Assembly (NCBI GenBank): GCA_030765785.1
Contig: JAVCCC010000051.1
Coordinates: 1-51,221, forward strand
Reading direction: 5' to 3'
Origin: Candidatus Aceula lacicola
GTDB lineage: Bacteria; Omnitrophota; Gorgyraeia; Zapsychrales; Aceulaceae
DNA: 51,221 nucleotides
Shown: one piece after another, positions 1-51,221 of the stretch
How the letters are laid out: each line of letters starts with the position of its first letter
Numbering within the stretch: the stretch's first letter is position 1
Notes under the pieces: model-generated
The model's database searches: none
What the model was told of the DNA's origin: nothing
What the model saw: only the letters and a program-made list of their open reading frames with translations
Translations under genes and position numbers: made by a program

Positions 1-1002
1 ATTACAAGCGATTTTGTTTCAACACTGAAGATGATTATTAACAATGTATCGTTGTTTTACAAAAAACAAAGCAAAAAACCTTGTCGTGTCAAGGACAACG
101 AAGGCGTCATGCTCAAAGAAAAGATCACACCTCTTGAATCTGTTGGAATTTATATTCCAGCAGGAACAGCGCCATTAGTGTCGTCGGTCTATATGACAAC
201 AATCCCAGCTAAAATTGCTGGAGTTAAACGCATTGTTTTAGTTTCACCTCCGGATAAGAACGGAAATATTAATCCATATATCCTTGCGGTAGCCAACATG
301 CTGAAAGTAAATGAAATCTATAAAATCGGTGGAGCTCAAGCCATAGCAGCATTGGCATTTGGAACAAAAACGATTCCAACAGTCGACAAAATTGTTGGTC
401 CTGGAAACATGTATGTTACAGAAGCAAAAAGACAGCTTTTTGGATACGTTGATATCGATATGCTCGCAGGTCCGAGCGAGCTTGCCATCATTGCGAATCG
501 TCATAGCAATCCCGATTATATTTTAGCGGATCTTGAATCGCAGGCAGAACATTTGGATGGGCTTGCTATCTTGATCACAACAGCTAAAAAACTTATTAAA
601 ATGTTTAAAAATCGAATTCCAAACGGATACGCTATTTATGCAAAGAATATGAACGAGGCTATTTCAATTGCTAACAAAGTTGCTCCGGAACATTTGCAAA
701 TTATGACCAACAATGCAGCTAGCATTGCTAGTAAAATCGAGAATGCAGGAGCCATCTTTCTAGGGCCATATAGCCCGACATCCATTGGCGACTACATTGC
801 GGGGCCGAGTCACGTCTTGCCGACACTGGGAACAGCACGATTTTTTTCAGGGCTTTGCTTATCTGATTTCACAAAAACAAGCCATATCATTTCGTACTCC
901 CGAAAAGCGCTTGAGAAGGCAAAAGGAGCACTAGAGAAAATTGCTTTGTTGGAAGGCCTAACAAAGCACAGCGAATCTGTTCAAATACGTTTTAAACAAT
1001 AA
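1..1002 (+). CDS. hisD: Histidinol dehydrogenase, 5'-truncated by window edge
   Basis: Oxidises L-histidinol to L-histidine in two NAD-dependent steps, the last reactions of histidine synthesis. The reading frame is open from base 1 and the first in-frame ATG at 31 lies inside the conserved core. The true start is therefore upstream and about 100 N-terminal residues of a usual 430 are missing. The zinc-site residues are recognisable: Gln and His in QAEH, Asp in GDYIAGPSH, and His in KHSESV near the C terminus. The NAD/substrate core GGAQAIAALAFG and the GPGNMYVTEAKR motif are intact. It is the first visible gene of a his operon; hisB follows after 14 bases with AAGGA upstream. Family assignment is secure. 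Confidence 0.97.
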   Translation: MTSDFVSTLKMIINNVSLFYKKQSKKPCRVKDNEGVMLKEKITPLESVGIYIPAGTAPLVSSVYMTTIPAKIAGVKRIVLVSPPDKNGNINPYILAVANMLKVNEIYKIGGAQAIAALAFGTKTIPTVDKIVGPGNMYVTEAKRQLFGYVDIDMLAGPSELAIIANRHSNPDYILADLESQAEHLDGLAILITTAKKLIKMFKNRIPNGYAIYAKNMNEAISIANKVAPEHLQIMTNNAASIASKIENAGAIFLGPYSPTSIGDYIAGPSHVLPTLGTARFFSGLCLSDFTKTSHIISYSRKALEKAKGALEKIALLEGLTKHSESVQIRFKQ

Positions 1003-1016
1003 GAAAGGATTAAAAT

Positions 1017-1634
1017 ATGCTAATCCGAAAAAATCAAAGAAAAGTAAAGTTTGAGCGCAAAAGCACTGAAACTGAAATTATTGCCGAACTCAATCTCGAT
1101 GGAAAAGGATCGGCTAATGTCAAGACTGGCATTGGTATTTTAGACCACATGCTTGAACTTTTTGCTTTTCACGGACTATTTGATTTAAAGATGGAAGTCA
1201 AAAAAGCAGACACAGAAATTGATATACACCACACCAATGAAGACATTGGCATTGTTCTTGGAAAAATTTTCAAGAAAGCTCTTGGCGACATGAATGGTAT
1301 TAAACGCTTTGGCTTTGCCGCCGCACCAATGGAATCAACTTTTTCTGAAGTTATTTTGGATATTGGAGGACGTGGATACTTGAAGCTTGATCTTCAGGGT
1401 GCCTCAGGAACAAAGATACAAGACGGGTATGCCCTAACTTATCTCGAGCACTTTCTAGAATCTTTTGCAAATAACCTAGGAGCAAACCTTGTTGTCAACG
1501 TTAATAATGTCAGCGAGGACTTGCACACAACTCTCGAAACAGCTTTTAAGGCCCTTGGACTTGCTTTATGTGACGCTGTTCGCATTGAATCTCGCCGAGG
1601 TGGCGTTCCATCAACAAAAGGAATTATTGACTAA
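1017..1634 (+). CDS. hisB: Imidazoleglycerol-phosphate dehydratase, divergent metal site
   Basis: Dehydrates imidazole glycerol phosphate to imidazole acetol phosphate in histidine synthesis. At 205 residues it is the usual monofunctional length, with no fused histidinol phosphatase. Kept family features are LDHML, the first metal motif HHTNEDIGIVLG, EHF, and the C-terminal PSTKG. Several normally near-invariant positions differ: the second metal motif HHxxE reads HTTLE at residues 170-174, the MDE motif reads MES at 105-107, and SGRP reads GGRG. The AAGGATTAAAAT leader supports this start. It overlaps hisH as TAATG. Position in the operon and overall match make HisB certain; whether the second Mn site is normal is not. 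Confidence 0.93.
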   Translation: MLIRKNQRKVKFERKSTETEIIAELNLDGKGSANVKTGIGILDHMLELFAFHGLFDLKMEVKKADTEIDIHHTNEDIGIVLGKIFKKALGDMNGIKRFGFAAAPMESTFSEVILDIGGRGYLKLDLQGASGTKIQDGYALTYLEHFLESFANNLGANLVVNVNNVSEDLHTTLETAFKALGLALCDAVRIESRRGGVPSTKGIID

Positions 1635-2236
1635 TGATTGCAATTGTTGATTATGGTATGGGAAATTTAAGAAGCGTTCAAAAAGCGCTTGAAAAAGTTG
1701 GGGCAACCGCTGTTGTGACCGACAGTCCCGATGTTATAGCAAAATCTGAGAAAATCGTTTTGCCTGGCGTAGGAGCCATTGCCCCTGCCATGGACAAACT
1801 TAAAAACCTTGAGCTCATTGAGCCGATAAAAAATGCTATTAAAACCGGTAAACCATTCTTAGGCATTTGCTTAGGACTACAGCTTTTATTTGACCAAAGC
1901 GATGAAGGCGGAGTTGTTGAGACTTTGGGTGTTATTCCAGGATCGGTTGTTCGCTTTACAAATCTTAAAGTTCCTCACATGGGGTGGAACCAAATTAATA
2001 TTAAGCAAAAAGACTGTTCCTTGCTAGACAGTGTCGAGGAAGGCTCTAATGTCTATTTTTGTCATTCGTTTTTTGTAAAACCAAAGAATGATACTGTTAC
2101 AGCAACAAAAACAAACTATGGATTAGATTTTACATCTTCGATCTCAAAGGATAATATTTTCGGGGTTCAGTTCCACCCTGAAAAAAGCCAGGAGATCGGA
2201 TTAAAAATATTAAAAAACTTTAATAAATTAAAATGA
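1634..2236 (+). CDS. hisH: Imidazole glycerol phosphate synthase, glutamine amidotransferase subunit
   Basis: Class I glutaminase that supplies ammonia through a tunnel to HisF, forming IGP and AICAR from PRFAR. The nucleophile Cys79 lies in the elbow GICLGLQLLF, and the His-Glu pair lies in FGVQFHPEKS near the C terminus. The N terminus VDYGMGNLRSV and the VPHMGWN motif are typical of HisH. At 200 residues the length is normal. Start and stop overlap with hisB and hisA, indicating translational coupling. The family's usual YFVHSY reads YFCHSF here, a mild variation. Confidence 0.97.
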   Translation: MIAIVDYGMGNLRSVQKALEKVGATAVVTDSPDVIAKSEKIVLPGVGAIAPAMDKLKNLELIEPIKNAIKTGKPFLGICLGLQLLFDQSDEGGVVETLGVIPGSVVRFTNLKVPHMGWNQINIKQKDCSLLDSVEEGSNVYFCHSFFVKPKNDTVTATKTNYGLDFTSSISKDNIFGVQFHPEKSQEIGLKILKNFNKLK

Positions 2237-2952
2237 TTATCATTCCAGCAATTGATTTAAAAGACCGGAAAGTCGTTCGCCTCACACAGGGCAAATTTGA
2301 TCAAAAGACCGAATACAATCAAGATCCTGTGGATGTCGCCAAAAAATGGCAAGAATGCGGCGCACAGCTCATTCATGTCGTTGATTTAGACGGAGCAGAG
2401 AAGGGAGCTTCTGAAAACTTTGATATCATCAAAAAGATTCAGGAGTCCGTTGATATTCCAATTGAAGTCGGAGGAGGAATTCGAGACCAAGAGACGGTAG
2501 AGCGTTTTATTAATATCGGTGTATCTCGTGTTATCTTAGGAACAAAAGCAGTCGAAGATTTTGATTTTGTTAAAGACGTTCTCTTGAGATGGGGTGATCA
2601 AATCGCCATCAGCCTTGATTGCGCCAACGGAATGGTGGCAACCAAAGGATGGACTGAAATTTCTTCCGTCAAAGGAAAAGATCTTGCTCAAAAACTTGAG
2701 CAGGCTGGACTCAAAATGCTTATTTATACAGATATTGCAAGAGATGGCGCTTTAGTTGGTCCTAATATTAAACAAGTAAAGGAAATATTAAATACAGTTA
2801 ATATTCCGGTTATTGCTTCTGGAGGCGTATCAAACCTTGATGACATTAAAAATCTTTTGTCCATTAAAACAGACAATTTTTTTGGCGTCATTATCGGAAA
2901 AGCTCTCTACGAAGAAAATCTTGATTTAGAAAAGGCAATTTCATTATGCTAA
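2233..2952 (+). CDS. hisA: ProFAR isomerase (phosphoribosylformimino-AICAR-P isomerase)
   Basis: Amadori-type isomerase converting ProFAR to PRFAR, the HisF/HisH substrate. It is a (beta/alpha)8 barrel of 239 residues, the usual length. The catalytic aspartates are recognisable as Asp8 in AIDLK and Asp129 in SLDC. Phosphate-binding glycines occur in VGGGIR and in IASGGV. ATGA overlap with hisH and a 7-base overlap with hisF show tight coupling in the operon. No trpF-like bifunctional features are evident from the sequence alone. Confidence 0.97.
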
Positions 2953-3701
2953 CAAAACGCATTATTCCTTGCCTAGATGTCAAAAACGGACGCGTTGTTA
3001 AAGGCATTAATTTTGTTGAGCTGCGTGATGCCGGCGATCCTGTCGAATGCGCCAAAACATATGATCAAGCTCAGGCGGACGAACTAGTATTTCTAGACAT
3101 CACAGCCAGCCATGAAAAGCGCCCCATCTTCTTAGATATTGTTAAAAATACCGCTGAGCAAGTTTTCATGCCGCTAACGGTTGGAGGGGGCATTAATTCT
3201 GTCGACGATATTCGAGATTTATTAAATGCGGGTGCTGACAAAGTGTCCATCAACACGTCTGCCGTTGAAAATCCAGATTTAATCAAGGTTTCGTCCGATA
3301 AATTTGGAAGTCAGTGTATTGTTGTCGCCATTGATGCAAAAATGAATAAAGATAGCTGGGAAGTCTATACGCACGGGGGACGAACACCAACAGGGAAAGA
3401 TGCTGTCGAATGGGCCAAGCAAATAAAAAAACTTGGTGCCGGTGAAATTCTCTTAACAAGCATGGATTGCGATGGAACAAAGAACGGATACGATTTAAAC
3501 TTAACAAAAGCTATTTGCGATGCTGTTAATATTCCTGTCATCGCTTCGGGTGGCGCTGGAAATCTTAAGCATTTTTATGATATTTTTACTAAAACAACTG
3601 CTGATGCCGCACTAGCTGCATCCATATTTCACTATGGAGAAATTCCTATTCCAGAAGTTAAAAAATATTTAAATACAAAATCAATTGGAGTAAGACAATG
3701 A
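2946..3701 (+). CDS. hisF: Imidazole glycerol phosphate synthase, cyclase subunit
   Basis: Cyclase partner of HisH; it uses HisH-derived ammonia to convert PRFAR to IGP and AICAR. It has 251 residues in a (beta/alpha)8 barrel. Asp11 (IPCLD) and Asp130 (VVAID) sit at the positions of the two catalytic aspartates of characterised HisF. Phosphate-binding motifs TVGGGI and IASGGAG are present, as is the long THGGRTPTG loop. It overlaps hisA upstream and hisI downstream by a few bases. All operon genes from hisB to hisI are in canonical order. Confidence 0.97.
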
Positions 3702-4045
3702 AGCCAGAAAAAATTCAAATCACAACACGAACATTAAACAAATTAAAATTCAATAAAGACGGACTTATTCCAACTATTGTTCAAGACTACAAAACAAAAG
3801 CAGTTCTTATGCTTGCGTTCATGAACCTGGCATCTTTGAAAAAAACCATTAAGGATAAAAAAACATGTTTTTGGTCAAGATCACGCAAAGAATACTGGAC
3901 TAAGGGCATGACCTCTGGTCATTTTCAATTTGTTAAAGAAATTCGTTATGACTGTGATTGCGATACGCTCCTAATTACTGCCAGACAAGTCGGCGGTGCA
4001 TGTCATACAGGAAAAACTAGCTGTTTTTACAGAAAGATTAAATAA
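3698..4045 (+). CDS. hisI: Phosphoribosyl-AMP cyclohydrolase
   Basis: Zinc- and magnesium-dependent hydrolase that opens the purine ring of PR-AMP to give ProFAR. At 115 residues it is only the cyclohydrolase domain; the HisE pyrophosphohydrolase domain is not fused and hisE is not in the window. The metal motif is visible as DCDCD at residues 85-89, with further cysteines in [10 protein letters not shown] (Cys102 and Cys109). The [11 protein letters not shown] substrate segment is conserved. ATGA overlap with hisF; trpE begins 2 bases after its stop. Confidence 0.96.
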
Positions 4046-4047
4046 AT

Positions 4048-5553
4048 ATGTTTTACCCATCAGAAAAAGAATTTATTAAGCTGACAAAGAAAGGAAACTT
4101 AATCCCTGTTTATCAAGAGATTTTAGGTGACTTTGAAACGCCAGCATCTGCTTATTTAAAACTTGCGAAAGATTCTCGATACACGTTCTTGCTTGAATCC
4201 GTCGAGGGAGGCGAAAAAGTATCACGTTATTCTTTCTTGGCCGAAAACCCAGAACTTATCTTTAAAAGCACTGGCAATAAAGCTGAAATCATTTCTTTTA
4301 AAGGAAAAAAAGCAACGAAGAAAACGCTTAAAATTAATCATTCACCGCTTAAAGAAGTTCAAAAGATTATGTCCCGTTATAAATTTGTTGAAATCAAAGG
4401 ACTCCCAAGATTTTGTGGAGGATTTCTAGGATATATCGGATATGATGCCGTTCGCTTTTTTGAGCATTTACCAAACAAGCCAAAAGATGATCTAAAATTT
4501 CCGGACATTCTTTTGTCATTAACAAAAAATTTAATTATTTTTGATCACTTTGAACATAAAATTAAAATTATTTCCTGCGCTGAAATTAATCCTAAAGATT
4601 CTGCTCAAAAAAAGCTTTTAGCCTACAAATCTGCTCAAAAAACAATTCGCCAAACGATGAGCCAACTTCAAAAACCAATAATAAAACCTAAAGAAAAAAT
4701 AACTAAAAAAACATCACAAAAAATTCAATCAACTTTTACTGAATCAAAATTCAAAAAAGCTGTAAATGAAGCCAAAAAGAAAATTCGTGCCGGTGAAATC
4801 ATTCAGGTTGTGCTTTCTCAAAGATTTAAAACAAAAACCACGACAAGTCCTTTAAATATTTATCGTACGCTTCGAGCCGTGAATCCGTCACCTTACATGT
4901 ATTTGCTCCGATTTGACGATATGTATATTGTCGGATCTTCGCCTGAACTTCTCGTGCGATGTGAAGATGGAATTGTAGAAACACGTCCTATTGCAGGAAC
5001 TCGCCCTCGAGGAAAAGATGAAAAACACGATTTTATGCTCGCACGAGATCTTTTACGAGACCCAAAAGAACGTGCCGAGCACATCATGCTGGTTGATCTC
5101 GGCCGTAACGATCTTGGACGCGTTTGCAAAAAGGGAAGTGTTAAGCTTTCTGAATTTATGAGCATCGAACATTATTCGCATGTTATGCATATTGTCAGCA
5201 ATGTCAAAGGGGTGCTTAAAAATAATAAAGATGCATTTGATGTTATCGAAGCTTCTTTTCCAGCAGGTACCGTTTCTGGAGCTCCAAAAATCCGCGCCAT
5301 GGAAATCATTGATGAACTTGAACCTGTTTCGCGCGGGCCATATGCCGGTTGCATTGGATACTTAAGTTTTTCTGGAAATTTAGACACCTGCATTACCATT
5401 CGCACGATTGTCATCAAAGGAAAAACAGCCTATATTCAGGCTGGCGCAGGGATTGTTGCTGATTCAAATCCTAAAAAAGAATATATTGAAACACGCAACA
5501 AAGCAAAAGCACAGATTATGGCTATTGAAATGGCCAATAATAATTTTGCATAA
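4048..5553 (+). CDS. trpE: Anthranilate synthase component I
   Basis: Converts chorismate to anthranilate with ammonia from a TrpG partner, the first committed step of tryptophan synthesis. It has 501 residues, the normal length. The N-terminal domain carries the tryptophan feedback-site motif LLES, and the C-terminal chorismate-binding domain has the hallmarks PIAGTRPRG, MLVDLGRNDLGRV, FPAGTVSGAPK and QAGAGIVADS. It starts 2 bases after hisI, so histidine and tryptophan genes appear to share a transcript. No trpG follows, so the glutaminase must be encoded elsewhere. A para-aminobenzoate synthase (PabB) is the main alternative; LLES favours TrpE. Confidence 0.92.
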   Translation: MFYPSEKEFIKLTKKGNLIPVYQEILGDFETPASAYLKLAKDSRYTFLLESVEGGEKVSRYSFLAENPELIFKSTGNKAEIISFKGKKATKKTLKINHSPLKEVQKIMSRYKFVEIKGLPRFCGGFLGYIGYDAVRFFEHLPNKPKDDLKFPDILLSLTKNLIIFDHFEHKIKIISCAEINPKDSAQKKLLAYKSAQKTIRQTMSQLQKPIIKPKEKITKKTSQKIQSTFTESKFKKAVNEAKKKIRAGEIIQVVLSQRFKTKTTTSPLNIYRTLRAVNPSPYMYLLRFDDMYIVGSSPELLVRCEDGIVETRPIAGTRPRGKDEKHDFMLARDLLRDPKERAEHIMLVDLGRNDLGRVCKKGSVKLSEFMSIEHYSHVMHIVSNVKGVLKNNKDAFDVIEASFPAGTVSGAPKIRAMEIIDELEPVSRGPYAGCIGYLSFSGNLDTCITIRTIVIKGKTAYIQAGAGIVADSNPKKEYIETRNKAKAQIMAIEMANNNFA

Positions 5554-5557
5554 ACGG

Positions 5558-5585
5558 TTGCAATAAACAAAAATCACGATACGAT
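5558..5585 (+). promoter_or_regulatory. Candidate sigma70-type promoter for rpsP-yajC-secDF
   Basis: TTGCAA at 5558-5563, a 16-base spacer, then TACGAT at 5580-5585, in the 80-base gap between trpE and rpsP. An alternative -10 is GATAAT three bases downstream. A strong AGAGGA ribosome-binding site precedes rpsP. Assigned by consensus match and position only. Confidence 0.4.
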
Positions 5586-5633
5586 AATAGATGTATTTAT
5601 AAAGATCGTCAAAAAAAGAAAGAGGAATAATTT

Positions 5634-5882
5634 ATGGAAGTACGTATTCGATTACAAAGGATTGGAAAGTCAGCTAAAAAACGATACAATTACCGCATTG
5701 TTGCCATCAAAAAGGAAGCAAAACGTGATTCTCGCAATCTTGATATTCTGGGAAACTACGACCCATCTAAAAAGCCCGGATCTTTTTCCATTGACTACGA
5801 CAAGCTGGATCGATGGATTAAGAAAGGTGCTCAAATGAGCGAAACAATCCGATCTTTAGTAAAAAAATCAAAAAAAGCATAA
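5634..5882 (+). CDS. rpsP: Small-subunit ribosomal protein bS16
   Basis: Protein of the 30S body needed for assembly. It has 82 residues, the usual length, with the hallmark N terminus VRIRLQRIGKSAKKRYN and the RDSRNLDILGNYDPSKKP segment. A clear Shine-Dalgarno sequence (AGAGGA) lies about 9 bases before the ATG. In many bacteria rpsP leads an operon with rimM and trmD; here yajC-secDF follow instead, so that usual cluster is split. Confidence 0.97.
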   Translation: MEVRIRLQRIGKSAKKRYNYRIVAIKKEAKRDSRNLDILGNYDPSKKPGSFSIDYDKLDRWIKKGAQMSETIRSLVKKSKKA

Positions 5883-5919
5883 AAACACACTACTAACTTA
5901 GCGTACGAAAGGAAATCAA

Positions 5920-6198
5920 ATGGGTGGCGAACAAACCATTAATCCAGTTATGGCCTTAATACCATATGCACTTATTTTTGCTGTTTTTTATTTTTTAGTT
6001 ATTAAGCCTCAGAAAGAAAAACAAAAAAACCAACAACAAATGCTAAGTGATCTTAAGAAAAACGACGAAGTCGTTACGAGTGGCGGTATTCACGGAACGA
6101 TTGTTAACCTTAAAGAATCTACCATCATCGTTCGAATTGACGATAGTGTTAAGGTTGAAGTTGATCGAGGCGCTGTTTTGCGCGTTAAAAAAAGCTAA
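5920..6198 (+). CDS. yajC: Sec translocon accessory subunit YajC
   Basis: Small inner-membrane protein that associates with SecDF and SecYEG. It has 92 residues, with one N-terminal membrane helix (about residues 10-28, ending in FYFLVIKPQKEKQK) and a cytoplasmic domain with the family's VTSGGIHGTI motif. The start has GAAAGGAAATC upstream. It lies directly before secDF, the standard arrangement. Confidence 0.95.
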   Translation: MGGEQTINPVMALIPYALIFAVFYFLVIKPQKEKQKNQQQMLSDLKKNDEVVTSGGIHGTIVNLKESTIIVRIDDSVKVEVDRGAVLRVKKS

Positions 6199-6238
6199 CT
6201 TTATTAGCTAGAAAAAATAAATATCAAAGAGGACCTCT

Positions 6239-8440
6239 ATGAGAAAGAACTTAAAGACACGTATTCTTTTAATTTTAGGCGTTATTGCGGCATCACTTTT
6301 TTTTGCATTGCCTTTTGACCAACGCATCAATCTTGGGCTTGACCTTAAAGGAGGGATGCATCTTATCCTTAAAGTCGAAACCGATAAAATTTCTGAAGAA
6401 GCTCGCAAGGATGCTGTTCCTCGAGCTATGGAAATTCTGCGTAATCGCATCGACGGAATTGGTGTCGGAGAGACCGTCATTCAACGCCAAGGCGACAATC
6501 AAATTCTTGTTCAGCTTCCAGGCGTAACCGATCGCGATTCGGCTCTTGCCATGATTGGCAAAGTTGCTCAACTTGAATTTAAAATTGTTAGCGATGATCC
6601 CAATCTTTTAAGCAAAGCTTTATCGGGAGAAATTGCACCCGGCTATATTCTAAAATATACAAAAGACGAAGAAAAACGACCTATTCTACTTGAAGAAAAA
6701 GCGGTTTTAAGCGGACAGGCTATTTCTGATGCCCGCGTTGATTTTGACCAAAGAGGTTTTGGGCAACCGCGCATTTCTATTTCACTAAACAGTGAAGGAT
6801 CAAAAGAATTTGCAAAAATTACACGAGAAAATGTTGGCAAACGTCTTGCAATCGTATTAGATGGTGAAGTTTTATCTGCACCAAATATCAGAGAGCCCAT
6901 ATTAACTGGAAGCGCTGAAATTACAGGTCTATTTACTTTTGAAGAAGCAAATCTTTTAGCATTGTCACTTCGCTCTGGTGCTCTTCCAGCACCAATGTAT
7001 ATTGAAGAGGAAAGAACAGTTGGCCCTCTTCTAGGAAAAAACTCCATCGAAGCTGGGATTAAAGCAACTATTATCGGCGGCATTGCAGTCTTAATATTTA
7101 TGTTCTTGTACTATTTTATCTCTGGCCTTATCGCAGACATAGCGCTTACCTTGAACTTCCTTATTATCGTCGGAGCGATGGGTTTCCTAAACACCATGAT
7201 GCCAGACGCACAAGCAACGCTGACTCTTCCCGGTATTGCGGGTATTATTCTAACGCTTGGCATGGCAGTAGATGCCAATGTTCTTATTAACGAACGCATC
7301 CGAGAAGAAATCTCTAACGGGCGACCACTTCAAGCTGCTGTTGCCAACGGATTCAATAAAGCGTTTAAAGCAATTGTTGACTCTAATGTGACGACTCTTA
7401 TCGCAGCTTTCATGCTCTTTCAGTTCGGATCTGGACCGATCAAAGGCTTTGCTGTGACGCTTTCTATTGGTTTAATCGCAAGTTTATTTACAGCACTTGT
7501 TGTCACGCGAACACTCTTCGACATTCTAATCCAAGCAAAGCTTCTTAAATCTTTACCAAGTCTTAAATTTATTCAAAACACGAAAATTGATTTTGTTTCA
7601 AAAAGACGTTTCTGTTACGTTCTTTCTGCAGTCTTGATCATTGTCGGAATGTTTGCACTCTGGCAAAAAAAGGACACGGCCTACGGCATCGATTTTGCAG
7701 GAGGGCAGATTCAAGAATACAAATTTGAAAAACCTGTAGACGCACAGGAACTGCGCCAAACATTGCAAGAAGAAGGCGTGGAAAACTTTGTTATTCAGCA
7801 ATTTGATAAAAATCCTGAAACGATCATCATTCGATCGCCTGAAGATGTTTACGACAAAGCTGTTGAAGCCTTTGGCAAAGATTTTCCTGATAATAAATTC
7901 GAAATTATGCGTGTCGAAAAAGTTGGTCCTGTTGTCGGCCAAACTCTTCGTAAGCGCGCGCTCTTAGCAATTCTTTTTGCATTAAGCGGAATTCTTGTTT
8001 TTGTAGGTTTTCGTTTTAAACATTTTGATTTCGCAACAGCCGGCGTCATCGCACTTTTACACGACGTTATCTTAACGCTCGGACTTTTAGTTCTAGCGGG
8101 TCGCCAAATTGACCTTTTGGTTATTACGGCATTGCTTACGATTGCGGGTTATTCGATAAACGATACCATTGTTATCTATGACCGTGTTCGAGAAAATCTT
8201 TTAAAAGCAAAAAAGACAACGCTAAAAGACGTCATTAACTTAAGCATCAATCAAACACTTGGACGAACGGTTCTAACAACAATCACAACGCTTTTAGTTG
8301 TTGTCGCACTTTATGTTCTTGGCGGACATGTTTTAAATACATTTGCTTTTTGTTTAATGGTTGGGTTTGTTTCTGGAACCTATTCCACTATTTTTATTGC
8401 GGCGCCGCTTGTTTTGGCCTGGCAAAAAAAGAAAAAATAA
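6239..8440 (+). CDS. secDF: Fused protein-export membrane protein SecDF
   Basis: Proton-driven subunit that pulls preproteins to the periplasmic side of the Sec translocon. It has 733 residues and carries SecD and SecF as a single chain, so about twelve membrane helices are expected. The SecD part shows the LGLDLKGGMHL signature and a P1-type periplasmic head (about residues 50-260). The SecF part begins near residue 450, with GIDFAGGQIQEYKF marking its periplasmic loop. RND-type helix motifs (LTLGMAVDANVLINERIREE and GYSINDTIVIYDRVREN) are conserved. AGAGGACC precedes the ATG. Fusion is known in several phyla and is not a frameshift here. Confidence 0.96.
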   Translation: MRKNLKTRILLILGVIAASLFFALPFDQRINLGLDLKGGMHLILKVETDKISEEARKDAVPRAMEILRNRIDGIGVGETVIQRQGDNQILVQLPGVTDRDSALAMIGKVAQLEFKIVSDDPNLLSKALSGEIAPGYILKYTKDEEKRPILLEEKAVLSGQAISDARVDFDQRGFGQPRISISLNSEGSKEFAKITRENVGKRLAIVLDGEVLSAPNIREPILTGSAEITGLFTFEEANLLALSLRSGALPAPMYIEEERTVGPLLGKNSIEAGIKATIIGGIAVLIFMFLYYFISGLIADIALTLNFLIIVGAMGFLNTMMPDAQATLTLPGIAGIILTLGMAVDANVLINERIREEISNGRPLQAAVANGFNKAFKAIVDSNVTTLIAAFMLFQFGSGPIKGFAVTLSIGLIASLFTALVVTRTLFDILIQAKLLKSLPSLKFIQNTKIDFVSKRRFCYVLSAVLIIVGMFALWQKKDTAYGIDFAGGQIQEYKFEKPVDAQELRQTLQEEGVENFVIQQFDKNPETIIIRSPEDVYDKAVEAFGKDFPDNKFEIMRVEKVGPVVGQTLRKRALLAILFALSGILVFVGFRFKHFDFATAGVIALLHDVILTLGLLVLAGRQIDLLVITALLTIAGYSINDTIVIYDRVRENLLKAKKTTLKDVINLSINQTLGRTVLTTITTLLVVVALYVLGGHVLNTFAFCLMVGFVSGTYSTIFIAAPLVLAWQKKKK

Positions 8441-8483
8441 TCTTATTGGTCTTTTCCTTGAAAGTAGATCAAAAAGTCAATAA

Positions 8484-10370
8484 ATGTTTAAATCTTTAAA
8501 ATTTTTTACAAACCAACATATCTCTGTTGATTCAGTTCTTGCGCATCTTGACTATTTTGGCTATGCGCGCGCAGACTTCTGTCTCGAAGAAGGAGACTTT
8601 AGTCAACGTGGTGGCATTATTGATGTTTTCCCAACTAATTTTGACTCTCCGATTCGCATTGACCTCGACGACGATAAAATCCGTCATATTTTTAGTTTTA
8701 ATTTAAAAACTGGGAAGTCGATATGGCAACACAACATCGTCATTGTTCTCCCAAAAAAGAAATCGAGAAAACAATCCTTTTCCTCGGAAACACCCCTTAA
8801 CAATTTTGTTGATATTGAAAAAGGGGATTACGTTGTCCACAACAATCATGGTGTTGGAAAATTCTTAGGAATTGAAGAGCGCGCCTTTGGAAAGGAAAAA
8901 AAAGAACATCTTGTTGTCGAATACCAGGGAGGAGACAAGCTTTTTGTTCCAAAATCAGACATGCATCTCGTCCAGAAATATATTGGGTTTACCAAAAAAC
9001 CTCCTCGGCTTTACAAGCTTGGAACCGGTGAATGGAAAAAAATAAAAGCGCGAATTCAAAAACGGATTCAACGTTTTGCGGCTGAGCTTCTTCATGTTCA
9101 AGCCATGCGCGCAAGTCTCGAGGGTTTTCAGTTTTCTAAAAATACAACCTGGCAAAAAGAATTTGACAAAAACTTTCCCTTTAAAGAAACTCCAGATCAA
9201 ATCAAGGCATGGGAAGAAACCAAAGGTGACATGGAATCAAAGATACCCATGGACAGGCTTATTTGTGGTGACGTTGGCTATGGCAAGACCGAAATTGCTA
9301 TGCGCGCAAGCTTCAAATCTGTCATGAATAACAAACAAGTTGCGATTCTTGTTCCAACAACTATTTTGGCAGAGCAACATTATTATAATTTCTCAAGACG
9401 CCTTAAAGAATTTCCTGTCAAAGTGACAATGCTCAATCGGTTTCGAACAAAAGGTGAGCAAGTCAAAATTGTCAAAAACCTCAAAGAAGGAAAAGCTGAT
9501 ATCGTTATCGGCACGCATCGACTTCTCTCAAAGGACGTGGCCTTTAAAAATCTTGGACTTGTCATTGTTGACGAAGAACAACGTTTTGGTGTCAGAGCAA
9601 AAGAACATTTGAAACATTTTCGATTTCTTGTTGAGGTTCTAACACTTACGGCAACACCTATTCCTCGAACACTTTATATGTCTTTATCTGGGGCAAAAGA
9701 CATGTCAGCCATTAATACGCCTCCTCAAAATCGAATTCCGATATCGACGCATATTGTTGAATTTGACGAAGATTTAATCAAAGATGCCGTCAGTCGTGAA
9801 TTAAGACGAAAGGGGCAGGTTTTCTTTCTTCACAACCGAGTTGAAGATATTGATAAAATCGGCAATATCGTCAAAAAACTTGTTCCAAACGCACGCGTTT
9901 GCACTGCCCATGGACAAATGCCGGGTCGCCTTTTGGAAAAAATTATGTTACAATTCTTAAAAGGCGAAATTGATGTTTTGGTGTGTACGACCATCATCGA
10001 ATCTGGCATCGATATTCCAAATGCCAATACGCTCATCGTAAATCGTGCAGATCGATTTGGTTTAGCTGATTTGCATCAATTGCGAGGACGAGTTGGACGA
10101 TTCGATCACAAGGCATATGCTTATTTTATAGCACCGCCGAAAAAATCGCTGTCATCGCAATCTAAATCAAGACTTGAGGCCATCGAAAAGCACAGCGGTC
10201 TCGGATCAGGATTTAATATCGCCTTTGAAGACTTACAAATCAGAGGTGCTGGCAATTTACTTGGTGAACAGCAACACGGATATATTTCATCTGTTGGATT
10301 TGATCTATATTGCCGATTGCTAAAAGAATCTATTGAAAACATGAAAAAAGAATCTGGAGATAAAAAATGA
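8484..10370 (+). CDS. mfd: Minimal transcription-repair coupling factor (Mfd-like), lacking several domains
   Basis: SF2 translocase that in full-length form removes stalled RNA polymerase and recruits UvrA. This version has 628 residues against about 1150. Domains in order: a fragment resembling the UvrA-contact domain D2 (about residues 15-90, with RGGIIDVFP), the CarD-like RNA-polymerase-interaction domain (from VDIEKGDYVVHNNHGVG, about 110-170), then the RecG-like motor with Walker A GDVGYGKTE, DEEQRFG, TATPIPRTLYM and the TRG motif LRGRVGRF. The D1 and D3 regions and the C-terminal D7 are absent. Only 43 bases separate it from secDF, so no upstream part is hidden. It overlaps the next gene as ATGA. 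RecG is excluded by the RID domain. Confidence 0.88.
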   Translation: MFKSLKFFTNQHISVDSVLAHLDYFGYARADFCLEEGDFSQRGGIIDVFPTNFDSPIRIDLDDDKIRHIFSFNLKTGKSIWQHNIVIVLPKKKSRKQSFSSETPLNNFVDIEKGDYVVHNNHGVGKFLGIEERAFGKEKKEHLVVEYQGGDKLFVPKSDMHLVQKYIGFTKKPPRLYKLGTGEWKKIKARIQKRIQRFAAELLHVQAMRASLEGFQFSKNTTWQKEFDKNFPFKETPDQIKAWEETKGDMESKIPMDRLICGDVGYGKTEIAMRASFKSVMNNKQVAILVPTTILAEQHYYNFSRRLKEFPVKVTMLNRFRTKGEQVKIVKNLKEGKADIVIGTHRLLSKDVAFKNLGLVIVDEEQRFGVRAKEHLKHFRFLVEVLTLTATPIPRTLYMSLSGAKDMSAINTPPQNRIPISTHIVEFDEDLIKDAVSRELRRKGQVFFLHNRVEDIDKIGNIVKKLVPNARVCTAHGQMPGRLLEKIMLQFLKGEIDVLVCTTIIESGIDIPNANTLIVNRADRFGLADLHQLRGRVGRFDHKAYAYFIAPPKKSLSSQSKSRLEAIEKHSGLGSGFNIAFEDLQIRGAGNLLGEQQHGYISSVGFDLYCRLLKESIENMKKESGDKK

Positions 10371-11320
10371 GATTTTTAAAAACAACCGCACGACTTCTCT
10401 TAATTATAATGATGTTTTTTACTAGCCTTAGCATTGGATATTGCGAATTTTCTGACGGCATTGTTGCCGTTGTCAATGATGATATTGTTACCATGCAGGA
10501 TCTTAGGCAATTCCTCTCTATGCTTTATATCAACTTAACATCAACGGGTCGAAGTAAAAAAGAGATTCAAGAAGTCATGGCTTACTACCAAGCAAACGGC
10601 TTATCCAAGCTTATCGACAACAAGCTAATTATTGATGCTGCAAATCAAAAAGAACTTATTATCCGCCCAGAAGTCGTCGATAAACGCATCAAGGAAATCA
10701 AAACACAATTTCCAACGGAAAAAGATTTTTTAAGTGATCTTGTTAAGCAAGGACTAACAGTCTCCGAGGTTCGAAAAAAGATTTCCGATGATCTTAAAGT
10801 GCGCTATATCGAGAACATTGAAATTTCATCAAAGGTTTTCGTTAGCCCTCAAGACGTCACTAAATTCTACGAAGAAAATACTGACAAGTTTAAAAAACCA
10901 GAGATGGTTGAGCTTGATTCCATATTTATCACGCACGAAGAAAATAATCCAAAATTTGCCAAACGAGAAGCAAAAAAAGCTCTACGTCTTTTAAAAGACA
11001 AGGAAATCGAAAGAACTTTTTCAGAGGTCGCTAAAGATTTTTCTGACTCGCCAGCTATCGGAACAATCACAAAAGGCGAAACAATTCCAGAAATAGAAGA
11101 AGTTGTTTTTAATTTGAATGAAGGCGAAATTTCTCCTGCAATCAACGTTGACACAGGAATATACATCTTTCAAATCAAGAAGAGAATTCCTGAAAGCACG
11201 GCCTCTCTAGATGAAGTCAAAGACTATATCCATGATATCTTGACTCAAAGACAGACCAATGAGCGTCGAGAAGAATGGCTAAAAAAGCTACGGAATGAAG
11301 CCTACATTGAAATTAAATAA
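10367..11320 (+). CDS. Exported SurA/PpiC-like peptidyl-prolyl isomerase or chaperone
   Basis: Predicted periplasmic folding factor for outer-membrane proteins. It has 317 residues: a signal peptide (about residues 1-25, ending near IGYCEF), a SurA-type N-terminal chaperone segment starting with IVAVVNDDIVTMQDL, and one parvulin domain (about 170-285) recognisable from FSEVAKDFSDSPA and the GEISPAINVDTGIYIFQI end. SurA of proteobacteria has two parvulin domains; this has one. The ATGA overlap with mfd and 26-base overlap with pdxA make it part of the operon, and surA-pdxA-rsmA is a classic neighbourhood that supports the SurA role. Confidence 0.86.
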   Translation: MRFLKTTARLLLIIMMFFTSLSIGYCEFSDGIVAVVNDDIVTMQDLRQFLSMLYINLTSTGRSKKEIQEVMAYYQANGLSKLIDNKLIIDAANQKELIIRPEVVDKRIKEIKTQFPTEKDFLSDLVKQGLTVSEVRKKISDDLKVRYIENIEISSKVFVSPQDVTKFYEENTDKFKKPEMVELDSIFITHEENNPKFAKREAKKALRLLKDKEIERTFSEVAKDFSDSPAIGTITKGETIPEIEEVVFNLNEGEISPAINVDTGIYIFQIKKRIPESTASLDEVKDYIHDILTQRQTNERREEWLKKLRNEAYIEIK

Positions 11321-12257
11321 CAAAAGACCTCCAGTCATTGGAATCACAATGGGCGATCCTTGCGGAATCGGTCCAGAAATTATTGCCAAAGCGCTGTCCA
11401 ATCCTTCTGTTAATAAGATTGGAGAACTCCAAGTTATCGGAGACTTCCAAATTTTCAAAAAATACTTAAAAAGTCCCCTAAAAAACTGTTCATTTATTGA
11501 TCTTAAAAATTTTGATCTCTCTAGAATTTCCTCTAGCAAACCTAGCAAGAAGGCAGGAAAAGCTTCCTTAGCTTACCTCGATACAGCATTAAGTCTTTTG
11601 AAAGTAAAAAAGCTGTCAGCACTTGTCACAGGGCCGATCTGCAAAGAAGCAATCCAAATGCTTAATCCAAAATTTAAGGGACACACGGAATATTTGGCTA
11701 ATTTCTTCGACGTAAAAAAATTTGAAATGATGTTCGTTACAAAAAATCTCAAAGTTGTTATCGCCACTCGACACATTCCACTTAAAGATATCAGCTCTTC
11801 GGTTACCAAAGAAAATCTCTATCAAACAATCCACCTTACGTTTGAATCACTCAAAAAACAATTCAAGATCAAAATGCCAAAGATCGCAATTTGCGGACTT
11901 AATCCGCACGCCGGGGAAGGTGGAAGAATGGGAAAAGAAGAGAAGCAGATCATTATTCCGGCTATCCAGAAGGCACAAAAAATTTCAAAAAACATCGATG
12001 GTCCTTTTGCTGCCGATACATTATTTTGTCCATTCAATATCAAAAAATACGATGCTGTTATTGCCATGTATCATGATCAAGGACTAATTCCAATCAAAGC
12101 ATCTGCCTTCAATAGTCTTGTCAACCTTACAATTGGACTTCCAATCATTCGAACATCTCCAGCCCACGGAACAGCTTTTGATATTGTTGGAAAAAATAAA
12201 GCCGATCCGTCATCTATGATTGAATCAATTCGACTTGCAGCTCACTTATCCAAATGA
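11295..12257 (+). CDS. pdxA: 4-hydroxythreonine-4-phosphate dehydrogenase
   Basis: NAD-dependent oxidation of 4-phosphohydroxythreonine in the DXP-dependent pyridoxal phosphate pathway; its product goes to PdxJ, also encoded in this window. It has 320 residues, typical. Visible motifs: GITMGDPCGIGPEI at the N terminus, GHTEYLA, NPHAGEGGRMGKEE, and the metal-binding MYHDQGLIP. The start ATG lies 26 bases inside the upstream gene, the only start that keeps the conserved N terminus at normal length. ATGA overlap with rsmA. Confidence 0.95.
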   Translation: MKPTLKLNNKRPPVIGITMGDPCGIGPEIIAKALSNPSVNKIGELQVIGDFQIFKKYLKSPLKNCSFIDLKNFDLSRISSSKPSKKAGKASLAYLDTALSLLKVKKLSALVTGPICKEAIQMLNPKFKGHTEYLANFFDVKKFEMMFVTKNLKVVIATRHIPLKDISSSVTKENLYQTIHLTFESLKKQFKIKMPKIAICGLNPHAGEGGRMGKEEKQIIIPAIQKAQKISKNIDGPFAADTLFCPFNIKKYDAVIAMYHDQGLIPIKASAFNSLVNLTIGLPIIRTSPAHGTAFDIVGKNKADPSSMIESIRLAAHLSK

Positions 12258-13054
12258 AAAAAGAATCACAAAGCTCTATTCGACCAAAAAAACGTCTCGG
12301 CCAAAACTTTTTAACTGACTTAAATGTCGTCGATAAAATCATCCTTGCGTGCGATCTTAAAAAAACAGATTGCGTCCTCGAGGTGGGATCAGGGCTTGGG
12401 GCGTTGACAAAAAAGATTGCACCTAATGTTAAAATGCTTGTTGCCATTGAAAAAGATCATTCCTTGATTGAAGAGCTTTCTAAAAAAAGTTTTGGTCCTC
12501 ATGTAACACTTTGCAATGACGATATTCTAAAATTTGATTTCTTAAAATTAAACAAAGAGATTAAGCTTATCGGTAATCTCCCGTATTATATCTCGTCTCC
12601 TATTATCGAAAAACTTATTGAAAACTCTAACCGCATATCCAGCGCCTTTATTACGGTTCAACTAGAATTTGCAAACCGTCTCGTTGCTAAACCCAACACC
12701 AAAGAGTATGGATCACTAACATGTTTTGTTCAATATCATGCCACTCCGACGCTATTGTTTAAGATAAAGAATTCTTGCTTTCGACCTATCCCAAAGGTGC
12801 AGTCTGCCTTTGTCCGCCTAGACTTCAAAAAAAATCCGTCTCCAAAAGCAAAAAATGAAGATTTACTTTTCGAAACGATTCGTCGTGCCTTTCAGCAAAG
12901 ACGAAAAACTATCTTAAATTCTTTATCAACAAAATACAAAAAATCCCAGATTGAAAATGTGCTAAAAAATTGCAATATTAATCCAAAATCCAGAGCAGAA
13001 AATCTAACACTGGATAATTTTGTCAGCATTGCCAATCATTTCGCTAAATTGTAA
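12254..13054 (+). CDS. rsmA: 16S rRNA dimethyladenosine transferase
   Basis: Dimethylates the two adjacent adenosines of the 3'-terminal helix of 16S rRNA (KsgA). It has 266 residues. RPKKRLGQNFL starts the conserved core, LEVGSGLGALT is the SAM-binding loop, and NLPYYISSPI is the catalytic NLPY motif. The C-terminal helical domain with AFQQRRKT is typical. The surA-pdxA-rsmA order matches the classic proteobacterial cluster. The last gene of this transcription unit; it converges on a minus-strand PilZ gene 37 bases away without an obvious terminator. Confidence 0.96.
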   Translation: MKKESQSSIRPKKRLGQNFLTDLNVVDKIILACDLKKTDCVLEVGSGLGALTKKIAPNVKMLVAIEKDHSLIEELSKKSFGPHVTLCNDDILKFDFLKLNKEIKLIGNLPYYISSPIIEKLIENSNRISSAFITVQLEFANRLVAKPNTKEYGSLTCFVQYHATPTLLFKIKNSCFRPIPKVQSAFVRLDFKKNPSPKAKNEDLLFETIRRAFQQRRKTILNSLSTKYKKSQIENVLKNCNINPKSRAENLTLDNFVSIANHFAKL

Positions 13055-13091
13055 TATAAGTTTAATATAAGATAGGACGGGAAAAGACGAA

Positions 13092-13478
13092 TTAAACGCC
13101 TTCGTACCACTTTTCTTGAAATTGACCTTTTTGACATTCAAAGGCACAATTAAAAATCATTTCCTGAATTTTCTCGCTAATATCTTCAAAACGCAAACCC
13201 ACTAAAAAATCTTTTGCATCATGTTTTTCCCATAAAGCACGACCCTGAACTTGAATCGAAGCTCCGTCGGACAACTCAATCGTCATTAAAAGCTTTTCCT
13301 GAGGCTGAATCTTTTCATACGTCCTTAGGCAAACACCTGTGTTGCTAATGTCTCTGCTGACGCATTCATGAAAATTAACACCTCTTTCATGTTTGTATGT
13401 AATTTTATTTGCAACTTCCCAACGAGGAAAATAACGACCATCATCACTCTGCTGGCGACTACTTTGCTTTAGATTCAT
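13092..13478 (-). CDS. PilZ domain protein
   Basis: Probable c-di-GMP-binding regulator of 128 residues consisting of one PilZ beta-barrel. The ligand motif is visible as RYFPR (RxxxR, about residues 15-19) and RDISNTG (DxSxxG, about 42-48). It lacks a second effector domain, so it probably acts by binding a partner. An AAAGGA site 6-7 bases before the ATG supports this start. It is the only gene on its strand here, with its own candidate promoter at 13562-13590 and a leader that begins with a strong stem-loop. The process it controls cannot be told from sequence. Confidence 0.82.
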   Translation of the reverse strand: MNLKQSSRQQSDDGRYFPRWEVANKITYKHERGVNFHECVSRDISNTGVCLRTYEKIQPQEKLLMTIELSDGASIQVQGRALWEKHDAKDFLVGLRFEDISEKIQEMIFNCAFECQKGQFQEKWYEGV

Positions 13479-13526
13479 GAATGAGTCCTTTTTGGATAAT
13501 ATTTATGTAAGATAACAATAAAAAAA

Positions 13527-13553
13527 CCACGCAACCGATATCGGTTTCCGTGG
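13527..13553 (-). promoter_or_regulatory. Stem-loop followed by a T run in the PilZ leader
   Basis: On the minus strand a hairpin is formed by CCACG/CGTGG outer arms and a 14-base perfect palindrome AACCGATATCGGTT (13533-13546), followed directly by seven T (13526-13520). It looks like an intrinsic terminator, but no minus-strand gene lies upstream. It sits within the first few bases of the predicted PilZ transcript, about 50 bases before the start codon. It may be a 5'-stabilising hairpin, an attenuator, or an operator dyad. Confidence 0.55.
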
Positions 13554-13561
13554 CTAATTTA

Positions 13562-13590
13562 AATATACCACATTAATTTTTAATTTACAA
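13562..13590 (-). promoter_or_regulatory. Candidate promoter for the PilZ gene
   Basis: Reading the minus strand: TTGTAA (13590-13585), 17-base spacer, TATATT (13567-13562). The predicted start of transcription, about 13555, falls just before the stem-loop at 13553. Consensus match only. Confidence 0.5.
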
Positions 13591-13625
13591 GGATCATCCG
13601 AAATATTTTTACTCTACACGCTTTC

Positions 13626-13654
13626 TTGACAGTATTAATCAAAAGTGTTACAAA
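13626..13654 (+). promoter_or_regulatory. Candidate promoter for the thioesterase gene
   Basis: A perfect -35 TTGACA (13626-13631), 17-base spacer, TACAAA (13649-13654). It lies 60 bases before the thioesterase start codon in a 236-base intergenic region, which also carries the divergent PilZ promoter and hairpin. Confidence 0.5.
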
Positions 13655-13714
13655 ATAAAGACTTAAGGCACAATATCTTTTCAAATTATTAGACTAAAAC
13701 AAAAGAGGGCAGCA

Positions 13715-14113
13715 ATGGAAAAAAGAGTTTACTATCATGACACCGACGCAGGTGGAGTCGTTTATTATGGGACATATTTAAGCTATCTGGAAGAAGCTAG
13801 GACAGAATTTCTGGAAGATCGGGATCTAAGTGTCTCCAAATTCCAAAAACAAGGCTATGTGTATGCTGTTCGAAATTGCACCATTTCCTACAAAAGCCCT
13901 GCGCGCTATGGCGAAACGCTTATTTGCACAGCCTCTCTAAAGAAAATGACAGCTGCCCAGCTTATCTTTGACCAACAAATCACCGAAAAGACATCAGGAC
14001 GACTTGTCGTAACGTCAGAGGTTAATCTTGTCTGCTTGACAATAGACTTCAAGCCAAGCCAAATCCCTGAAAATTTGCGTAAAATTCTCGAATCTGATCT
14101 CAAAAACACCTAA
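13715..14113 (+). CDS. YbgC-type acyl-CoA thioesterase (4HBT hotdog fold)
   Basis: Predicted cytoplasmic acyl-CoA thioesterase of 132 residues with a single hotdog domain. The family active-site segment is near the N terminus (HDTDAGGVVYYG, residues 8-19), followed by the helix YLEEARTEFL. In proteobacteria YbgC sits with tol-pal; no tol or pal gene is nearby here, so its physiological substrate is open. GAGGGCAGC precedes the ATG. A stand-alone unit: promoter upstream, and a separate candidate promoter for gatC after it. Confidence 0.88.
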   Translation: MEKRVYYHDTDAGGVVYYGTYLSYLEEARTEFLEDRDLSVSKFQKQGYVYAVRNCTISYKSPARYGETLICTASLKKMTAAQLIFDQQITEKTSGRLVVTSEVNLVCLTIDFKPSQIPENLRKILESDLKNT

Positions 14114-14163
14114 AAACAGCCTACATTTGTCTTGTTTTACGCATCATATTTTAGAGTTTTACC

Positions 14164-14192
14164 TTGTCACATATTCTCTTTAATGCTAATAT
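14164..14192 (+). promoter_or_regulatory. Candidate promoter for gatCAB operon
   Basis: TTGTCA (14164-14169), 17-base spacer, TAATAT (14187-14192), 40 bases upstream of the gatC start codon. The TTG of the -35 could be misread as a start codon for a longer gatC. Confidence 0.5.
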
Positions 14193-14232
14193 ACATATCT
14201 TCATATATAAATTCTTACTAGTTGGTAAAATT

Positions 14233-14517
14233 ATGATTAGCAAAAAAGATGTTCAATACATTTCGCACCTTTCAAGGATCTACACAGACGATCACGAAGC
14301 CGAAGCACTCGCCAAAAATCTGGAAGGCATTCTAACTTACATAGAAAAACTCAAAAAGCTCGATATTAAAAACGTCAAACCAACGAGCCATGTTTTGCCA
14401 CTCAAAAACGTCTTTAGAGATGATATTTTAAAGGAATCTCTTGGACAAAAGAACGCAACAAAAATTGCTGTGAAAAGCGAAAAAGGCTCTTTTAAAGTTC
14501 CACAGGTGATCGAATGA
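14233..14517 (+). CDS. gatC: Asp/Glu-tRNA amidotransferase subunit C
   Basis: Small subunit that stabilises GatA-GatB in the complex converting Glu-tRNA(Gln) and/or Asp-tRNA(Asn) to the amide form. With the ATG at 14233 it has 94 residues, the family's usual size, starting [16 protein letters not shown] longer version from a TTG at 14164 would add 23 residues that fit no family member and would overlap the promoter. The mid-protein [21 protein letters not shown] segment ([15 protein letters not shown]) is characteristic. Four-base overlap with gatA. Confidence 0.93.
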
Positions 14518-15950
14518 AGCTAAACGAACTAACCGCGCACGAGCTTCTAGATTTGATTAAAACAAAAAAAGAAACAGCAGCATCAATCTTTTCTGCGGTA
14601 AAGCGGGCCATTGATGCCCTTGATAAGAAAATCAACGCATATGCACATATCTCTGAAAAGCCTATTGAATCAACAGATTCTTCTAAAGAAAATCCTATCC
14701 CAATTGCGATCAAAGACAACATTTGCATCAAAGACTATCTGACTACTTGCTCATCTCACATACTAGAAGGCTTCAAGCCACCATATAACGCCACCGTTGT
14801 TAACAAACTTTTGGATTCAGGTGCACTGATCACAGGACATGCCAATATGGATGAATTCGCATTCGGATCATCCACAGAAACATCTTTTTTTGGTCCAACA
14901 AGAAATCCATGGAACTTAGAATGTGTTCCCGGCGGATCAAGTGGTGGATCTGCAGCCGCTGTTGCAGCAAACGAAGCGATCTGGGCTCTTGGATCTGACA
15001 CAGGAGGCTCTATTCGCCAACCAGCTTCTTTTTGCGGTGTTGTTGGATTAAAGCCAACCTATGGGCGGGTTTCTCGTTATGGACTCATTGCGTTTGCCTC
15101 TAGCCTTGATCAGATCGGCCCTTTAACCAAAGACGTGGAAGACTCAGCACTTCTTTTAAATCTTATTTCTGGTCATGATGAAATGGACTCAACTTCGGCA
15201 AACTTAAGTGTTCCAGATTACGCTAAGGCGCTAACCGGTGATATAAGAAATCTTAAAATTGGAATTCCAAAAGAATACTTTATCGAGGGCATTGACCCTG
15301 AAGTCAAAACAAACATTATGGAAGCGATTGAGGTCTTAAAAAAGAAAGGGGCTCAATTTAAAGAAATTTCTTTACCACATACCGAATATGCCGTCGCCAC
15401 ATACTACATTTTGGCAACAGCTGAAGCCAGCTCTAATCTTGCACGTTTTGATGGTGTTGAATACGGATTGCGTTGCCACCCAAAAGAAAAAAGACGAACT
15501 CCTATCATCGACATGTACGAAGAAACTCGACGACAAGGTTTTGGACAAGAAGCAAAAAGACGCATCATGCTTGGAACATATTCGCTGTCCTCTGGCTATT
15601 ATGATGCGTATTATTTAAGAGCACAAAAAGTGCGAACACTTATTAAAAACGATTTTGATGAAGCCTTTAAAGAATTTGATGCTATTCTTACGCCAACATC
15701 GCCGACAACAGCCTTTAAGATCGGAGAAAAAGCATCTGATCCGTTATCAATGTACCTTTCCGATATTTATACAATTTCAGCAAACTTAGCAGGCATCCCA
15801 GCACTTTCTCTGCCATGTGGATTTTCAAAAGATGGACTTCCCATTGGCTTACAAGTTATGGCAAAACCATTTGATGAAGAAATGATTTTTCGCGTTGCTC
15901 ATACATATGAACAAAACACAGATTGGCATAAAAAGAAGGTGACGCTATGA
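14514..15950 (+). CDS. gatA: Asp/Glu-tRNA amidotransferase subunit A
   Basis: Amidase subunit that releases ammonia from glutamine or asparagine for the GatB site. It has 478 residues. The Ser-Ser-Lys amidase site is visible: Lys in IPIAIKDNI, the serine-rich [13 protein letters not shown] loop, and the nucleophile loop [16 protein letters not shown]. Overlaps both gatC and gatB by four bases. The presence of gatCAB suggests the organism charges Gln-tRNA and/or Asn-tRNA by transamidation. Confidence 0.97.
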
Positions 15951-17407
15951 AACAATACGAAACCGTCATCGGCCTAGAAGTCCACCTTCAGTTAAGCACA
16001 CAAACAAAAATTTTCTGCGGATGTTCGACAGAATTCGGCAAAGACCCAAATAGTCAAACATGTCCAATTTGCTTGGGACTTCCAGGGACACTGCCTGTAT
16101 TAAATAAAAAAGTTTTAGAATCTGCTATAAAAATTGGACTGGCTCTTAATTGTAAAATTAATTCACTTGTTAAATTTGATCGAAAAAATTATTACTATCC
16201 TGATCTTCCCAAAGCTTATCAAATTTCTCAATATGATTTTCCAATTGCGCACACAGGATATTTAAATGTTAAAACTGGAGACGAAACAAAGAAACTCGGC
16301 ATTACTCGCGCTCACATGGAAGAAGACGCCGGAAAACTTATTCACGATCCTGCAATCAAAAGCAGTCTAGTAGATTATAATCGAACAGGCACGCCTTTGG
16401 TTGAAATTGTAAGCGAACCCGACATGCGATCACCTCAGGAAGCTTATGATTATTTGACAACGCTAAAGCTGCACATGCAATATCTGGATGTTTCCGATTG
16501 CGATATGGAAAAAGGGAGCTTGCGCTGCGATGCAAACGTTTCGATTCGAGAAGAAGGTCAAACAAAACTTGGAACAAAAGCAGAGTTAAAAAATTTAAAC
16601 TCATTCAAAGCTGTTAAGAGCGCCTTAGAGTTTGAAGTGGCTCGACAAATCAAACTTGCTGAATCCGGCGAACGCATCGTACAAGAAACGCGTCTCTGGG
16701 ATGAAAGCAAGCAAATCACTATTTCAATGCGCAGCAAAGAAGAAGCACACGATTATAGATATTTTCCAGAACCAGATCTTGTTCCGTTTATGGTCGAAAA
16801 AGAAGATATTAAAAATGTAAGAACAACGCTACCAGAATCTCCATCCAAGAAGCAGGATCGCTTTATTAAAAATTATAAATTATCCACTTATGATGTCGAT
16901 GTGCTTGTTCAAGATAGAAAAATATCTGACTTTTTTGAAGAATGCGTAAAAGAATACAATCAACCAAAAAAAATCTGCAACTGGATAATAGGTCCATTAT
17001 TACAGGAAATAAATTCAAATGAAAAAGGCATTAGCAACGATCGCCTTTCTGGGATTAACCTTGTTGCCCCTACCGCAAAAACCTTCACCGACTTAATCAT
17101 AAAAGTTGAAGATGGAACCATTAGCAACCTTGTCGGGAAAAGCGTCCTAACTTCAATGCTAGACCGCGGCAAAACTTCAGCTGAAATTATAAAAGAACAA
17201 AACTTGGCTCAAGTCTCTGATGAAGGTGCTTTGGAAGAGATTGTTGCTACGGTTATCGCTGAGAATTCCAAAATTGTCGAACAAATTAAATCTGGTAAAG
17301 AAAGCGCCATTGGCTTTCTTGTCGGACAATCCATGAAAAAAACACAAGGAAAAGCTAACCCTAAGAAAATTGGAGAGATGATCAAAAGGAGAATCTTAAA
17401 TGACTAA
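15947..17407 (+). CDS. gatB: Asp/Glu-tRNA amidotransferase subunit B
   Basis: Kinase/amidotransferase subunit that phosphorylates the tRNA-bound acid and transfers ammonia. It has 486 residues, the normal length. Family features: [10 protein letters not shown] start, two Cys pairs (CGCS and CPICLGLPG) of the zinc site, [25 protein letters not shown], and the C-terminal YqeY-like tail (about residues 330-486). It overlaps the downstream ctp gene by 8 bases, so the protease is probably co-transcribed. Confidence 0.97.
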
Positions 17408-18689
17408 GAAAATTTTTATCGTTATTGTTTGTCTTTTTTCTATTTTTTCACTAACAAAAATTGCAACATCTGAAATTGACAAAAAAGACGCGCTTCCCGA
17501 CGATCTTTATTCTCAAATTGAACTTTTTAGCTATGCGCTAACAACTGTTCAAGCTGCATACACAGAAGAACCGTCTGCTAAAGATCTTATCTATGGATCG
17601 CTTAAAGGCATGCTCAACTCACTTGATCCACATAGCCAATTCTTAACACCCGAAGATTTTAAAGACCTAAAGACCGAGACAGAGGGAAAATTTGGCGGAC
17701 TTGGCATTGAAATCTCAATTCGAGATAATCTCCTGACGGTCATCACTCCGCTTGAAGACACCCCTGCTTGGAAATCCGGTATAAAAGCGAAAGATAAAAT
17801 TGTTAAAATTGGCGATGAGTCAACAAAAGATATTACGTTAAGCGAAGCTGTTAAAAAACTACGCGGAAAACCAGGTACAAAAGTTGATATAACGATATTC
17901 CGCGAAAAAGAAGGGAAGATTCTTGATTTTACAATTACGCGCGAGATGATCCATATTCAAGATGTTAAAGATGTTATGCTCCTCGATGATAGCATCGGGT
18001 ATATTCGTTTAACAGAATTTCGTGAAGATTCTTACAAAGAATTTAAAAAAGCTTTAAACAAACTAAAAGACGAAGGCGCTGACAGCTTAGTCCTTGATTT
18101 ACGTAATAATCCTGGCGGCCTTCTCAATGTTGCAATTGACATCTCAGAAGAGTTTCTCCCCGAAGGACAAATTATCGTAGAGACAAAATCTCGAAACCCA
18201 TCTCAAAATAGCGTTGAAAAATCGAAAAACTCAAAGGGGGAATTTATCAATTGGCCGATTGTTGTTTTAATCAACGAAGGGAGTGCTTCAGGAAGCGAAA
18301 TTCTTGCTGGTGCGCTTAAGGACAACAAAAGAGGAATTATTATTGGAACGCAATCTTTTGGAAAAGGTTCCGTGCAATCAGTCATTCCTTTACCTGATGG
18401 TGCTGGCCTAAAATTAACAACAAGCAAATATTTTACTCCTTCAGATATTTCAATTCATGGAGTTGGTATCACGCCAGATATTATTGTAGAATACGACTCA
18501 GATGGTGCCGTTGAAGACAAAGAAAAAGAAGATAAGGCAGAAAAGATATTCGATGATGTTGAAAATGGCGACAAAGAACTGGATGAAGCTGCCCTTAAGG
18601 AACAAAAAACAAAGAAACGACTTTTGGCGGATGATCAGGTAAAATCTGCGATTAGCGTTCTTAAGGGGATAAAAGTTTACCAAAAATAA
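17400..18689 (+). CDS. ctpA: Carboxyl-terminal processing protease (S41)
   Basis: Exported serine protease that trims or degrades periplasmic proteins. It has 429 residues: signal peptide (1-25), helical segment with LNSLDPHSQFLTPEDF, PDZ domain (about 95-180, FGGLGIEISI), and an S41 core. The catalytic dyad can be placed at Ser297 in GSASGSE and Lys322 in SFGKGSVQ, 25 residues apart as in the family. The C terminus is charged and acidic (about 370-400). In proteobacteria ctpA sits between envC and a YibQ-type deacetylase; here the deacetylase follows but envC is absent. Confidence 0.95.
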   Translation: MTKKIFIVIVCLFSIFSLTKIATSEIDKKDALPDDLYSQIELFSYALTTVQAAYTEEPSAKDLIYGSLKGMLNSLDPHSQFLTPEDFKDLKTETEGKFGGLGIEISIRDNLLTVITPLEDTPAWKSGIKAKDKIVKIGDESTKDITLSEAVKKLRGKPGTKVDITIFREKEGKILDFTITREMIHIQDVKDVMLLDDSIGYIRLTEFREDSYKEFKKALNKLKDEGADSLVLDLRNNPGGLLNVAIDISEEFLPEGQIIVETKSRNPSQNSVEKSKNSKGEFINWPIVVLINEGSASGSEILAGALKDNKRGIIIGTQSFGKGSVQSVIPLPDGAGLKLTTSKYFTPSDISIHGVGITPDIIVEYDSDGAVEDKEKEDKAEKIFDDVENGDKELDEAALKEQKTKKRLLADDQVKSAISVLKGIKVYQK

Positions 18690-18701
18690 ATATACTTTTT
18701 T

Positions 18702-19520
18702 ATGAAAATTAGAAACTTTAAAATCAGCAAGAAAATGCTGCTAGGTGTTTGCGTCGCAATTATCATTGTTGCTATTTTGATCGCTAAATCAAATAAACCT
18801 ATTCACAGGGACGTCGTGGATTCTTCTAATGAGATCGCTGGAAGAATCGCAATCATTGTTGATGATTGGGGGTACAACTCTCGAGGATGCGACTTTTTTG
18901 AAAAGCTTCAATCGCCTATTTCAATTTCAGTCTTACCAAAGCTTTCCTTCAGCTCACAAATTGCTAAGTGTGCGCACGAAAACAACAAAGAAGTCATGTT
19001 GCACCTTCCCTTAGAGCCTCATAAATTTTTAGAAAAATACCCTGATCATTATGTTGCATTAACTTCAATGAACAGTGGAGAAGTCACGACGCTTCTTAAA
19101 GAATCCTTTGATAGCGTTCCTTTCGCCAAAGGAACAAACAATCATATGGGATCGAAGGCAACGGAAGATATTTCTTTTATGCGAATCATTTTTGATTATC
19201 TCAATTCGCATAATTTATTCTTTGTCGATAGTATGGTTTCAGGAAACTCTATCTGCGAAGACCTCGCAAAAGAAACAAATACGCCATTTGTTAAAAGAAA
19301 TATTTTTCTTGATAATGAAGCTGACCGCCCATATATCGAGGGTCAATTTGAACAACTTGCAAACTTAGCTAAAAAAAATAGCTATGCTGTTGGCATCGGA
19401 CACGATCGTCCGCTAACTCAAGAAATTATATTAGAACAAACAAAAATTTTAAGCGAAAAAGGATTTGAATTTATTACCATCGGTGATCTTATCGAATTCT
19501 TAAACGAAACGAAAAAATGA
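18702..19520 (+). CDS. Divergent polysaccharide deacetylase family protein (YibQ-like)
   Basis: Exported or membrane-anchored protein of 272 residues. One N-terminal membrane helix (about residues 13-29) is followed by a divergent deacetylase fold with IAIIVDDWGYN, ISVLPKLSFS, EVMLHLPLEP, and GTNNHMGSKAT. These match the YibQ-type family, whose members occur beside ctpA and envC and are presumed to act on peptidoglycan or another glycan; no reaction is established from sequence. Short 12-base spacing after ctpA and ATGA overlap with tsaD place it in the operon. Confidence 0.85.
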   Translation: MKIRNFKISKKMLLGVCVAIIIVAILIAKSNKPIHRDVVDSSNEIAGRIAIIVDDWGYNSRGCDFFEKLQSPISISVLPKLSFSSQIAKCAHENNKEVMLHLPLEPHKFLEKYPDHYVALTSMNSGEVTTLLKESFDSVPFAKGTNNHMGSKATEDISFMRIIFDYLNSHNLFFVDSMVSGNSICEDLAKETNTPFVKRNIFLDNEADRPYIEGQFEQLANLAKKNSYAVGIGHDRPLTQEIILEQTKILSEKGFEFITIGDLIEFLNETKK

Positions 19521-20497
19521 AATCATTGAATATACTCGGCATAGAAACATCTTGCGATGAAACATCCGCATCCGTTGTAAAAGACGGCAAGCTAATCTTG
19601 TCTAATGTTGTTGCGACAAGCCTAAAAGATCATCAAAAATACGGCGGCATCATCCCTGAAATCGCTTCACGCAAACAACTAGAGCTTATCAGCGCTGTGA
19701 CTCATCGAGCTCTAGAAACTGCAAAAACTTCATTAAAGCAAATCGATTCCGTTGCCGTTACGTCAAGCCCAGGGCTTATAGGATCTCTTCTAGTCGGCAT
19801 TTCATTTGCACAATCATTAGCGTATGCTTTAAAAAAACCATTCATTGAAGTCAACCACATCACCGCTCATCTTTACGCAAATTTTTTAAAAAAGAAGGGG
19901 GCGAAGGAGCAAGTAAAAAAAATTCCAAAACTCCCAGCCGTTGGACTTGTTGTCTCCGGCGGACATTCAAGTCTTTTTTATATTAAAAACTTTAATCATT
20001 TTCTTCCTTTAGGACAAACTCGCGATGATGCCGCAGGAGAGGCGTACGATAAAGTTGCTCGAATTCTTAATCTAGGCTATCCAGGAGGACCCGCGATTGA
20101 CCGACTCTCAAAAATGGGAACAAACAACAATCTTCAATTCCCTTGTGCAGACTTACCAAATAGCTTTGATTTTAGTTTTAGTGGAATCAAGACATCTGTC
20201 TATTATCATGTTAAAAAACAAAAAAAAATAACTTCTTCTCATGTTCGAGAAATTGCATTCTCGTTTCAGACAAGCGTTGTCGCAGCGCTTGTGAAAAAAA
20301 CACTTTTAGCTTGTGAATCAAAACGCGCCAAAACCATCGTTGTCGGAGGTGGCGTTGCCGCCAATTCTAAGCTTCGAAAAGAACTTTACTCTCAAGCAGA
20401 AAAAAAGAATATCGAAATCTTTTTTCCTGATATCGATTTATGCATGGATAACGCTGCTATGATTGCAGGGCTAGGATATCATTACACCAAGAAATAG
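19517..20497 (+). CDS. tsaD: tRNA N6-threonylcarbamoyladenosine transferase
   Basis: Transfers the threonylcarbamoyl group to A37 of ANN-decoding tRNAs, with TsaB and TsaE. It has 326 residues of ASKHA fold. GIETSCDETSASVV is the N-terminal phosphate loop, the iron/zinc-ligand histidines are in HITAHLYAN, and VSGGHSSL, GEAYDKVARIL and MDNAAMIAGLG are all intact. ATGA overlap with the deacetylase; mgtC follows after 16 bases with AGAAAGGAAC. Confidence 0.97.
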   Translation: MKSLNILGIETSCDETSASVVKDGKLILSNVVATSLKDHQKYGGIIPEIASRKQLELISAVTHRALETAKTSLKQIDSVAVTSSPGLIGSLLVGISFAQSLAYALKKPFIEVNHITAHLYANFLKKKGAKEQVKKIPKLPAVGLVVSGGHSSLFYIKNFNHFLPLGQTRDDAAGEAYDKVARILNLGYPGGPAIDRLSKMGTNNNLQFPCADLPNSFDFSFSGIKTSVYYHVKKQKKITSSHVREIAFSFQTSVVAALVKKTLLACESKRAKTIVVGGGVAANSKLRKELYSQAEKKNIEIFFPDIDLCMDNAAMIAGLGYHYTKK

Positions 20498-20513
20498 AAA
20501 GGAACTCTAAGCA

Positions 20514-20966
20514 ATGGCTCAAATCTTAGATCAAATGGCAGACATACTTTTCAAAATTCTTTTAACAATCTTACTCTCCGGCATTATAGGTATTGAACGT
20601 TTTGTTCGCCATAAAGGAGCAGGGCTACGAACGCATATTTTAATTGGCGTCGGATCCGCATTGCTCGTGTTGACTTCATATCATGTTTTTGATATATATA
20701 GAGAGGCAAATATCGTTGACCCGACACGAATCATTGCTGGAATCGTAACTGGTGTCGGATTTCTATGTGCTGGGACAATTATTCGCGGCGGGGCGGGCAT
20801 CACTGGCCTAACAACTGCAGCTAGCATGTGGGTTGTTTCCGGCATAGGGATGGCTGTTGCAGCTGGACAATATGGAGCTGCCATCATTGTTACTTTTGTT
20901 GTTTTCTTGACGCTGATCGGTCTTCGTCCTATTGAAAAAAGAATTGAAAAAATGTTTCGACCCTAA
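20514..20966 (+). CDS. MgtC/SapB-family membrane protein
   Basis: Integral membrane protein of 150 residues with about four predicted helices. The family signature is clear: GIIGIERFVRHKGAGLRTHI near the N terminus, then GVGFLCAGTIIRGG and GLTTAASMWVVSGIGMAVA. Related proteins affect magnesium homeostasis or ATP synthase, but many members have unknown roles. It lacks the C-terminal ACT-like domain of MgtC proper. Precedes the bactofilin gene by 14 bases, with AGGAGG between them. Confidence 0.88.
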   Translation: MAQILDQMADILFKILLTILLSGIIGIERFVRHKGAGLRTHILIGVGSALLVLTSYHVFDIYREANIVDPTRIIAGIVTGVGFLCAGTIIRGGAGITGLTTAASMWVVSGIGMAVAAGQYGAAIIVTFVVFLTLIGLRPIEKRIEKMFRP

Positions 20967-20980
20967 AACAGGAGGAAAAA

Positions 20981-21499
20981 ATGGCTATTCGAGATAAGCG
21001 AAATAAAAAAAATGACGACCAAAAGGCTATTGAAATCAATGCAGAAATGCAAGGAACACTTTCTTTTACCGATCCTGTGAACCTAAGAATCAATGGCAAT
21101 TTTGAAGGAACGCTCCAAACAAAAGGAACTTTAACGATTGGTGAAAACGCCATAGTTGATGCTCGTATCACCGGTGAGAGTATTATCGTCGCCGGAAAAG
21201 TCAAGGGAGACGTTACAGCCAACACCATGCTTGTCCTTATGCCCGAATCAGAATTAGAAGGCAACATCACGACACCTAAGCTAAATATTGTTGAAGGTGC
21301 AATTTTTCAAGGAAAATGTCAAATGCTTAACGAAAAATTATCAACAGATGAGGTCTCCAGATATCTTGACCTTGATATTCCATCTGTTATTGAAATGGCA
21401 AACGCTGGCAATATTCCGGCCACTCGTGACGGAGATAGCTGGAAATTTGAACGAGCAAAAGTAGACCGATGGATTGCGCTCGAAAAAGCTAAAGGATAA
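20981..21499 (+). CDS. Bactofilin with C-terminal excisionase/MerR-like helix-turn-helix
   Basis: A 172-residue fusion. Residues about 18-112 form a bactofilin beta-helix (repeats such as LRINGNFEGTLQTKGTLTIG and AGKVKGDVTANTML). Residues about 119-172 look like an HTH_17-type DNA-binding domain: LSTDEVSRYLDL, SVIEMANAGNIPATRDG, then WKFERAKVDRWIALEKA. Bactofilins polymerise without nucleotide on the inner face of the membrane, and the second domain suggests DNA or a regulatory partner is bound to the polymer. A strong AGGAGGA site precedes it. The next gene encodes a second domain of the same helix-turn-helix type with a membrane anchor, 2 bases away. Function unknown. Confidence 0.83.
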   Translation: MAIRDKRNKKNDDQKAIEINAEMQGTLSFTDPVNLRINGNFEGTLQTKGTLTIGENAIVDARITGESIIVAGKVKGDVTANTMLVLMPESELEGNITTPKLNIVEGAIFQGKCQMLNEKLSTDEVSRYLDLDIPSVIEMANAGNIPATRDGDSWKFERAKVDRWIALEKAKG

Positions 21500-21501
21500 A
21501 A

Positions 21502-21804
21502 ATGTCTGATCAATTTATTTCTGTTAGAGAAGCAGGGCAACTGCTAGGTATTTCCGAAAAAAAAATCATGGAGCTTTCCGAGGAGGAGAAGCTTAAAATC
21601 TACCGAATCGCTGGACAATTCATTCGCTTTAAAAAAAGCGATGTGCTTGCTATGAAAAACACCGGATCCATTATCTCTGAAAACACTCGTCACGAATACA
21701 CGAGAGCGGAACGCATTAGAGATTTCTTTTATTTTAATGATTTTTATCTAATTTCACTTGGCATCATTGCTTTCTTTTTATATATAATTTTCCGCAATTC
21801 ATAA
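21502..21804 (+). CDS. Membrane-anchored helix-turn-helix (excisionase-type) protein
   Basis: A 100-residue protein. Residues about 5-52 match an excisionase/MerR-like domain (FISVREAGQLLGISEKKIME, then GQFIRFKKSDVLAMKN). A linker of about 20 residues with basic and acidic residues follows, then one hydrophobic helix at about 77-97 ending four residues from the C terminus. Tail-anchored topology would leave the DNA-binding domain in the cytoplasm at the membrane. It starts 2 bases after the bactofilin-HTH gene and is surely co-expressed. No int or phage genes are near, so a true excisionase is unlikely. Function unknown. Confidence 0.75.
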   Translation: MSDQFISVREAGQLLGISEKKIMELSEEEKLKIYRIAGQFIRFKKSDVLAMKNTGSIISENTRHEYTRAERIRDFFYFNDFYLISLGIIAFFLYIIFRNS

Positions 21805-21825
21805 ATTATCTTTTCAAGAAAACTC

Positions 21826-21854
21826 TTGATATTTCGTTTTCTTTAACGTAAAAT
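21826..21854 (+). promoter_or_regulatory. Promoter of the CAU tRNA
   Basis: TTGATA (21826-21831), 17-base spacer, TAAAAT (21849-21854). Transcription would begin about four bases before the mature tRNA 5' end. Confidence 0.65.
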
Positions 21855-21864
21855 GCACCTCTTT

Positions 21865-21941
21865 GGCGGCGTAGCTCAGTCTGATAGAGCGCTCGGCTCA
21901 TACCCGATCGGTCACTGGTTTAAATCCAGTCGCCGCCACCA
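21865..21941 (+). tRNA. tRNA with CAU anticodon (elongator Met, or Ile2)
   Basis: A 77-base cloverleaf with encoded CCA. The acceptor arm is GGCGGCG/CGCCGCC with a paired 1-72 position, so it is not the initiator. The anticodon loop CTCATAC gives CAU. The acceptor sequence favours elongator Met; tRNA-Ile2, a TilS substrate, is the alternative. The anticodon stem has a C27-U43 mismatch. The D-loop has G18-A19 in place of GG and the T-loop reads TTTAAAT in place of TTCGAAT, so the tertiary 19-56 pair is A-U instead of G-C. Confidence 0.93.
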
Positions 21942-21978
21942 TTTCCCTAAATTATCAAAACTAAATCTTTCGAAACGC

Positions 21979-22007
21979 TTGCGATATCTTCAAGTTCCAA
22001 GTATAAT
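21979..22007 (+). promoter_or_regulatory. Promoter for the coiled-coil/SNase-like pair
   Basis: TTGCGA (21979-21984), 17-base spacer, and a perfect TATAAT (22002-22007), about 30 bases before the ATG at 22038. A GAGG ribosome-binding site lies in between. Confidence 0.65.
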
Positions 22008-22037
22008 AACCAAAAACATAAAACACGAGGTACTAAT

Positions 22038-22595
22038 ATGCATATTTATACTCTTTTATTAATCATCTGTTTTGTCATAAACCCTTTACCAACATCAGCC
22101 CTAGCACAAAGCACTTCAGGTGAAAATATCTCTAATCCTGAAGACTTCGAAATATGGGCCCTAAAAAAGAAAAACCTTTCTGAGAAAGATCGAAAACGTT
22201 TTAATAAAGCAATCGAAAAATACGATGAAGCAAAAGAAAAAGAAAGACGAGCCCATGAAAAATTGACACAAGCCAAAAGCAAATTTGCAAATTTCTCTTT
22301 ATCAAAAAATAAAGAGATCTCTAGAGAAGTTCGCAAGCTTGAACAAAAAATTGAGAGAGCGCAACAAAAAATCAATCAATATCAAGGGCGTATTGAGACT
22401 GCCAAAAGCAAACTCTTTGATCTTGAGGATAGTTTTGACGCAAGTATAGAAAAGTTTCAAGAAAAACTCGAGAGCAAAGAAGAAAAGCTAGAAAAAAGAG
22501 TCGAGCGAGAAGAAAAAAAATACGAAAAAACCCAAGAGAATACAAACAATGCTAAAAAAGAATTTAAAAAGGTCAAAAAAAATCTATCAAAGTAA
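22038..22595 (+). CDS. Exported coiled-coil protein, function unknown
   Basis: A 185-residue protein with a Sec signal peptide (about 1-23, cleavage near SALAQ). The rest is almost entirely charged helix: Lys, Glu and Arg dominate residues 45-185, with heptad-like segments such as VRKLEQKIERAQQKINQ suggesting a long periplasmic coiled coil or single alpha-helix. No enzymatic domain is visible. Its stop overlaps the start of the SNase-like gene by one base (TAATG), so the two products are probably made together. I do not recognise a named family. Confidence 0.75.
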   Translation: MHIYTLLLIICFVINPLPTSALAQSTSGENISNPEDFEIWALKKKNLSEKDRKRFNKAIEKYDEAKEKERRAHEKLTQAKSKFANFSLSKNKEISREVRKLEQKIERAQQKINQYQGRIETAKSKLFDLEDSFDASIEKFQEKLESKEEKLEKRVEREEKKYEKTQENTNNAKKEFKKVKKNLSK

Positions 22596-23143
22596 TGGCA
22601 ACAAAAATCACTAAACTATTATTTTTACTTTTTTTCTTATGTTCAGCGGGGCAAACTGCCAGCGCAGAAAAGAAATCTGATCCTTTATTTTTAGGCCTTT
22701 CACAAAAAAACAAAAAAGCTGTTGTAGAAAATGTTACAAATTCGGGTTTGATTCTTCTTGAGGACAAGAGACGTGTTAAGCTTATTGGGCTAAAGCCTCT
22801 CGACCGACCAAAGCGAAAGAAGCAAAAATTTAAGAAATACAATATACCTGTTGAAGAAGAAGAAAAACCAACAACAACAATTGAAGAAAGAGCCTATGGT
22901 TATGCGAACAGCCTCCTAAAAGGCAAACAAGTCACAATAGAATTTGACAGGCAATATCGCGATAATCAAGGCTATATATTAGGATACGTTTTTCTCCCAG
23001 ACGGAACGTTAGCCAATGCTGAAATTCTGCGCCAAGGATTTGCGGATCTCACTATTAAGCCTCCGAACACAAAATACGAACCTGAGCTTCGAAAAGCTTA
23101 TCTTGAGGCTAGAGAAGAAAAAAGGGGAATTCAAGGAAACTAA
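22595..23143 (+). CDS. Exported SNase-like (thermonuclease-fold) protein, probably non-catalytic
   Basis: A 182-residue protein with a signal peptide (about 1-24, ending TASAE). The remainder resembles a staphylococcal-nuclease fold: RRVKLIGLKPL strand, GKQVTIEFDRQYRDNQG, YVFLPDGTLANAEILRQGFA and the closing AYLEAREEKRGI helix. The three residues that catalyse in nuclease (Arg35, Glu43, Arg87) appear replaced: the first by Lys, the GRGLAY arginine by Tyr in GYILGY, and no PE follows the first strand. A binding role is more likely than DNA cleavage. Coupled to the upstream coiled-coil gene. Confidence 0.78.
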   Translation: MATKITKLLFLLFFLCSAGQTASAEKKSDPLFLGLSQKNKKAVVENVTNSGLILLEDKRRVKLIGLKPLDRPKRKKQKFKKYNIPVEEEEKPTTTIEERAYGYANSLLKGKQVTIEFDRQYRDNQGYILGYVFLPDGTLANAEILRQGFADLTIKPPNTKYEPELRKAYLEAREEKRGIQGN

Positions 23144-23154
23144 ATACTTTTATC

Positions 23155-23244
23155 ATGCTCGAAAATTGGCTTGTTCTAATTGTCCTCATTTTGCTATTAA
23201 TCCTAATCGCCGTTTTTGGCGTCCGCTGGTTCAACGAATTTTAA
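23155..23244 (+). CDS. Possible 29-residue single-helix membrane protein
   Basis: A short open frame lying in the 102-base gap between the SNase-like gene and tilS. It encodes an N-terminal MLENW followed by about 18 hydrophobic residues (VLIVLILLLILIAVFGV) and a short RWFNEF tail, i.e. one membrane helix. Its TAA is one base before the tilS ATG. There is no good ribosome-binding site (AAGGAA lies 16 bases upstream). The whole reading frame being an ideal membrane segment argues for coding, but its tiny size keeps confidence low. Confidence 0.42.
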   Translation: MLENWLVLIVLILLLILIAVFGVRWFNEF

Positions 23245-23245
23245 A

Positions 23246-24247
23246 ATGACAACATTCTTAAAAAAAATCAAAACATTCGCATATGCCGAAAAAATTCTTA
23301 AGCCCGGCGAAAAGATTATTGTCGGCGTTTCGGGTGGGCCAGACTCGGTCGCTCTGCTGCATGGGCTTTATGCATTACGACACGACTTTGGGGTCAGCCT
23401 TCATGTTGCTCATCTTAATCACGGAATTAGAAAAGGGGCTCTCCGCGATCAGAAGTTTGTTGAACGACTTTGCAGTCAGCTTGAAATCCCTTGTACTACA
23501 AAAGAAGTCCATTTAAACAAAAAAAGGCAATCCCTCGAGGAAGCTGCTCGTGAAAAACGTTTTCGCTTTCTCTCTAGAGTTGCAAAAAAACACAAAGCAA
23601 AAACAATCGCCCTTGGCCATACAAAAGATGATCTTGCCGAAACAGTTTTAATGAGACTATTGCGCGGCACAGGATTATCTGGCATTCGCAGCATTTTACC
23701 AAAGCGAGAAATCTATCAAGAAATCTTTGTTCGACCTATGCTTGAATTAAGTCGAAATGATATTATCCAATTCTTAAAACAGAACCGCATTAAATACTGC
23801 ACGGACTCAACAAATCGAAACAAAATCTTTATGCGCAACAAAATTCGCATTGACCTTATTCCGTTATTGGAAAAACAATACAATCCAAACGTTAAAGATG
23901 TTTTGGCACATCTTTCTGTCCAGGCTACCGCTGATTATAATTTTCTTGAGTCTAGAGCAAAAACTGCTTTTTTAAGAATCGCAACCTTTCCAAATCAATC
24001 AAAAAATATTTCTTTAGACCTAAAAAAACTGACGAAACACCACCCCTCAATGCAAAACCTTATTTTAAGGCTGGCAATTCAGCATTTAAACGGCAACATG
24101 CGAAAGCTTACTTTTTCTCATGCTAAAGAAATCGAAAGCCTCATCAATATCCGTCCTAAGGGGTCGATTGTTCATTTACCCAATTCTATTGCAATTCAGA
24201 AAAAACCACTAAAACTTATTCTTTCTCAAGAAAAGAAGAGAAAATAA
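23246..24247 (+). CDS. tilS: tRNA(Ile)-lysidine synthetase
   Basis: Converts C34 of the CAU-anticodon tRNA-Ile to lysidine so that it reads AUA. With ATG at 23246 it has 333 residues, starting MTTFLKKIKTFAYAEKIL. Earlier in-frame starts would add residues that lie in the small membrane ORF and match no family member. The PP-loop ATP motif is VSGGPDSVALL, followed by HLNHGIR and GHTKDDLAETVLMRLLRGTG, all diagnostic. The C-terminal tRNA-binding part is the short form. Ends 82 bases before ftsH, a common neighbour. Confidence 0.94.
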   Translation: MTTFLKKIKTFAYAEKILKPGEKIIVGVSGGPDSVALLHGLYALRHDFGVSLHVAHLNHGIRKGALRDQKFVERLCSQLEIPCTTKEVHLNKKRQSLEEAAREKRFRFLSRVAKKHKAKTIALGHTKDDLAETVLMRLLRGTGLSGIRSILPKREIYQEIFVRPMLELSRNDIIQFLKQNRIKYCTDSTNRNKIFMRNKIRIDLIPLLEKQYNPNVKDVLAHLSVQATADYNFLESRAKTAFLRIATFPNQSKNISLDLKKLTKHHPSMQNLILRLAIQHLNGNMRKLTFSHAKEIESLINIRPKGSIVHLPNSIAIQKKPLKLILSQEKKRK

Positions 24248-24261
24248 GATTTAGGGAAATC

Positions 24262-24289
24262 TTGATAAAATTCGAAAAGCCGTTATAAT
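24262..24289 (+). promoter_or_regulatory. Promoter for ftsH-folP-cdaA operon
   Basis: TTGATA (24262-24267), 16-base spacer, perfect TATAAT (24284-24289), 40 bases before the ftsH ATG; AAAGGGG serves as ribosome-binding site. Confidence 0.6.
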
Positions 24290-24329
24290 AATATAACTTT
24301 TTAACGTATACATATATAAAGGGGCTTAC

Positions 24330-26267
24330 ATGCAAAAAAAGATAAAAATACCAAAAAGAAACTTTAAGAAAAATTCAAAAAAGAATCAACCCAACAGCAC
24401 TTTCTGGCTCTGGCTAGGTTTAATTTTTATTCTTGTTATTTTGACAAGCCAGTCAAACTTTGGCAACACCACCATGCCAAAAGAAATGTCATATAGCGAA
24501 TTCTACGGCATTCTCAAGGAAAATCATCAAACATCCAAAATTCGTTCTTTAGAAATGACTGAGAACCAAATTGATGGAACCTTTTCAGATGGTTCAAAAT
24601 TCAAAGTGATCCTCCCTATAGAAGATGAGGTTATTTTAGATCTAATTCGAAAAAATGTTCCTGACTTTAAAGTACTGCGGCCAAATACACTCTGGGCAAA
24701 CTTATTCTTCTCTTTGGGTCCAATTCTAATCTTAATTTTATTCTTTTGGTTTATCTCTAATCGCGGCGCAAAAATGGGCAATAAACTTTGGTCTTTTGGC
24801 AAATCTCGCGCAAAAGTAAATGATGGAAAAAATAAAAAGGTTACCTTCAGCGATGCAGCCGGTGTTGAAGAGGCAAAAGAAGAACTTCAAGAAATTATTC
24901 AATTTCTGAAAGATCCTAAGCGATTTGAACGATTAGGTGGAAAGATTCCTAAAGGCGTTCTCTTGGTAGGAAGGCCAGGCACAGGAAAGACGCTTCTTGC
25001 AAAGGCGGTTGCAGGAGAGGCAGATGTTCCATTCTTCTCATTAAGTGGATCAGATTTTGTTGAGATGTTCGTTGGAGTTGGAGCCTCAAGAGTTCGCGAT
25101 CTTTTCGAGCAAGCACGCAAGGCATCTAAAGTCTCCGGCAAAGGATGCATTATCTTTATAGATGAAATCGATGCCGTCGGTCGCCTACGCTTCTCTGGAA
25201 TAGGAGGAGGAAACGACGAACGAGAACAAACGTTAAACGCTTTGCTTGTTGAGATGGATGGATTCGATACGCATGGTGGACTTATTGTCATGGCAGCAAC
25301 AAACAGGCCTGATACGCTTGACCCAGCACTTTTAAGGCCAGGGCGCTTTGATCGCCAGATTGTTGTTTCGCTTCCTGATATTTTAGGACGAGAGGCTATT
25401 TTAAAGGTTCACACAAAGAATATAAAACTTTCAAAAAACGTTAATCTTAAAAAAATCGCACAACAAACTGTTTATTTTTCTGGCGCAGATTTAGCCAATG
25501 CTTGCAATGAAGCCGCTCTTCTGGCTGCCCGAAAAGATAAAGACTCTGTTGAGCATGAAGAGATGCAAGAAGCAATCGAGCGAGTAACAATGGGTCCAGA
25601 AAAAAAGAGCCACATTATTTCTAAAAAAGAAAAGGAAATCACAGCTTATCATGAAGCTGGCCATGCACTTTTATCTCTATTAGTTAAAGGAGCCGATCCT
25701 TTTACAAAAGTCTCAATTATTCCTCGAGGAATGGCAGGCGGATATACAATCACGCCTCCGATGGAAGATAAGCATAACTGGGGCAAAAAAGAACTGATTG
25801 CAAAAATCATTGTTGCTCTTGGGGGGCGCGCTGCTGAAGAAATCTTTTTAGAAGACATTACAACCGGCGCACAAAGCGATCTATTGCAAGCCACTTCAAT
25901 CGCGCGCGCAATGGTTTGCGAATATGGTATGAGTGAAAAAATTGGCACATTAACTCTTGGAAATCACCACGGACAGGTTTTTCTAGGCAGAGACATGATG
26001 GAGCAAAAGAATTACAGTGAAGATACGGCCAAAGCCATTGATGAAGAAATCCGATTGATGATTGATACTGCTTATCGAGAAGCAAAGAAAATATTGTCTG
26101 ATAACAAAAAAGATGTCGCTTCTATAGTCAACAAACTAAAAGAAAAAGAACTCCTTGATGTCGACGAGACAAAAATGCTTCTTGGCATGAATCCCGAAAG
26201 CGCTGAAACCAATCCAGAAATACAAACCAATTCTAGCGACAACAAATCAGAAACCAATGGCGCTTAA
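24330..26267 (+). CDS. ftsH: ATP-dependent zinc metalloprotease FtsH
   Basis: Membrane-anchored AAA+ protease that degrades unassembled membrane proteins and regulatory proteins. It has 645 residues: two N-terminal membrane helices (about 25-45 and 125-145) around a small periplasmic domain, Walker A GRPGTGKT at 214-221, Walker [12 protein letters not shown], the second region of homology, and zinc motif HEAGH at 441-445. The C terminus is polar and variable. It overlaps folP by 11 bases. Its own promoter lies upstream. Confidence 0.97.
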
Positions 26268-27147
26268 AAATAAAACGCCTTCTAAGCGCACAAGAAGAAA
26301 ACTTGTTGTGCGCGCTAAAAATCTCCATCTCATTCTTGGGCAAAGGACTAAAATCATGGGCGTTGTCAACATGACACCCGACTCTTTTAGCGTAGATGGC
26401 TTATTAAAAAAGAAATCAAATCGTGCCGTGTCTCATGCTCTAAAACTAATCAAAGATGGTGCTGACATTATCGATATCGGTGGCGAATCAACTCGACCTG
26501 GCGCAAAAGCAATTAGCGTAAAAGAAGAATCGTCGCGCGTAATCCCTATCATCAAAACCTTATCTAAAAAAACAAATATCCCAATTTCTATCGACACTTA
26601 TAAGCCCGAAGTTGCTCAATCAGCTCTAAAAGCAGGAGCAAGTATTGTTAACAATGTCATGGGATCTAAAATAACAAAATCCATGTTGAAAGTTATAAAG
26701 GAAAATGACGCAGCTATTGTTTTGATGCATATTCAAGGAACACCTAAAACAATGCAAGAACGTATTTCATACAGAAATCTCGTCCAAGAAATAACATCAG
26801 ATCTTAGAAAATCTATTGAAAAATGCTTGGAAATCGGAATAAAATCAGATAGAATAATAATAGATCCAGGAATTGGATTCGGAAAAACGGTAGAGGATAA
26901 TTTAGAAATCATTCAGCGTCTATCTGAATTTAAGACCCTCAAAAAAACCATTTTAATTGGACCATCGAGAAAATCCTTTATTGGAAAAACTCTAAAAAAA
27001 GATGTCTCCGATCGCCTAATGGGTACCGCTGCTTCTATTAGCGCATCTATCTTAAACGGAGCGCATATTGTTCGCGTGCACGATGTTAAGAAAATGCGTG
27101 ATGTTGTTGATTTAACAGATGCAATAATCAATGCAAGGACTATGTAA
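26257..27147 (+). CDS. folP: Dihydropteroate synthase
   Basis: Joins para-aminobenzoate to dihydropterin pyrophosphate in folate synthesis. It has 296 residues. The diagnostic segments are present: MGVVNMTPDSFSVDG, DIIDIGGESTRPGA, PISIDTYKPEVA, and IDPGIGFGKTVEDN; the KSFIG loop and final IVRVHDV also fit. It starts inside ftsH and ends 6 bases before cdaA. An extra basic N terminus of about 30 residues ([12 protein letters not shown]) precedes the barrel and is unusual but plausible. Confidence 0.95.
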   Translation: MALKNKTPSKRTRRKLVVRAKNLHLILGQRTKIMGVVNMTPDSFSVDGLLKKKSNRAVSHALKLIKDGADIIDIGGESTRPGAKAISVKEESSRVIPIIKTLSKKTNIPISIDTYKPEVAQSALKAGASIVNNVMGSKITKSMLKVIKENDAAIVLMHIQGTPKTMQERISYRNLVQEITSDLRKSIEKCLEIGIKSDRIIIDPGIGFGKTVEDNLEIIQRLSEFKTLKKTILIGPSRKSFIGKTLKKDVSDRLMGTAASISASILNGAHIVRVHDVKKMRDVVDLTDAIINARTM

Positions 27148-27153
27148 CATACA

Positions 27154-27924
27154 ATGATGCTAACAATTCTCACAATTTGGTCTCTCGTCAAACCTGTCGT
27201 TGAAGTTTTTGTTTTATGGTTTGTATTTTACCAAATCCTTGTTTTCTTTGAAGGAACACGCGCTTTTCAAGTTCTTAAAGGCCTCATTTATCTCCTTATC
27301 GGTTTTCTTATTTCTCAATTATTAGGATTAACCACATTGAATTGGCTTCTAAAAAACTTTTTTGCAATATCAATTATCGCTATTTTAATTATCTTTCAGC
27401 AAGAGCTTCGTCACGGACTCGCACGACTAGGCCAACAGCATCTCTTTAATATCAGCCTAGAAGAATCAGAAATTGTCGCTCTCATCGAAGAAATTACAAC
27501 TGCTGTCCATAAGCTCGCTCAAAGAAAAATCGGCTGTATTATCGCTATTGAAAGAGACGCCAAGCTTAAGACTTTTATCGATAGCGGAATTTCAATTGAC
27601 GCAAAAGTTTCATCAGAAATCCTTCAAAGCATCTTTGTTACCGCCTCACCGATTCACGATGGTGGCGTTGTTATCAGGAATGAGCGCATCCTGTCAGCGG
27701 CTTGCCTTTTTCCGTTATCGGAAAACGGAAATTTAAGCAAAATTATTGGAACAAGACATCGCGCTGCTTTAGGCATCACAGAGCAAACGGATGCAATCGG
27801 CATCATTGCTTCAGAAGAAACAGGTGATATTTCAATCGCTGCCGATGGACGATTTATTCCTATTGTCAACAAAGAACGATTTTCTAGTATTTTAAAGAAT
27901 TTACTATTAGGACATAAAAAATAA
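27154..27924 (+). CDS. cdaA: Membrane diadenylate cyclase (c-di-AMP synthase) CdaA
   Basis: Makes c-di-AMP from two ATP. It has 256 residues with three N-terminal membrane helices (about 8-85) and a DAC domain. The catalytic motif usually DGA reads DGG (169-171, HDGGVVI), and RHR is intact at 201-203 (GTRHRAALG). The Ala-to-Gly change is conservative and probably tolerated. In Firmicutes cdaA is followed by cdaR (YbbR domains) and glmM; here a 33-codon ORF matching only a YbbR anchor follows, and glmM is missing. Confidence 0.95.
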   Translation: MMLTILTIWSLVKPVVEVFVLWFVFYQILVFFEGTRAFQVLKGLIYLLIGFLISQLLGLTTLNWLLKNFFAISIIAILIIFQQELRHGLARLGQQHLFNISLEESEIVALIEEITTAVHKLAQRKIGCIIAIERDAKLKTFIDSGISIDAKVSSEILQSIFVTASPIHDGGVVIRNERILSAACLFPLSENGNLSKIIGTRHRAALGITEQTDAIGIIASEETGDISIAADGRFIPIVNKERFSSILKNLLLGHKK

Positions 27925-27925
27925 A

Positions 27926-28027
27926 ATGAAAAAATGGCTAACACATAATCTAGCCCTAAAACTCATCGCATTGGGCTTGGCCATTGTTACATGGCTTTAT
28001 GTTAACGGGGTTTTAATCCAAATTTAA
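27926..28027 (+). CDS. 33-residue CdaR/YbbR-like membrane anchor without YbbR domains
   Basis: A complete small frame beginning one base after the cdaA stop and ending 20 bases before pdxJ. It encodes MKKWLTHNLALKLIALGLA followed by a hydrophobic stretch ending TWLYV and a short tail. This pattern (Asn, LALKLIALGLAI, then W-x-YV) matches the N-terminal membrane helix that starts CdaR/YbbR proteins, and the position right after cdaA is where cdaR belongs. The periplasmic YbbR repeats are absent and the frame closes with TAA. It may be a functional micro-regulator of CdaA or a remnant. Confidence 0.65.
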   Translation: MKKWLTHNLALKLIALGLAIVTWLYVNGVLIQI

Positions 28028-28047
28028 TCTTCTAAGCAAGAATTACC

Positions 28048-28761
28048 ATGTCAAAACTCGGAGTCAATATCGATCATGTCGCGACAGTCCGCCAGGCAAG
28101 AGGGGAATCTCACCCCGATCCTGTCAATGCAGCAAAACTCTGCGAACAAGCTGGTGCACATAGCATTGTTGCGCACTTGAGAGAAGACAGACGACATATT
28201 AACGATAAAGATGTTTGGCTATTGCGTAAAGCCGTCAAAACTCGTTTTAACCTCGAGATGTCTGTCAGCGAAGACATTGTTAAAATCGCATGTCGACTAA
28301 AGCCAGACCAAGCAACGCTTGTTCCTGAAAAACGCAAGGAACTCACAACGGAAGGTGGCCTCGACGTTCTTCGTCATTCTCATCGATTAAAACAAGTGAT
28401 CAAACGTTTGAATCAAAAAAATATCATCGTAAGCCTTTTTATTGATCCAAAAGAAAAACAAATTCTAAAATCAAAAGAACTTGGCGCGCACTCTGTCGAG
28501 CTTCACACTGGCTGCTACGCCAACGCAAAAACAAAATTAAGTAAAGAATGTGAATTAAAAAAAATCCAAAAGGCAGCCCGTTTTGGAAAAAAAATCGGAA
28601 TTATCGTTAACGCTGGTCATGGGTTAAATTATAAAAACGCAAAACCAATTGCAAAAATCAAAGAAATACACGAGCTTAACATCGGACACTCTATTATTTC
28701 CTATTCGATTTTCGCCGGCCTCAAGAAGGCCGTAAAAGATATGTTAAAACTGGTGAAATAA
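28048..28761 (+). CDS. pdxJ: Pyridoxine 5'-phosphate synthase
   Basis: Condenses DXP with the PdxA product to give pyridoxine phosphate. It has 237 residues of (beta/alpha)8 barrel. Hallmarks: LGVNIDHVATVRQARG at the N terminus, REDRRHI, LVPEKRKELTTEGGLD, and NAGHGLNY. Together with pdxA at 11295 this shows the DXP-dependent PLP route. Followed by acpS after one base; pdxJ-acpS is a common pair. Confidence 0.97.
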   Translation: MSKLGVNIDHVATVRQARGESHPDPVNAAKLCEQAGAHSIVAHLREDRRHINDKDVWLLRKAVKTRFNLEMSVSEDIVKIACRLKPDQATLVPEKRKELTTEGGLDVLRHSHRLKQVIKRLNQKNIIVSLFIDPKEKQILKSKELGAHSVELHTGCYANAKTKLSKECELKKIQKAARFGKKIGIIVNAGHGLNYKNAKPIAKIKEIHELNIGHSIISYSIFAGLKKAVKDMLKLVK

Positions 28762-28762
28762 A

Positions 28763-29113
28763 ATGATTCTAGGTCAAGGGACAGATATTATTGAAGTCGA
28801 ACGCATCTCAAACGCCATTGAAAAATGGGGAGATGACTTTCTAAAACATGTTTTTACCGATCAGGAGATTGCCTACGCAAGAAAAAGACGATACCCTGAT
28901 CAACATCTGGCTGCACGCTTTGCCGCTAAAGAAGCTGTCTTAAAAGCTTTGGGCGAGAATGCACATGTTGGATGGAAAGACATCGAGATTATCAATCAGC
29001 ACAACGGTAAGCCATCTTGTATTTTTCACATCAAAGAATTTAACAAAAAAATCTTTGTCTCTTTGTCACATACAAAAAACTATGCGGTTGCCAACGCCAT
29101 TATTACGATGTAA
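28763..29113 (+). CDS. acpS: Holo-[acyl-carrier-protein] synthase
   Basis: Transfers 4'-phosphopantetheine from CoA to acyl carrier protein. It has 116 residues, the normal AcpS size. The metal and CoA motifs are visible: GTDIIEVERI (Asp at the N terminus) and FAAKEAVLKALG (Glu in the helix). LSHTKNYAVA closes the fold. Its 3' end probably overlaps the beginning of nnrD in another frame. Confidence 0.95.
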   Translation: MILGQGTDIIEVERISNAIEKWGDDFLKHVFTDQEIAYARKRRYPDQHLAARFAAKEAVLKALGENAHVGWKDIEIINQHNGKPSCIFHIKEFNKKIFVSLSHTKNYAVANAIITM

Positions 29114-29942
29114 TTCAAAAGCTCATAAGAATACTTTTGGCCATGTCCTTGTCGTTGCCGGATCAAAACGTATGCTTGGAGCCGGTGCTCTTGCAAGTCT
29201 TTCGGCTATGCGCGCAGGAGCAGGGCTCGTCACCCTCGCTATTCCTAAAAGCCTAAATGCAGTTGCACAAAAAAAAATTTCTCCGGTTATCATGACCTTT
29301 CCTCTTAAGGAAACAAGAGATCAAACCATTTCGCCTTTAGCTCTACATGATATCAAAAAAGAACTCTCAAAATATCAAGCCATAGCGCTTGGCCCCGGAT
29401 TGTCGCAAAACAAACAAACAAAAAACTTCGTCTTAGAAATAATTTCTTCCGTAAGAAATCCTATCGTAATTGACGCCGATGCCCTTAACGCTCTGTCTGA
29501 AAATATTTCTACTCTAGCGACAAGAGGAGGCATACGCATTCTCACTCCACACCCTGGAGAAATGTCTAGATTAACAGGAAAAACAAAAACATATATTGAG
29601 TCTCATCGAGAATCTGTCGTAAAAACTTTTGCAAAAAAACATAATTGCATACTTATTTTAAAAGGATCTCGTAGCGTTGTTGCATCTCCTTACGGAAAAA
29701 TCTATATAAATAAAACCGGAAATGCTGGACTTGCAACCGCAGGAAGCGGGGATGTGTTAACTGGAATAATTGCTGCATTTTTGGCACAAGGACTATCTGG
29801 ATTTGATGCTGCTAAATATGCGACTTTTTTGCATGGCAAAGCAAGCGACATTGCAGCAAAAAAAAAGACTAAGGTCTCGCTTATTGCAACGGATTTAATT
29901 GATAACATTCCTCGTGCTTTTAAAAATTCTATAAAAACGTAA
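29082..29942 (+). CDS. nnrD: ADP-dependent NAD(P)H-hydrate dehydratase
   Basis: Repairs hydrated NAD(P)H using ADP. It is only the dehydratase (ribokinase-like) domain; the NnrE epimerase domain usually fused in front is missing. Family motifs: KAHKNTFGHVLVVAGSK, GAGLVTLAIP, IDADALNAL, LTPHPGEMSRL, and the catalytic AGSGDVLTGI loop. The start is uncertain. The frame is open further upstream inside acpS, but those residues are an acpS shadow. ATG 29082 (286 residues) or TTG 29088 gives the shortest extension before the conserved AHKN. It overlaps acpS by about 32 bases. Confidence 0.9.
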   Translation: MRLPTPLLRCNSKAHKNTFGHVLVVAGSKRMLGAGALASLSAMRAGAGLVTLAIPKSLNAVAQKKISPVIMTFPLKETRDQTISPLALHDIKKELSKYQAIALGPGLSQNKQTKNFVLEIISSVRNPIVIDADALNALSENISTLATRGGIRILTPHPGEMSRLTGKTKTYIESHRESVVKTFAKKHNCILILKGSRSVVASPYGKIYINKTGNAGLATAGSGDVLTGIIAAFLAQGLSGFDAAKYATFLHGKASDIAAKKKTKVSLIATDLIDNIPRAFKNSIKT

Positions 29943-30001
29943 AATTTCTAAAAATAGCTGTCTTCTATGATATACTTATAAAAGAACTGAAAGGAGAAAA
30001 A

Positions 30002-30397
30002 ATGAACAAAAAAACTGGTTTTACGCTAATGGAAGTTATTCTTGTTGTTATTATTGTGGCCATTTTAGCGGCCGTTGCCATTCCGCAATACTCCGGAATC
30101 GTTGAGAGAACCCGAGCATCTGAAGGTGTGCACGTTCTAGGAGCAATTTTGTCTTCAATGGAACGCTATCATTTAGAAAATAGCGCTTATACAAACAATC
30201 TTGGAAACTTGGATGTTACCATTCCGACACTAAAATTTTTCGGCACGCCAACCGTTTACACCAGCTGTGCTTCTAACCAAATTTGCGCAATAGTTTTAAG
30301 AAATACAAGCACCTATCAATTAAGAATCTGGGGAAACGGAACAGTGACTTGCACCAGCGGCGGAAGCTCGCCTAACTGCGACGCAGCAGGCTACTAA
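30002..30397 (+). CDS. Type IV pilin/pseudopilin-like protein
   Basis: A 131-residue prepilin with a short positively charged leader and the class III cleavage site before Phe in TGFTLMEVILVVIIVAIL; Glu5 of the mature protein is present. The hydrophobic N-terminal helix (about 7-28) continues into IPQYSGIVERTRASEG. The C-terminal half is Ser/Thr/Gly-rich with cysteines at CASNQIC and CTSGGSSPNC that may form disulphides. A strong AAGGAGA site precedes the ATG, and TATGAT/TATACT near 29966-29976 may be its -10. It stands alone with its own terminator; no pilus assembly genes are near. Confidence 0.88.
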   Translation: MNKKTGFTLMEVILVVIIVAILAAVAIPQYSGIVERTRASEGVHVLGAILSSMERYHLENSAYTNNLGNLDVTIPTLKFFGTPTVYTSCASNQICAIVLRNTSTYQLRIWGNGTVTCTSGGSSPNCDAAGY

Positions 30398-30413
30398 TCT
30401 TTAGTTTAAAACT

Positions 30414-30450
30414 AAAAAGGGCTCATGGAATTTTCCATGAGCCCTTTTTT
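30414..30450. terminator. Bidirectional intrinsic terminator between the pilin and pfk genes
   Basis: A GC-rich stem GGGCTCATGGAA / TTCCATGAGCCC flanked by five A on the left and seven T on the right. It therefore works as a rho-independent terminator on both strands, ending the plus-strand pilin gene and the minus-strand phosphofructokinase gene (stop at 30468). Confidence 0.9.
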
Positions 30451-30467
30451 TATTAATTATTTTCCTT

Positions 30468-31673
30468 TTACAAATGTCGCTCAATCGGCGCTTCGACCTT
30501 TTTAAAATCAGGCTTAATTTCTGGACGTGGGCGTCCGAAACAAGCTCCTAATGTTTCATGAAGCGAGACAACATCCAAATCAACATGTCGCTGCTCAATT
30601 GCTTTTTTCGTGTCCATATATCGAATTTTATCTCCACTAACGCCAACAACGGTAACACCATCGATGCCCTGCGCAAGAAGGAGAACAGCAGAAGCACCTG
30701 CTTCTTTGCCAAAATTTACATCATAAGCAGAAGATCGTCCACATCGAACCAAATGCCCAGGCGTAACCGCTCGAACTTCTGGCGCTTCGTATAAGCCGTC
30801 AACGTACATTTTTTCTTTTTCCATAAATTTCTTAATCTCAGCATCTTTTTTAAATCGCTTAGTCAGCTCCTGACAAACGTACTTTCCGGATCCCGTAAGC
30901 TTCTTATGACCAAATGCATCAACGCCAGCTGCTTCATCAACCAATTCTTCACCATTTGAATTCGTTAAGCCTTCAGCAACGATAATCAAATAAGTGCCCG
31001 CTCGAACATCGCTTTGTGCAATTCTTCTTGAAAAACGTTTTTTAACATGCTCGTAAAGAATATCAAAATCAACAGGAATCTCTGGAATCAAAATGGCATC
31101 CGCATCGGCAGCAACACCGCCGCGAAAAGCAGTGTGACCTGCATATCGGCCAAAAACTTCCATAACAATAATGCGATTATGAGTTCTTCCCGTTGTCTTT
31201 AAATCCTCAGCGAAAGTTGCGATGCGACTAATGGTGGAATCTGCTCCAACAGAATAAGTCTGAAGATCTAAATCCATTGTCTTTGGCGCGTGCACACATT
31301 TAATGCCATGCTCGGAAAGATCAACGATAACGCTTCCTGTATCATCGCCACCGCTGATGACAAGGCCATCAATGCCAAACTTTTTAAGACCTTCTTTAAT
31401 GCGATCATATTTTTTATCATTTTTAATTTTCTTAATTTTGACTCGCGAATGTCCAGCCTCGGAACCAGCTAAGGCAGAGTTAACAGAATCGACTCTTTCA
31501 GGAGTGAGCTCCACAAGACTATCAAAATCAACTAAATTATAAAGCCCTGCATAACCGTTTGGAATAACAACGCAAGAAATACCTTTTCGGTTTGCCATTT
31601 GCGCAACGCCTTTAACAACAGCATTAAGGCCTCCACAATCTCCACCGCTTGTAATAATTCCTATTTTTTTCAT
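30468..31673 (-). CDS. pfp: 6-phosphofructokinase, PPi-dependent type by active-site residues
   Basis: Phosphorylates fructose 6-phosphate in glycolysis. It has 401 residues from the ATG at 31673, chosen because AAAGGAGATTTTTG precedes it; upstream in-frame codons add a non-homologous 24 residues. GIITSGGDCGGLNA and MEVFGRYAGHTA are diagnostic. The discriminating positions read GGDD at 108-111 and PKTMDLD at 130-136: Asp111 and Lys131 stand where ATP-dependent enzymes have Gly and Gly, so pyrophosphate is the likely phosphoryl donor. The usual TIDND is TMDLD, with the Asn changed to Leu. It is a single-gene unit on the minus strand. Confidence 0.9.
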   Translation of the reverse strand: MKKIGIITSGGDCGGLNAVVKGVAQMANRKGISCVVIPNGYAGLYNLVDFDSLVELTPERVDSVNSALAGSEAGHSRVKIKKIKNDKKYDRIKEGLKKFGIDGLVISGGDDTGSVIVDLSEHGIKCVHAPKTMDLDLQTYSVGADSTISRIATFAEDLKTTGRTHNRIIVMEVFGRYAGHTAFRGGVAADADAILIPEIPVDFDILYEHVKKRFSRRIAQSDVRAGTYLIIVAEGLTNSNGEELVDEAAGVDAFGHKKLTGSGKYVCQELTKRFKKDAEIKKFMEKEKMYVDGLYEAPEVRAVTPGHLVRCGRSSAYDVNFGKEAGASAVLLLAQGIDGVTVVGVSGDKIRYMDTKKAIEQRHVDLDVVSLHETLGACFGRPRPEIKPDFKKVEAPIERHL

Positions 31674-31734
31674 CAAAAATCTCCTTTGATTTAAATGCGT
31701 TAGATCATTATCTGTACCGAACAGAAGGTAGATT

Positions 31735-31765
31735 ATCATATCCATTGTTTAAAATCAATTGTAAA
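31735..31765 (-). promoter_or_regulatory. Weak candidate promoter for pfk
   Basis: Reading the minus strand: TTTACA (31765-31760), 19-base spacer, TATGAT (31740-31735); GATAAT overlaps. Spacing is long, so this is tentative. Confidence 0.3.
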
Positions 31766-31827
31766 ATATGAAAACTCGAAAGACGAGGCAGGATAGAGGC
31801 TTACTAAATATTAATATAAAAACATAC

Positions 31828-31856
31828 TTTACAGTCACGAAAAAATCTGTTATAAG
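31828..31856 (+). promoter_or_regulatory. Candidate promoter for the tRNA Thr-Tyr-Gly cluster
   Basis: TTTACA (31828-31833), 17-base spacer, TATAAG (31851-31856). It would give a leader of about 90 bases before tRNA-Thr. The 279-base gap 31674-31952 otherwise holds the pfk promoter region and the hairpin at 31883-31900. Confidence 0.5.
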
Positions 31857-31882
31857 TAAATCTCGTTTCAAAAGAATATTAT

Positions 31883-31900
31883 AGCAAAGATGACTTTGCT
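31883..31900 (+). other. Perfect 7-bp stem-loop in the tRNA cluster leader
   Basis: AGCAAAG, loop ATGA, CTTTGCT. It lies about 50 bases before tRNA-Thr and has no T run, so it is not a terminator. It may be a processing or regulatory element of the leader, or chance. Confidence 0.35.
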
Positions 31901-31952
31901 GGTACCGTAAAAAGGCTGGCATTTTTTCGATTTTATGTTCGTTAAGGAGCTT

Positions 31953-32028
<76 letters not shown>

Positions 32029-32036
32029 TTTTTTGT

Positions 32037-32122
32037 GGGCAGATACTCAAGTGGTCAACGAGGGCAGACTGTAAATCTGCTGCGCTTGCGCTACGGAGGT
32101 TCAAATCCTTCTCTGCCCACCA
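32037..32122 (+). tRNA. tRNA-Tyr (anticodon GTA)
   Basis: An 86-base class II tRNA with encoded CCA: acceptor GGGCAGA/TCTGCCC, anticodon loop CTGTAAA within GCAGA/TCTGC, long variable arm with GCGC-TT-GCGC, T-loop TTCAAAT. Eight bases after tRNA-Thr. Confidence 0.96.
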
Positions 32123-32134
32123 GTAATATTTTTT

Positions 32135-32208
32135 GCGAGAGTAGTTCAGTGGTAGAACTTCAGCCTTCCAAGCTGATAGCGAGGGTTCGATTCCCTTCTC
32201 TCGCTCCA
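32135..32208 (+). tRNA. tRNA-Gly (anticodon TCC)
   Basis: A 74-base tRNA with encoded CCA: acceptor GCGAGAG/CTCTCGC, anticodon loop CTTCCAA flanked by TCAGC/GCTGA, T-loop TTCGATT. Followed by seven T and, 26 bases on, the glycosyltransferase ATG. Confidence 0.96.
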
Positions 32209-32234
32209 TTTTTTTCCAAAGGAGCCTTTAAAAA

Positions 32235-32939
32235 ATGAAAGTCACTCTATTTCTTCCGACATTAAATGAAATCCAAGGGATGAAAGCTATCATGCCGCGT
32301 ATTAAAAAAGAGTGGTACGATCAGCTTTTAATCGTGGACGGTCAATCAACTGATGGAACCATTGAGTACGCCAAAGAGCAAGGGTGGCCCATCATTGTTC
32401 AAAAAACTAAAGGATTGCGTCATGCCTATATTGAAGCGCTACCCCACATTGAAGGTGACGTTATTCTTACTTTTAGCCCAGACGGAAACAGCATCCCTGA
32501 ACTCATTCCTGACTGTATTAACAAGATGAAAGAAGGGAATGATATGGTTATCGTTTCTAGATACGCCGGCGATGCCAAAAGCTACGATGACGACATCGTC
32601 ACAGCTTTTGGAAATAAAATGTTTACGACTTTTATTAATCTCTTCCATGGCGGACACTACACAGACGCTATGGTTATGTTTCGTGCCTACAAAACAAAAC
32701 TCATTTATGATCTAGATCTGCACAAACATAACAGCTACGAAACAGAAGAGAAACTTTTCCATACAGATATTAGCTGGGAACCTCTCCTGTCGATCCGAGC
32801 TGCCAAAAGAAAACTAAAAGTTGCAGATGTTCCGGGTGACGAGCCAGCCAGAGAGGGAGGAGAACGCAAGCTCCAAATTATCCGCTGGGGCTCAGCCTAC
32901 ATGTTTGAAGTTTTCAGAGAAATCTTTTTCTGGAAATGA
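32235..32939 (+). CDS. Family 2 glycosyltransferase
   Basis: A 234-residue cytoplasmic GT-A enzyme with no membrane helix. LFLPTLNEIQGMK starts the nucleotide-sugar domain, LLIVDGQSTDGT is the core strand, and FSPDGNSIPEL carries a DxD-like Asp. It resembles the dolichyl-phosphate-mannose/undecaprenyl-type GT2 branch, but donor and acceptor cannot be read from sequence. AAAGGAGCC precedes the ATG. It lies directly after the tRNA-Gly gene and may be read through from the tRNA promoter. Confidence 0.85.
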   Translation: MKVTLFLPTLNEIQGMKAIMPRIKKEWYDQLLIVDGQSTDGTIEYAKEQGWPIIVQKTKGLRHAYIEALPHIEGDVILTFSPDGNSIPELIPDCINKMKEGNDMVIVSRYAGDAKSYDDDIVTAFGNKMFTTFINLFHGGHYTDAMVMFRAYKTKLIYDLDLHKHNSYETEEKLFHTDISWEPLLSIRAAKRKLKVADVPGDEPAREGGERKLQIIRWGSAYMFEVFREIFFWK

Positions 32940-32994
32940 TCAAATATCCATTATTTTAACCCTTTCTTTTATCCTAAAATTCAGGACATTTCTC

Positions 32995-33022
32995 TTGCAA
33001 CCCTATTAGATTATAATATAAT
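32995..33022 (+). promoter_or_regulatory. Promoter for gpsA and following genes
   Basis: TTGCAA (32995-33000), 16-base spacer, perfect TATAAT (33017-33022), 31 bases before the gpsA ATG. Confidence 0.55.
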
Positions 33023-33053
33023 TAGATAAATATATATATTTTAGGAATACTCA

Positions 33054-34049
33054 ATGAATCAGGCAAAAATTTCAATTATTGGCGATGGTGGATGGGGCAC
33101 AACTCTAGCAATCCATCTATGTAAAAACGGTCACCACGTTTCCCTGTGGGGAGCCTTTCCTAAATATGTCAAAAAAGTACGAAAAACCAGAAAAAATCAA
33201 AAATTCTTACCTGGAATCAGCATTCCAAAGAAAATTATTCTACTAGACTCTCTTGAAGATGCGCTTGAAAACTCTGATCTTATCGTGCTTGCGGTACCGT
33301 CACAATTCTTAAAACCAATCTTAAAAAAAATTAAAAAAAACAATATCTCTAAAAAAATATTTTTAAGCGTTACTAAGGGAATAGATACCTTTTCGCTTGA
33401 AAGAATGTCAGAGCTTATTCATAAAGAATTAGGACCCGTCAAATTTGCTGTTTTATCAGGTCCAACAATTGCAATCGAAGTTTCCAAAGGCATTCCATCA
33501 ACAGCGGTTATCGCATCTCATAACACTCAAATAGCAAAAAAATTACAAAAAATTTTTAACTCTCCAACCTTTCGCATTTATACGAACTCTGATATTATAG
33601 GGGTAGAACTAGGGGGAAGCATAAAAAACATTATTGCCATCGCCTGTGGCGTTTGTGACGGACTCAATCTTGGAACCAACACAAAAGCTGCAATCCTATC
33701 TCGCGGTCTAGCAGAAATGTCAAGACTTGGAAAAACGCTTGGAGCTAAAGCAAAAACTTTTTCTGGACTAAGCGGTCTCGGAGACCTTACAACAACATGC
33801 TTTAGCCCTAAAAGCCGTAATCGTTTTGTCGGCGAACAGCTCGGAAAAGGAAAAACATTAAAAAGAATCATGGCGTCAATGGCAACAGTTGCAGAAGGAG
33901 TTCCAACAACTAAAGGAATTTATCGCTTAAGCCAAAAACATAATATTTCGATGCCAATTACAACAGAAGTCTTTAACATTCTCTACAGGAATAAAAAAGC
34001 TTCCGTTGCTGTTAAAGATTTAATGAATCGAAAGACAAAATCTGAATAA
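33054..34049 (+). CDS. gpsA: Glycerol-3-phosphate dehydrogenase [NAD(P)+]
   Basis: Reduces dihydroxyacetone phosphate to sn-glycerol 3-phosphate for phospholipid synthesis. It has 331 residues. The Rossmann loop reads GDGGWGTTLA (usually GAGSWGTAL), and the catalytic Lys lies in GGSIKNIIAIACG. SGPTIAIEVSKG and SGLGDLTTTC are typical. The ribosome-binding site is weak (TTAGGAA). tRNA-Pro begins 8 bases after its stop, so the tRNA is probably cut from the same transcript. Confidence 0.96.
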   Translation: MNQAKISIIGDGGWGTTLAIHLCKNGHHVSLWGAFPKYVKKVRKTRKNQKFLPGISIPKKIILLDSLEDALENSDLIVLAVPSQFLKPILKKIKKNNISKKIFLSVTKGIDTFSLERMSELIHKELGPVKFAVLSGPTIAIEVSKGIPSTAVIASHNTQIAKKLQKIFNSPTFRIYTNSDIIGVELGGSIKNIIAIACGVCDGLNLGTNTKAAILSRGLAEMSRLGKTLGAKAKTFSGLSGLGDLTTTCFSPKSRNRFVGEQLGKGKTLKRIMASMATVAEGVPTTKGIYRLSQKHNISMPITTEVFNILYRNKKASVAVKDLMNRKTKSE

Positions 34050-34056
34050 AATTATT

Positions 34057-34135
34057 CGGAGCGTAGCGCAGTCTGGATGAGCGCACTTGAATGGGGTTCA
34101 AGAGGTCGTGAGTTCGAGTCTCACCGCTCCGACCA
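34057..34135 (+). tRNA. tRNA-Pro (anticodon GGG)
   Basis: A 79-base tRNA with encoded CCA: acceptor CGGAGCG/CGCTCCG, D-stem GCGC, anticodon loop ATGGGGT flanked by CTTGA/TCAAG, T-loop TTCGAGT. It lies between gpsA (8 bases) and a PilZ gene (20 bases), with no visible promoter of its own. Confidence 0.95.
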
Positions 34136-34155
34136 ATTCAAAAAGGGGAATTATC

Positions 34156-34539
34156 ATGCTAAACAATTTCAGAAAGTCAAATGGAGAAGAAGATCGACGA
34201 AAACATCCGCGAGTCGAAAAACATTTTATTGTTACTTTCTTTGAAGCCGACGACCCGGCTGCAGAGCATAGTATCTCACAACTAAAAAATATTAGTCGCG
34301 GTGGTGTTCTCTTTTCAAGCAGCGTTGCGCATACCGCAGGAAAAAAGCTTCAGGTTATGATCAAGACGCCTTATATGGCAAACACCTTGAGCGTTAAAGG
34401 AACCGTCATCGAATGCTCTGAAAGAATCCCTGGGGTCATCTATGAAATACGTGTTGAAATCGAAGATCTCGATTCTGATGCTGAAACCATTTTTAAAAAG
34501 ATCGAAGAAGCTTTTCTAAAATCTAAACAAGATTATTAA
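34156..34539 (+). CDS. PilZ domain protein
   Basis: A 127-residue protein from the ATG at 34156, preceded by AAAAGGGGA; a longer frame would start inside tRNA-Pro. The c-di-GMP motif reads RRKHPR (about residues 15-20) and NISRGG (about 47-52). The C-terminal end is acidic and helical (DSDAETIFKKIEEAF). This is the second PilZ protein in the window and shares little beyond the motif with the one at 13092. Its target is not shown by the neighbouring amino-acid genes. Confidence 0.82.
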   Translation: MLNNFRKSNGEEDRRKHPRVEKHFIVTFFEADDPAAEHSISQLKNISRGGVLFSSSVAHTAGKKLQVMIKTPYMANTLSVKGTVIECSERIPGVIYEIRVEIEDLDSDAETIFKKIEEAFLKSKQDY

Positions 34540-34560
34540 TATTAAAAAGGAATTCTTGAT

Positions 34561-35856
34561 ATGAATAAAATAAACATTGGCTTAATTGGATGCGGCACCG
34601 TTGGAGCCGGCGTTATTAAAATTCTTAAAAACCAAAATAAACTTTTTTCTAAAAAGTTTCAAACAGAATTCAAAATCAAAAAAGTTTGCGACAAAAATTC
34701 TGCTATTGCAAAAAGAATGAAGCTATCTAAAAGTCTTTTTACAACGAAAATAGATGATATCCTAAATGATAAAAACATTGATGTTGTCATTGAGCTTATT
34801 GGTGGCACCCATCCTGCCAAAGAAATTGTTTTACAAGCGCTTCGCTCAAAAAAACATGTTATCACAGCCAACAAAGCGGTGATCGCAAAATATGGATCTG
34901 AACTCTTCAAAGAAGCACTCAAACAAAAAAAGAACATTTATTTTGAATCATCTGTAGGCGCTGGCGTTCCTATTATCAATGCCATCACCGAAGGGCTTGC
35001 GGGCAACACCTTTAAAAGTCTTTATGGAATTATCAACGGAACTTCAAATTTTATCCTGAGCGAAATGACACACTCGCTATGCACCTTTGCCGACGCTTTA
35101 TCTAAAGCCCAAAAAAATGGATATGCCGAAAGCAATCCAACTCTTGATGTCAACGGAATGGATGCCGCACACAAGCTAAGCATTTTAGTTCGTCTAGCTG
35201 TTGACAAAATCATTGACGTTAAAAATATTCATGTCGAAGGCATCACTCAAATTTCACATGATGACATTAAATACGCAAAAGACTTAGGGCTTGTCATCAA
35301 GCCTTTAGCCATTGCCAAAACAGCCAACAATAATCTCGAGCTTCGTGTTCATCCTACACTTATCGACGAAGATCATCCTCTTGCATCAGTCAACGGTGTT
35401 TTTAATGCCATCTTCCTTGAAACTGATCCGATGGGCGACATATTGCTTTACGGACAGGGAGCAGGACAACTCGCCGCTGCCTCTGGCGTTGTAAGCGATC
35501 TTGTCAACCTTGCAACAAAAGGAGAAAATATCGCCTGCGCCCGCATGAAAAATATTGCCTACGAGGATCGATCTATTAAATTAAAGCAGATTGATCAAAT
35601 CGAAACAAAATTTTATATTCGTCTACTCGTAACTGACAAGCCAGGCGTCTTATCTAAAATTTCCGGTATCCTTGGAAAACACGACATTAGCATTGATTCA
35701 GTTAATCAGAAAAAACAAAAAAAAACATCTTCTGTTCCTCTTGTCATGCTAACACATTTAGCCAAAGAGAAAAAATTGCGTATTGCTTTGGAAGAAATTG
35801 CAAAGCTATCTCTTGTTAAAAGCAAACCTGTCGCCATCCGAATGGAGAATTTATAA
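34561..35856 (+). CDS. hom: Homoserine dehydrogenase
   Basis: Reduces aspartate semialdehyde to homoserine on the way to threonine and methionine. It has 431 residues: Rossmann domain with IGLIGCGTVGAGV, the catalytic domain with ITANKAVIAKYG and YGIINGTSNFILSEM, and a C-terminal ACT domain (about 350-431, LLVTDKPGVLSKISGIL) that suggests feedback control. AAGGAATTC precedes the ATG. One base separates it from thrC. It is monofunctional; lysC is separate at 38901. Confidence 0.97.
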   Translation: MNKINIGLIGCGTVGAGVIKILKNQNKLFSKKFQTEFKIKKVCDKNSAIAKRMKLSKSLFTTKIDDILNDKNIDVVIELIGGTHPAKEIVLQALRSKKHVITANKAVIAKYGSELFKEALKQKKNIYFESSVGAGVPIINAITEGLAGNTFKSLYGIINGTSNFILSEMTHSLCTFADALSKAQKNGYAESNPTLDVNGMDAAHKLSILVRLAVDKIIDVKNIHVEGITQISHDDIKYAKDLGLVIKPLAIAKTANNNLELRVHPTLIDEDHPLASVNGVFNAIFLETDPMGDILLYGQGAGQLAAASGVVSDLVNLATKGENIACARMKNIAYEDRSIKLKQIDQIETKFYIRLLVTDKPGVLSKISGILGKHDISIDSVNQKKQKKTSSVPLVMLTHLAKEKKLRIALEEIAKLSLVKSKPVAIRMENL

Positions 35857-35857
35857 A

Positions 35858-36913
35858 ATGAAATGGGAAGGAATCATAAAAAAATATCGTGACTTTTTGC
35901 CTGTCACAGATAAGACACCAATCGTCTCTCTTCAAGAAGGAAATACTCCTTTAATTTTATCAAATTTCTTAAGCAAAGAGATCGGACTTGATGTTTATTT
36001 AAAATACGATGGAGCGAATCCAACGGGATCGTTTAAAGATCGCGGCATGACAATGGCCATATCAAAAGCCAAAGAAAATAACACAACAGCTGTCATGTGT
36101 GCCTCAACAGGAAACACGTCTGCATCCGCCGCTGCTTATTCTGCACGATGCGGATTAAAATGTATTGTTTTGATTCCAGAAGGAAATATCGCCCTTGGCA
36201 AACTTGCGCAAGCCATGATTCATAATGCACAAGTCATTGCCATTAAAGGCAATTTTGATCAAGCCTTAACATTAGTTAAAGAAATTACGTCTAGCTATCC
36301 TATTGAACTTGTTAATTCTCTTAATCCTTTTCGAATCGAAGGACAAAAATCTGCTGCTTTTGAAATCTGTGATTTTCTTTCTGATGCACCTGTTTTTCAC
36401 GCTATTCCCGTCGGAAATGCAGGAAATATCACCGCTTACTGGAAAGGCTACAAAGAATACAAAGCTGCAGGAAAGACAACCTGTCTTCCTAAAATGCTTG
36501 GATTTCAAGCAGCAAAATCAGCCCCAATTGTTGATAAGCACATTATTGAAAATCCAGAAACACTTGCAACAGCTATTCGCATCGGAAACCCGGCTAGCTG
36601 GAAAACAGCTGAAGAAGCTCGCGATGAATCTGGTGGAATCATTGACAAAGTCACCGATGAAGAAATTTTACAAGCATACAAAATGCTTGCACAAAAAGAA
36701 GGTGTTTTTGCAGAACCAGCATCAGCCGCTTCAGTTGCCGGAATTTTGAAATTGCACAAAACAAACTTCTTTAAGAATCAAAAAGGAAACATCGTCTGCA
36801 CGCTAACTGGGCATGGTTTAAAAGATCCAAATCTTGCCATAGAAAATGTGCAAAAACCATCCGTTATTGAACCCGATTTAAAGACTGTCTTAAAAGAAAT
36901 TGGCATTAAATAG
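35858..36913 (+). CDS. thrC: Threonine synthase
   Basis: PLP enzyme that makes threonine from O-phosphohomoserine. With ATG at 35858 it has 351 residues and starts MKWEGIIKKYRDFLP, the short (class II-like) form common outside enterics. The PLP lysine lies in GSFKDRGMTMA and the phosphate loop is NTSASAAAYSARCG. An earlier in-frame ATG at 35783 lies inside hom and is rejected. It overlaps the coaB frame by 14 bases. A thrB homoserine kinase is not in the window. Confidence 0.96.
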   Translation: MKWEGIIKKYRDFLPVTDKTPIVSLQEGNTPLILSNFLSKEIGLDVYLKYDGANPTGSFKDRGMTMAISKAKENNTTAVMCASTGNTSASAAAYSARCGLKCIVLIPEGNIALGKLAQAMIHNAQVIAIKGNFDQALTLVKEITSSYPIELVNSLNPFRIEGQKSAAFEICDFLSDAPVFHAIPVGNAGNITAYWKGYKEYKAAGKTTCLPKMLGFQAAKSAPIVDKHIIENPETLATAIRIGNPASWKTAEEARDESGGIIDKVTDEEILQAYKMLAQKEGVFAEPASAASVAGILKLHKTNFFKNQKGNIVCTLTGHGLKDPNLAIENVQKPSVIEPDLKTVLKEIGIK

Positions 36914-37553
36914 ACCCCTACACAACAAAAAAATACTCGTTACTTGCGGACCAACATGGGTTCCCATTGACCAGATGCGTGTTATTAGCAACGCTTCAAC
37001 AGGGAAGATGGGACATCGCATTTCTCATCTTTTATCCCGAGAAGGAGCCAAGGTCACTCTCATTCAAGGACCCGTTACGCACCCTATTCGGCACATGCCA
37101 GAACGTGTTTTAAATTTTAATTTCTTTGATGAACTATCTCAGATCCTTTTATCAGAACTAAAAACAACACCGTATGCTGCGGTTATCCATGCTGCAGCTG
37201 TTTCAGATTATAAGCTTCGCAAACCTTATGCTAAGAAAATTAGCTCAAATATTTCTGAATTTAAATTAGATCTTGTTCCGACACAAAAATTAATCCAAAA
37301 AATTAAAAAAGTTTCTCCTAAAACTTTTCTTGTTGGCTTTAAACTTGAATCCGATGCCAAAAAAGAATTTTTAGTTGCTCGAGCAGAAACGCTTATCAAA
37401 AAGGCTAAGTGCAACCTTGTTATTGCCAATGTGGTTTCGCAAAAAACATATAAGGGCTTTATTGTTGATGAAAATGGTGAAATCTTGTCACGTCAAAATT
37501 CAAAAGAACGAATCGCTGAAGATCTCGTTGATCTGATAGGAAAGCGCATATGA
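36900..37553 (+). CDS. coaB: Stand-alone phosphopantothenate-cysteine ligase
   Basis: Joins cysteine to 4'-phosphopantothenate in CoA synthesis. At 217 residues it is only the CoaB half of the usual CoaBC (Dfp) fusion; the decarboxylase half is not here. KKILVTCGPTWVPIDQ, NASTGKMGH and HAAAVSDYK are diagnostic, and the end (DLVDLIG) is normal. The start appears to be TTG at 36900, 14 bases inside thrC; no ATG or GTG fits before the conserved LVTCGPT. ATGA overlap with apgM. Confidence 0.87.
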   Translation: MALNRPLHNKKILVTCGPTWVPIDQMRVISNASTGKMGHRISHLLSREGAKVTLIQGPVTHPIRHMPERVLNFNFFDELSQILLSELKTTPYAAVIHAAAVSDYKLRKPYAKKISSNISEFKLDLVPTQKLIQKIKKVSPKTFLVGFKLESDAKKEFLVARAETLIKKAKCNLVIANVVSQKTYKGFIVDENGEILSRQNSKERIAEDLVDLIGKRI

Positions 37554-38752
37554 AATATATTGTCGTCGTGCCTGACGGAATGGCTGATTATCCAATCAAA
37601 GATCTCGAAGGAAAGACTCCGCTAGAATACGCCAACACAAACAATATGGATTTTATTGCTCAGAATGGACTTATTGGTTCTGTCTGTACGATTCCAGAGG
37701 GTCTTCCCGCCGGATCCGATGTCGGAAATCTTTCTGCGCTCGGCTATGACCCAACAAAATTCTTTTCTGGACGAGCGCCTCTTGAAGCTGCCAATCTTGA
37801 AATTGATCTAAAAAATGACGAAATTGTATTTCGCTGTAATCTTGTTACCATTGAGGACGACACAATGGTTGACTACAGCGCCGGACATATCACATCAAAA
37901 GAAGCTGAAGCAATCATTGCATCACTAAACAAAGAAATCGATATTCCGAATATCAAATTTTATCCAGGAAAAAGCTATCGACACCTTCTCGTTATTAAAT
38001 GCCTAACTCCAAAATCTTTTGCAAAAATCAACTGTACTCCTCCTCACGATATTTTAAATCAAAAAATTTATTCACATTTACCTGAAGGGACGCATGCACA
38101 AACGCTTTCAGCGGTTATGGAAAAAACAAAAAGCATTCTCCAAAAACATCACGTCAATCAAGTCCGTGTCGATTTAAAACAAAATCCAGCAAATAACATT
38201 TGGCTTTGGGGGCAAGGCGTTAAGCCTAACCTGCCTTTATTTAAAGAAAAGTTTGGATTAACAGGCTCTGTTATTTCTGCTGTTGATCTTGTTAATGGTA
38301 TCGGAAAGATAGCAGGCCTTGAAGTCATCACTGTTCCAAATGTCACAGGATACTATGACACTAATTTCTTAGGAAAAGCCGAATACGCTCTTGATTCACT
38401 AAAAACAAAAGATTTTGTTTTTATTCATATCGAGGCACCTGATGAAGCAAGTCATAATGGCGATTTAAAAATGAAAATCGAATCCATCGAACGAATCGAC
38501 AAAGAAGTCATCGGAACTATTTTAAATCATTTTGATCCTAAAGATGATTTTCGTATCCTAGTTTTACCAGATCATTACACTCCGATTGAAAAACGAACGC
38601 ATACAAGTGAGGCGGTTTGTTTTGAAATGTTCGGCAAAGGTATTCCAAGAGAAAATCACGTTTCTTTTAACGAAAAAACTTCCGAACAATCTGATCTTTC
38701 GTTTGAAACAGGAGAGCAGATGATGGATTATTTTATCAAAAGGCATTTGTAA
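37550..38752 (+). CDS. apgM: 2,3-bisphosphoglycerate-independent phosphoglycerate mutase, archaeal (ApgM) type
   Basis: Interconverts 3- and 2-phosphoglycerate in glycolysis and gluconeogenesis. It has 400 residues of alkaline-phosphatase fold. VVPDGMADYP carries a metal Asp, and the phosphoryl-acceptor Ser lies in AGSDVGNLSALGYDP; FFSGRAPLEAANLEI and the late HIEAPDEASHNGD and PDHYTPIEKRTHT complete the metal site. This form is typical of archaea and of some anaerobic bacteria, unlike the 510-residue GpmI. It overlaps coaB and ends the operon that began at gpsA. Confidence 0.94.
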   Translation: MKYIVVVPDGMADYPIKDLEGKTPLEYANTNNMDFIAQNGLIGSVCTIPEGLPAGSDVGNLSALGYDPTKFFSGRAPLEAANLEIDLKNDEIVFRCNLVTIEDDTMVDYSAGHITSKEAEAIIASLNKEIDIPNIKFYPGKSYRHLLVIKCLTPKSFAKINCTPPHDILNQKIYSHLPEGTHAQTLSAVMEKTKSILQKHHVNQVRVDLKQNPANNIWLWGQGVKPNLPLFKEKFGLTGSVISAVDLVNGIGKIAGLEVITVPNVTGYYDTNFLGKAEYALDSLKTKDFVFIHIEAPDEASHNGDLKMKIESIERIDKEVIGTILNHFDPKDDFRILVLPDHYTPIEKRTHTSEAVCFEMFGKGIPRENHVSFNEKTSEQSDLSFETGEQMMDYFIKRHL

Positions 38753-38810
38753 GCGAATTTGCTTTAATTTTTACCTTTCCTAAAGAATATATATACTTAT
38801 TATTTTTTAC

Positions 38811-38838
38811 TTGTATTTATCTCTATATTTTATATAAT
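38811..38838 (+). promoter_or_regulatory. Candidate promoter for lysC-cimA-valS-nadC
   Basis: TTGTAT (38811-38816), 16-base spacer, perfect TATAAT (38833-38838), in the 148-base gap between apgM and lysC. Confidence 0.5.
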
Positions 38839-38841
38839 AGC

Positions 38842-38867
38842 AAATCTGCTTCTTTCCAAGCAGATTT
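38842..38867 (+). promoter_or_regulatory. Perfect stem-loop at the 5' end of the lysC transcript
   Basis: AAATCTGCTT, loop CTTTCC, AAGCAGATTT: a 10-bp perfect stem beginning four bases after the -10 box, so at or over the transcription start. No T run follows directly. It is far too small for a lysine riboswitch. An operator dyad or a transcript-stabilising hairpin are the simplest readings. Confidence 0.5.
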
Positions 38868-38900
38868 AAGACATTTTTAAACAAAAAAGAAGGAAAAAAG

Positions 38901-40124
38901 ATGAAAAAGCTTGTTGTACAAAAATTTGGCGGTTCGTCTGTGGCAAACATTGACCGCATCAAAGAGGTCGCCAAAAGAGTTGTCTCGTATAAAAAACATC
39001 ACCAAGATGTTGTCACAGTTGTATCTGCTCTAGGAGATACAACAAACGAGCTTGAAGAACTCGCGTTTTCTATTAGCAAAACACCGCCTGATCGCGAAAT
39101 GGATATGCTGATGTCCACAGGCGAGCAAATTTCTTGTGCTCTTTTGGCAATGGCTGTTAAAAAACTCGGCCATGATGCTATTTCGTTTACAGGTGGTCAA
39201 GTCGGCATCAAGACAGACAAATCACACACAAAAGCAAAAATTATTAAAATCGACGCCAAGCGAATCAAAAAAGCTATTAAAGAAAGAAAAATTGTTATTG
39301 TCGCAGGTTTTCAAGGAATTACGGACGATCTTGAAATCACAACTTTAGGGCGAGGAGGGTCAGACTTAACAGCTGTTGCTTTAGCCAAAGCATTGGATGC
39401 TGATGTTTGTGAAATCTATACAGATGTTAAAGGCATCTACACCACAGATCCAAGGGTTGAAAAAAAGGCAAAAAAGATCTCAAAAATTACTTATGAAGAA
39501 ATGCTTGAGATGGCTGCTTTAGGCGCACAAGTTATGCAATCACGCTCTATTGAAGTCGCTAAAAAATATAACATTCCAATGCATGTTCGATCTAGCTTTT
39601 CCAAGGAGGAAGGAACCATGATTATTAAAGACAATGAAAAAATGGAAAGCGTCTCGGTTAGAGGCGTTACATGTAACAAATCTGAGGCCAAAGTAACTAT
39701 TTGTAATGTCGAAGATAAGCCTGGCGTAGCTGCAAAAATTTTTACAGAAATCTCAAAATCAGGAGTTAATGTTGATACAATTGTTCAAAACGTAAGCCAT
39801 ACAAGACGGACAGACATTTCATTTACCGTACCAATAGTTGAACTTGCCAAAGCACGTAAAACAATCAAAATTTTATCAAAAAAAATAAAGATGGACAATG
39901 TCCTTTCGGATAAAGATATTGCACGCATTTCTATTGTTGGTTCTGGCATGCGCTCACACAAAGGTATTGCGGCAAAAATGTTTCAAGCCCTTGCTGATAA
40001 CAAAGTTAACATCGACATGATTACAACATCTGAAATTAGCGTTTCTTGTATTATCAATCGCAAGCTCGCAGATAAAGCTGTGCGCGTACTGCATAAAGAA
40101 TTTAACCTAGAAAGGATCAAATAA
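38901..40124 (+). CDS. lysC: Aspartate kinase
   Basis: Phosphorylates aspartate, the first step toward Lys, Thr, Met and Ile. It has 407 residues: a kinase domain starting VQKFGGSSVANIDRI, with GFQGITDD and TTLGRGGSDLTAVALA, and two C-terminal ACT domains (about 265-335 and 345-405). It is monofunctional. AGAAGGA precedes the ATG. Its leader carries a perfect stem-loop. cimA follows after 1 base, so the entry steps to the aspartate family and to citramalate are co-expressed. Confidence 0.97.
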   Translation: MKKLVVQKFGGSSVANIDRIKEVAKRVVSYKKHHQDVVTVVSALGDTTNELEELAFSISKTPPDREMDMLMSTGEQISCALLAMAVKKLGHDAISFTGGQVGIKTDKSHTKAKIIKIDAKRIKKAIKERKIVIVAGFQGITDDLEITTLGRGGSDLTAVALAKALDADVCEIYTDVKGIYTTDPRVEKKAKKISKITYEEMLEMAALGAQVMQSRSIEVAKKYNIPMHVRSSFSKEEGTMIIKDNEKMESVSVRGVTCNKSEAKVTICNVEDKPGVAAKIFTEISKSGVNVDTIVQNVSHTRRTDISFTVPIVELAKARKTIKILSKKIKMDNVLSDKDIARISIVGSGMRSHKGIAAKMFQALADNKVNIDMITTSEISVSCIINRKLADKAVRVLHKEFNLERIK

Positions 40125-40125
40125 C

Positions 40126-41694
40126 ATGTCCGCCATCACGATCTACGATACGACACTACGGGATGGATCGCAGACTGAAGGTGTTTCTTTCTCTGTCAAT
40201 GACAAGGTGCGCATCGCTGAGAAACTCGACGAGCTTGGAGTACACTACATCGAAGGTGGGTGGCCAGGCTCTAATCCAAAAGACAAAGAATTCTTTAAAA
40301 TTATGAAAACCAAAAAATTAAAAAATTCTATTGTTGCTGCTTTTGGATCGACGCGCCGTGCCAAAATCAAGCCATCTGAAGATAGCAACCTAAAAGAGCT
40401 TGTTAAGTCCCAAGCTAAAACGATCACAATCTTTGGAAAAAGCTCAGATCTTCACGTCCTAGAGGTTCTTAAAACAACATTGGATGAGAATCTTAACATG
40501 ATTTCTGACTCAATCCAGTTTCTAAAGAAAAAGAAGAGAGAAGTTTTCTACGATGCTGAACATTTCTTTGATGCATACAAAAGAAATCCAGATTATGCGC
40601 TTAAAACACTCTTGGCTGCACAAAACGCTAAAGCTGATTGCATTATTTTATGCGACACCAATGGCGGCACGCTTCCTGAAGAAATTAAAGAAATTATCTC
40701 TGAAATTAAAAAAGAAATCAAAATTCCTTTAGGCATTCATTGTCACAATGATCTTGATTTGGCAGTAGCCAACAGTCTTGTAGCTGTTGAATGTGAATGT
40801 ACGCAAATTCAAGGAACATTCAATGGCCTTGGAGAAAGATGTGGCAATGCTGATTTAACAACAATCATTGGAATTTTGCATACAAAAACAAAACGCAAAT
40901 CAATTCCTGCATCCAAGGTAAAGCACTTAACAGAAGCATCTTATTTTATCAGCGAGATGAGCAACTTTAAACTTCCCGATAATCATGCTTTTGTTGGACA
41001 TTCTGCTTTTGCGCACAAGGGAGGCGTTCATATCGATGCCATGTTAAAGAATACCGCAGCCTACGAGCATATTGACCCTCAGGTTGTCGGAAATCACAGA
41101 CGATTTGTCACCTCTGAGCTTGCAGGCAAAATGCCGATCGTGATAAAAGCTCAATCTATGAACGTAACCTTAGATAAAAAATCTTCTGCTGCTAAAAAAA
41201 TGCTTCGAAATCTTCAGGCGAAAGAACATAAAGGCTATCAATTTGAAGCTGCAGATGCTTCGTTTGAAATTTTTATGAAACGAGAGCTAAAAAAATATAC
41301 GCCATTCTTTAGATTAGAAGGCTTTAAGGTAACAACCGAAAAACGATACGACGGCAAAGTGTTTGCCGAGGCTTCGGTTCGAATCAAAGTTAAAGGAGAA
41401 GAAGTTTTTAGCGCTTCGGATGGCGATGGGCCTGTTGATGCGCTTGATTGTGCTTTGCGTAAAGTTCTAACAAAATTTTATCCTAAGCTTTCTAAAATGC
41501 ATTTAACGGATTATAAAGTCCGCGTTATCGATTCAAAGTCTGCGACAGCTGCCAAAGTACGCGTCCTAATTGAATCTCAAGACGAAACAGACTGCTGGAC
41601 AACCGTTGGCGTCCACGAGAACATCATCGAGGCTAGCTGGGAAGCTTTGGTAGACAGCATTGAATACAAATTACTAAAAGATTCTAAGAAATAA
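40126..41694 (+). CDS. cimA: (R)-citramalate synthase
   Basis: Condenses acetyl-CoA with pyruvate to citramalate, opening a threonine-independent isoleucine route. It has 522 residues: a LeuA-like TIM barrel starting YDTTLRDGSQTEGVSFS and a C-terminal allosteric LeuA-dimer domain (about 395-520). The N-terminal IEGGWPGSNPKDKEFF segment distinguishes it from 2-isopropylmalate synthase, and the catalytic HCHNDLDLAVANS is intact. AAAGGATCAAATAAC precedes the ATG. It sits between lysC and valS. Confidence 0.93.
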   Translation: MSAITIYDTTLRDGSQTEGVSFSVNDKVRIAEKLDELGVHYIEGGWPGSNPKDKEFFKIMKTKKLKNSIVAAFGSTRRAKIKPSEDSNLKELVKSQAKTITIFGKSSDLHVLEVLKTTLDENLNMISDSIQFLKKKKREVFYDAEHFFDAYKRNPDYALKTLLAAQNAKADCIILCDTNGGTLPEEIKEIISEIKKEIKIPLGIHCHNDLDLAVANSLVAVECECTQIQGTFNGLGERCGNADLTTIIGILHTKTKRKSIPASKVKHLTEASYFISEMSNFKLPDNHAFVGHSAFAHKGGVHIDAMLKNTAAYEHIDPQVVGNHRRFVTSELAGKMPIVIKAQSMNVTLDKKSSAAKKMLRNLQAKEHKGYQFEAADASFEIFMKRELKKYTPFFRLEGFKVTTEKRYDGKVFAEASVRIKVKGEEVFSASDGDGPVDALDCALRKVLTKFYPKLSKMHLTDYKVRVIDSKSATAAKVRVLIESQDETDCWTTVGVHENIIEASWEALVDSIEYKLLKDSKK

Positions 41695-44331
41695 ATGAAA
41701 GATTTACCAACACGCTATATACCCCAAGAGGTCGAAGACAAATGGTGTCAGCACTGGGAGAAAAATAACCTTTTTCATGCCCAGCATGACAAAAAGAAAA
41801 AACCATACTCTATTGTCATTCCACCGCCAAACGTCACTGGTATCTTGCATATGGGCCATGCGCTTAACAACACGCTGCAAGATATCATCATCCGATACAA
41901 GCGGATGAAGGGCTTTGAGACGCTCTGGATGCCTGGCACAGACCATGCCGGCATTGCTACGCAAAACGTAGTTGAAAAGCAACTCGCCAAGGAAAATAAA
42001 ACACGTCACGATATTAGCCGTGAAGATTTTCTTGAAAAACTTTGGGCATGGAAAAAGCAATATGGCGACACCATCATTCATCAGCTAAAGAAGCTTGGCT
42101 CGTCATGCGATTGGGAGCGTACACGCTTTACTATGGATGAGGGGTATTCAAAAGCCGTTAAAACTGTCTTCGTTAAGCTTTATAAAAAAGGTCTCATTTA
42201 TCGAGGTCAATACATCATTAATTGGTGTCCACGATGCCATACAGCATTATCCGACGAAGAAGCAGAACATCAAGACGTTCAAGGGTCTCTTTATCACATC
42301 CAATATCCTTTTAAGAATAATCCAGATCAGCGTGTCACAGTTGCAACAACGCGTCCAGAAACCATGCTTGGCGATACAGCGGTTGCGGTTAATCCAAAAG
42401 ATAAGCGATATAAAAAACTTATTGGCCAAACACTTGTTTTGCCTTTGATGAACCGCGAGATAAAAATCATTGCCGATGACTTTGTTGATCCAGAGTTTGG
42501 AACAGGTGCTGTTAAAATAACGCCTGCTCATGATCCTAATGACTTTGAGATGGGAAAACGTCATAACCTAGAATTCATCAACATTCTCAATGCTGATGCA
42601 ACTCTGAATGAAAATACAAAGGAATTTAATGGCTTGGACCGATTTAAAGCACGCAAGCTTATTGTCGAAAAACTAAAAGAACAAAACTTGCTTGTGAAAG
42701 CTGACGAACATCAGCATGCTGTTGGACACTGCTATCGTTGCCATACTGTTATTGAACCTTATTTATCAAAACAATGGTTTGTTAAAATGAGACCTTTGGC
42801 TAAGCCTGCTCTTGATGTGGTCAAAAAGGGGAAGGTCAAATTTTATCCTGATCGCTGGACAAAAGTTTACGTAAACTGGATGGAAGGCATAAGAGACTGG
42901 TGTATTTCCAGACAAATATGGTGGGGACATCGTATTCCGGTCTGGTATTGCAAAGCCTGCGGTGAAGAGAATTTTATTGTTGCAGAAGAGACACCAACAT
43001 GTTGTCCAAAATGCAAAGGAAATGATCTGCATCAGGATGAAGATGTTTTGGATACTTGGTTTTCATCTTGGCTATGGCCATTCGCCACGCTTGGGTGGCC
43101 TGAGAAAAAAGAAGATTTAAAATATTTTTATCCAACAAACTCTCTTTTTACAGCTCCTGAAATTATTTTTTTCTGGGTTGCGCGCATGATTATGGCCGGC
43201 CTTGAGTTTATGGGAGACATTCCATTCTCCGACGTATATCTTCATGGCACCGTTCGAGATGCAAAGGGGAGAAAGATGTCAAAATCTCTTGGCAATGCTC
43301 TTGACCCTCTTGAAATCATTGAAGAATATGGAGCCGATGCACTTCGCTTTAGCCTTATCATAAACTCCGGCCAAGACTTATTTATCTCCAAAGAAAAATT
43401 TGAGGTAGGGAGAAACTTTGCAAATAAAATCTGGAACGCATCGCGTCTTGTTTTTATGAATACCTCTAATTTAAATGTCGCTCAGCTAGATCAAGATTTC
43501 AAGAATCTTAAAAAAGAAGATCTCCCTATGTCATGCCAATGGATTCTCTCGAAGATGCAAACAACGCTTATTGATCTTGAAGATGCAATCGAAAAGTATA
43601 AATTCTCGGAAGCCGAAAATCTTGTTTATAATTTTATTTGGAAAAATTTCTGCGACTGGTATCTTGAAATGATTAAAAACAGCTTTAATCAAAAAGATGT
43701 TCAAATCACAACTCTTTTTATTCTTGAGCAAGTTCTAAAAATGATTCATCCGTTTATGCCTTTTGTGAGTGAAGAAATTTGGCACAGCATTCACCCAGAA
43801 AGCGATTCTCTTGCCAAAGAGTCTTGGCCTAAAATTAACAAAGCTCTTATCAACAATTCAATTGAATCTGACATGGTTAACGTTTTTGATCTGATTGTAT
43901 CGGTCCGAAATGTTCGAGCACAATGGCGAATTCAATCTTCAACAAGAATTGACTGCATCTTGGGCGCACCCAGCAAGATTCTTAAAATTTTAGAACAAAA
44001 TTCTAAAATTATTAAATCCCTTGCAAGCGTGGATAATCTTAAATTTGATAGTAGCAAAATTTCTATGAAGGATACTGCCGCAGGAATTTCTGGAAAAATA
44101 AAATTTTATATTCCTCTTTCTGGAATTGTGGACATCAAACAGGAAAAGAAAAAAATTAACGAACAAATTCTGCAAAGTCAAAAAGCGCTTACAGGTCTTT
44201 CATCACGTCTCAAGAACAAGAACTTTCTAAGCAAGGCGCCAAAAAAGGTTGTTGAGAAAGAAACAGAACGTCTAAAAGAAATTGAAGAAAAAATTAAAGA
44301 ACTAACCAACATCATAAAGGATTTATCTTAA
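41695..44331 (+). CDS. valS: Valyl-tRNA synthetase
   Basis: Charges tRNA-Val. It has 878 residues, class Ia. The HIGH-type motif is HMGHALN near residue 50, the CP1 editing domain begins near 190 with TVATTRPETMLGDTAVAV, and KMSKS occurs in GRKMSKSLGN. Zinc-type cysteine pairs occur in WCPRCH, YCKACG and CCPKC. The C-terminal coiled coil (about 815-878) is present. The ATG begins one base after the cimA stop. Confidence 0.97.
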   Translation: MKDLPTRYIPQEVEDKWCQHWEKNNLFHAQHDKKKKPYSIVIPPPNVTGILHMGHALNNTLQDIIIRYKRMKGFETLWMPGTDHAGIATQNVVEKQLAKENKTRHDISREDFLEKLWAWKKQYGDTIIHQLKKLGSSCDWERTRFTMDEGYSKAVKTVFVKLYKKGLIYRGQYIINWCPRCHTALSDEEAEHQDVQGSLYHIQYPFKNNPDQRVTVATTRPETMLGDTAVAVNPKDKRYKKLIGQTLVLPLMNREIKIIADDFVDPEFGTGAVKITPAHDPNDFEMGKRHNLEFINILNADATLNENTKEFNGLDRFKARKLIVEKLKEQNLLVKADEHQHAVGHCYRCHTVIEPYLSKQWFVKMRPLAKPALDVVKKGKVKFYPDRWTKVYVNWMEGIRDWCISRQIWWGHRIPVWYCKACGEENFIVAEETPTCCPKCKGNDLHQDEDVLDTWFSSWLWPFATLGWPEKKEDLKYFYPTNSLFTAPEIIFFWVARMIMAGLEFMGDIPFSDVYLHGTVRDAKGRKMSKSLGNALDPLEIIEEYGADALRFSLIINSGQDLFISKEKFEVGRNFANKIWNASRLVFMNTSNLNVAQLDQDFKNLKKEDLPMSCQWILSKMQTTLIDLEDAIEKYKFSEAENLVYNFIWKNFCDWYLEMIKNSFNQKDVQITTLFILEQVLKMIHPFMPFVSEEIWHSIHPESDSLAKESWPKINKALINNSIESDMVNVFDLIVSVRNVRAQWRIQSSTRIDCILGAPSKILKILEQNSKIIKSLASVDNLKFDSSKISMKDTAAGISGKIKFYIPLSGIVDIKQEKKKINEQILQSQKALTGLSSRLKNKNFLSKAPKKVVEKETERLKEIEEKIKELTNIIKDLS

Positions 44332-44335
44332 AAAT

Positions 44336-45187
44336 ATGAGCAAACATCAAATTGATCAAATTATCACCCTAGCACTTAAAGAAGATATCGGAAAACAAGA
44401 CGTTACGACAAATATTTTTATTCCGAAAAGCATGATCTCTGACGCCTATATTGTGATCCACCAAAAAGCAACAATTGTTGGATTTGATATCGTTAAAACA
44501 ATTTTTAAAAAATTAGATAAAAATGTAAAAATAACATCGTATTTCAAAGATGGCGACGTCATAAAACCTGAGGTGCGCATCATAAAATTACGAGGAAAAA
44601 CACGCGCCCTTTTAACAGGAGAGAGGATCGCTTTAAATTTCTTAAGCCATCTTTCCGCCATTGCAACAAACACGACAGAATTTGTAAATGCCGTTAAGCC
44701 TTATAAAGTCAAAATATTAGACACGCGAAAGACAACGCCAGGATTACGTTTTCTAGAAAAATTAGCCGTGAGAAAAGCGAATGGCGTCAATCATCGTCTT
44801 AACTTAGGCGAAATGGTATTGATCAAGGATAATCATCATATCGCTTGTCCTCAAATGCCAACTAAGGACATGCTAGCTAAGGCACGAAGAAGAACAAAAA
44901 AGATAATTACAGTTGAAGTAGAAGACCTCAATCACTTTAAAGAGGCTTGGCTTGCCAGGCCAGACATTATCTTGCTTGACAACATGAATTTAGCGCAAAT
45001 TAGAAAAGCAGTGTCCTTTGGAAAAAAGAATCAATATAAAGGAAAAAATCCTGAGCTGGAAATTTCTGGAGGCGTCAATCTGCACAATGTCCGATCCTAT
45101 GCTCAAACTGGCGTTGAGCGTATTTCAATCGGCGCATTAACGCATACAAAAAAATCAATCAATGTTTCAATGGAGATTACGTATTAA
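44336..45187 (+). CDS. nadC: Nicotinate-nucleotide pyrophosphorylase (quinolinate PRTase)
   Basis: Makes nicotinate mononucleotide from quinolinate and PRPP in NAD synthesis. It has 283 residues. LKEDIGKQDVTTN, GERIALNFLSHLSAIAT, LDTRKTTPGLR and VKANGVNHRLNL-type segments (RKANGVNHRLNLGEMVLIKD) identify it, as do the late IILLDNM and EISGGV. Four bases follow valS. A frame reaching back into nadC belongs to the next gene, which really starts at 45189. Confidence 0.96.
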   Translation: MSKHQIDQIITLALKEDIGKQDVTTNIFIPKSMISDAYIVIHQKATIVGFDIVKTIFKKLDKNVKITSYFKDGDVIKPEVRIIKLRGKTRALLTGERIALNFLSHLSAIATNTTEFVNAVKPYKVKILDTRKTTPGLRFLEKLAVRKANGVNHRLNLGEMVLIKDNHHIACPQMPTKDMLAKARRRTKKIITVEVEDLNHFKEAWLARPDIILLDNMNLAQIRKAVSFGKKNQYKGKNPELEISGGVNLHNVRSYAQTGVERISIGALTHTKKSINVSMEITY

Positions 45188-45188
45188 A

Positions 45189-45851
45189 ATGAAAACTATT
45201 TCTTATGCCCTCGTTATTATTCTTATCGCGGCCTGCGCCTTACAACCAACCACTTCTTACGCGCAAGCCCAACACAGTCTACTTGACGACAAAAAACTTC
45301 TAGGTGGATATTCTAAAAGGTATGCCGATGAGCCTAAAGATGTGCTTCTTGCCATGATTAACGATGAAACGCTCTCACCATATCAAACCGCTGCCGCCGT
45401 GCGTGTTTTTCGAGAGAATTTTAGCCAAATCATTTTTTCAAGAGAAAAAAAGCTAGCTCTTCGATCCTTGATCCGCCGTCTTAGCCGAACAGATTCTATT
45501 TTTGTAAAGATTGAAATTATGTATACACTTTGCGAAATGGATAAATATAAATATTTTAAATCTATGGTTCCAAATTTAATTCGCGCCATGGATCACTACA
45601 ATAAAACAGCTAATGAACTGGCGTTCACTTATATTAACAACATTATCTCTGGTCAAAATAGAACTAGAGAAGCTCGCATTGTTTTCAATACTCTCCGAAG
45701 AATATTATTTTTATCCCGAAAAAAACTACGCAACGTCATAAATCCCAACAAACGACTAAAACAAAAAATTGAACTGCTTCGTTGGTCTATAAAAATCCTA
45801 GGCAACCAAGAATTAAAAAGACTTCCGCCAGAAGCGCTGCATTTATTTTAA
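45189..45851 (+). CDS. Exported helical protein of unknown function, possible lipoprotein
   Basis: A 220-residue protein from the ATG at 45189, directly after nadC; an earlier ATG at 45162 lies inside nadC and spoils the signal peptide. The N terminus is a signal peptide with a lipobox-like LIAAC (Cys16), but a normal Sec cleavage near TSYAQA is also possible. The rest is alpha-helical and basic, with short helix pairs reminiscent of HEAT-like repeats (residues 50-210) such as LLAMINDETLSPYQTAAAV. No named family is recognised. Probably co-transcribed with the CPBP protease 19 bases downstream. Confidence 0.7.
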   Translation: MKTISYALVIILIAACALQPTTSYAQAQHSLLDDKKLLGGYSKRYADEPKDVLLAMINDETLSPYQTAAAVRVFRENFSQIIFSREKKLALRSLIRRLSRTDSIFVKIEIMYTLCEMDKYKYFKSMVPNLIRAMDHYNKTANELAFTYINNIISGQNRTREARIVFNTLRRILFLSRKKLRNVINPNKRLKQKIELLRWSIKILGNQELKRLPPEALHLF

Positions 45852-45870
45852 TCACAAAGGCCCATTATAA

Positions 45871-47700
45871 ATGAACATTAAAAAACAAACTTGGATTGCA
45901 TTATCATTGTTTGCCATTGCTGGTTTCTTAGTCTGGATGCAAACAAGCTACAAGCAAATTTCCTTTCTCGATCTTTCCGTAAGCAAAAGCAAAGCCCTAA
46001 AAATTTCTCGGGAATATCTTGTCGAAAGCCAAAATGTTGATCCTGCTGATTTTGAGCATGCTGTTATTCTGCTATCGCGGACAGACGCTGATCGTTACCT
46101 CCAAAAAACCATCGGATTTGACGAAGAGTTAAAGTTTATTAAAGCAAATAATTTTGGTCTTTTTTATTGGAAAACCCGTTTTTTTAAAGAAAATGAAAAA
46201 GAAGAATTTCTTATCTCTGTTGACCCAAAAAATGGCAATATTGTCTCTTTTAGACACATTATTGCCGATACCGAAAAGAGGGAAGAGGTTAACCTTAAAG
46301 CCTCTCGTCGTCTAGCAAAAGAATTCTTAAAGAATAATTTTAATTTTAATTTCTCTAAATATCTCCTAAAAGAAGAATCAACAGAGAAGCGTGACAACAG
46401 AACAGATTACCATTTTGCCTGGCAAAAAAAAGACATCGAAATCCCTTGGAGTAAGAATCCGAACTCTGGAACAGCCAAACTGATTACAAAACTGACAATG
46501 GCTGGAAACGAAATTTTATCATTCTCTAAAAATCAACTTGATATTCCAGATCAATTCTCCCGCATGATTGAAAACAGCAAACAATCAGGACGAATTTTTT
46601 CTGGAATCTTTACATTGCTCTATTATTTAATGCTAATGTCATCCATTTTCTTTGTCATTATTCAAAATAATAACATCGCGATGCACGCAACAAAAAATTT
46701 CTACATCAAAATGGCTGGTATCATATTTATTTTAATCAGTCTTTTAAATTTCAACAGTATCCAAAACTTTCTTTTTAGCTACTCAACAGCGACAACTTTA
46801 AAGATTTTCTTTTCAGAGCTTACGCTTTATCTTTCTGTCGGAGCTTTTTTCTTTGCTATTAAATTAGTTTTGCCAGGGCTTGCGGGAGAATCCATTTCGC
46901 TTGAATCTTCAAAAAATCAAAAAGGTTTTTTACATTATATTTCATCAAAGTTTTTGTCACGAGAAATCTTTTTTCTGGTGCTCATTGGCTACCTAGGTGC
47001 GATCATCATGTTCGGCATTCAATCTTCAATCTTTTATATTGGACAACAATATTTTAGCGTCTGGATTGAACGCCTACAGATCCCACAGCTTTCATCAAGT
47101 TTTTGGCCATTTTTAACTGTTTTTGTCATCGCAATTCGCGCATCCTTAAGCGAAGAAATTATGTTTCGCTTTTTCGGCATTCATTTTGGAACAAAAATCC
47201 TAAAAAACACTCTTCTTGCTGTTATTATTTCATCTATTATCTGGGGATTTGGGCATACCCATTATCCAATCTTCCCAATGTGGTTTAGAGGAATCGAGGT
47301 TTCTTTCTTAGGGCTCTTCCTGTCTTTTATTTACATCCGATTTGGCATTATTCCAGTTATTGTTAGCCATTATCTCTTTGATGCTTTCTGGGGATCAGCA
47401 GGATTCGTTCTCGGAAAAAGTCAATCTCTTGATTTTATCACATGCCTTCTTGTCTTATGCATTCCTTTTCTCTGGGCAATCTTGGCATTCTTTGTAAATA
47501 GACCAAAAAATAAAAAAATTCTCCTAAAATTAAGTCAAAATCAAAAATATAATCTCAAAATTTTAAAAACATTCTTAATCAACCCAGGCAACTGGGATAA
47601 AAAGTCAAAGGATCAAATTAAACAAAAACTTTTAGCTCATAGCTGGGACGCTCTCGTTGTAGACGAAGCGCTTAGAGCTATAGATAAAAAAGAAGATTGA
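45871..47700 (+). CDS. CPBP-family intramembrane metalloprotease with N-terminal periplasmic domain
   Basis: A 609-residue membrane protein. An N-terminal helix (about 8-25) is followed by an extracytoplasmic region of about 200 residues that resembles PepSY-type repeats (for example FLISVDPKNGNIVSFRH), then about eight membrane helices. The CPBP (Abi) glutamic-protease motifs are complete: EEIMFR at 428-433, FGHTH with His462, and SHYLFD with His500 and Asp504. The last 80 residues are basic and cytoplasmic. Family members process prenylated or signalling proteins or give bacteriocin immunity; the substrate here is unknown. AAAGG precedes the ATG. Confidence 0.87.
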   Translation: MNIKKQTWIALSLFAIAGFLVWMQTSYKQISFLDLSVSKSKALKISREYLVESQNVDPADFEHAVILLSRTDADRYLQKTIGFDEELKFIKANNFGLFYWKTRFFKENEKEEFLISVDPKNGNIVSFRHIIADTEKREEVNLKASRRLAKEFLKNNFNFNFSKYLLKEESTEKRDNRTDYHFAWQKKDIEIPWSKNPNSGTAKLITKLTMAGNEILSFSKNQLDIPDQFSRMIENSKQSGRIFSGIFTLLYYLMLMSSIFFVIIQNNNIAMHATKNFYIKMAGIIFILISLLNFNSIQNFLFSYSTATTLKIFFSELTLYLSVGAFFFAIKLVLPGLAGESISLESSKNQKGFLHYISSKFLSREIFFLVLIGYLGAIIMFGIQSSIFYIGQQYFSVWIERLQIPQLSSSFWPFLTVFVIAIRASLSEEIMFRFFGIHFGTKILKNTLLAVIISSIIWGFGHTHYPIFPMWFRGIEVSFLGLFLSFIYIRFGIIPVIVSHYLFDAFWGSAGFVLGKSQSLDFITCLLVLCIPFLWAILAFFVNRPKNKKILLKLSQNQKYNLKILKTFLINPGNWDKKSKDQIKQKLLAHSWDALVVDEALRAIDKKED

Positions 47701-47724
47701 AAAACAAAAATACTCGATTATAAT
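47697..47724 (+). promoter_or_regulatory. Promoter of the molybdenum hydroxylase operon
   Basis: TTGAAA (47697-47702, overlapping the upstream stop codon), 16-base spacer, perfect TATAAT (47719-47724). The predicted start point is at or one base before the ATG at 47732, so the message may be leaderless; no ribosome-binding site is visible. Confidence 0.5.
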
Positions 47725-47731
47725 ATTACAA

Positions 47732-48586
47732 ATGCTATTAAATCCTTTTAATTACCACAGTCCTAAAACTCTCAAAGAAGCCTGCAATCTGCTGGACACC
47801 CTTAAGAATGCCCGCATTTTGTCTGGAGGAACTTTTCTCGTTAATAATCTAAAATCATTAAAAAGGAGGGGGCTAAAAACTCCTGACGACATTATCAGCC
47901 TTCAAAAAATTCCTGAAATTAAAGGTATTCAAATAAAGTCAGATAAAATAATGATCGGCGCAATGACAACACTTAATAATATCGCACAAGATAAAAATGT
48001 TGAAAAACACTATCCCATCTTACGAATCGTTTCAGAAAACATTGCTTCAACGCAAATAAGAAATATGGCAACCATTGGCGGAAACGTTGCTTGCCGTTAT
48101 GCATGGACCGAATTTGCAAGCTGTCTTATCGCGCTAGAGGCAACGCTTCATTTTGCTGAAAAAAAGAAATTAAAAGAAATATCTGCTGAAAGCTTCTTTA
48201 AAAATAATGCAAAACCAGAAGGACTTTTGACTTCTATTTCTATTCCTATAAAAAAAGATATTATTGCTATCTATAAACGCGTCTCTAAAACACCTGGCGT
48301 AGATCTTCCGATGTTAACTGTTTGTATTAAAGTTTCTCTAAAGAAGAACACGCTTTTAGATGTCCGTGTTGTCATTAACGATGGGGCCTCATTTTCTAAA
48401 AGAGATGTCTCAATCGAAAAAGCATTAGAAGGATCTAATCTCGATGAGAATATAGAAGGAAAGTTTCTTTCAAACCTTAATCCTGAAACATATAAACTCG
48501 ATAACGAATACAAAAAAGAGCTGCTAAGAATTCACAGCAAATATGCAATCCAAAAATTACTGGTACAAATCAATGACAACGCTTAA
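47732..48586 (+). CDS. Molybdenum hydroxylase FAD-binding (medium) subunit
   Basis: FAD subunit of a xanthine dehydrogenase/aldehyde oxidase/CO dehydrogenase-type enzyme. It has 284 residues: FAD-binding PCMH-like domain with ILSGGTFLV and the characteristic RNMATIGGNVA, followed by the CODH_C-type C-terminal domain (about 180-280). It passes electrons from the [2Fe-2S] subunit to FAD. Its start coincides with the predicted transcription start. Overlaps the iron-sulphur subunit gene by 14 bases. The acceptor used is not visible. Confidence 0.9.
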   Translation: MLLNPFNYHSPKTLKEACNLLDTLKNARILSGGTFLVNNLKSLKRRGLKTPDDIISLQKIPEIKGIQIKSDKIMIGAMTTLNNIAQDKNVEKHYPILRIVSENIASTQIRNMATIGGNVACRYAWTEFASCLIALEATLHFAEKKKLKEISAESFFKNNAKPEGLLTSISIPIKKDIIAIYKRVSKTPGVDLPMLTVCIKVSLKKNTLLDVRVVINDGASFSKRDVSIEKALEGSNLDENIEGKFLSNLNPETYKLDNEYKKELLRIHSKYAIQKLLVQINDNA

Positions 48587-49049
48587 TATTAACGAAAAAG
48601 AATACCAGCTTGACTTAAAGGGTCACGAAACCCTTCTTGAAGTCTTACGAGACAACCTCGGGCTTACAGGAACAAAAACTGCCTGCAACGAAGCAGAATG
48701 CGGTGCCTGCACGGTTCTTGTTGACAACAACTCTGTTTTATCTTGCATCATCCTTGCCAAAGATGTTGAAGGTTGTTCTATTGAAACGATTGAAGGTTTG
48801 AGCCATGAAGAAGAATTGCATCCAATTCAACAAGCATTCCTAGATAACGGTGCTGTGCAATGCGGATTTTGCGCCCCTGGATTTATTTTATCAACTAAAG
48901 CTCTCTTAGATAAAAATCCAGAACCAAATCTTGAAGAAATAAAAAAATCGCTCGATGGCCATATCTGTCGCTGCGGCGGATATTTAAAAATATTTGATGC
49001 CGTTAAAGATGCGTCAAAGAAATTAAACAATCATGACACAAAAAAATAA
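48573..49049 (+). CDS. Molybdenum hydroxylase [2Fe-2S] (small) subunit
   Basis: A 158-residue iron-sulphur protein from the ATG at 48573. The N-terminal plant-type ferredoxin domain carries CNEAECGACTVL with a fourth Cys in VLSCI. The helical C-terminal domain carries QCGFCAPGFILS and HICRCGGY, giving two [2Fe-2S] clusters. It links the molybdopterin and FAD subunits. A longer frame from 48543 would add ten residues of the previous gene's reading, and is rejected. It overlaps the large-subunit gene by 17 bases. Confidence 0.95.
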   Translation: MTTLNINEKEYQLDLKGHETLLEVLRDNLGLTGTKTACNEAECGACTVLVDNNSVLSCIILAKDVEGCSIETIEGLSHEEELHPIQQAFLDNGAVQCGFCAPGFILSTKALLDKNPEPNLEEIKKSLDGHICRCGGYLKIFDAVKDASKKLNNHDTKK

Positions 49050-51221
49050 TAACTCTTTAAATCCTGTTGGCAAAAGCGTTCCGCGCATTGATGGAAAAGG
49101 ACTCGTCACAGGCCAAACCAAATATGTCTTTGACTTAAAGCTTCCTGGCATGCTCATTGGAAAAATGCTTCGAAGTCCGCATCCACACGCAAAAATCATA
49201 AGCATTGATACATCGAAAGCGGAAAAGCTTCCGGGAGTCAAAGCCATTATCACAGCTAAAGACACTTATGGCATTAAGTTTGGATCTAATGAATTCTTTT
49301 TCCCGCAAACTGCAGATCAACAAGCACTTGAATCCGATAAAGTTCGTTATATCGGTGACGAACTTGGAGCTGTTGCTGCCATCGACGAAGAAACTGCTGA
49401 AAAAGCTCTAAAACTTATCGATGTTAAATATGAAATTCTACCAGCAGTCTTCGATGTCATGGAAGCCATGAAACCAGGCGCACCCCAAATCCATAGCGCA
49501 CGAAATAATATTGCGTTAATTCTTCCTACGCATTTCGGTAATGTTGAAAAAGCGCTAAAAGAATCTGATTATGTTCGAGAAGATGAATTTTATTTACCTT
49601 CAGCTGCTCACACATGCATGGAACCTCATGTTTGCGTTGGTCAATTCGAAAATTTTTCTGACAAACTAACTCTTTGGATTTCAACACAAGCTCCGTTTAA
49701 AATAAGAGAAACACTTGCCAAATGTCTAAAAATGAATCTTAATAATGTGCGCGTCATTAAACTAGCCGTTGGTGGTGGTTTTGGTGGAAAATTAGAAATG
49801 CTTCCGATGGATTTTGCATCTTGTCTTTTGTCGAAAAAAGCGGGAGGTTTCCCAGTTAAAATTACCTATTCTAGAGAAGAAGAATTTTCATTCTCTCGTC
49901 GAAAACATCCTATGATTTATAAATTAAAATCTGGCATAAAAAAAAATGGTACCTTAATGGCTATCTCTGGAGAAATTTATGCTGATGGTGGCGGATATTG
50001 CAGTTATGGACCAACCGTATTAGCCGCTGCGATGATGCGCATTTTTATGGTTTACAAAATTAAAAATTTTAAGATGACAGGATATCGTGTTTATACAAAC
50101 AATCCCATTAGCGGTGCCATTCGAGGCTTTGGTGGCGTTCAATCCGGATTTGCCGTTGAATCGCATATGGATATGCTTGCCCAAGGGATAGGAATGGACC
50201 CTGTTGAATTCAGACTTAAAAACATCACAACCCCCAACATGATCACAACGAATAAAATGATTTTAACTTCAAACGGATTAAGGGAGTGCATTGAAAAAGC
50301 GACAGAGGCTTGTGACTGGAAAAATAAAAAAGGTAAACAAAAAAATATCAAGCGAGGCCTCGGTATTGGAATTGCCGCTGATGTCATGGGATCTAAAATG
50401 TACAAATCTCATGAATCTGCAGGATCGATCATTAAAATTGAAGAAGATGCCTCCGTATATTTTTTGACGGGTGCCGCAGATACTGGACAAGGATCAAATA
50501 CAGCTCTTTCACAAATTGCAGCACAAGAACTTGGTATTAGTTATGATCGAATTAAAATTACAACCGCCGACACAGGCATTACACCATTTGATACGGGAAG
50601 CTTTGCTTCACGGGTTACTTTTATCTCTGGCAATGCCACAAAGCTAGCTGCTTTGGATGCCAAAATGCAAATCCTAAAAGTTGTTTCTCAAGAAAAAAAT
50701 ATTCCCATCGAAGAACTAGATCTAATCGCTGAAGAAGTTATTCATAAAAAGAACTCTTCTGTGGTTATGAGCTTTGAAAAAGCCGTTGAGCTTTGTTATT
50801 CATTTAATTACGGACAACAAATTATTGGACGTGGCAGCTATAATCCAAAAACAACACCTGTCGATTTTAGAACAGGAGAGGGCAACGTTTCAGCAAGCTA
50901 TGGATTTGAAGCTCAAATCGCTAAAGTTGAAGTCAATACCGAAACCGGCGAAGTTGCCGTATTAAAAATGTGGGATGCTCATGATATAGGAAAAGCCATC
51001 AATCCGCAATCTGTCAGAGGACAAATCGAAGGATCTTTGTTTATGGGAATTGGCTACACCTTGTCAGAAAATTTACAATTTAAAAATGGCCGTGTGCTCA
51101 ATCCAAATTTTGCAAACTATCGACTCCCTCGATCTGTTAACGCATGTCCTGTTGAATCTATTTTAATTGAAACCATTGATCCGGAAGGACCTTTTGGTGC
51201 CAAAGGAATGGGAGAGGCAGC
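49033..51221 (+). CDS. Molybdenum hydroxylase molybdopterin-binding (large) subunit, 3'-truncated by window edge
   Basis: Catalytic subunit with at least 729 residues visible and the end beyond the window. Starts MTQKNNNSLNPVGKSVPRID. Cofactor motifs: GGGFGGK (about 249-255), GAIRGFGGVQ (about 358-367), GQGSNTALSQIAAQELG, and the final visible GAKGMGEAA, which contains the catalytic-glutamate loop GxGE. The CO-dehydrogenase active-site motif with Cys (AYRCSFR) is absent, so this is an XDH/aldehyde-oxidase-type enzyme rather than CoxL. The order FAD-FeS-Mo matches such operons. Substrate unknown; purine, nicotinate and aldehydes are possible. Confidence 0.93.
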   Translation, partial: MTQKNNNSLNPVGKSVPRIDGKGLVTGQTKYVFDLKLPGMLIGKMLRSPHPHAKIISIDTSKAEKLPGVKAIITAKDTYGIKFGSNEFFFPQTADQQALESDKVRYIGDELGAVAAIDEETAEKALKLIDVKYEILPAVFDVMEAMKPGAPQIHSARNNIALILPTHFGNVEKALKESDYVREDEFYLPSAAHTCMEPHVCVGQFENFSDKLTLWISTQAPFKIRETLAKCLKMNLNNVRVIKLAVGGGFGGKLEMLPMDFASCLLSKKAGGFPVKITYSREEEFSFSRRKHPMIYKLKSGIKKNGTLMAISGEIYADGGGYCSYGPTVLAAAMMRIFMVYKIKNFKMTGYRVYTNNPISGAIRGFGGVQSGFAVESHMDMLAQGIGMDPVEFRLKNITTPNMITTNKMILTSNGLRECIEKATEACDWKNKKGKQKNIKRGLGIGIAADVMGSKMYKSHESAGSIIKIEEDASVYFLTGAADTGQGSNTALSQIAAQELGISYDRIKITTADTGITPFDTGSFASRVTFISGNATKLAALDAKMQILKVVSQEKNIPIEELDLIAEEVIHKKNSSVVMSFEKAVELCYSFNYGQQIIGRGSYNPKTTPVDFRTGEGNVSASYGFEAQIAKVEVNTETGEVAVLKMWDAHDIGKAINPQSVRGQIEGSLFMGIGYTLSENLQFKNGRVLNPNFANYRLPRSVNACPVESILIETIDPEGPFGAKGMGEA

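Follow-up and report, generated by a model that had tools for sequence, protein, structure and literature searches.

The stretch of DNA analysed here, referred to below as the window, comprises 51,221 nucleotides of Candidatus Aceula lacicola and carries two adjacent genes on its forward strand that bring together a bactofilin, two helix-turn-helix (HTH) domains and a membrane helix. Gene 1 (20981..21499, + strand) encodes a bactofilin-HTH fusion of 172 aa in which both domains score above their Pfam cut-offs. Residues 17-114 (21029..21322, +) match the bactofilin profile PF04519 with an E-value of 3e-24 and 85.6 bits against a cut-off of 27.9, and residues 120-166 (HTH1; 21338..21478, +) match the HTH_17 profile PF12728 with an E-value of 4.2e-8, the TIGR01764 'excise' model likewise exceeding its own cut-off. 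The protein starts with a basic tail, M-A-I-R-D-K-R-N-K (20981..21007, +), which resembles MFSKKKK, the membrane-targeting consensus of bactofilins (PMC12448750); 75 of 106 gene 1 N-termini combine a hydrophobic residue at position 2-3 with at least two K/R, and the other 31 are without the hydrophobic residue. F109 aligns with the polymerisation residues F105 of TtBac and F130 of BacA, the F130R variant of the latter having been described as polymerisation-deficient (PMC12448750), and since position 109 is hydrophobic (F, L, I or V) in 106/106 orthologues, it is plausible that gene 1 is competent to polymerise. No second bactofilin was found in the source genome (1.5 Mb).

Gene 2 (21502..21804, +), recognised by Pfam, hydropathy and its orthologues, begins two bases past the gene 1 stop and encodes a protein of 100 aa with an HTH and a C-terminal membrane helix. 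Its residues 6-53 (HTH2; 21517..21660, +) match HTH_17 above the cut-off (E 1.1e-7) and combine an acidic recognition helix with a basic wing, YRIAGQFIRFKK. Alignment of the orthologues revealed a juxtamembrane motif, DFFYFNDFYLIS, at residues 74-85 (21721..21756, +; consensus DFxYFNDFYI), and Y82 is invariant in 106/106 orthologues. The single membrane helix (21733..21795, +) is a predicted tail anchor, as judged from Kyte-Doolittle hydropathy and the terminal helix of the structural model; the C-terminal hydropathy exceeds 1.6 in 105 of the 106 orthologues, with a median of 1 residue between the best window and the C-terminus. Family profile searches of gene 2 gave no match to a RodZ or XRE-class model at E-values up to 1.

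The AlphaFold2 model of the pair from a close relative (mean pLDDT 88.8) consists of a beta-helix, two separate winged HTHs, each arranged as helix-helix-strand-strand-helix, and two closing helices, the second of which is the membrane helix. In Foldseek searches the core matched the T. thermophilus bactofilin and BacA (6rib/2n3d), and the HTHs matched BldC, Xis and RacA and, weakly, CbpM (3ucs); profile searches against the PDB agreed in finding a bactofilin and BldC/Xis-like winged HTHs. The beta-helix fold and a PF04519 score above the curated cut-off place gene 1 in the bactofilin family, and the winged-HTH fold and profile scores above cut-off place both genes in the HTH_17 / BldC-Xis class.

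The two genes occur together across the phylum Candidatus Omnitrophota. Strong matches to full-length gene 1 (E <= 4e-23) occur in 164 of 193 sampled Omnitrophota genomes. All 164 are among the 174 genomes that match gene 2, and the 19 without such a match lie outside them. In 106/106 loci with a full-length gene 1, gene 2 follows it directly downstream in the same orientation, with a median gap of 23.5 nt, the number of independent loci being slightly lower than 106 because a few loci represent one genome reached by two routes. Ten of these loci came from a contig scan with gene 1 only, and all 10 Omnitrophota loci so found have gene 2 downstream. The closest named relative, 84% identical, is a contig of Candidatus Aceula meridiana, and the remaining full-length matches in the contig scan are Omnitrophota MAGs with one exception titled 'bacterium'. 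The recurrence of both genes in the same order across the phylum is far beyond chance. The architecture that the preliminary description had read from the sequence, a bactofilin with an HTH followed by an HTH with a C-terminal membrane helix, is borne out by the Pfam profiles, with all domains above cut-off, and by AlphaFold2, which predicts winged HTHs where HTHs had been placed (residues 119-172 of gene 1 and 5-52 of gene 2); the pairing of the genes, and with it their conservation in relatives, extends throughout the phylum.

Outside Omnitrophota, the gene 1 profile retrieved no bactofilin-HTH fusion among the matches listed for about 105 genomes, namely 60 of a phylum represented by Zixibacteria records, 41 of a phylum represented by Fibrobacteres records and 7 of mixed origin, two of which were already counted in the other sets; as Planctomycetes/Verrucomicrobia and other neighbouring phyla lie outside this sample, it does not prove exclusivity to Omnitrophota. 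Nearly all of these genomes have bactofilins, and the bactofilin matches listed extend no further than profile position about 107-135, where the HTH begins or short of it, the HTH matches being located elsewhere. In 40 outside genomes the gene 2 profile gave a single match, partial and interrupted by an internal stop, and no plasmid record spans a bactofilin-HTH fusion.

In the window, the pair closes a conserved gatCAB-ctpA-yibQ-tsaD-mgtC cluster whose upstream genes all run in one direction (14514..20966, +). These are gatA (14514-15950), gatB (15947-17407), ctpA of the S41 type (17400-18689), a polysacc_deac_2/yibQ gene (18702-19520), tsaD (19517-20497) and mgtC (20514-20966), with a gatC-like ORF just before gatA, from about 14164 (+); yibQ and mgtC were named by Pfam and the others from sequence. 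Same-strand upstream orthologues were present for tsaD in 79, gatB in 76, ctpA in 75, gatA in 74, mgtC in 61 and yibQ in 56 of 106 loci, contig ends truncating several of these loci. Promoter and terminator scans around the cluster performed no better than the shuffled level.

The charge of the HTHs bears on what they might bind. Stand-alone HTH_17 domains of the same order, encoded outside the pair (n=29), carry a mean charge of +2.9 on the recognition helix and +5.6 on the domain, a typical sequence being LRVKKRTVYDWVKKGKIPAIKTVGQWRFKK; these figures are approximate, as the set consists of the best Pfam scores and about half of it comes from one conserved subfamily. On the same scaffold, HTH1 (n=85) has a recognition helix of -1.7 and a domain of -2.9, with E at position 130 in 89% and D/E at position 132 in 99% of sequences, where the stand-alone set is rich in R/K. 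For HTH2 (n=89) the recognition helix is at -1.3 and the wing at +3.5. The basic recognition helix that marks a DNA-binding HTH_17 is absent from both genes, and the acidic helices, set against the basic ones of stand-alone homologues, are here read as a sign that the HTHs were exapted to bind proteins, a small possibility being left that the basic wing of gene 2 contacts nucleic acid. HTH1 is closer to the stand-alone homologues (34% identity) than HTH2 is (28%). A duplication origin of the two HTHs was also considered, and a recent event was ruled out, since the identity of HTH1 and HTH2 within a locus, 23%, equals the cross-locus average.

Contact between the proteins of gene 1 and gene 2 was examined by structure prediction and covariation. 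Tethered AlphaFold2 predictions were made from loci with gene 2 in frame with gene 1, in which stops were read as Ser to serve as an artificial linker and not as a claim of read-through. The full tethered fold reached a pTM of 0.53 and the HTH1-linker-HTH2 construct a pTM of 0.40 (28 paired sequences), and no HTH1-HTH2 interface was predicted. In mean-field DCA of 106 pairs, inter-protein couplings were at chance, with 122 of the top 266 against 128.6 expected, at a Neff of 79 that gives low power. The lone outlier, I103 of gene 1 with S7 of gene 2, was dropped because it reflects conservative covariation of I/V with S/T. A direct HTH1-HTH2 contact is possible but unsupported.

The dependence between the two genes is one-way. 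Gene 1 was seen without gene 2 in 0/106 loci and 0/164 genomes, and the reverse was seen repeatedly: among 23 genomes lacking a strong gene 1, PF04519 is without any match in 22, and at least 8 PF04519-free genomes (G007, G023, G083, G031, G172, G190, G146 and G176) keep a full-length gene 2 (E <= 4e-24). Where the flanks were read, this gene 2 still belongs to the cluster and follows tsaD or mgtC. Since gene 2 persists without a bactofilin, it cannot serve bactofilin anchoring alone and must have some role without it; its survival after bactofilin loss was not foreseen in the preliminary description. In one bactofilin-free genus (L198-L200, from G007, G083 and G023), mgtC apparently has a long C-terminal extension that ends a few bases before gene 2, which suggests a clean loss of gene 1. 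In family f11, gene 2 follows straight after tsaD (L125-L127), with bactofilin and mgtC absent and polA-like and glycogen-synthase-like genes, named from sequence only, downstream; three genera retain gene 2 without bactofilin.

Judging by the sequences, the pair would seem to be a membrane-scaffold system that had not been described before, and not a DNA-binding one. In the reading that we prefer, and to which we give an even chance, the pair constitutes a membrane-associated scaffold in which the bactofilin polymer depends on a RodZ-like, tail-anchored adaptor, the HTHs of both having been exapted for protein binding. Gene 1 would polymerise via its beta-helix and display a winged HTH converted from DNA binding into a protein-docking module, and gene 2 would act as a C-tail-anchored inner-membrane adaptor with its HTH on the cytoplasmic side. 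The winged HTH of gene 2 might then bind HTH1 or the beta-helix of the bactofilin, or reach it via a third protein, and this contact would bring the polymer and the envelope machinery together at the membrane, much as the HTH of RodZ ties MreB to the membrane, in what may be a morphogenetic or envelope-related role. Both architectures, the strict pairing, the fixed cluster, the non-basic recognition helices, the tail anchor with its DFxYFNDFY motif, the hydrophobic position 109 and the one-way dependence are consistent with this model, for which RodZ, CbpM and the clients PbpC and LmdC, compared below, serve as precedents. Weighing against it are the lack of a predicted interface, the chance-level couplings and the persistence of gene 2 without a bactofilin. 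Moreover, an extra anchor may be unnecessary where gene 1 N-termini resemble the membrane-targeting sequence, as 75 of 106 do, and a fixed order in a slowly rearranging cluster could hold the neighbours together without any contact. More tentatively, as a proposal falling somewhat short of probable, we speculate that the pair forms a phylum-wide cytoskeletal module in which a tail-anchored HTH receptor is dedicated to the bactofilin and docks onto the formerly DNA-binding domain fused to it. Such a 'bactofilin-RodZ' system would have the same repurposed HTH fold on both sides, and its receptor would have a second role independent of the bactofilin.

A rather unlikely alternative, though one that several observations favour, is that the gene 2 protein acts autonomously in the membrane with a partner of its own and is encoded beside the bactofilin by virtue of the cluster only, without touching it, HTH1 docking some other client. 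The retention of gene 2 in at least 8 genomes without a PF04519 match, in an unchanged place within the cluster where the flanks were read, would be expected if this were so, as would the lack of predicted HTH1-HTH2 packing and the finding that in several lineages it is the juxtamembrane-TM part of gene 2, not its HTH, that is best conserved. However, gene 1 never occurs without gene 2, even though mgtC and yibQ are absent from some loci, and both genes share the HTH class, each having lost the basic recognition helix. We regard as unlikely a more specific form of the scaffold model, a direct heterodimer in which acidic HTH1 sits on the basic wing of HTH2. This dimerisation, which the preliminary description had considered, would accord with the complementary charges (-2.9 for the HTH1 domain, +3.5 for the wing), the common fold class and the strict pairing, but the pTM of the tethered two-HTH fold and the chance-level DCA speak against it, as does the retention of the gene 2 HTH where gene 1 is absent.

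Less probable again, and disfavoured by the charges, is the tether that had also been proposed there, in which the HTHs would bind DNA and hold a chromosomal or regulator site at a membrane-bound bactofilin polymer, in the manner of BacNOP-PadC-ParABS. Both winged HTHs are near BldC/Xis and RacA, the wing of gene 2 is still basic, and a link between bactofilins and the chromosome is known in M. xanthus (PMC5703909). Yet the recognition helices are acidic in both genes where those of stand-alone homologues are basic, the acidic replacements in gene 1 are conserved, and no par gene was recognised among the commonest recurrent neighbours. It is hardly credible, finally, that the genes form a mobile-element excisionase or an ordinary transcription factor pair, for which only the HTH family name (TIGR01764 'excise') speaks. 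The cytoskeletal core fusion, the tail anchor and the acidic recognition helices oppose such a role, and an excision or mobile element was rejected because the recurrent neighbours form a housekeeping cluster, fixed throughout the phylum, and include no recombinase or mobile element, in line with the doubt expressed at the outset.

Compared with known bactofilins (BacA of Caulobacter, TtBac of Thermus, BacNOP of Myxococcus), gene 1 shares the beta-helix core, the hydrophobic polymerisation site and, in most orthologues, the basic N-terminal tail. The core of those proteins lies between unstructured N- and C-terminal tails (PMC10945521), whereas the C-terminus of gene 1 folds into a winged HTH, and an HTH-TM gene is its strict companion. 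RodZ binds MreB and not DNA through its HTH (PMC6946637); it is a bitopic protein of 337 aa whose HTH belongs to the XRE class and whose TM lies at 112-133. Gene 2 resembles it as a single-pass membrane protein with an HTH that is apparently not of the DNA-binding type, presumably cytoplasmic, encoded beside a cytoskeletal polymer gene; unlike RodZ, it has a winged HTH of the HTH_17/BldC type and ends at the TM. MreB itself is present in the source genome. CbpM, which is linked to transcriptional regulators and binds the J-domain of CbpA (PMC4063869), offers a further case of a MerR-type winged HTH exapted for protein binding, and is the weak Foldseek match noted above, but it targets a co-chaperone and is neither fused to nor paired with a cytoskeletal protein. 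In M. xanthus, the C-terminal extension of BacP binds a client encoded next door, in the BacP-PadC-ParAB system (PMC5703909); PadC is a ParB-like, DNA-associating adaptor, while the present pair has neither a ParB-like domain nor a basic recognition helix. PbpC and LmdC, clients of BacA, belong to the membrane proteins that are encoded next to bactofilins or brought in by them through cytoplasmic tails (PMC12448750, PMC10945521). Gene 2 likewise encodes a membrane protein beside a bactofilin gene, but one that has no periplasmic enzyme domain. As no M23 peptidase scores above the Pfam cut-off in the source genome, an LmdC-type partner, the usual partner enzyme of bactofilins, is not evident; the sole M23 match (L220, C39:22676-22888) is below cut-off and lies inside a 1161-aa frame.

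Searches of the open-access literature, which leave aside subscription papers, found no paper joining a bactofilin with Omnitrophota or with an excisionase, and papers on HTHs, MerR and the Omnitrophota cytoskeleton do not describe the pair in their titles and abstracts. The expectation that the system is undescribed has held up in this search, and the pair is real, conserved and apparently undescribed, a variant of bactofilin systems and not a new category. Studies of how bactofilins are recruited to their partners have dealt with disordered tails and with clients that are membrane enzymes. If our reading is correct, the pair would offer a compact and testable module in which a conserved, folded docking head and its strictly paired membrane partner show how a bactofilin reaches the envelope. 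It would also add to RodZ-MreB a second example of an HTH that has become an adaptor for the cytoskeleton, and would provide a cell-biological marker present in nearly all Omnitrophota. In addition, HTH_17 should not be read automatically as DNA-binding.

Some smaller observations concern related proteins and the downstream flank. A stand-alone HTH_17 protein of the source organism (L157, G000:C56:29832-29981) and its counterparts L158-L171 share the pattern L[ML]TI[ED]EVA.YLRVKKRTVYDWVKKGKIPAI.TVGQWRFKK; this protein is strongly conserved across the order and keeps the basic recognition helix that the HTH of gene 1 has lost. Directly downstream of the pair lies a tRNA-Met (CAT) gene (21865-21941), overlapped by a 69-aa ORF (21853-22062) that is probably spurious. 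At 22038-23143 follow two small genes with apparent signal peptides, one for a coiled-coil protein and the other for a staphylococcal-nuclease-like protein (PF00565, E 2.5e-10).
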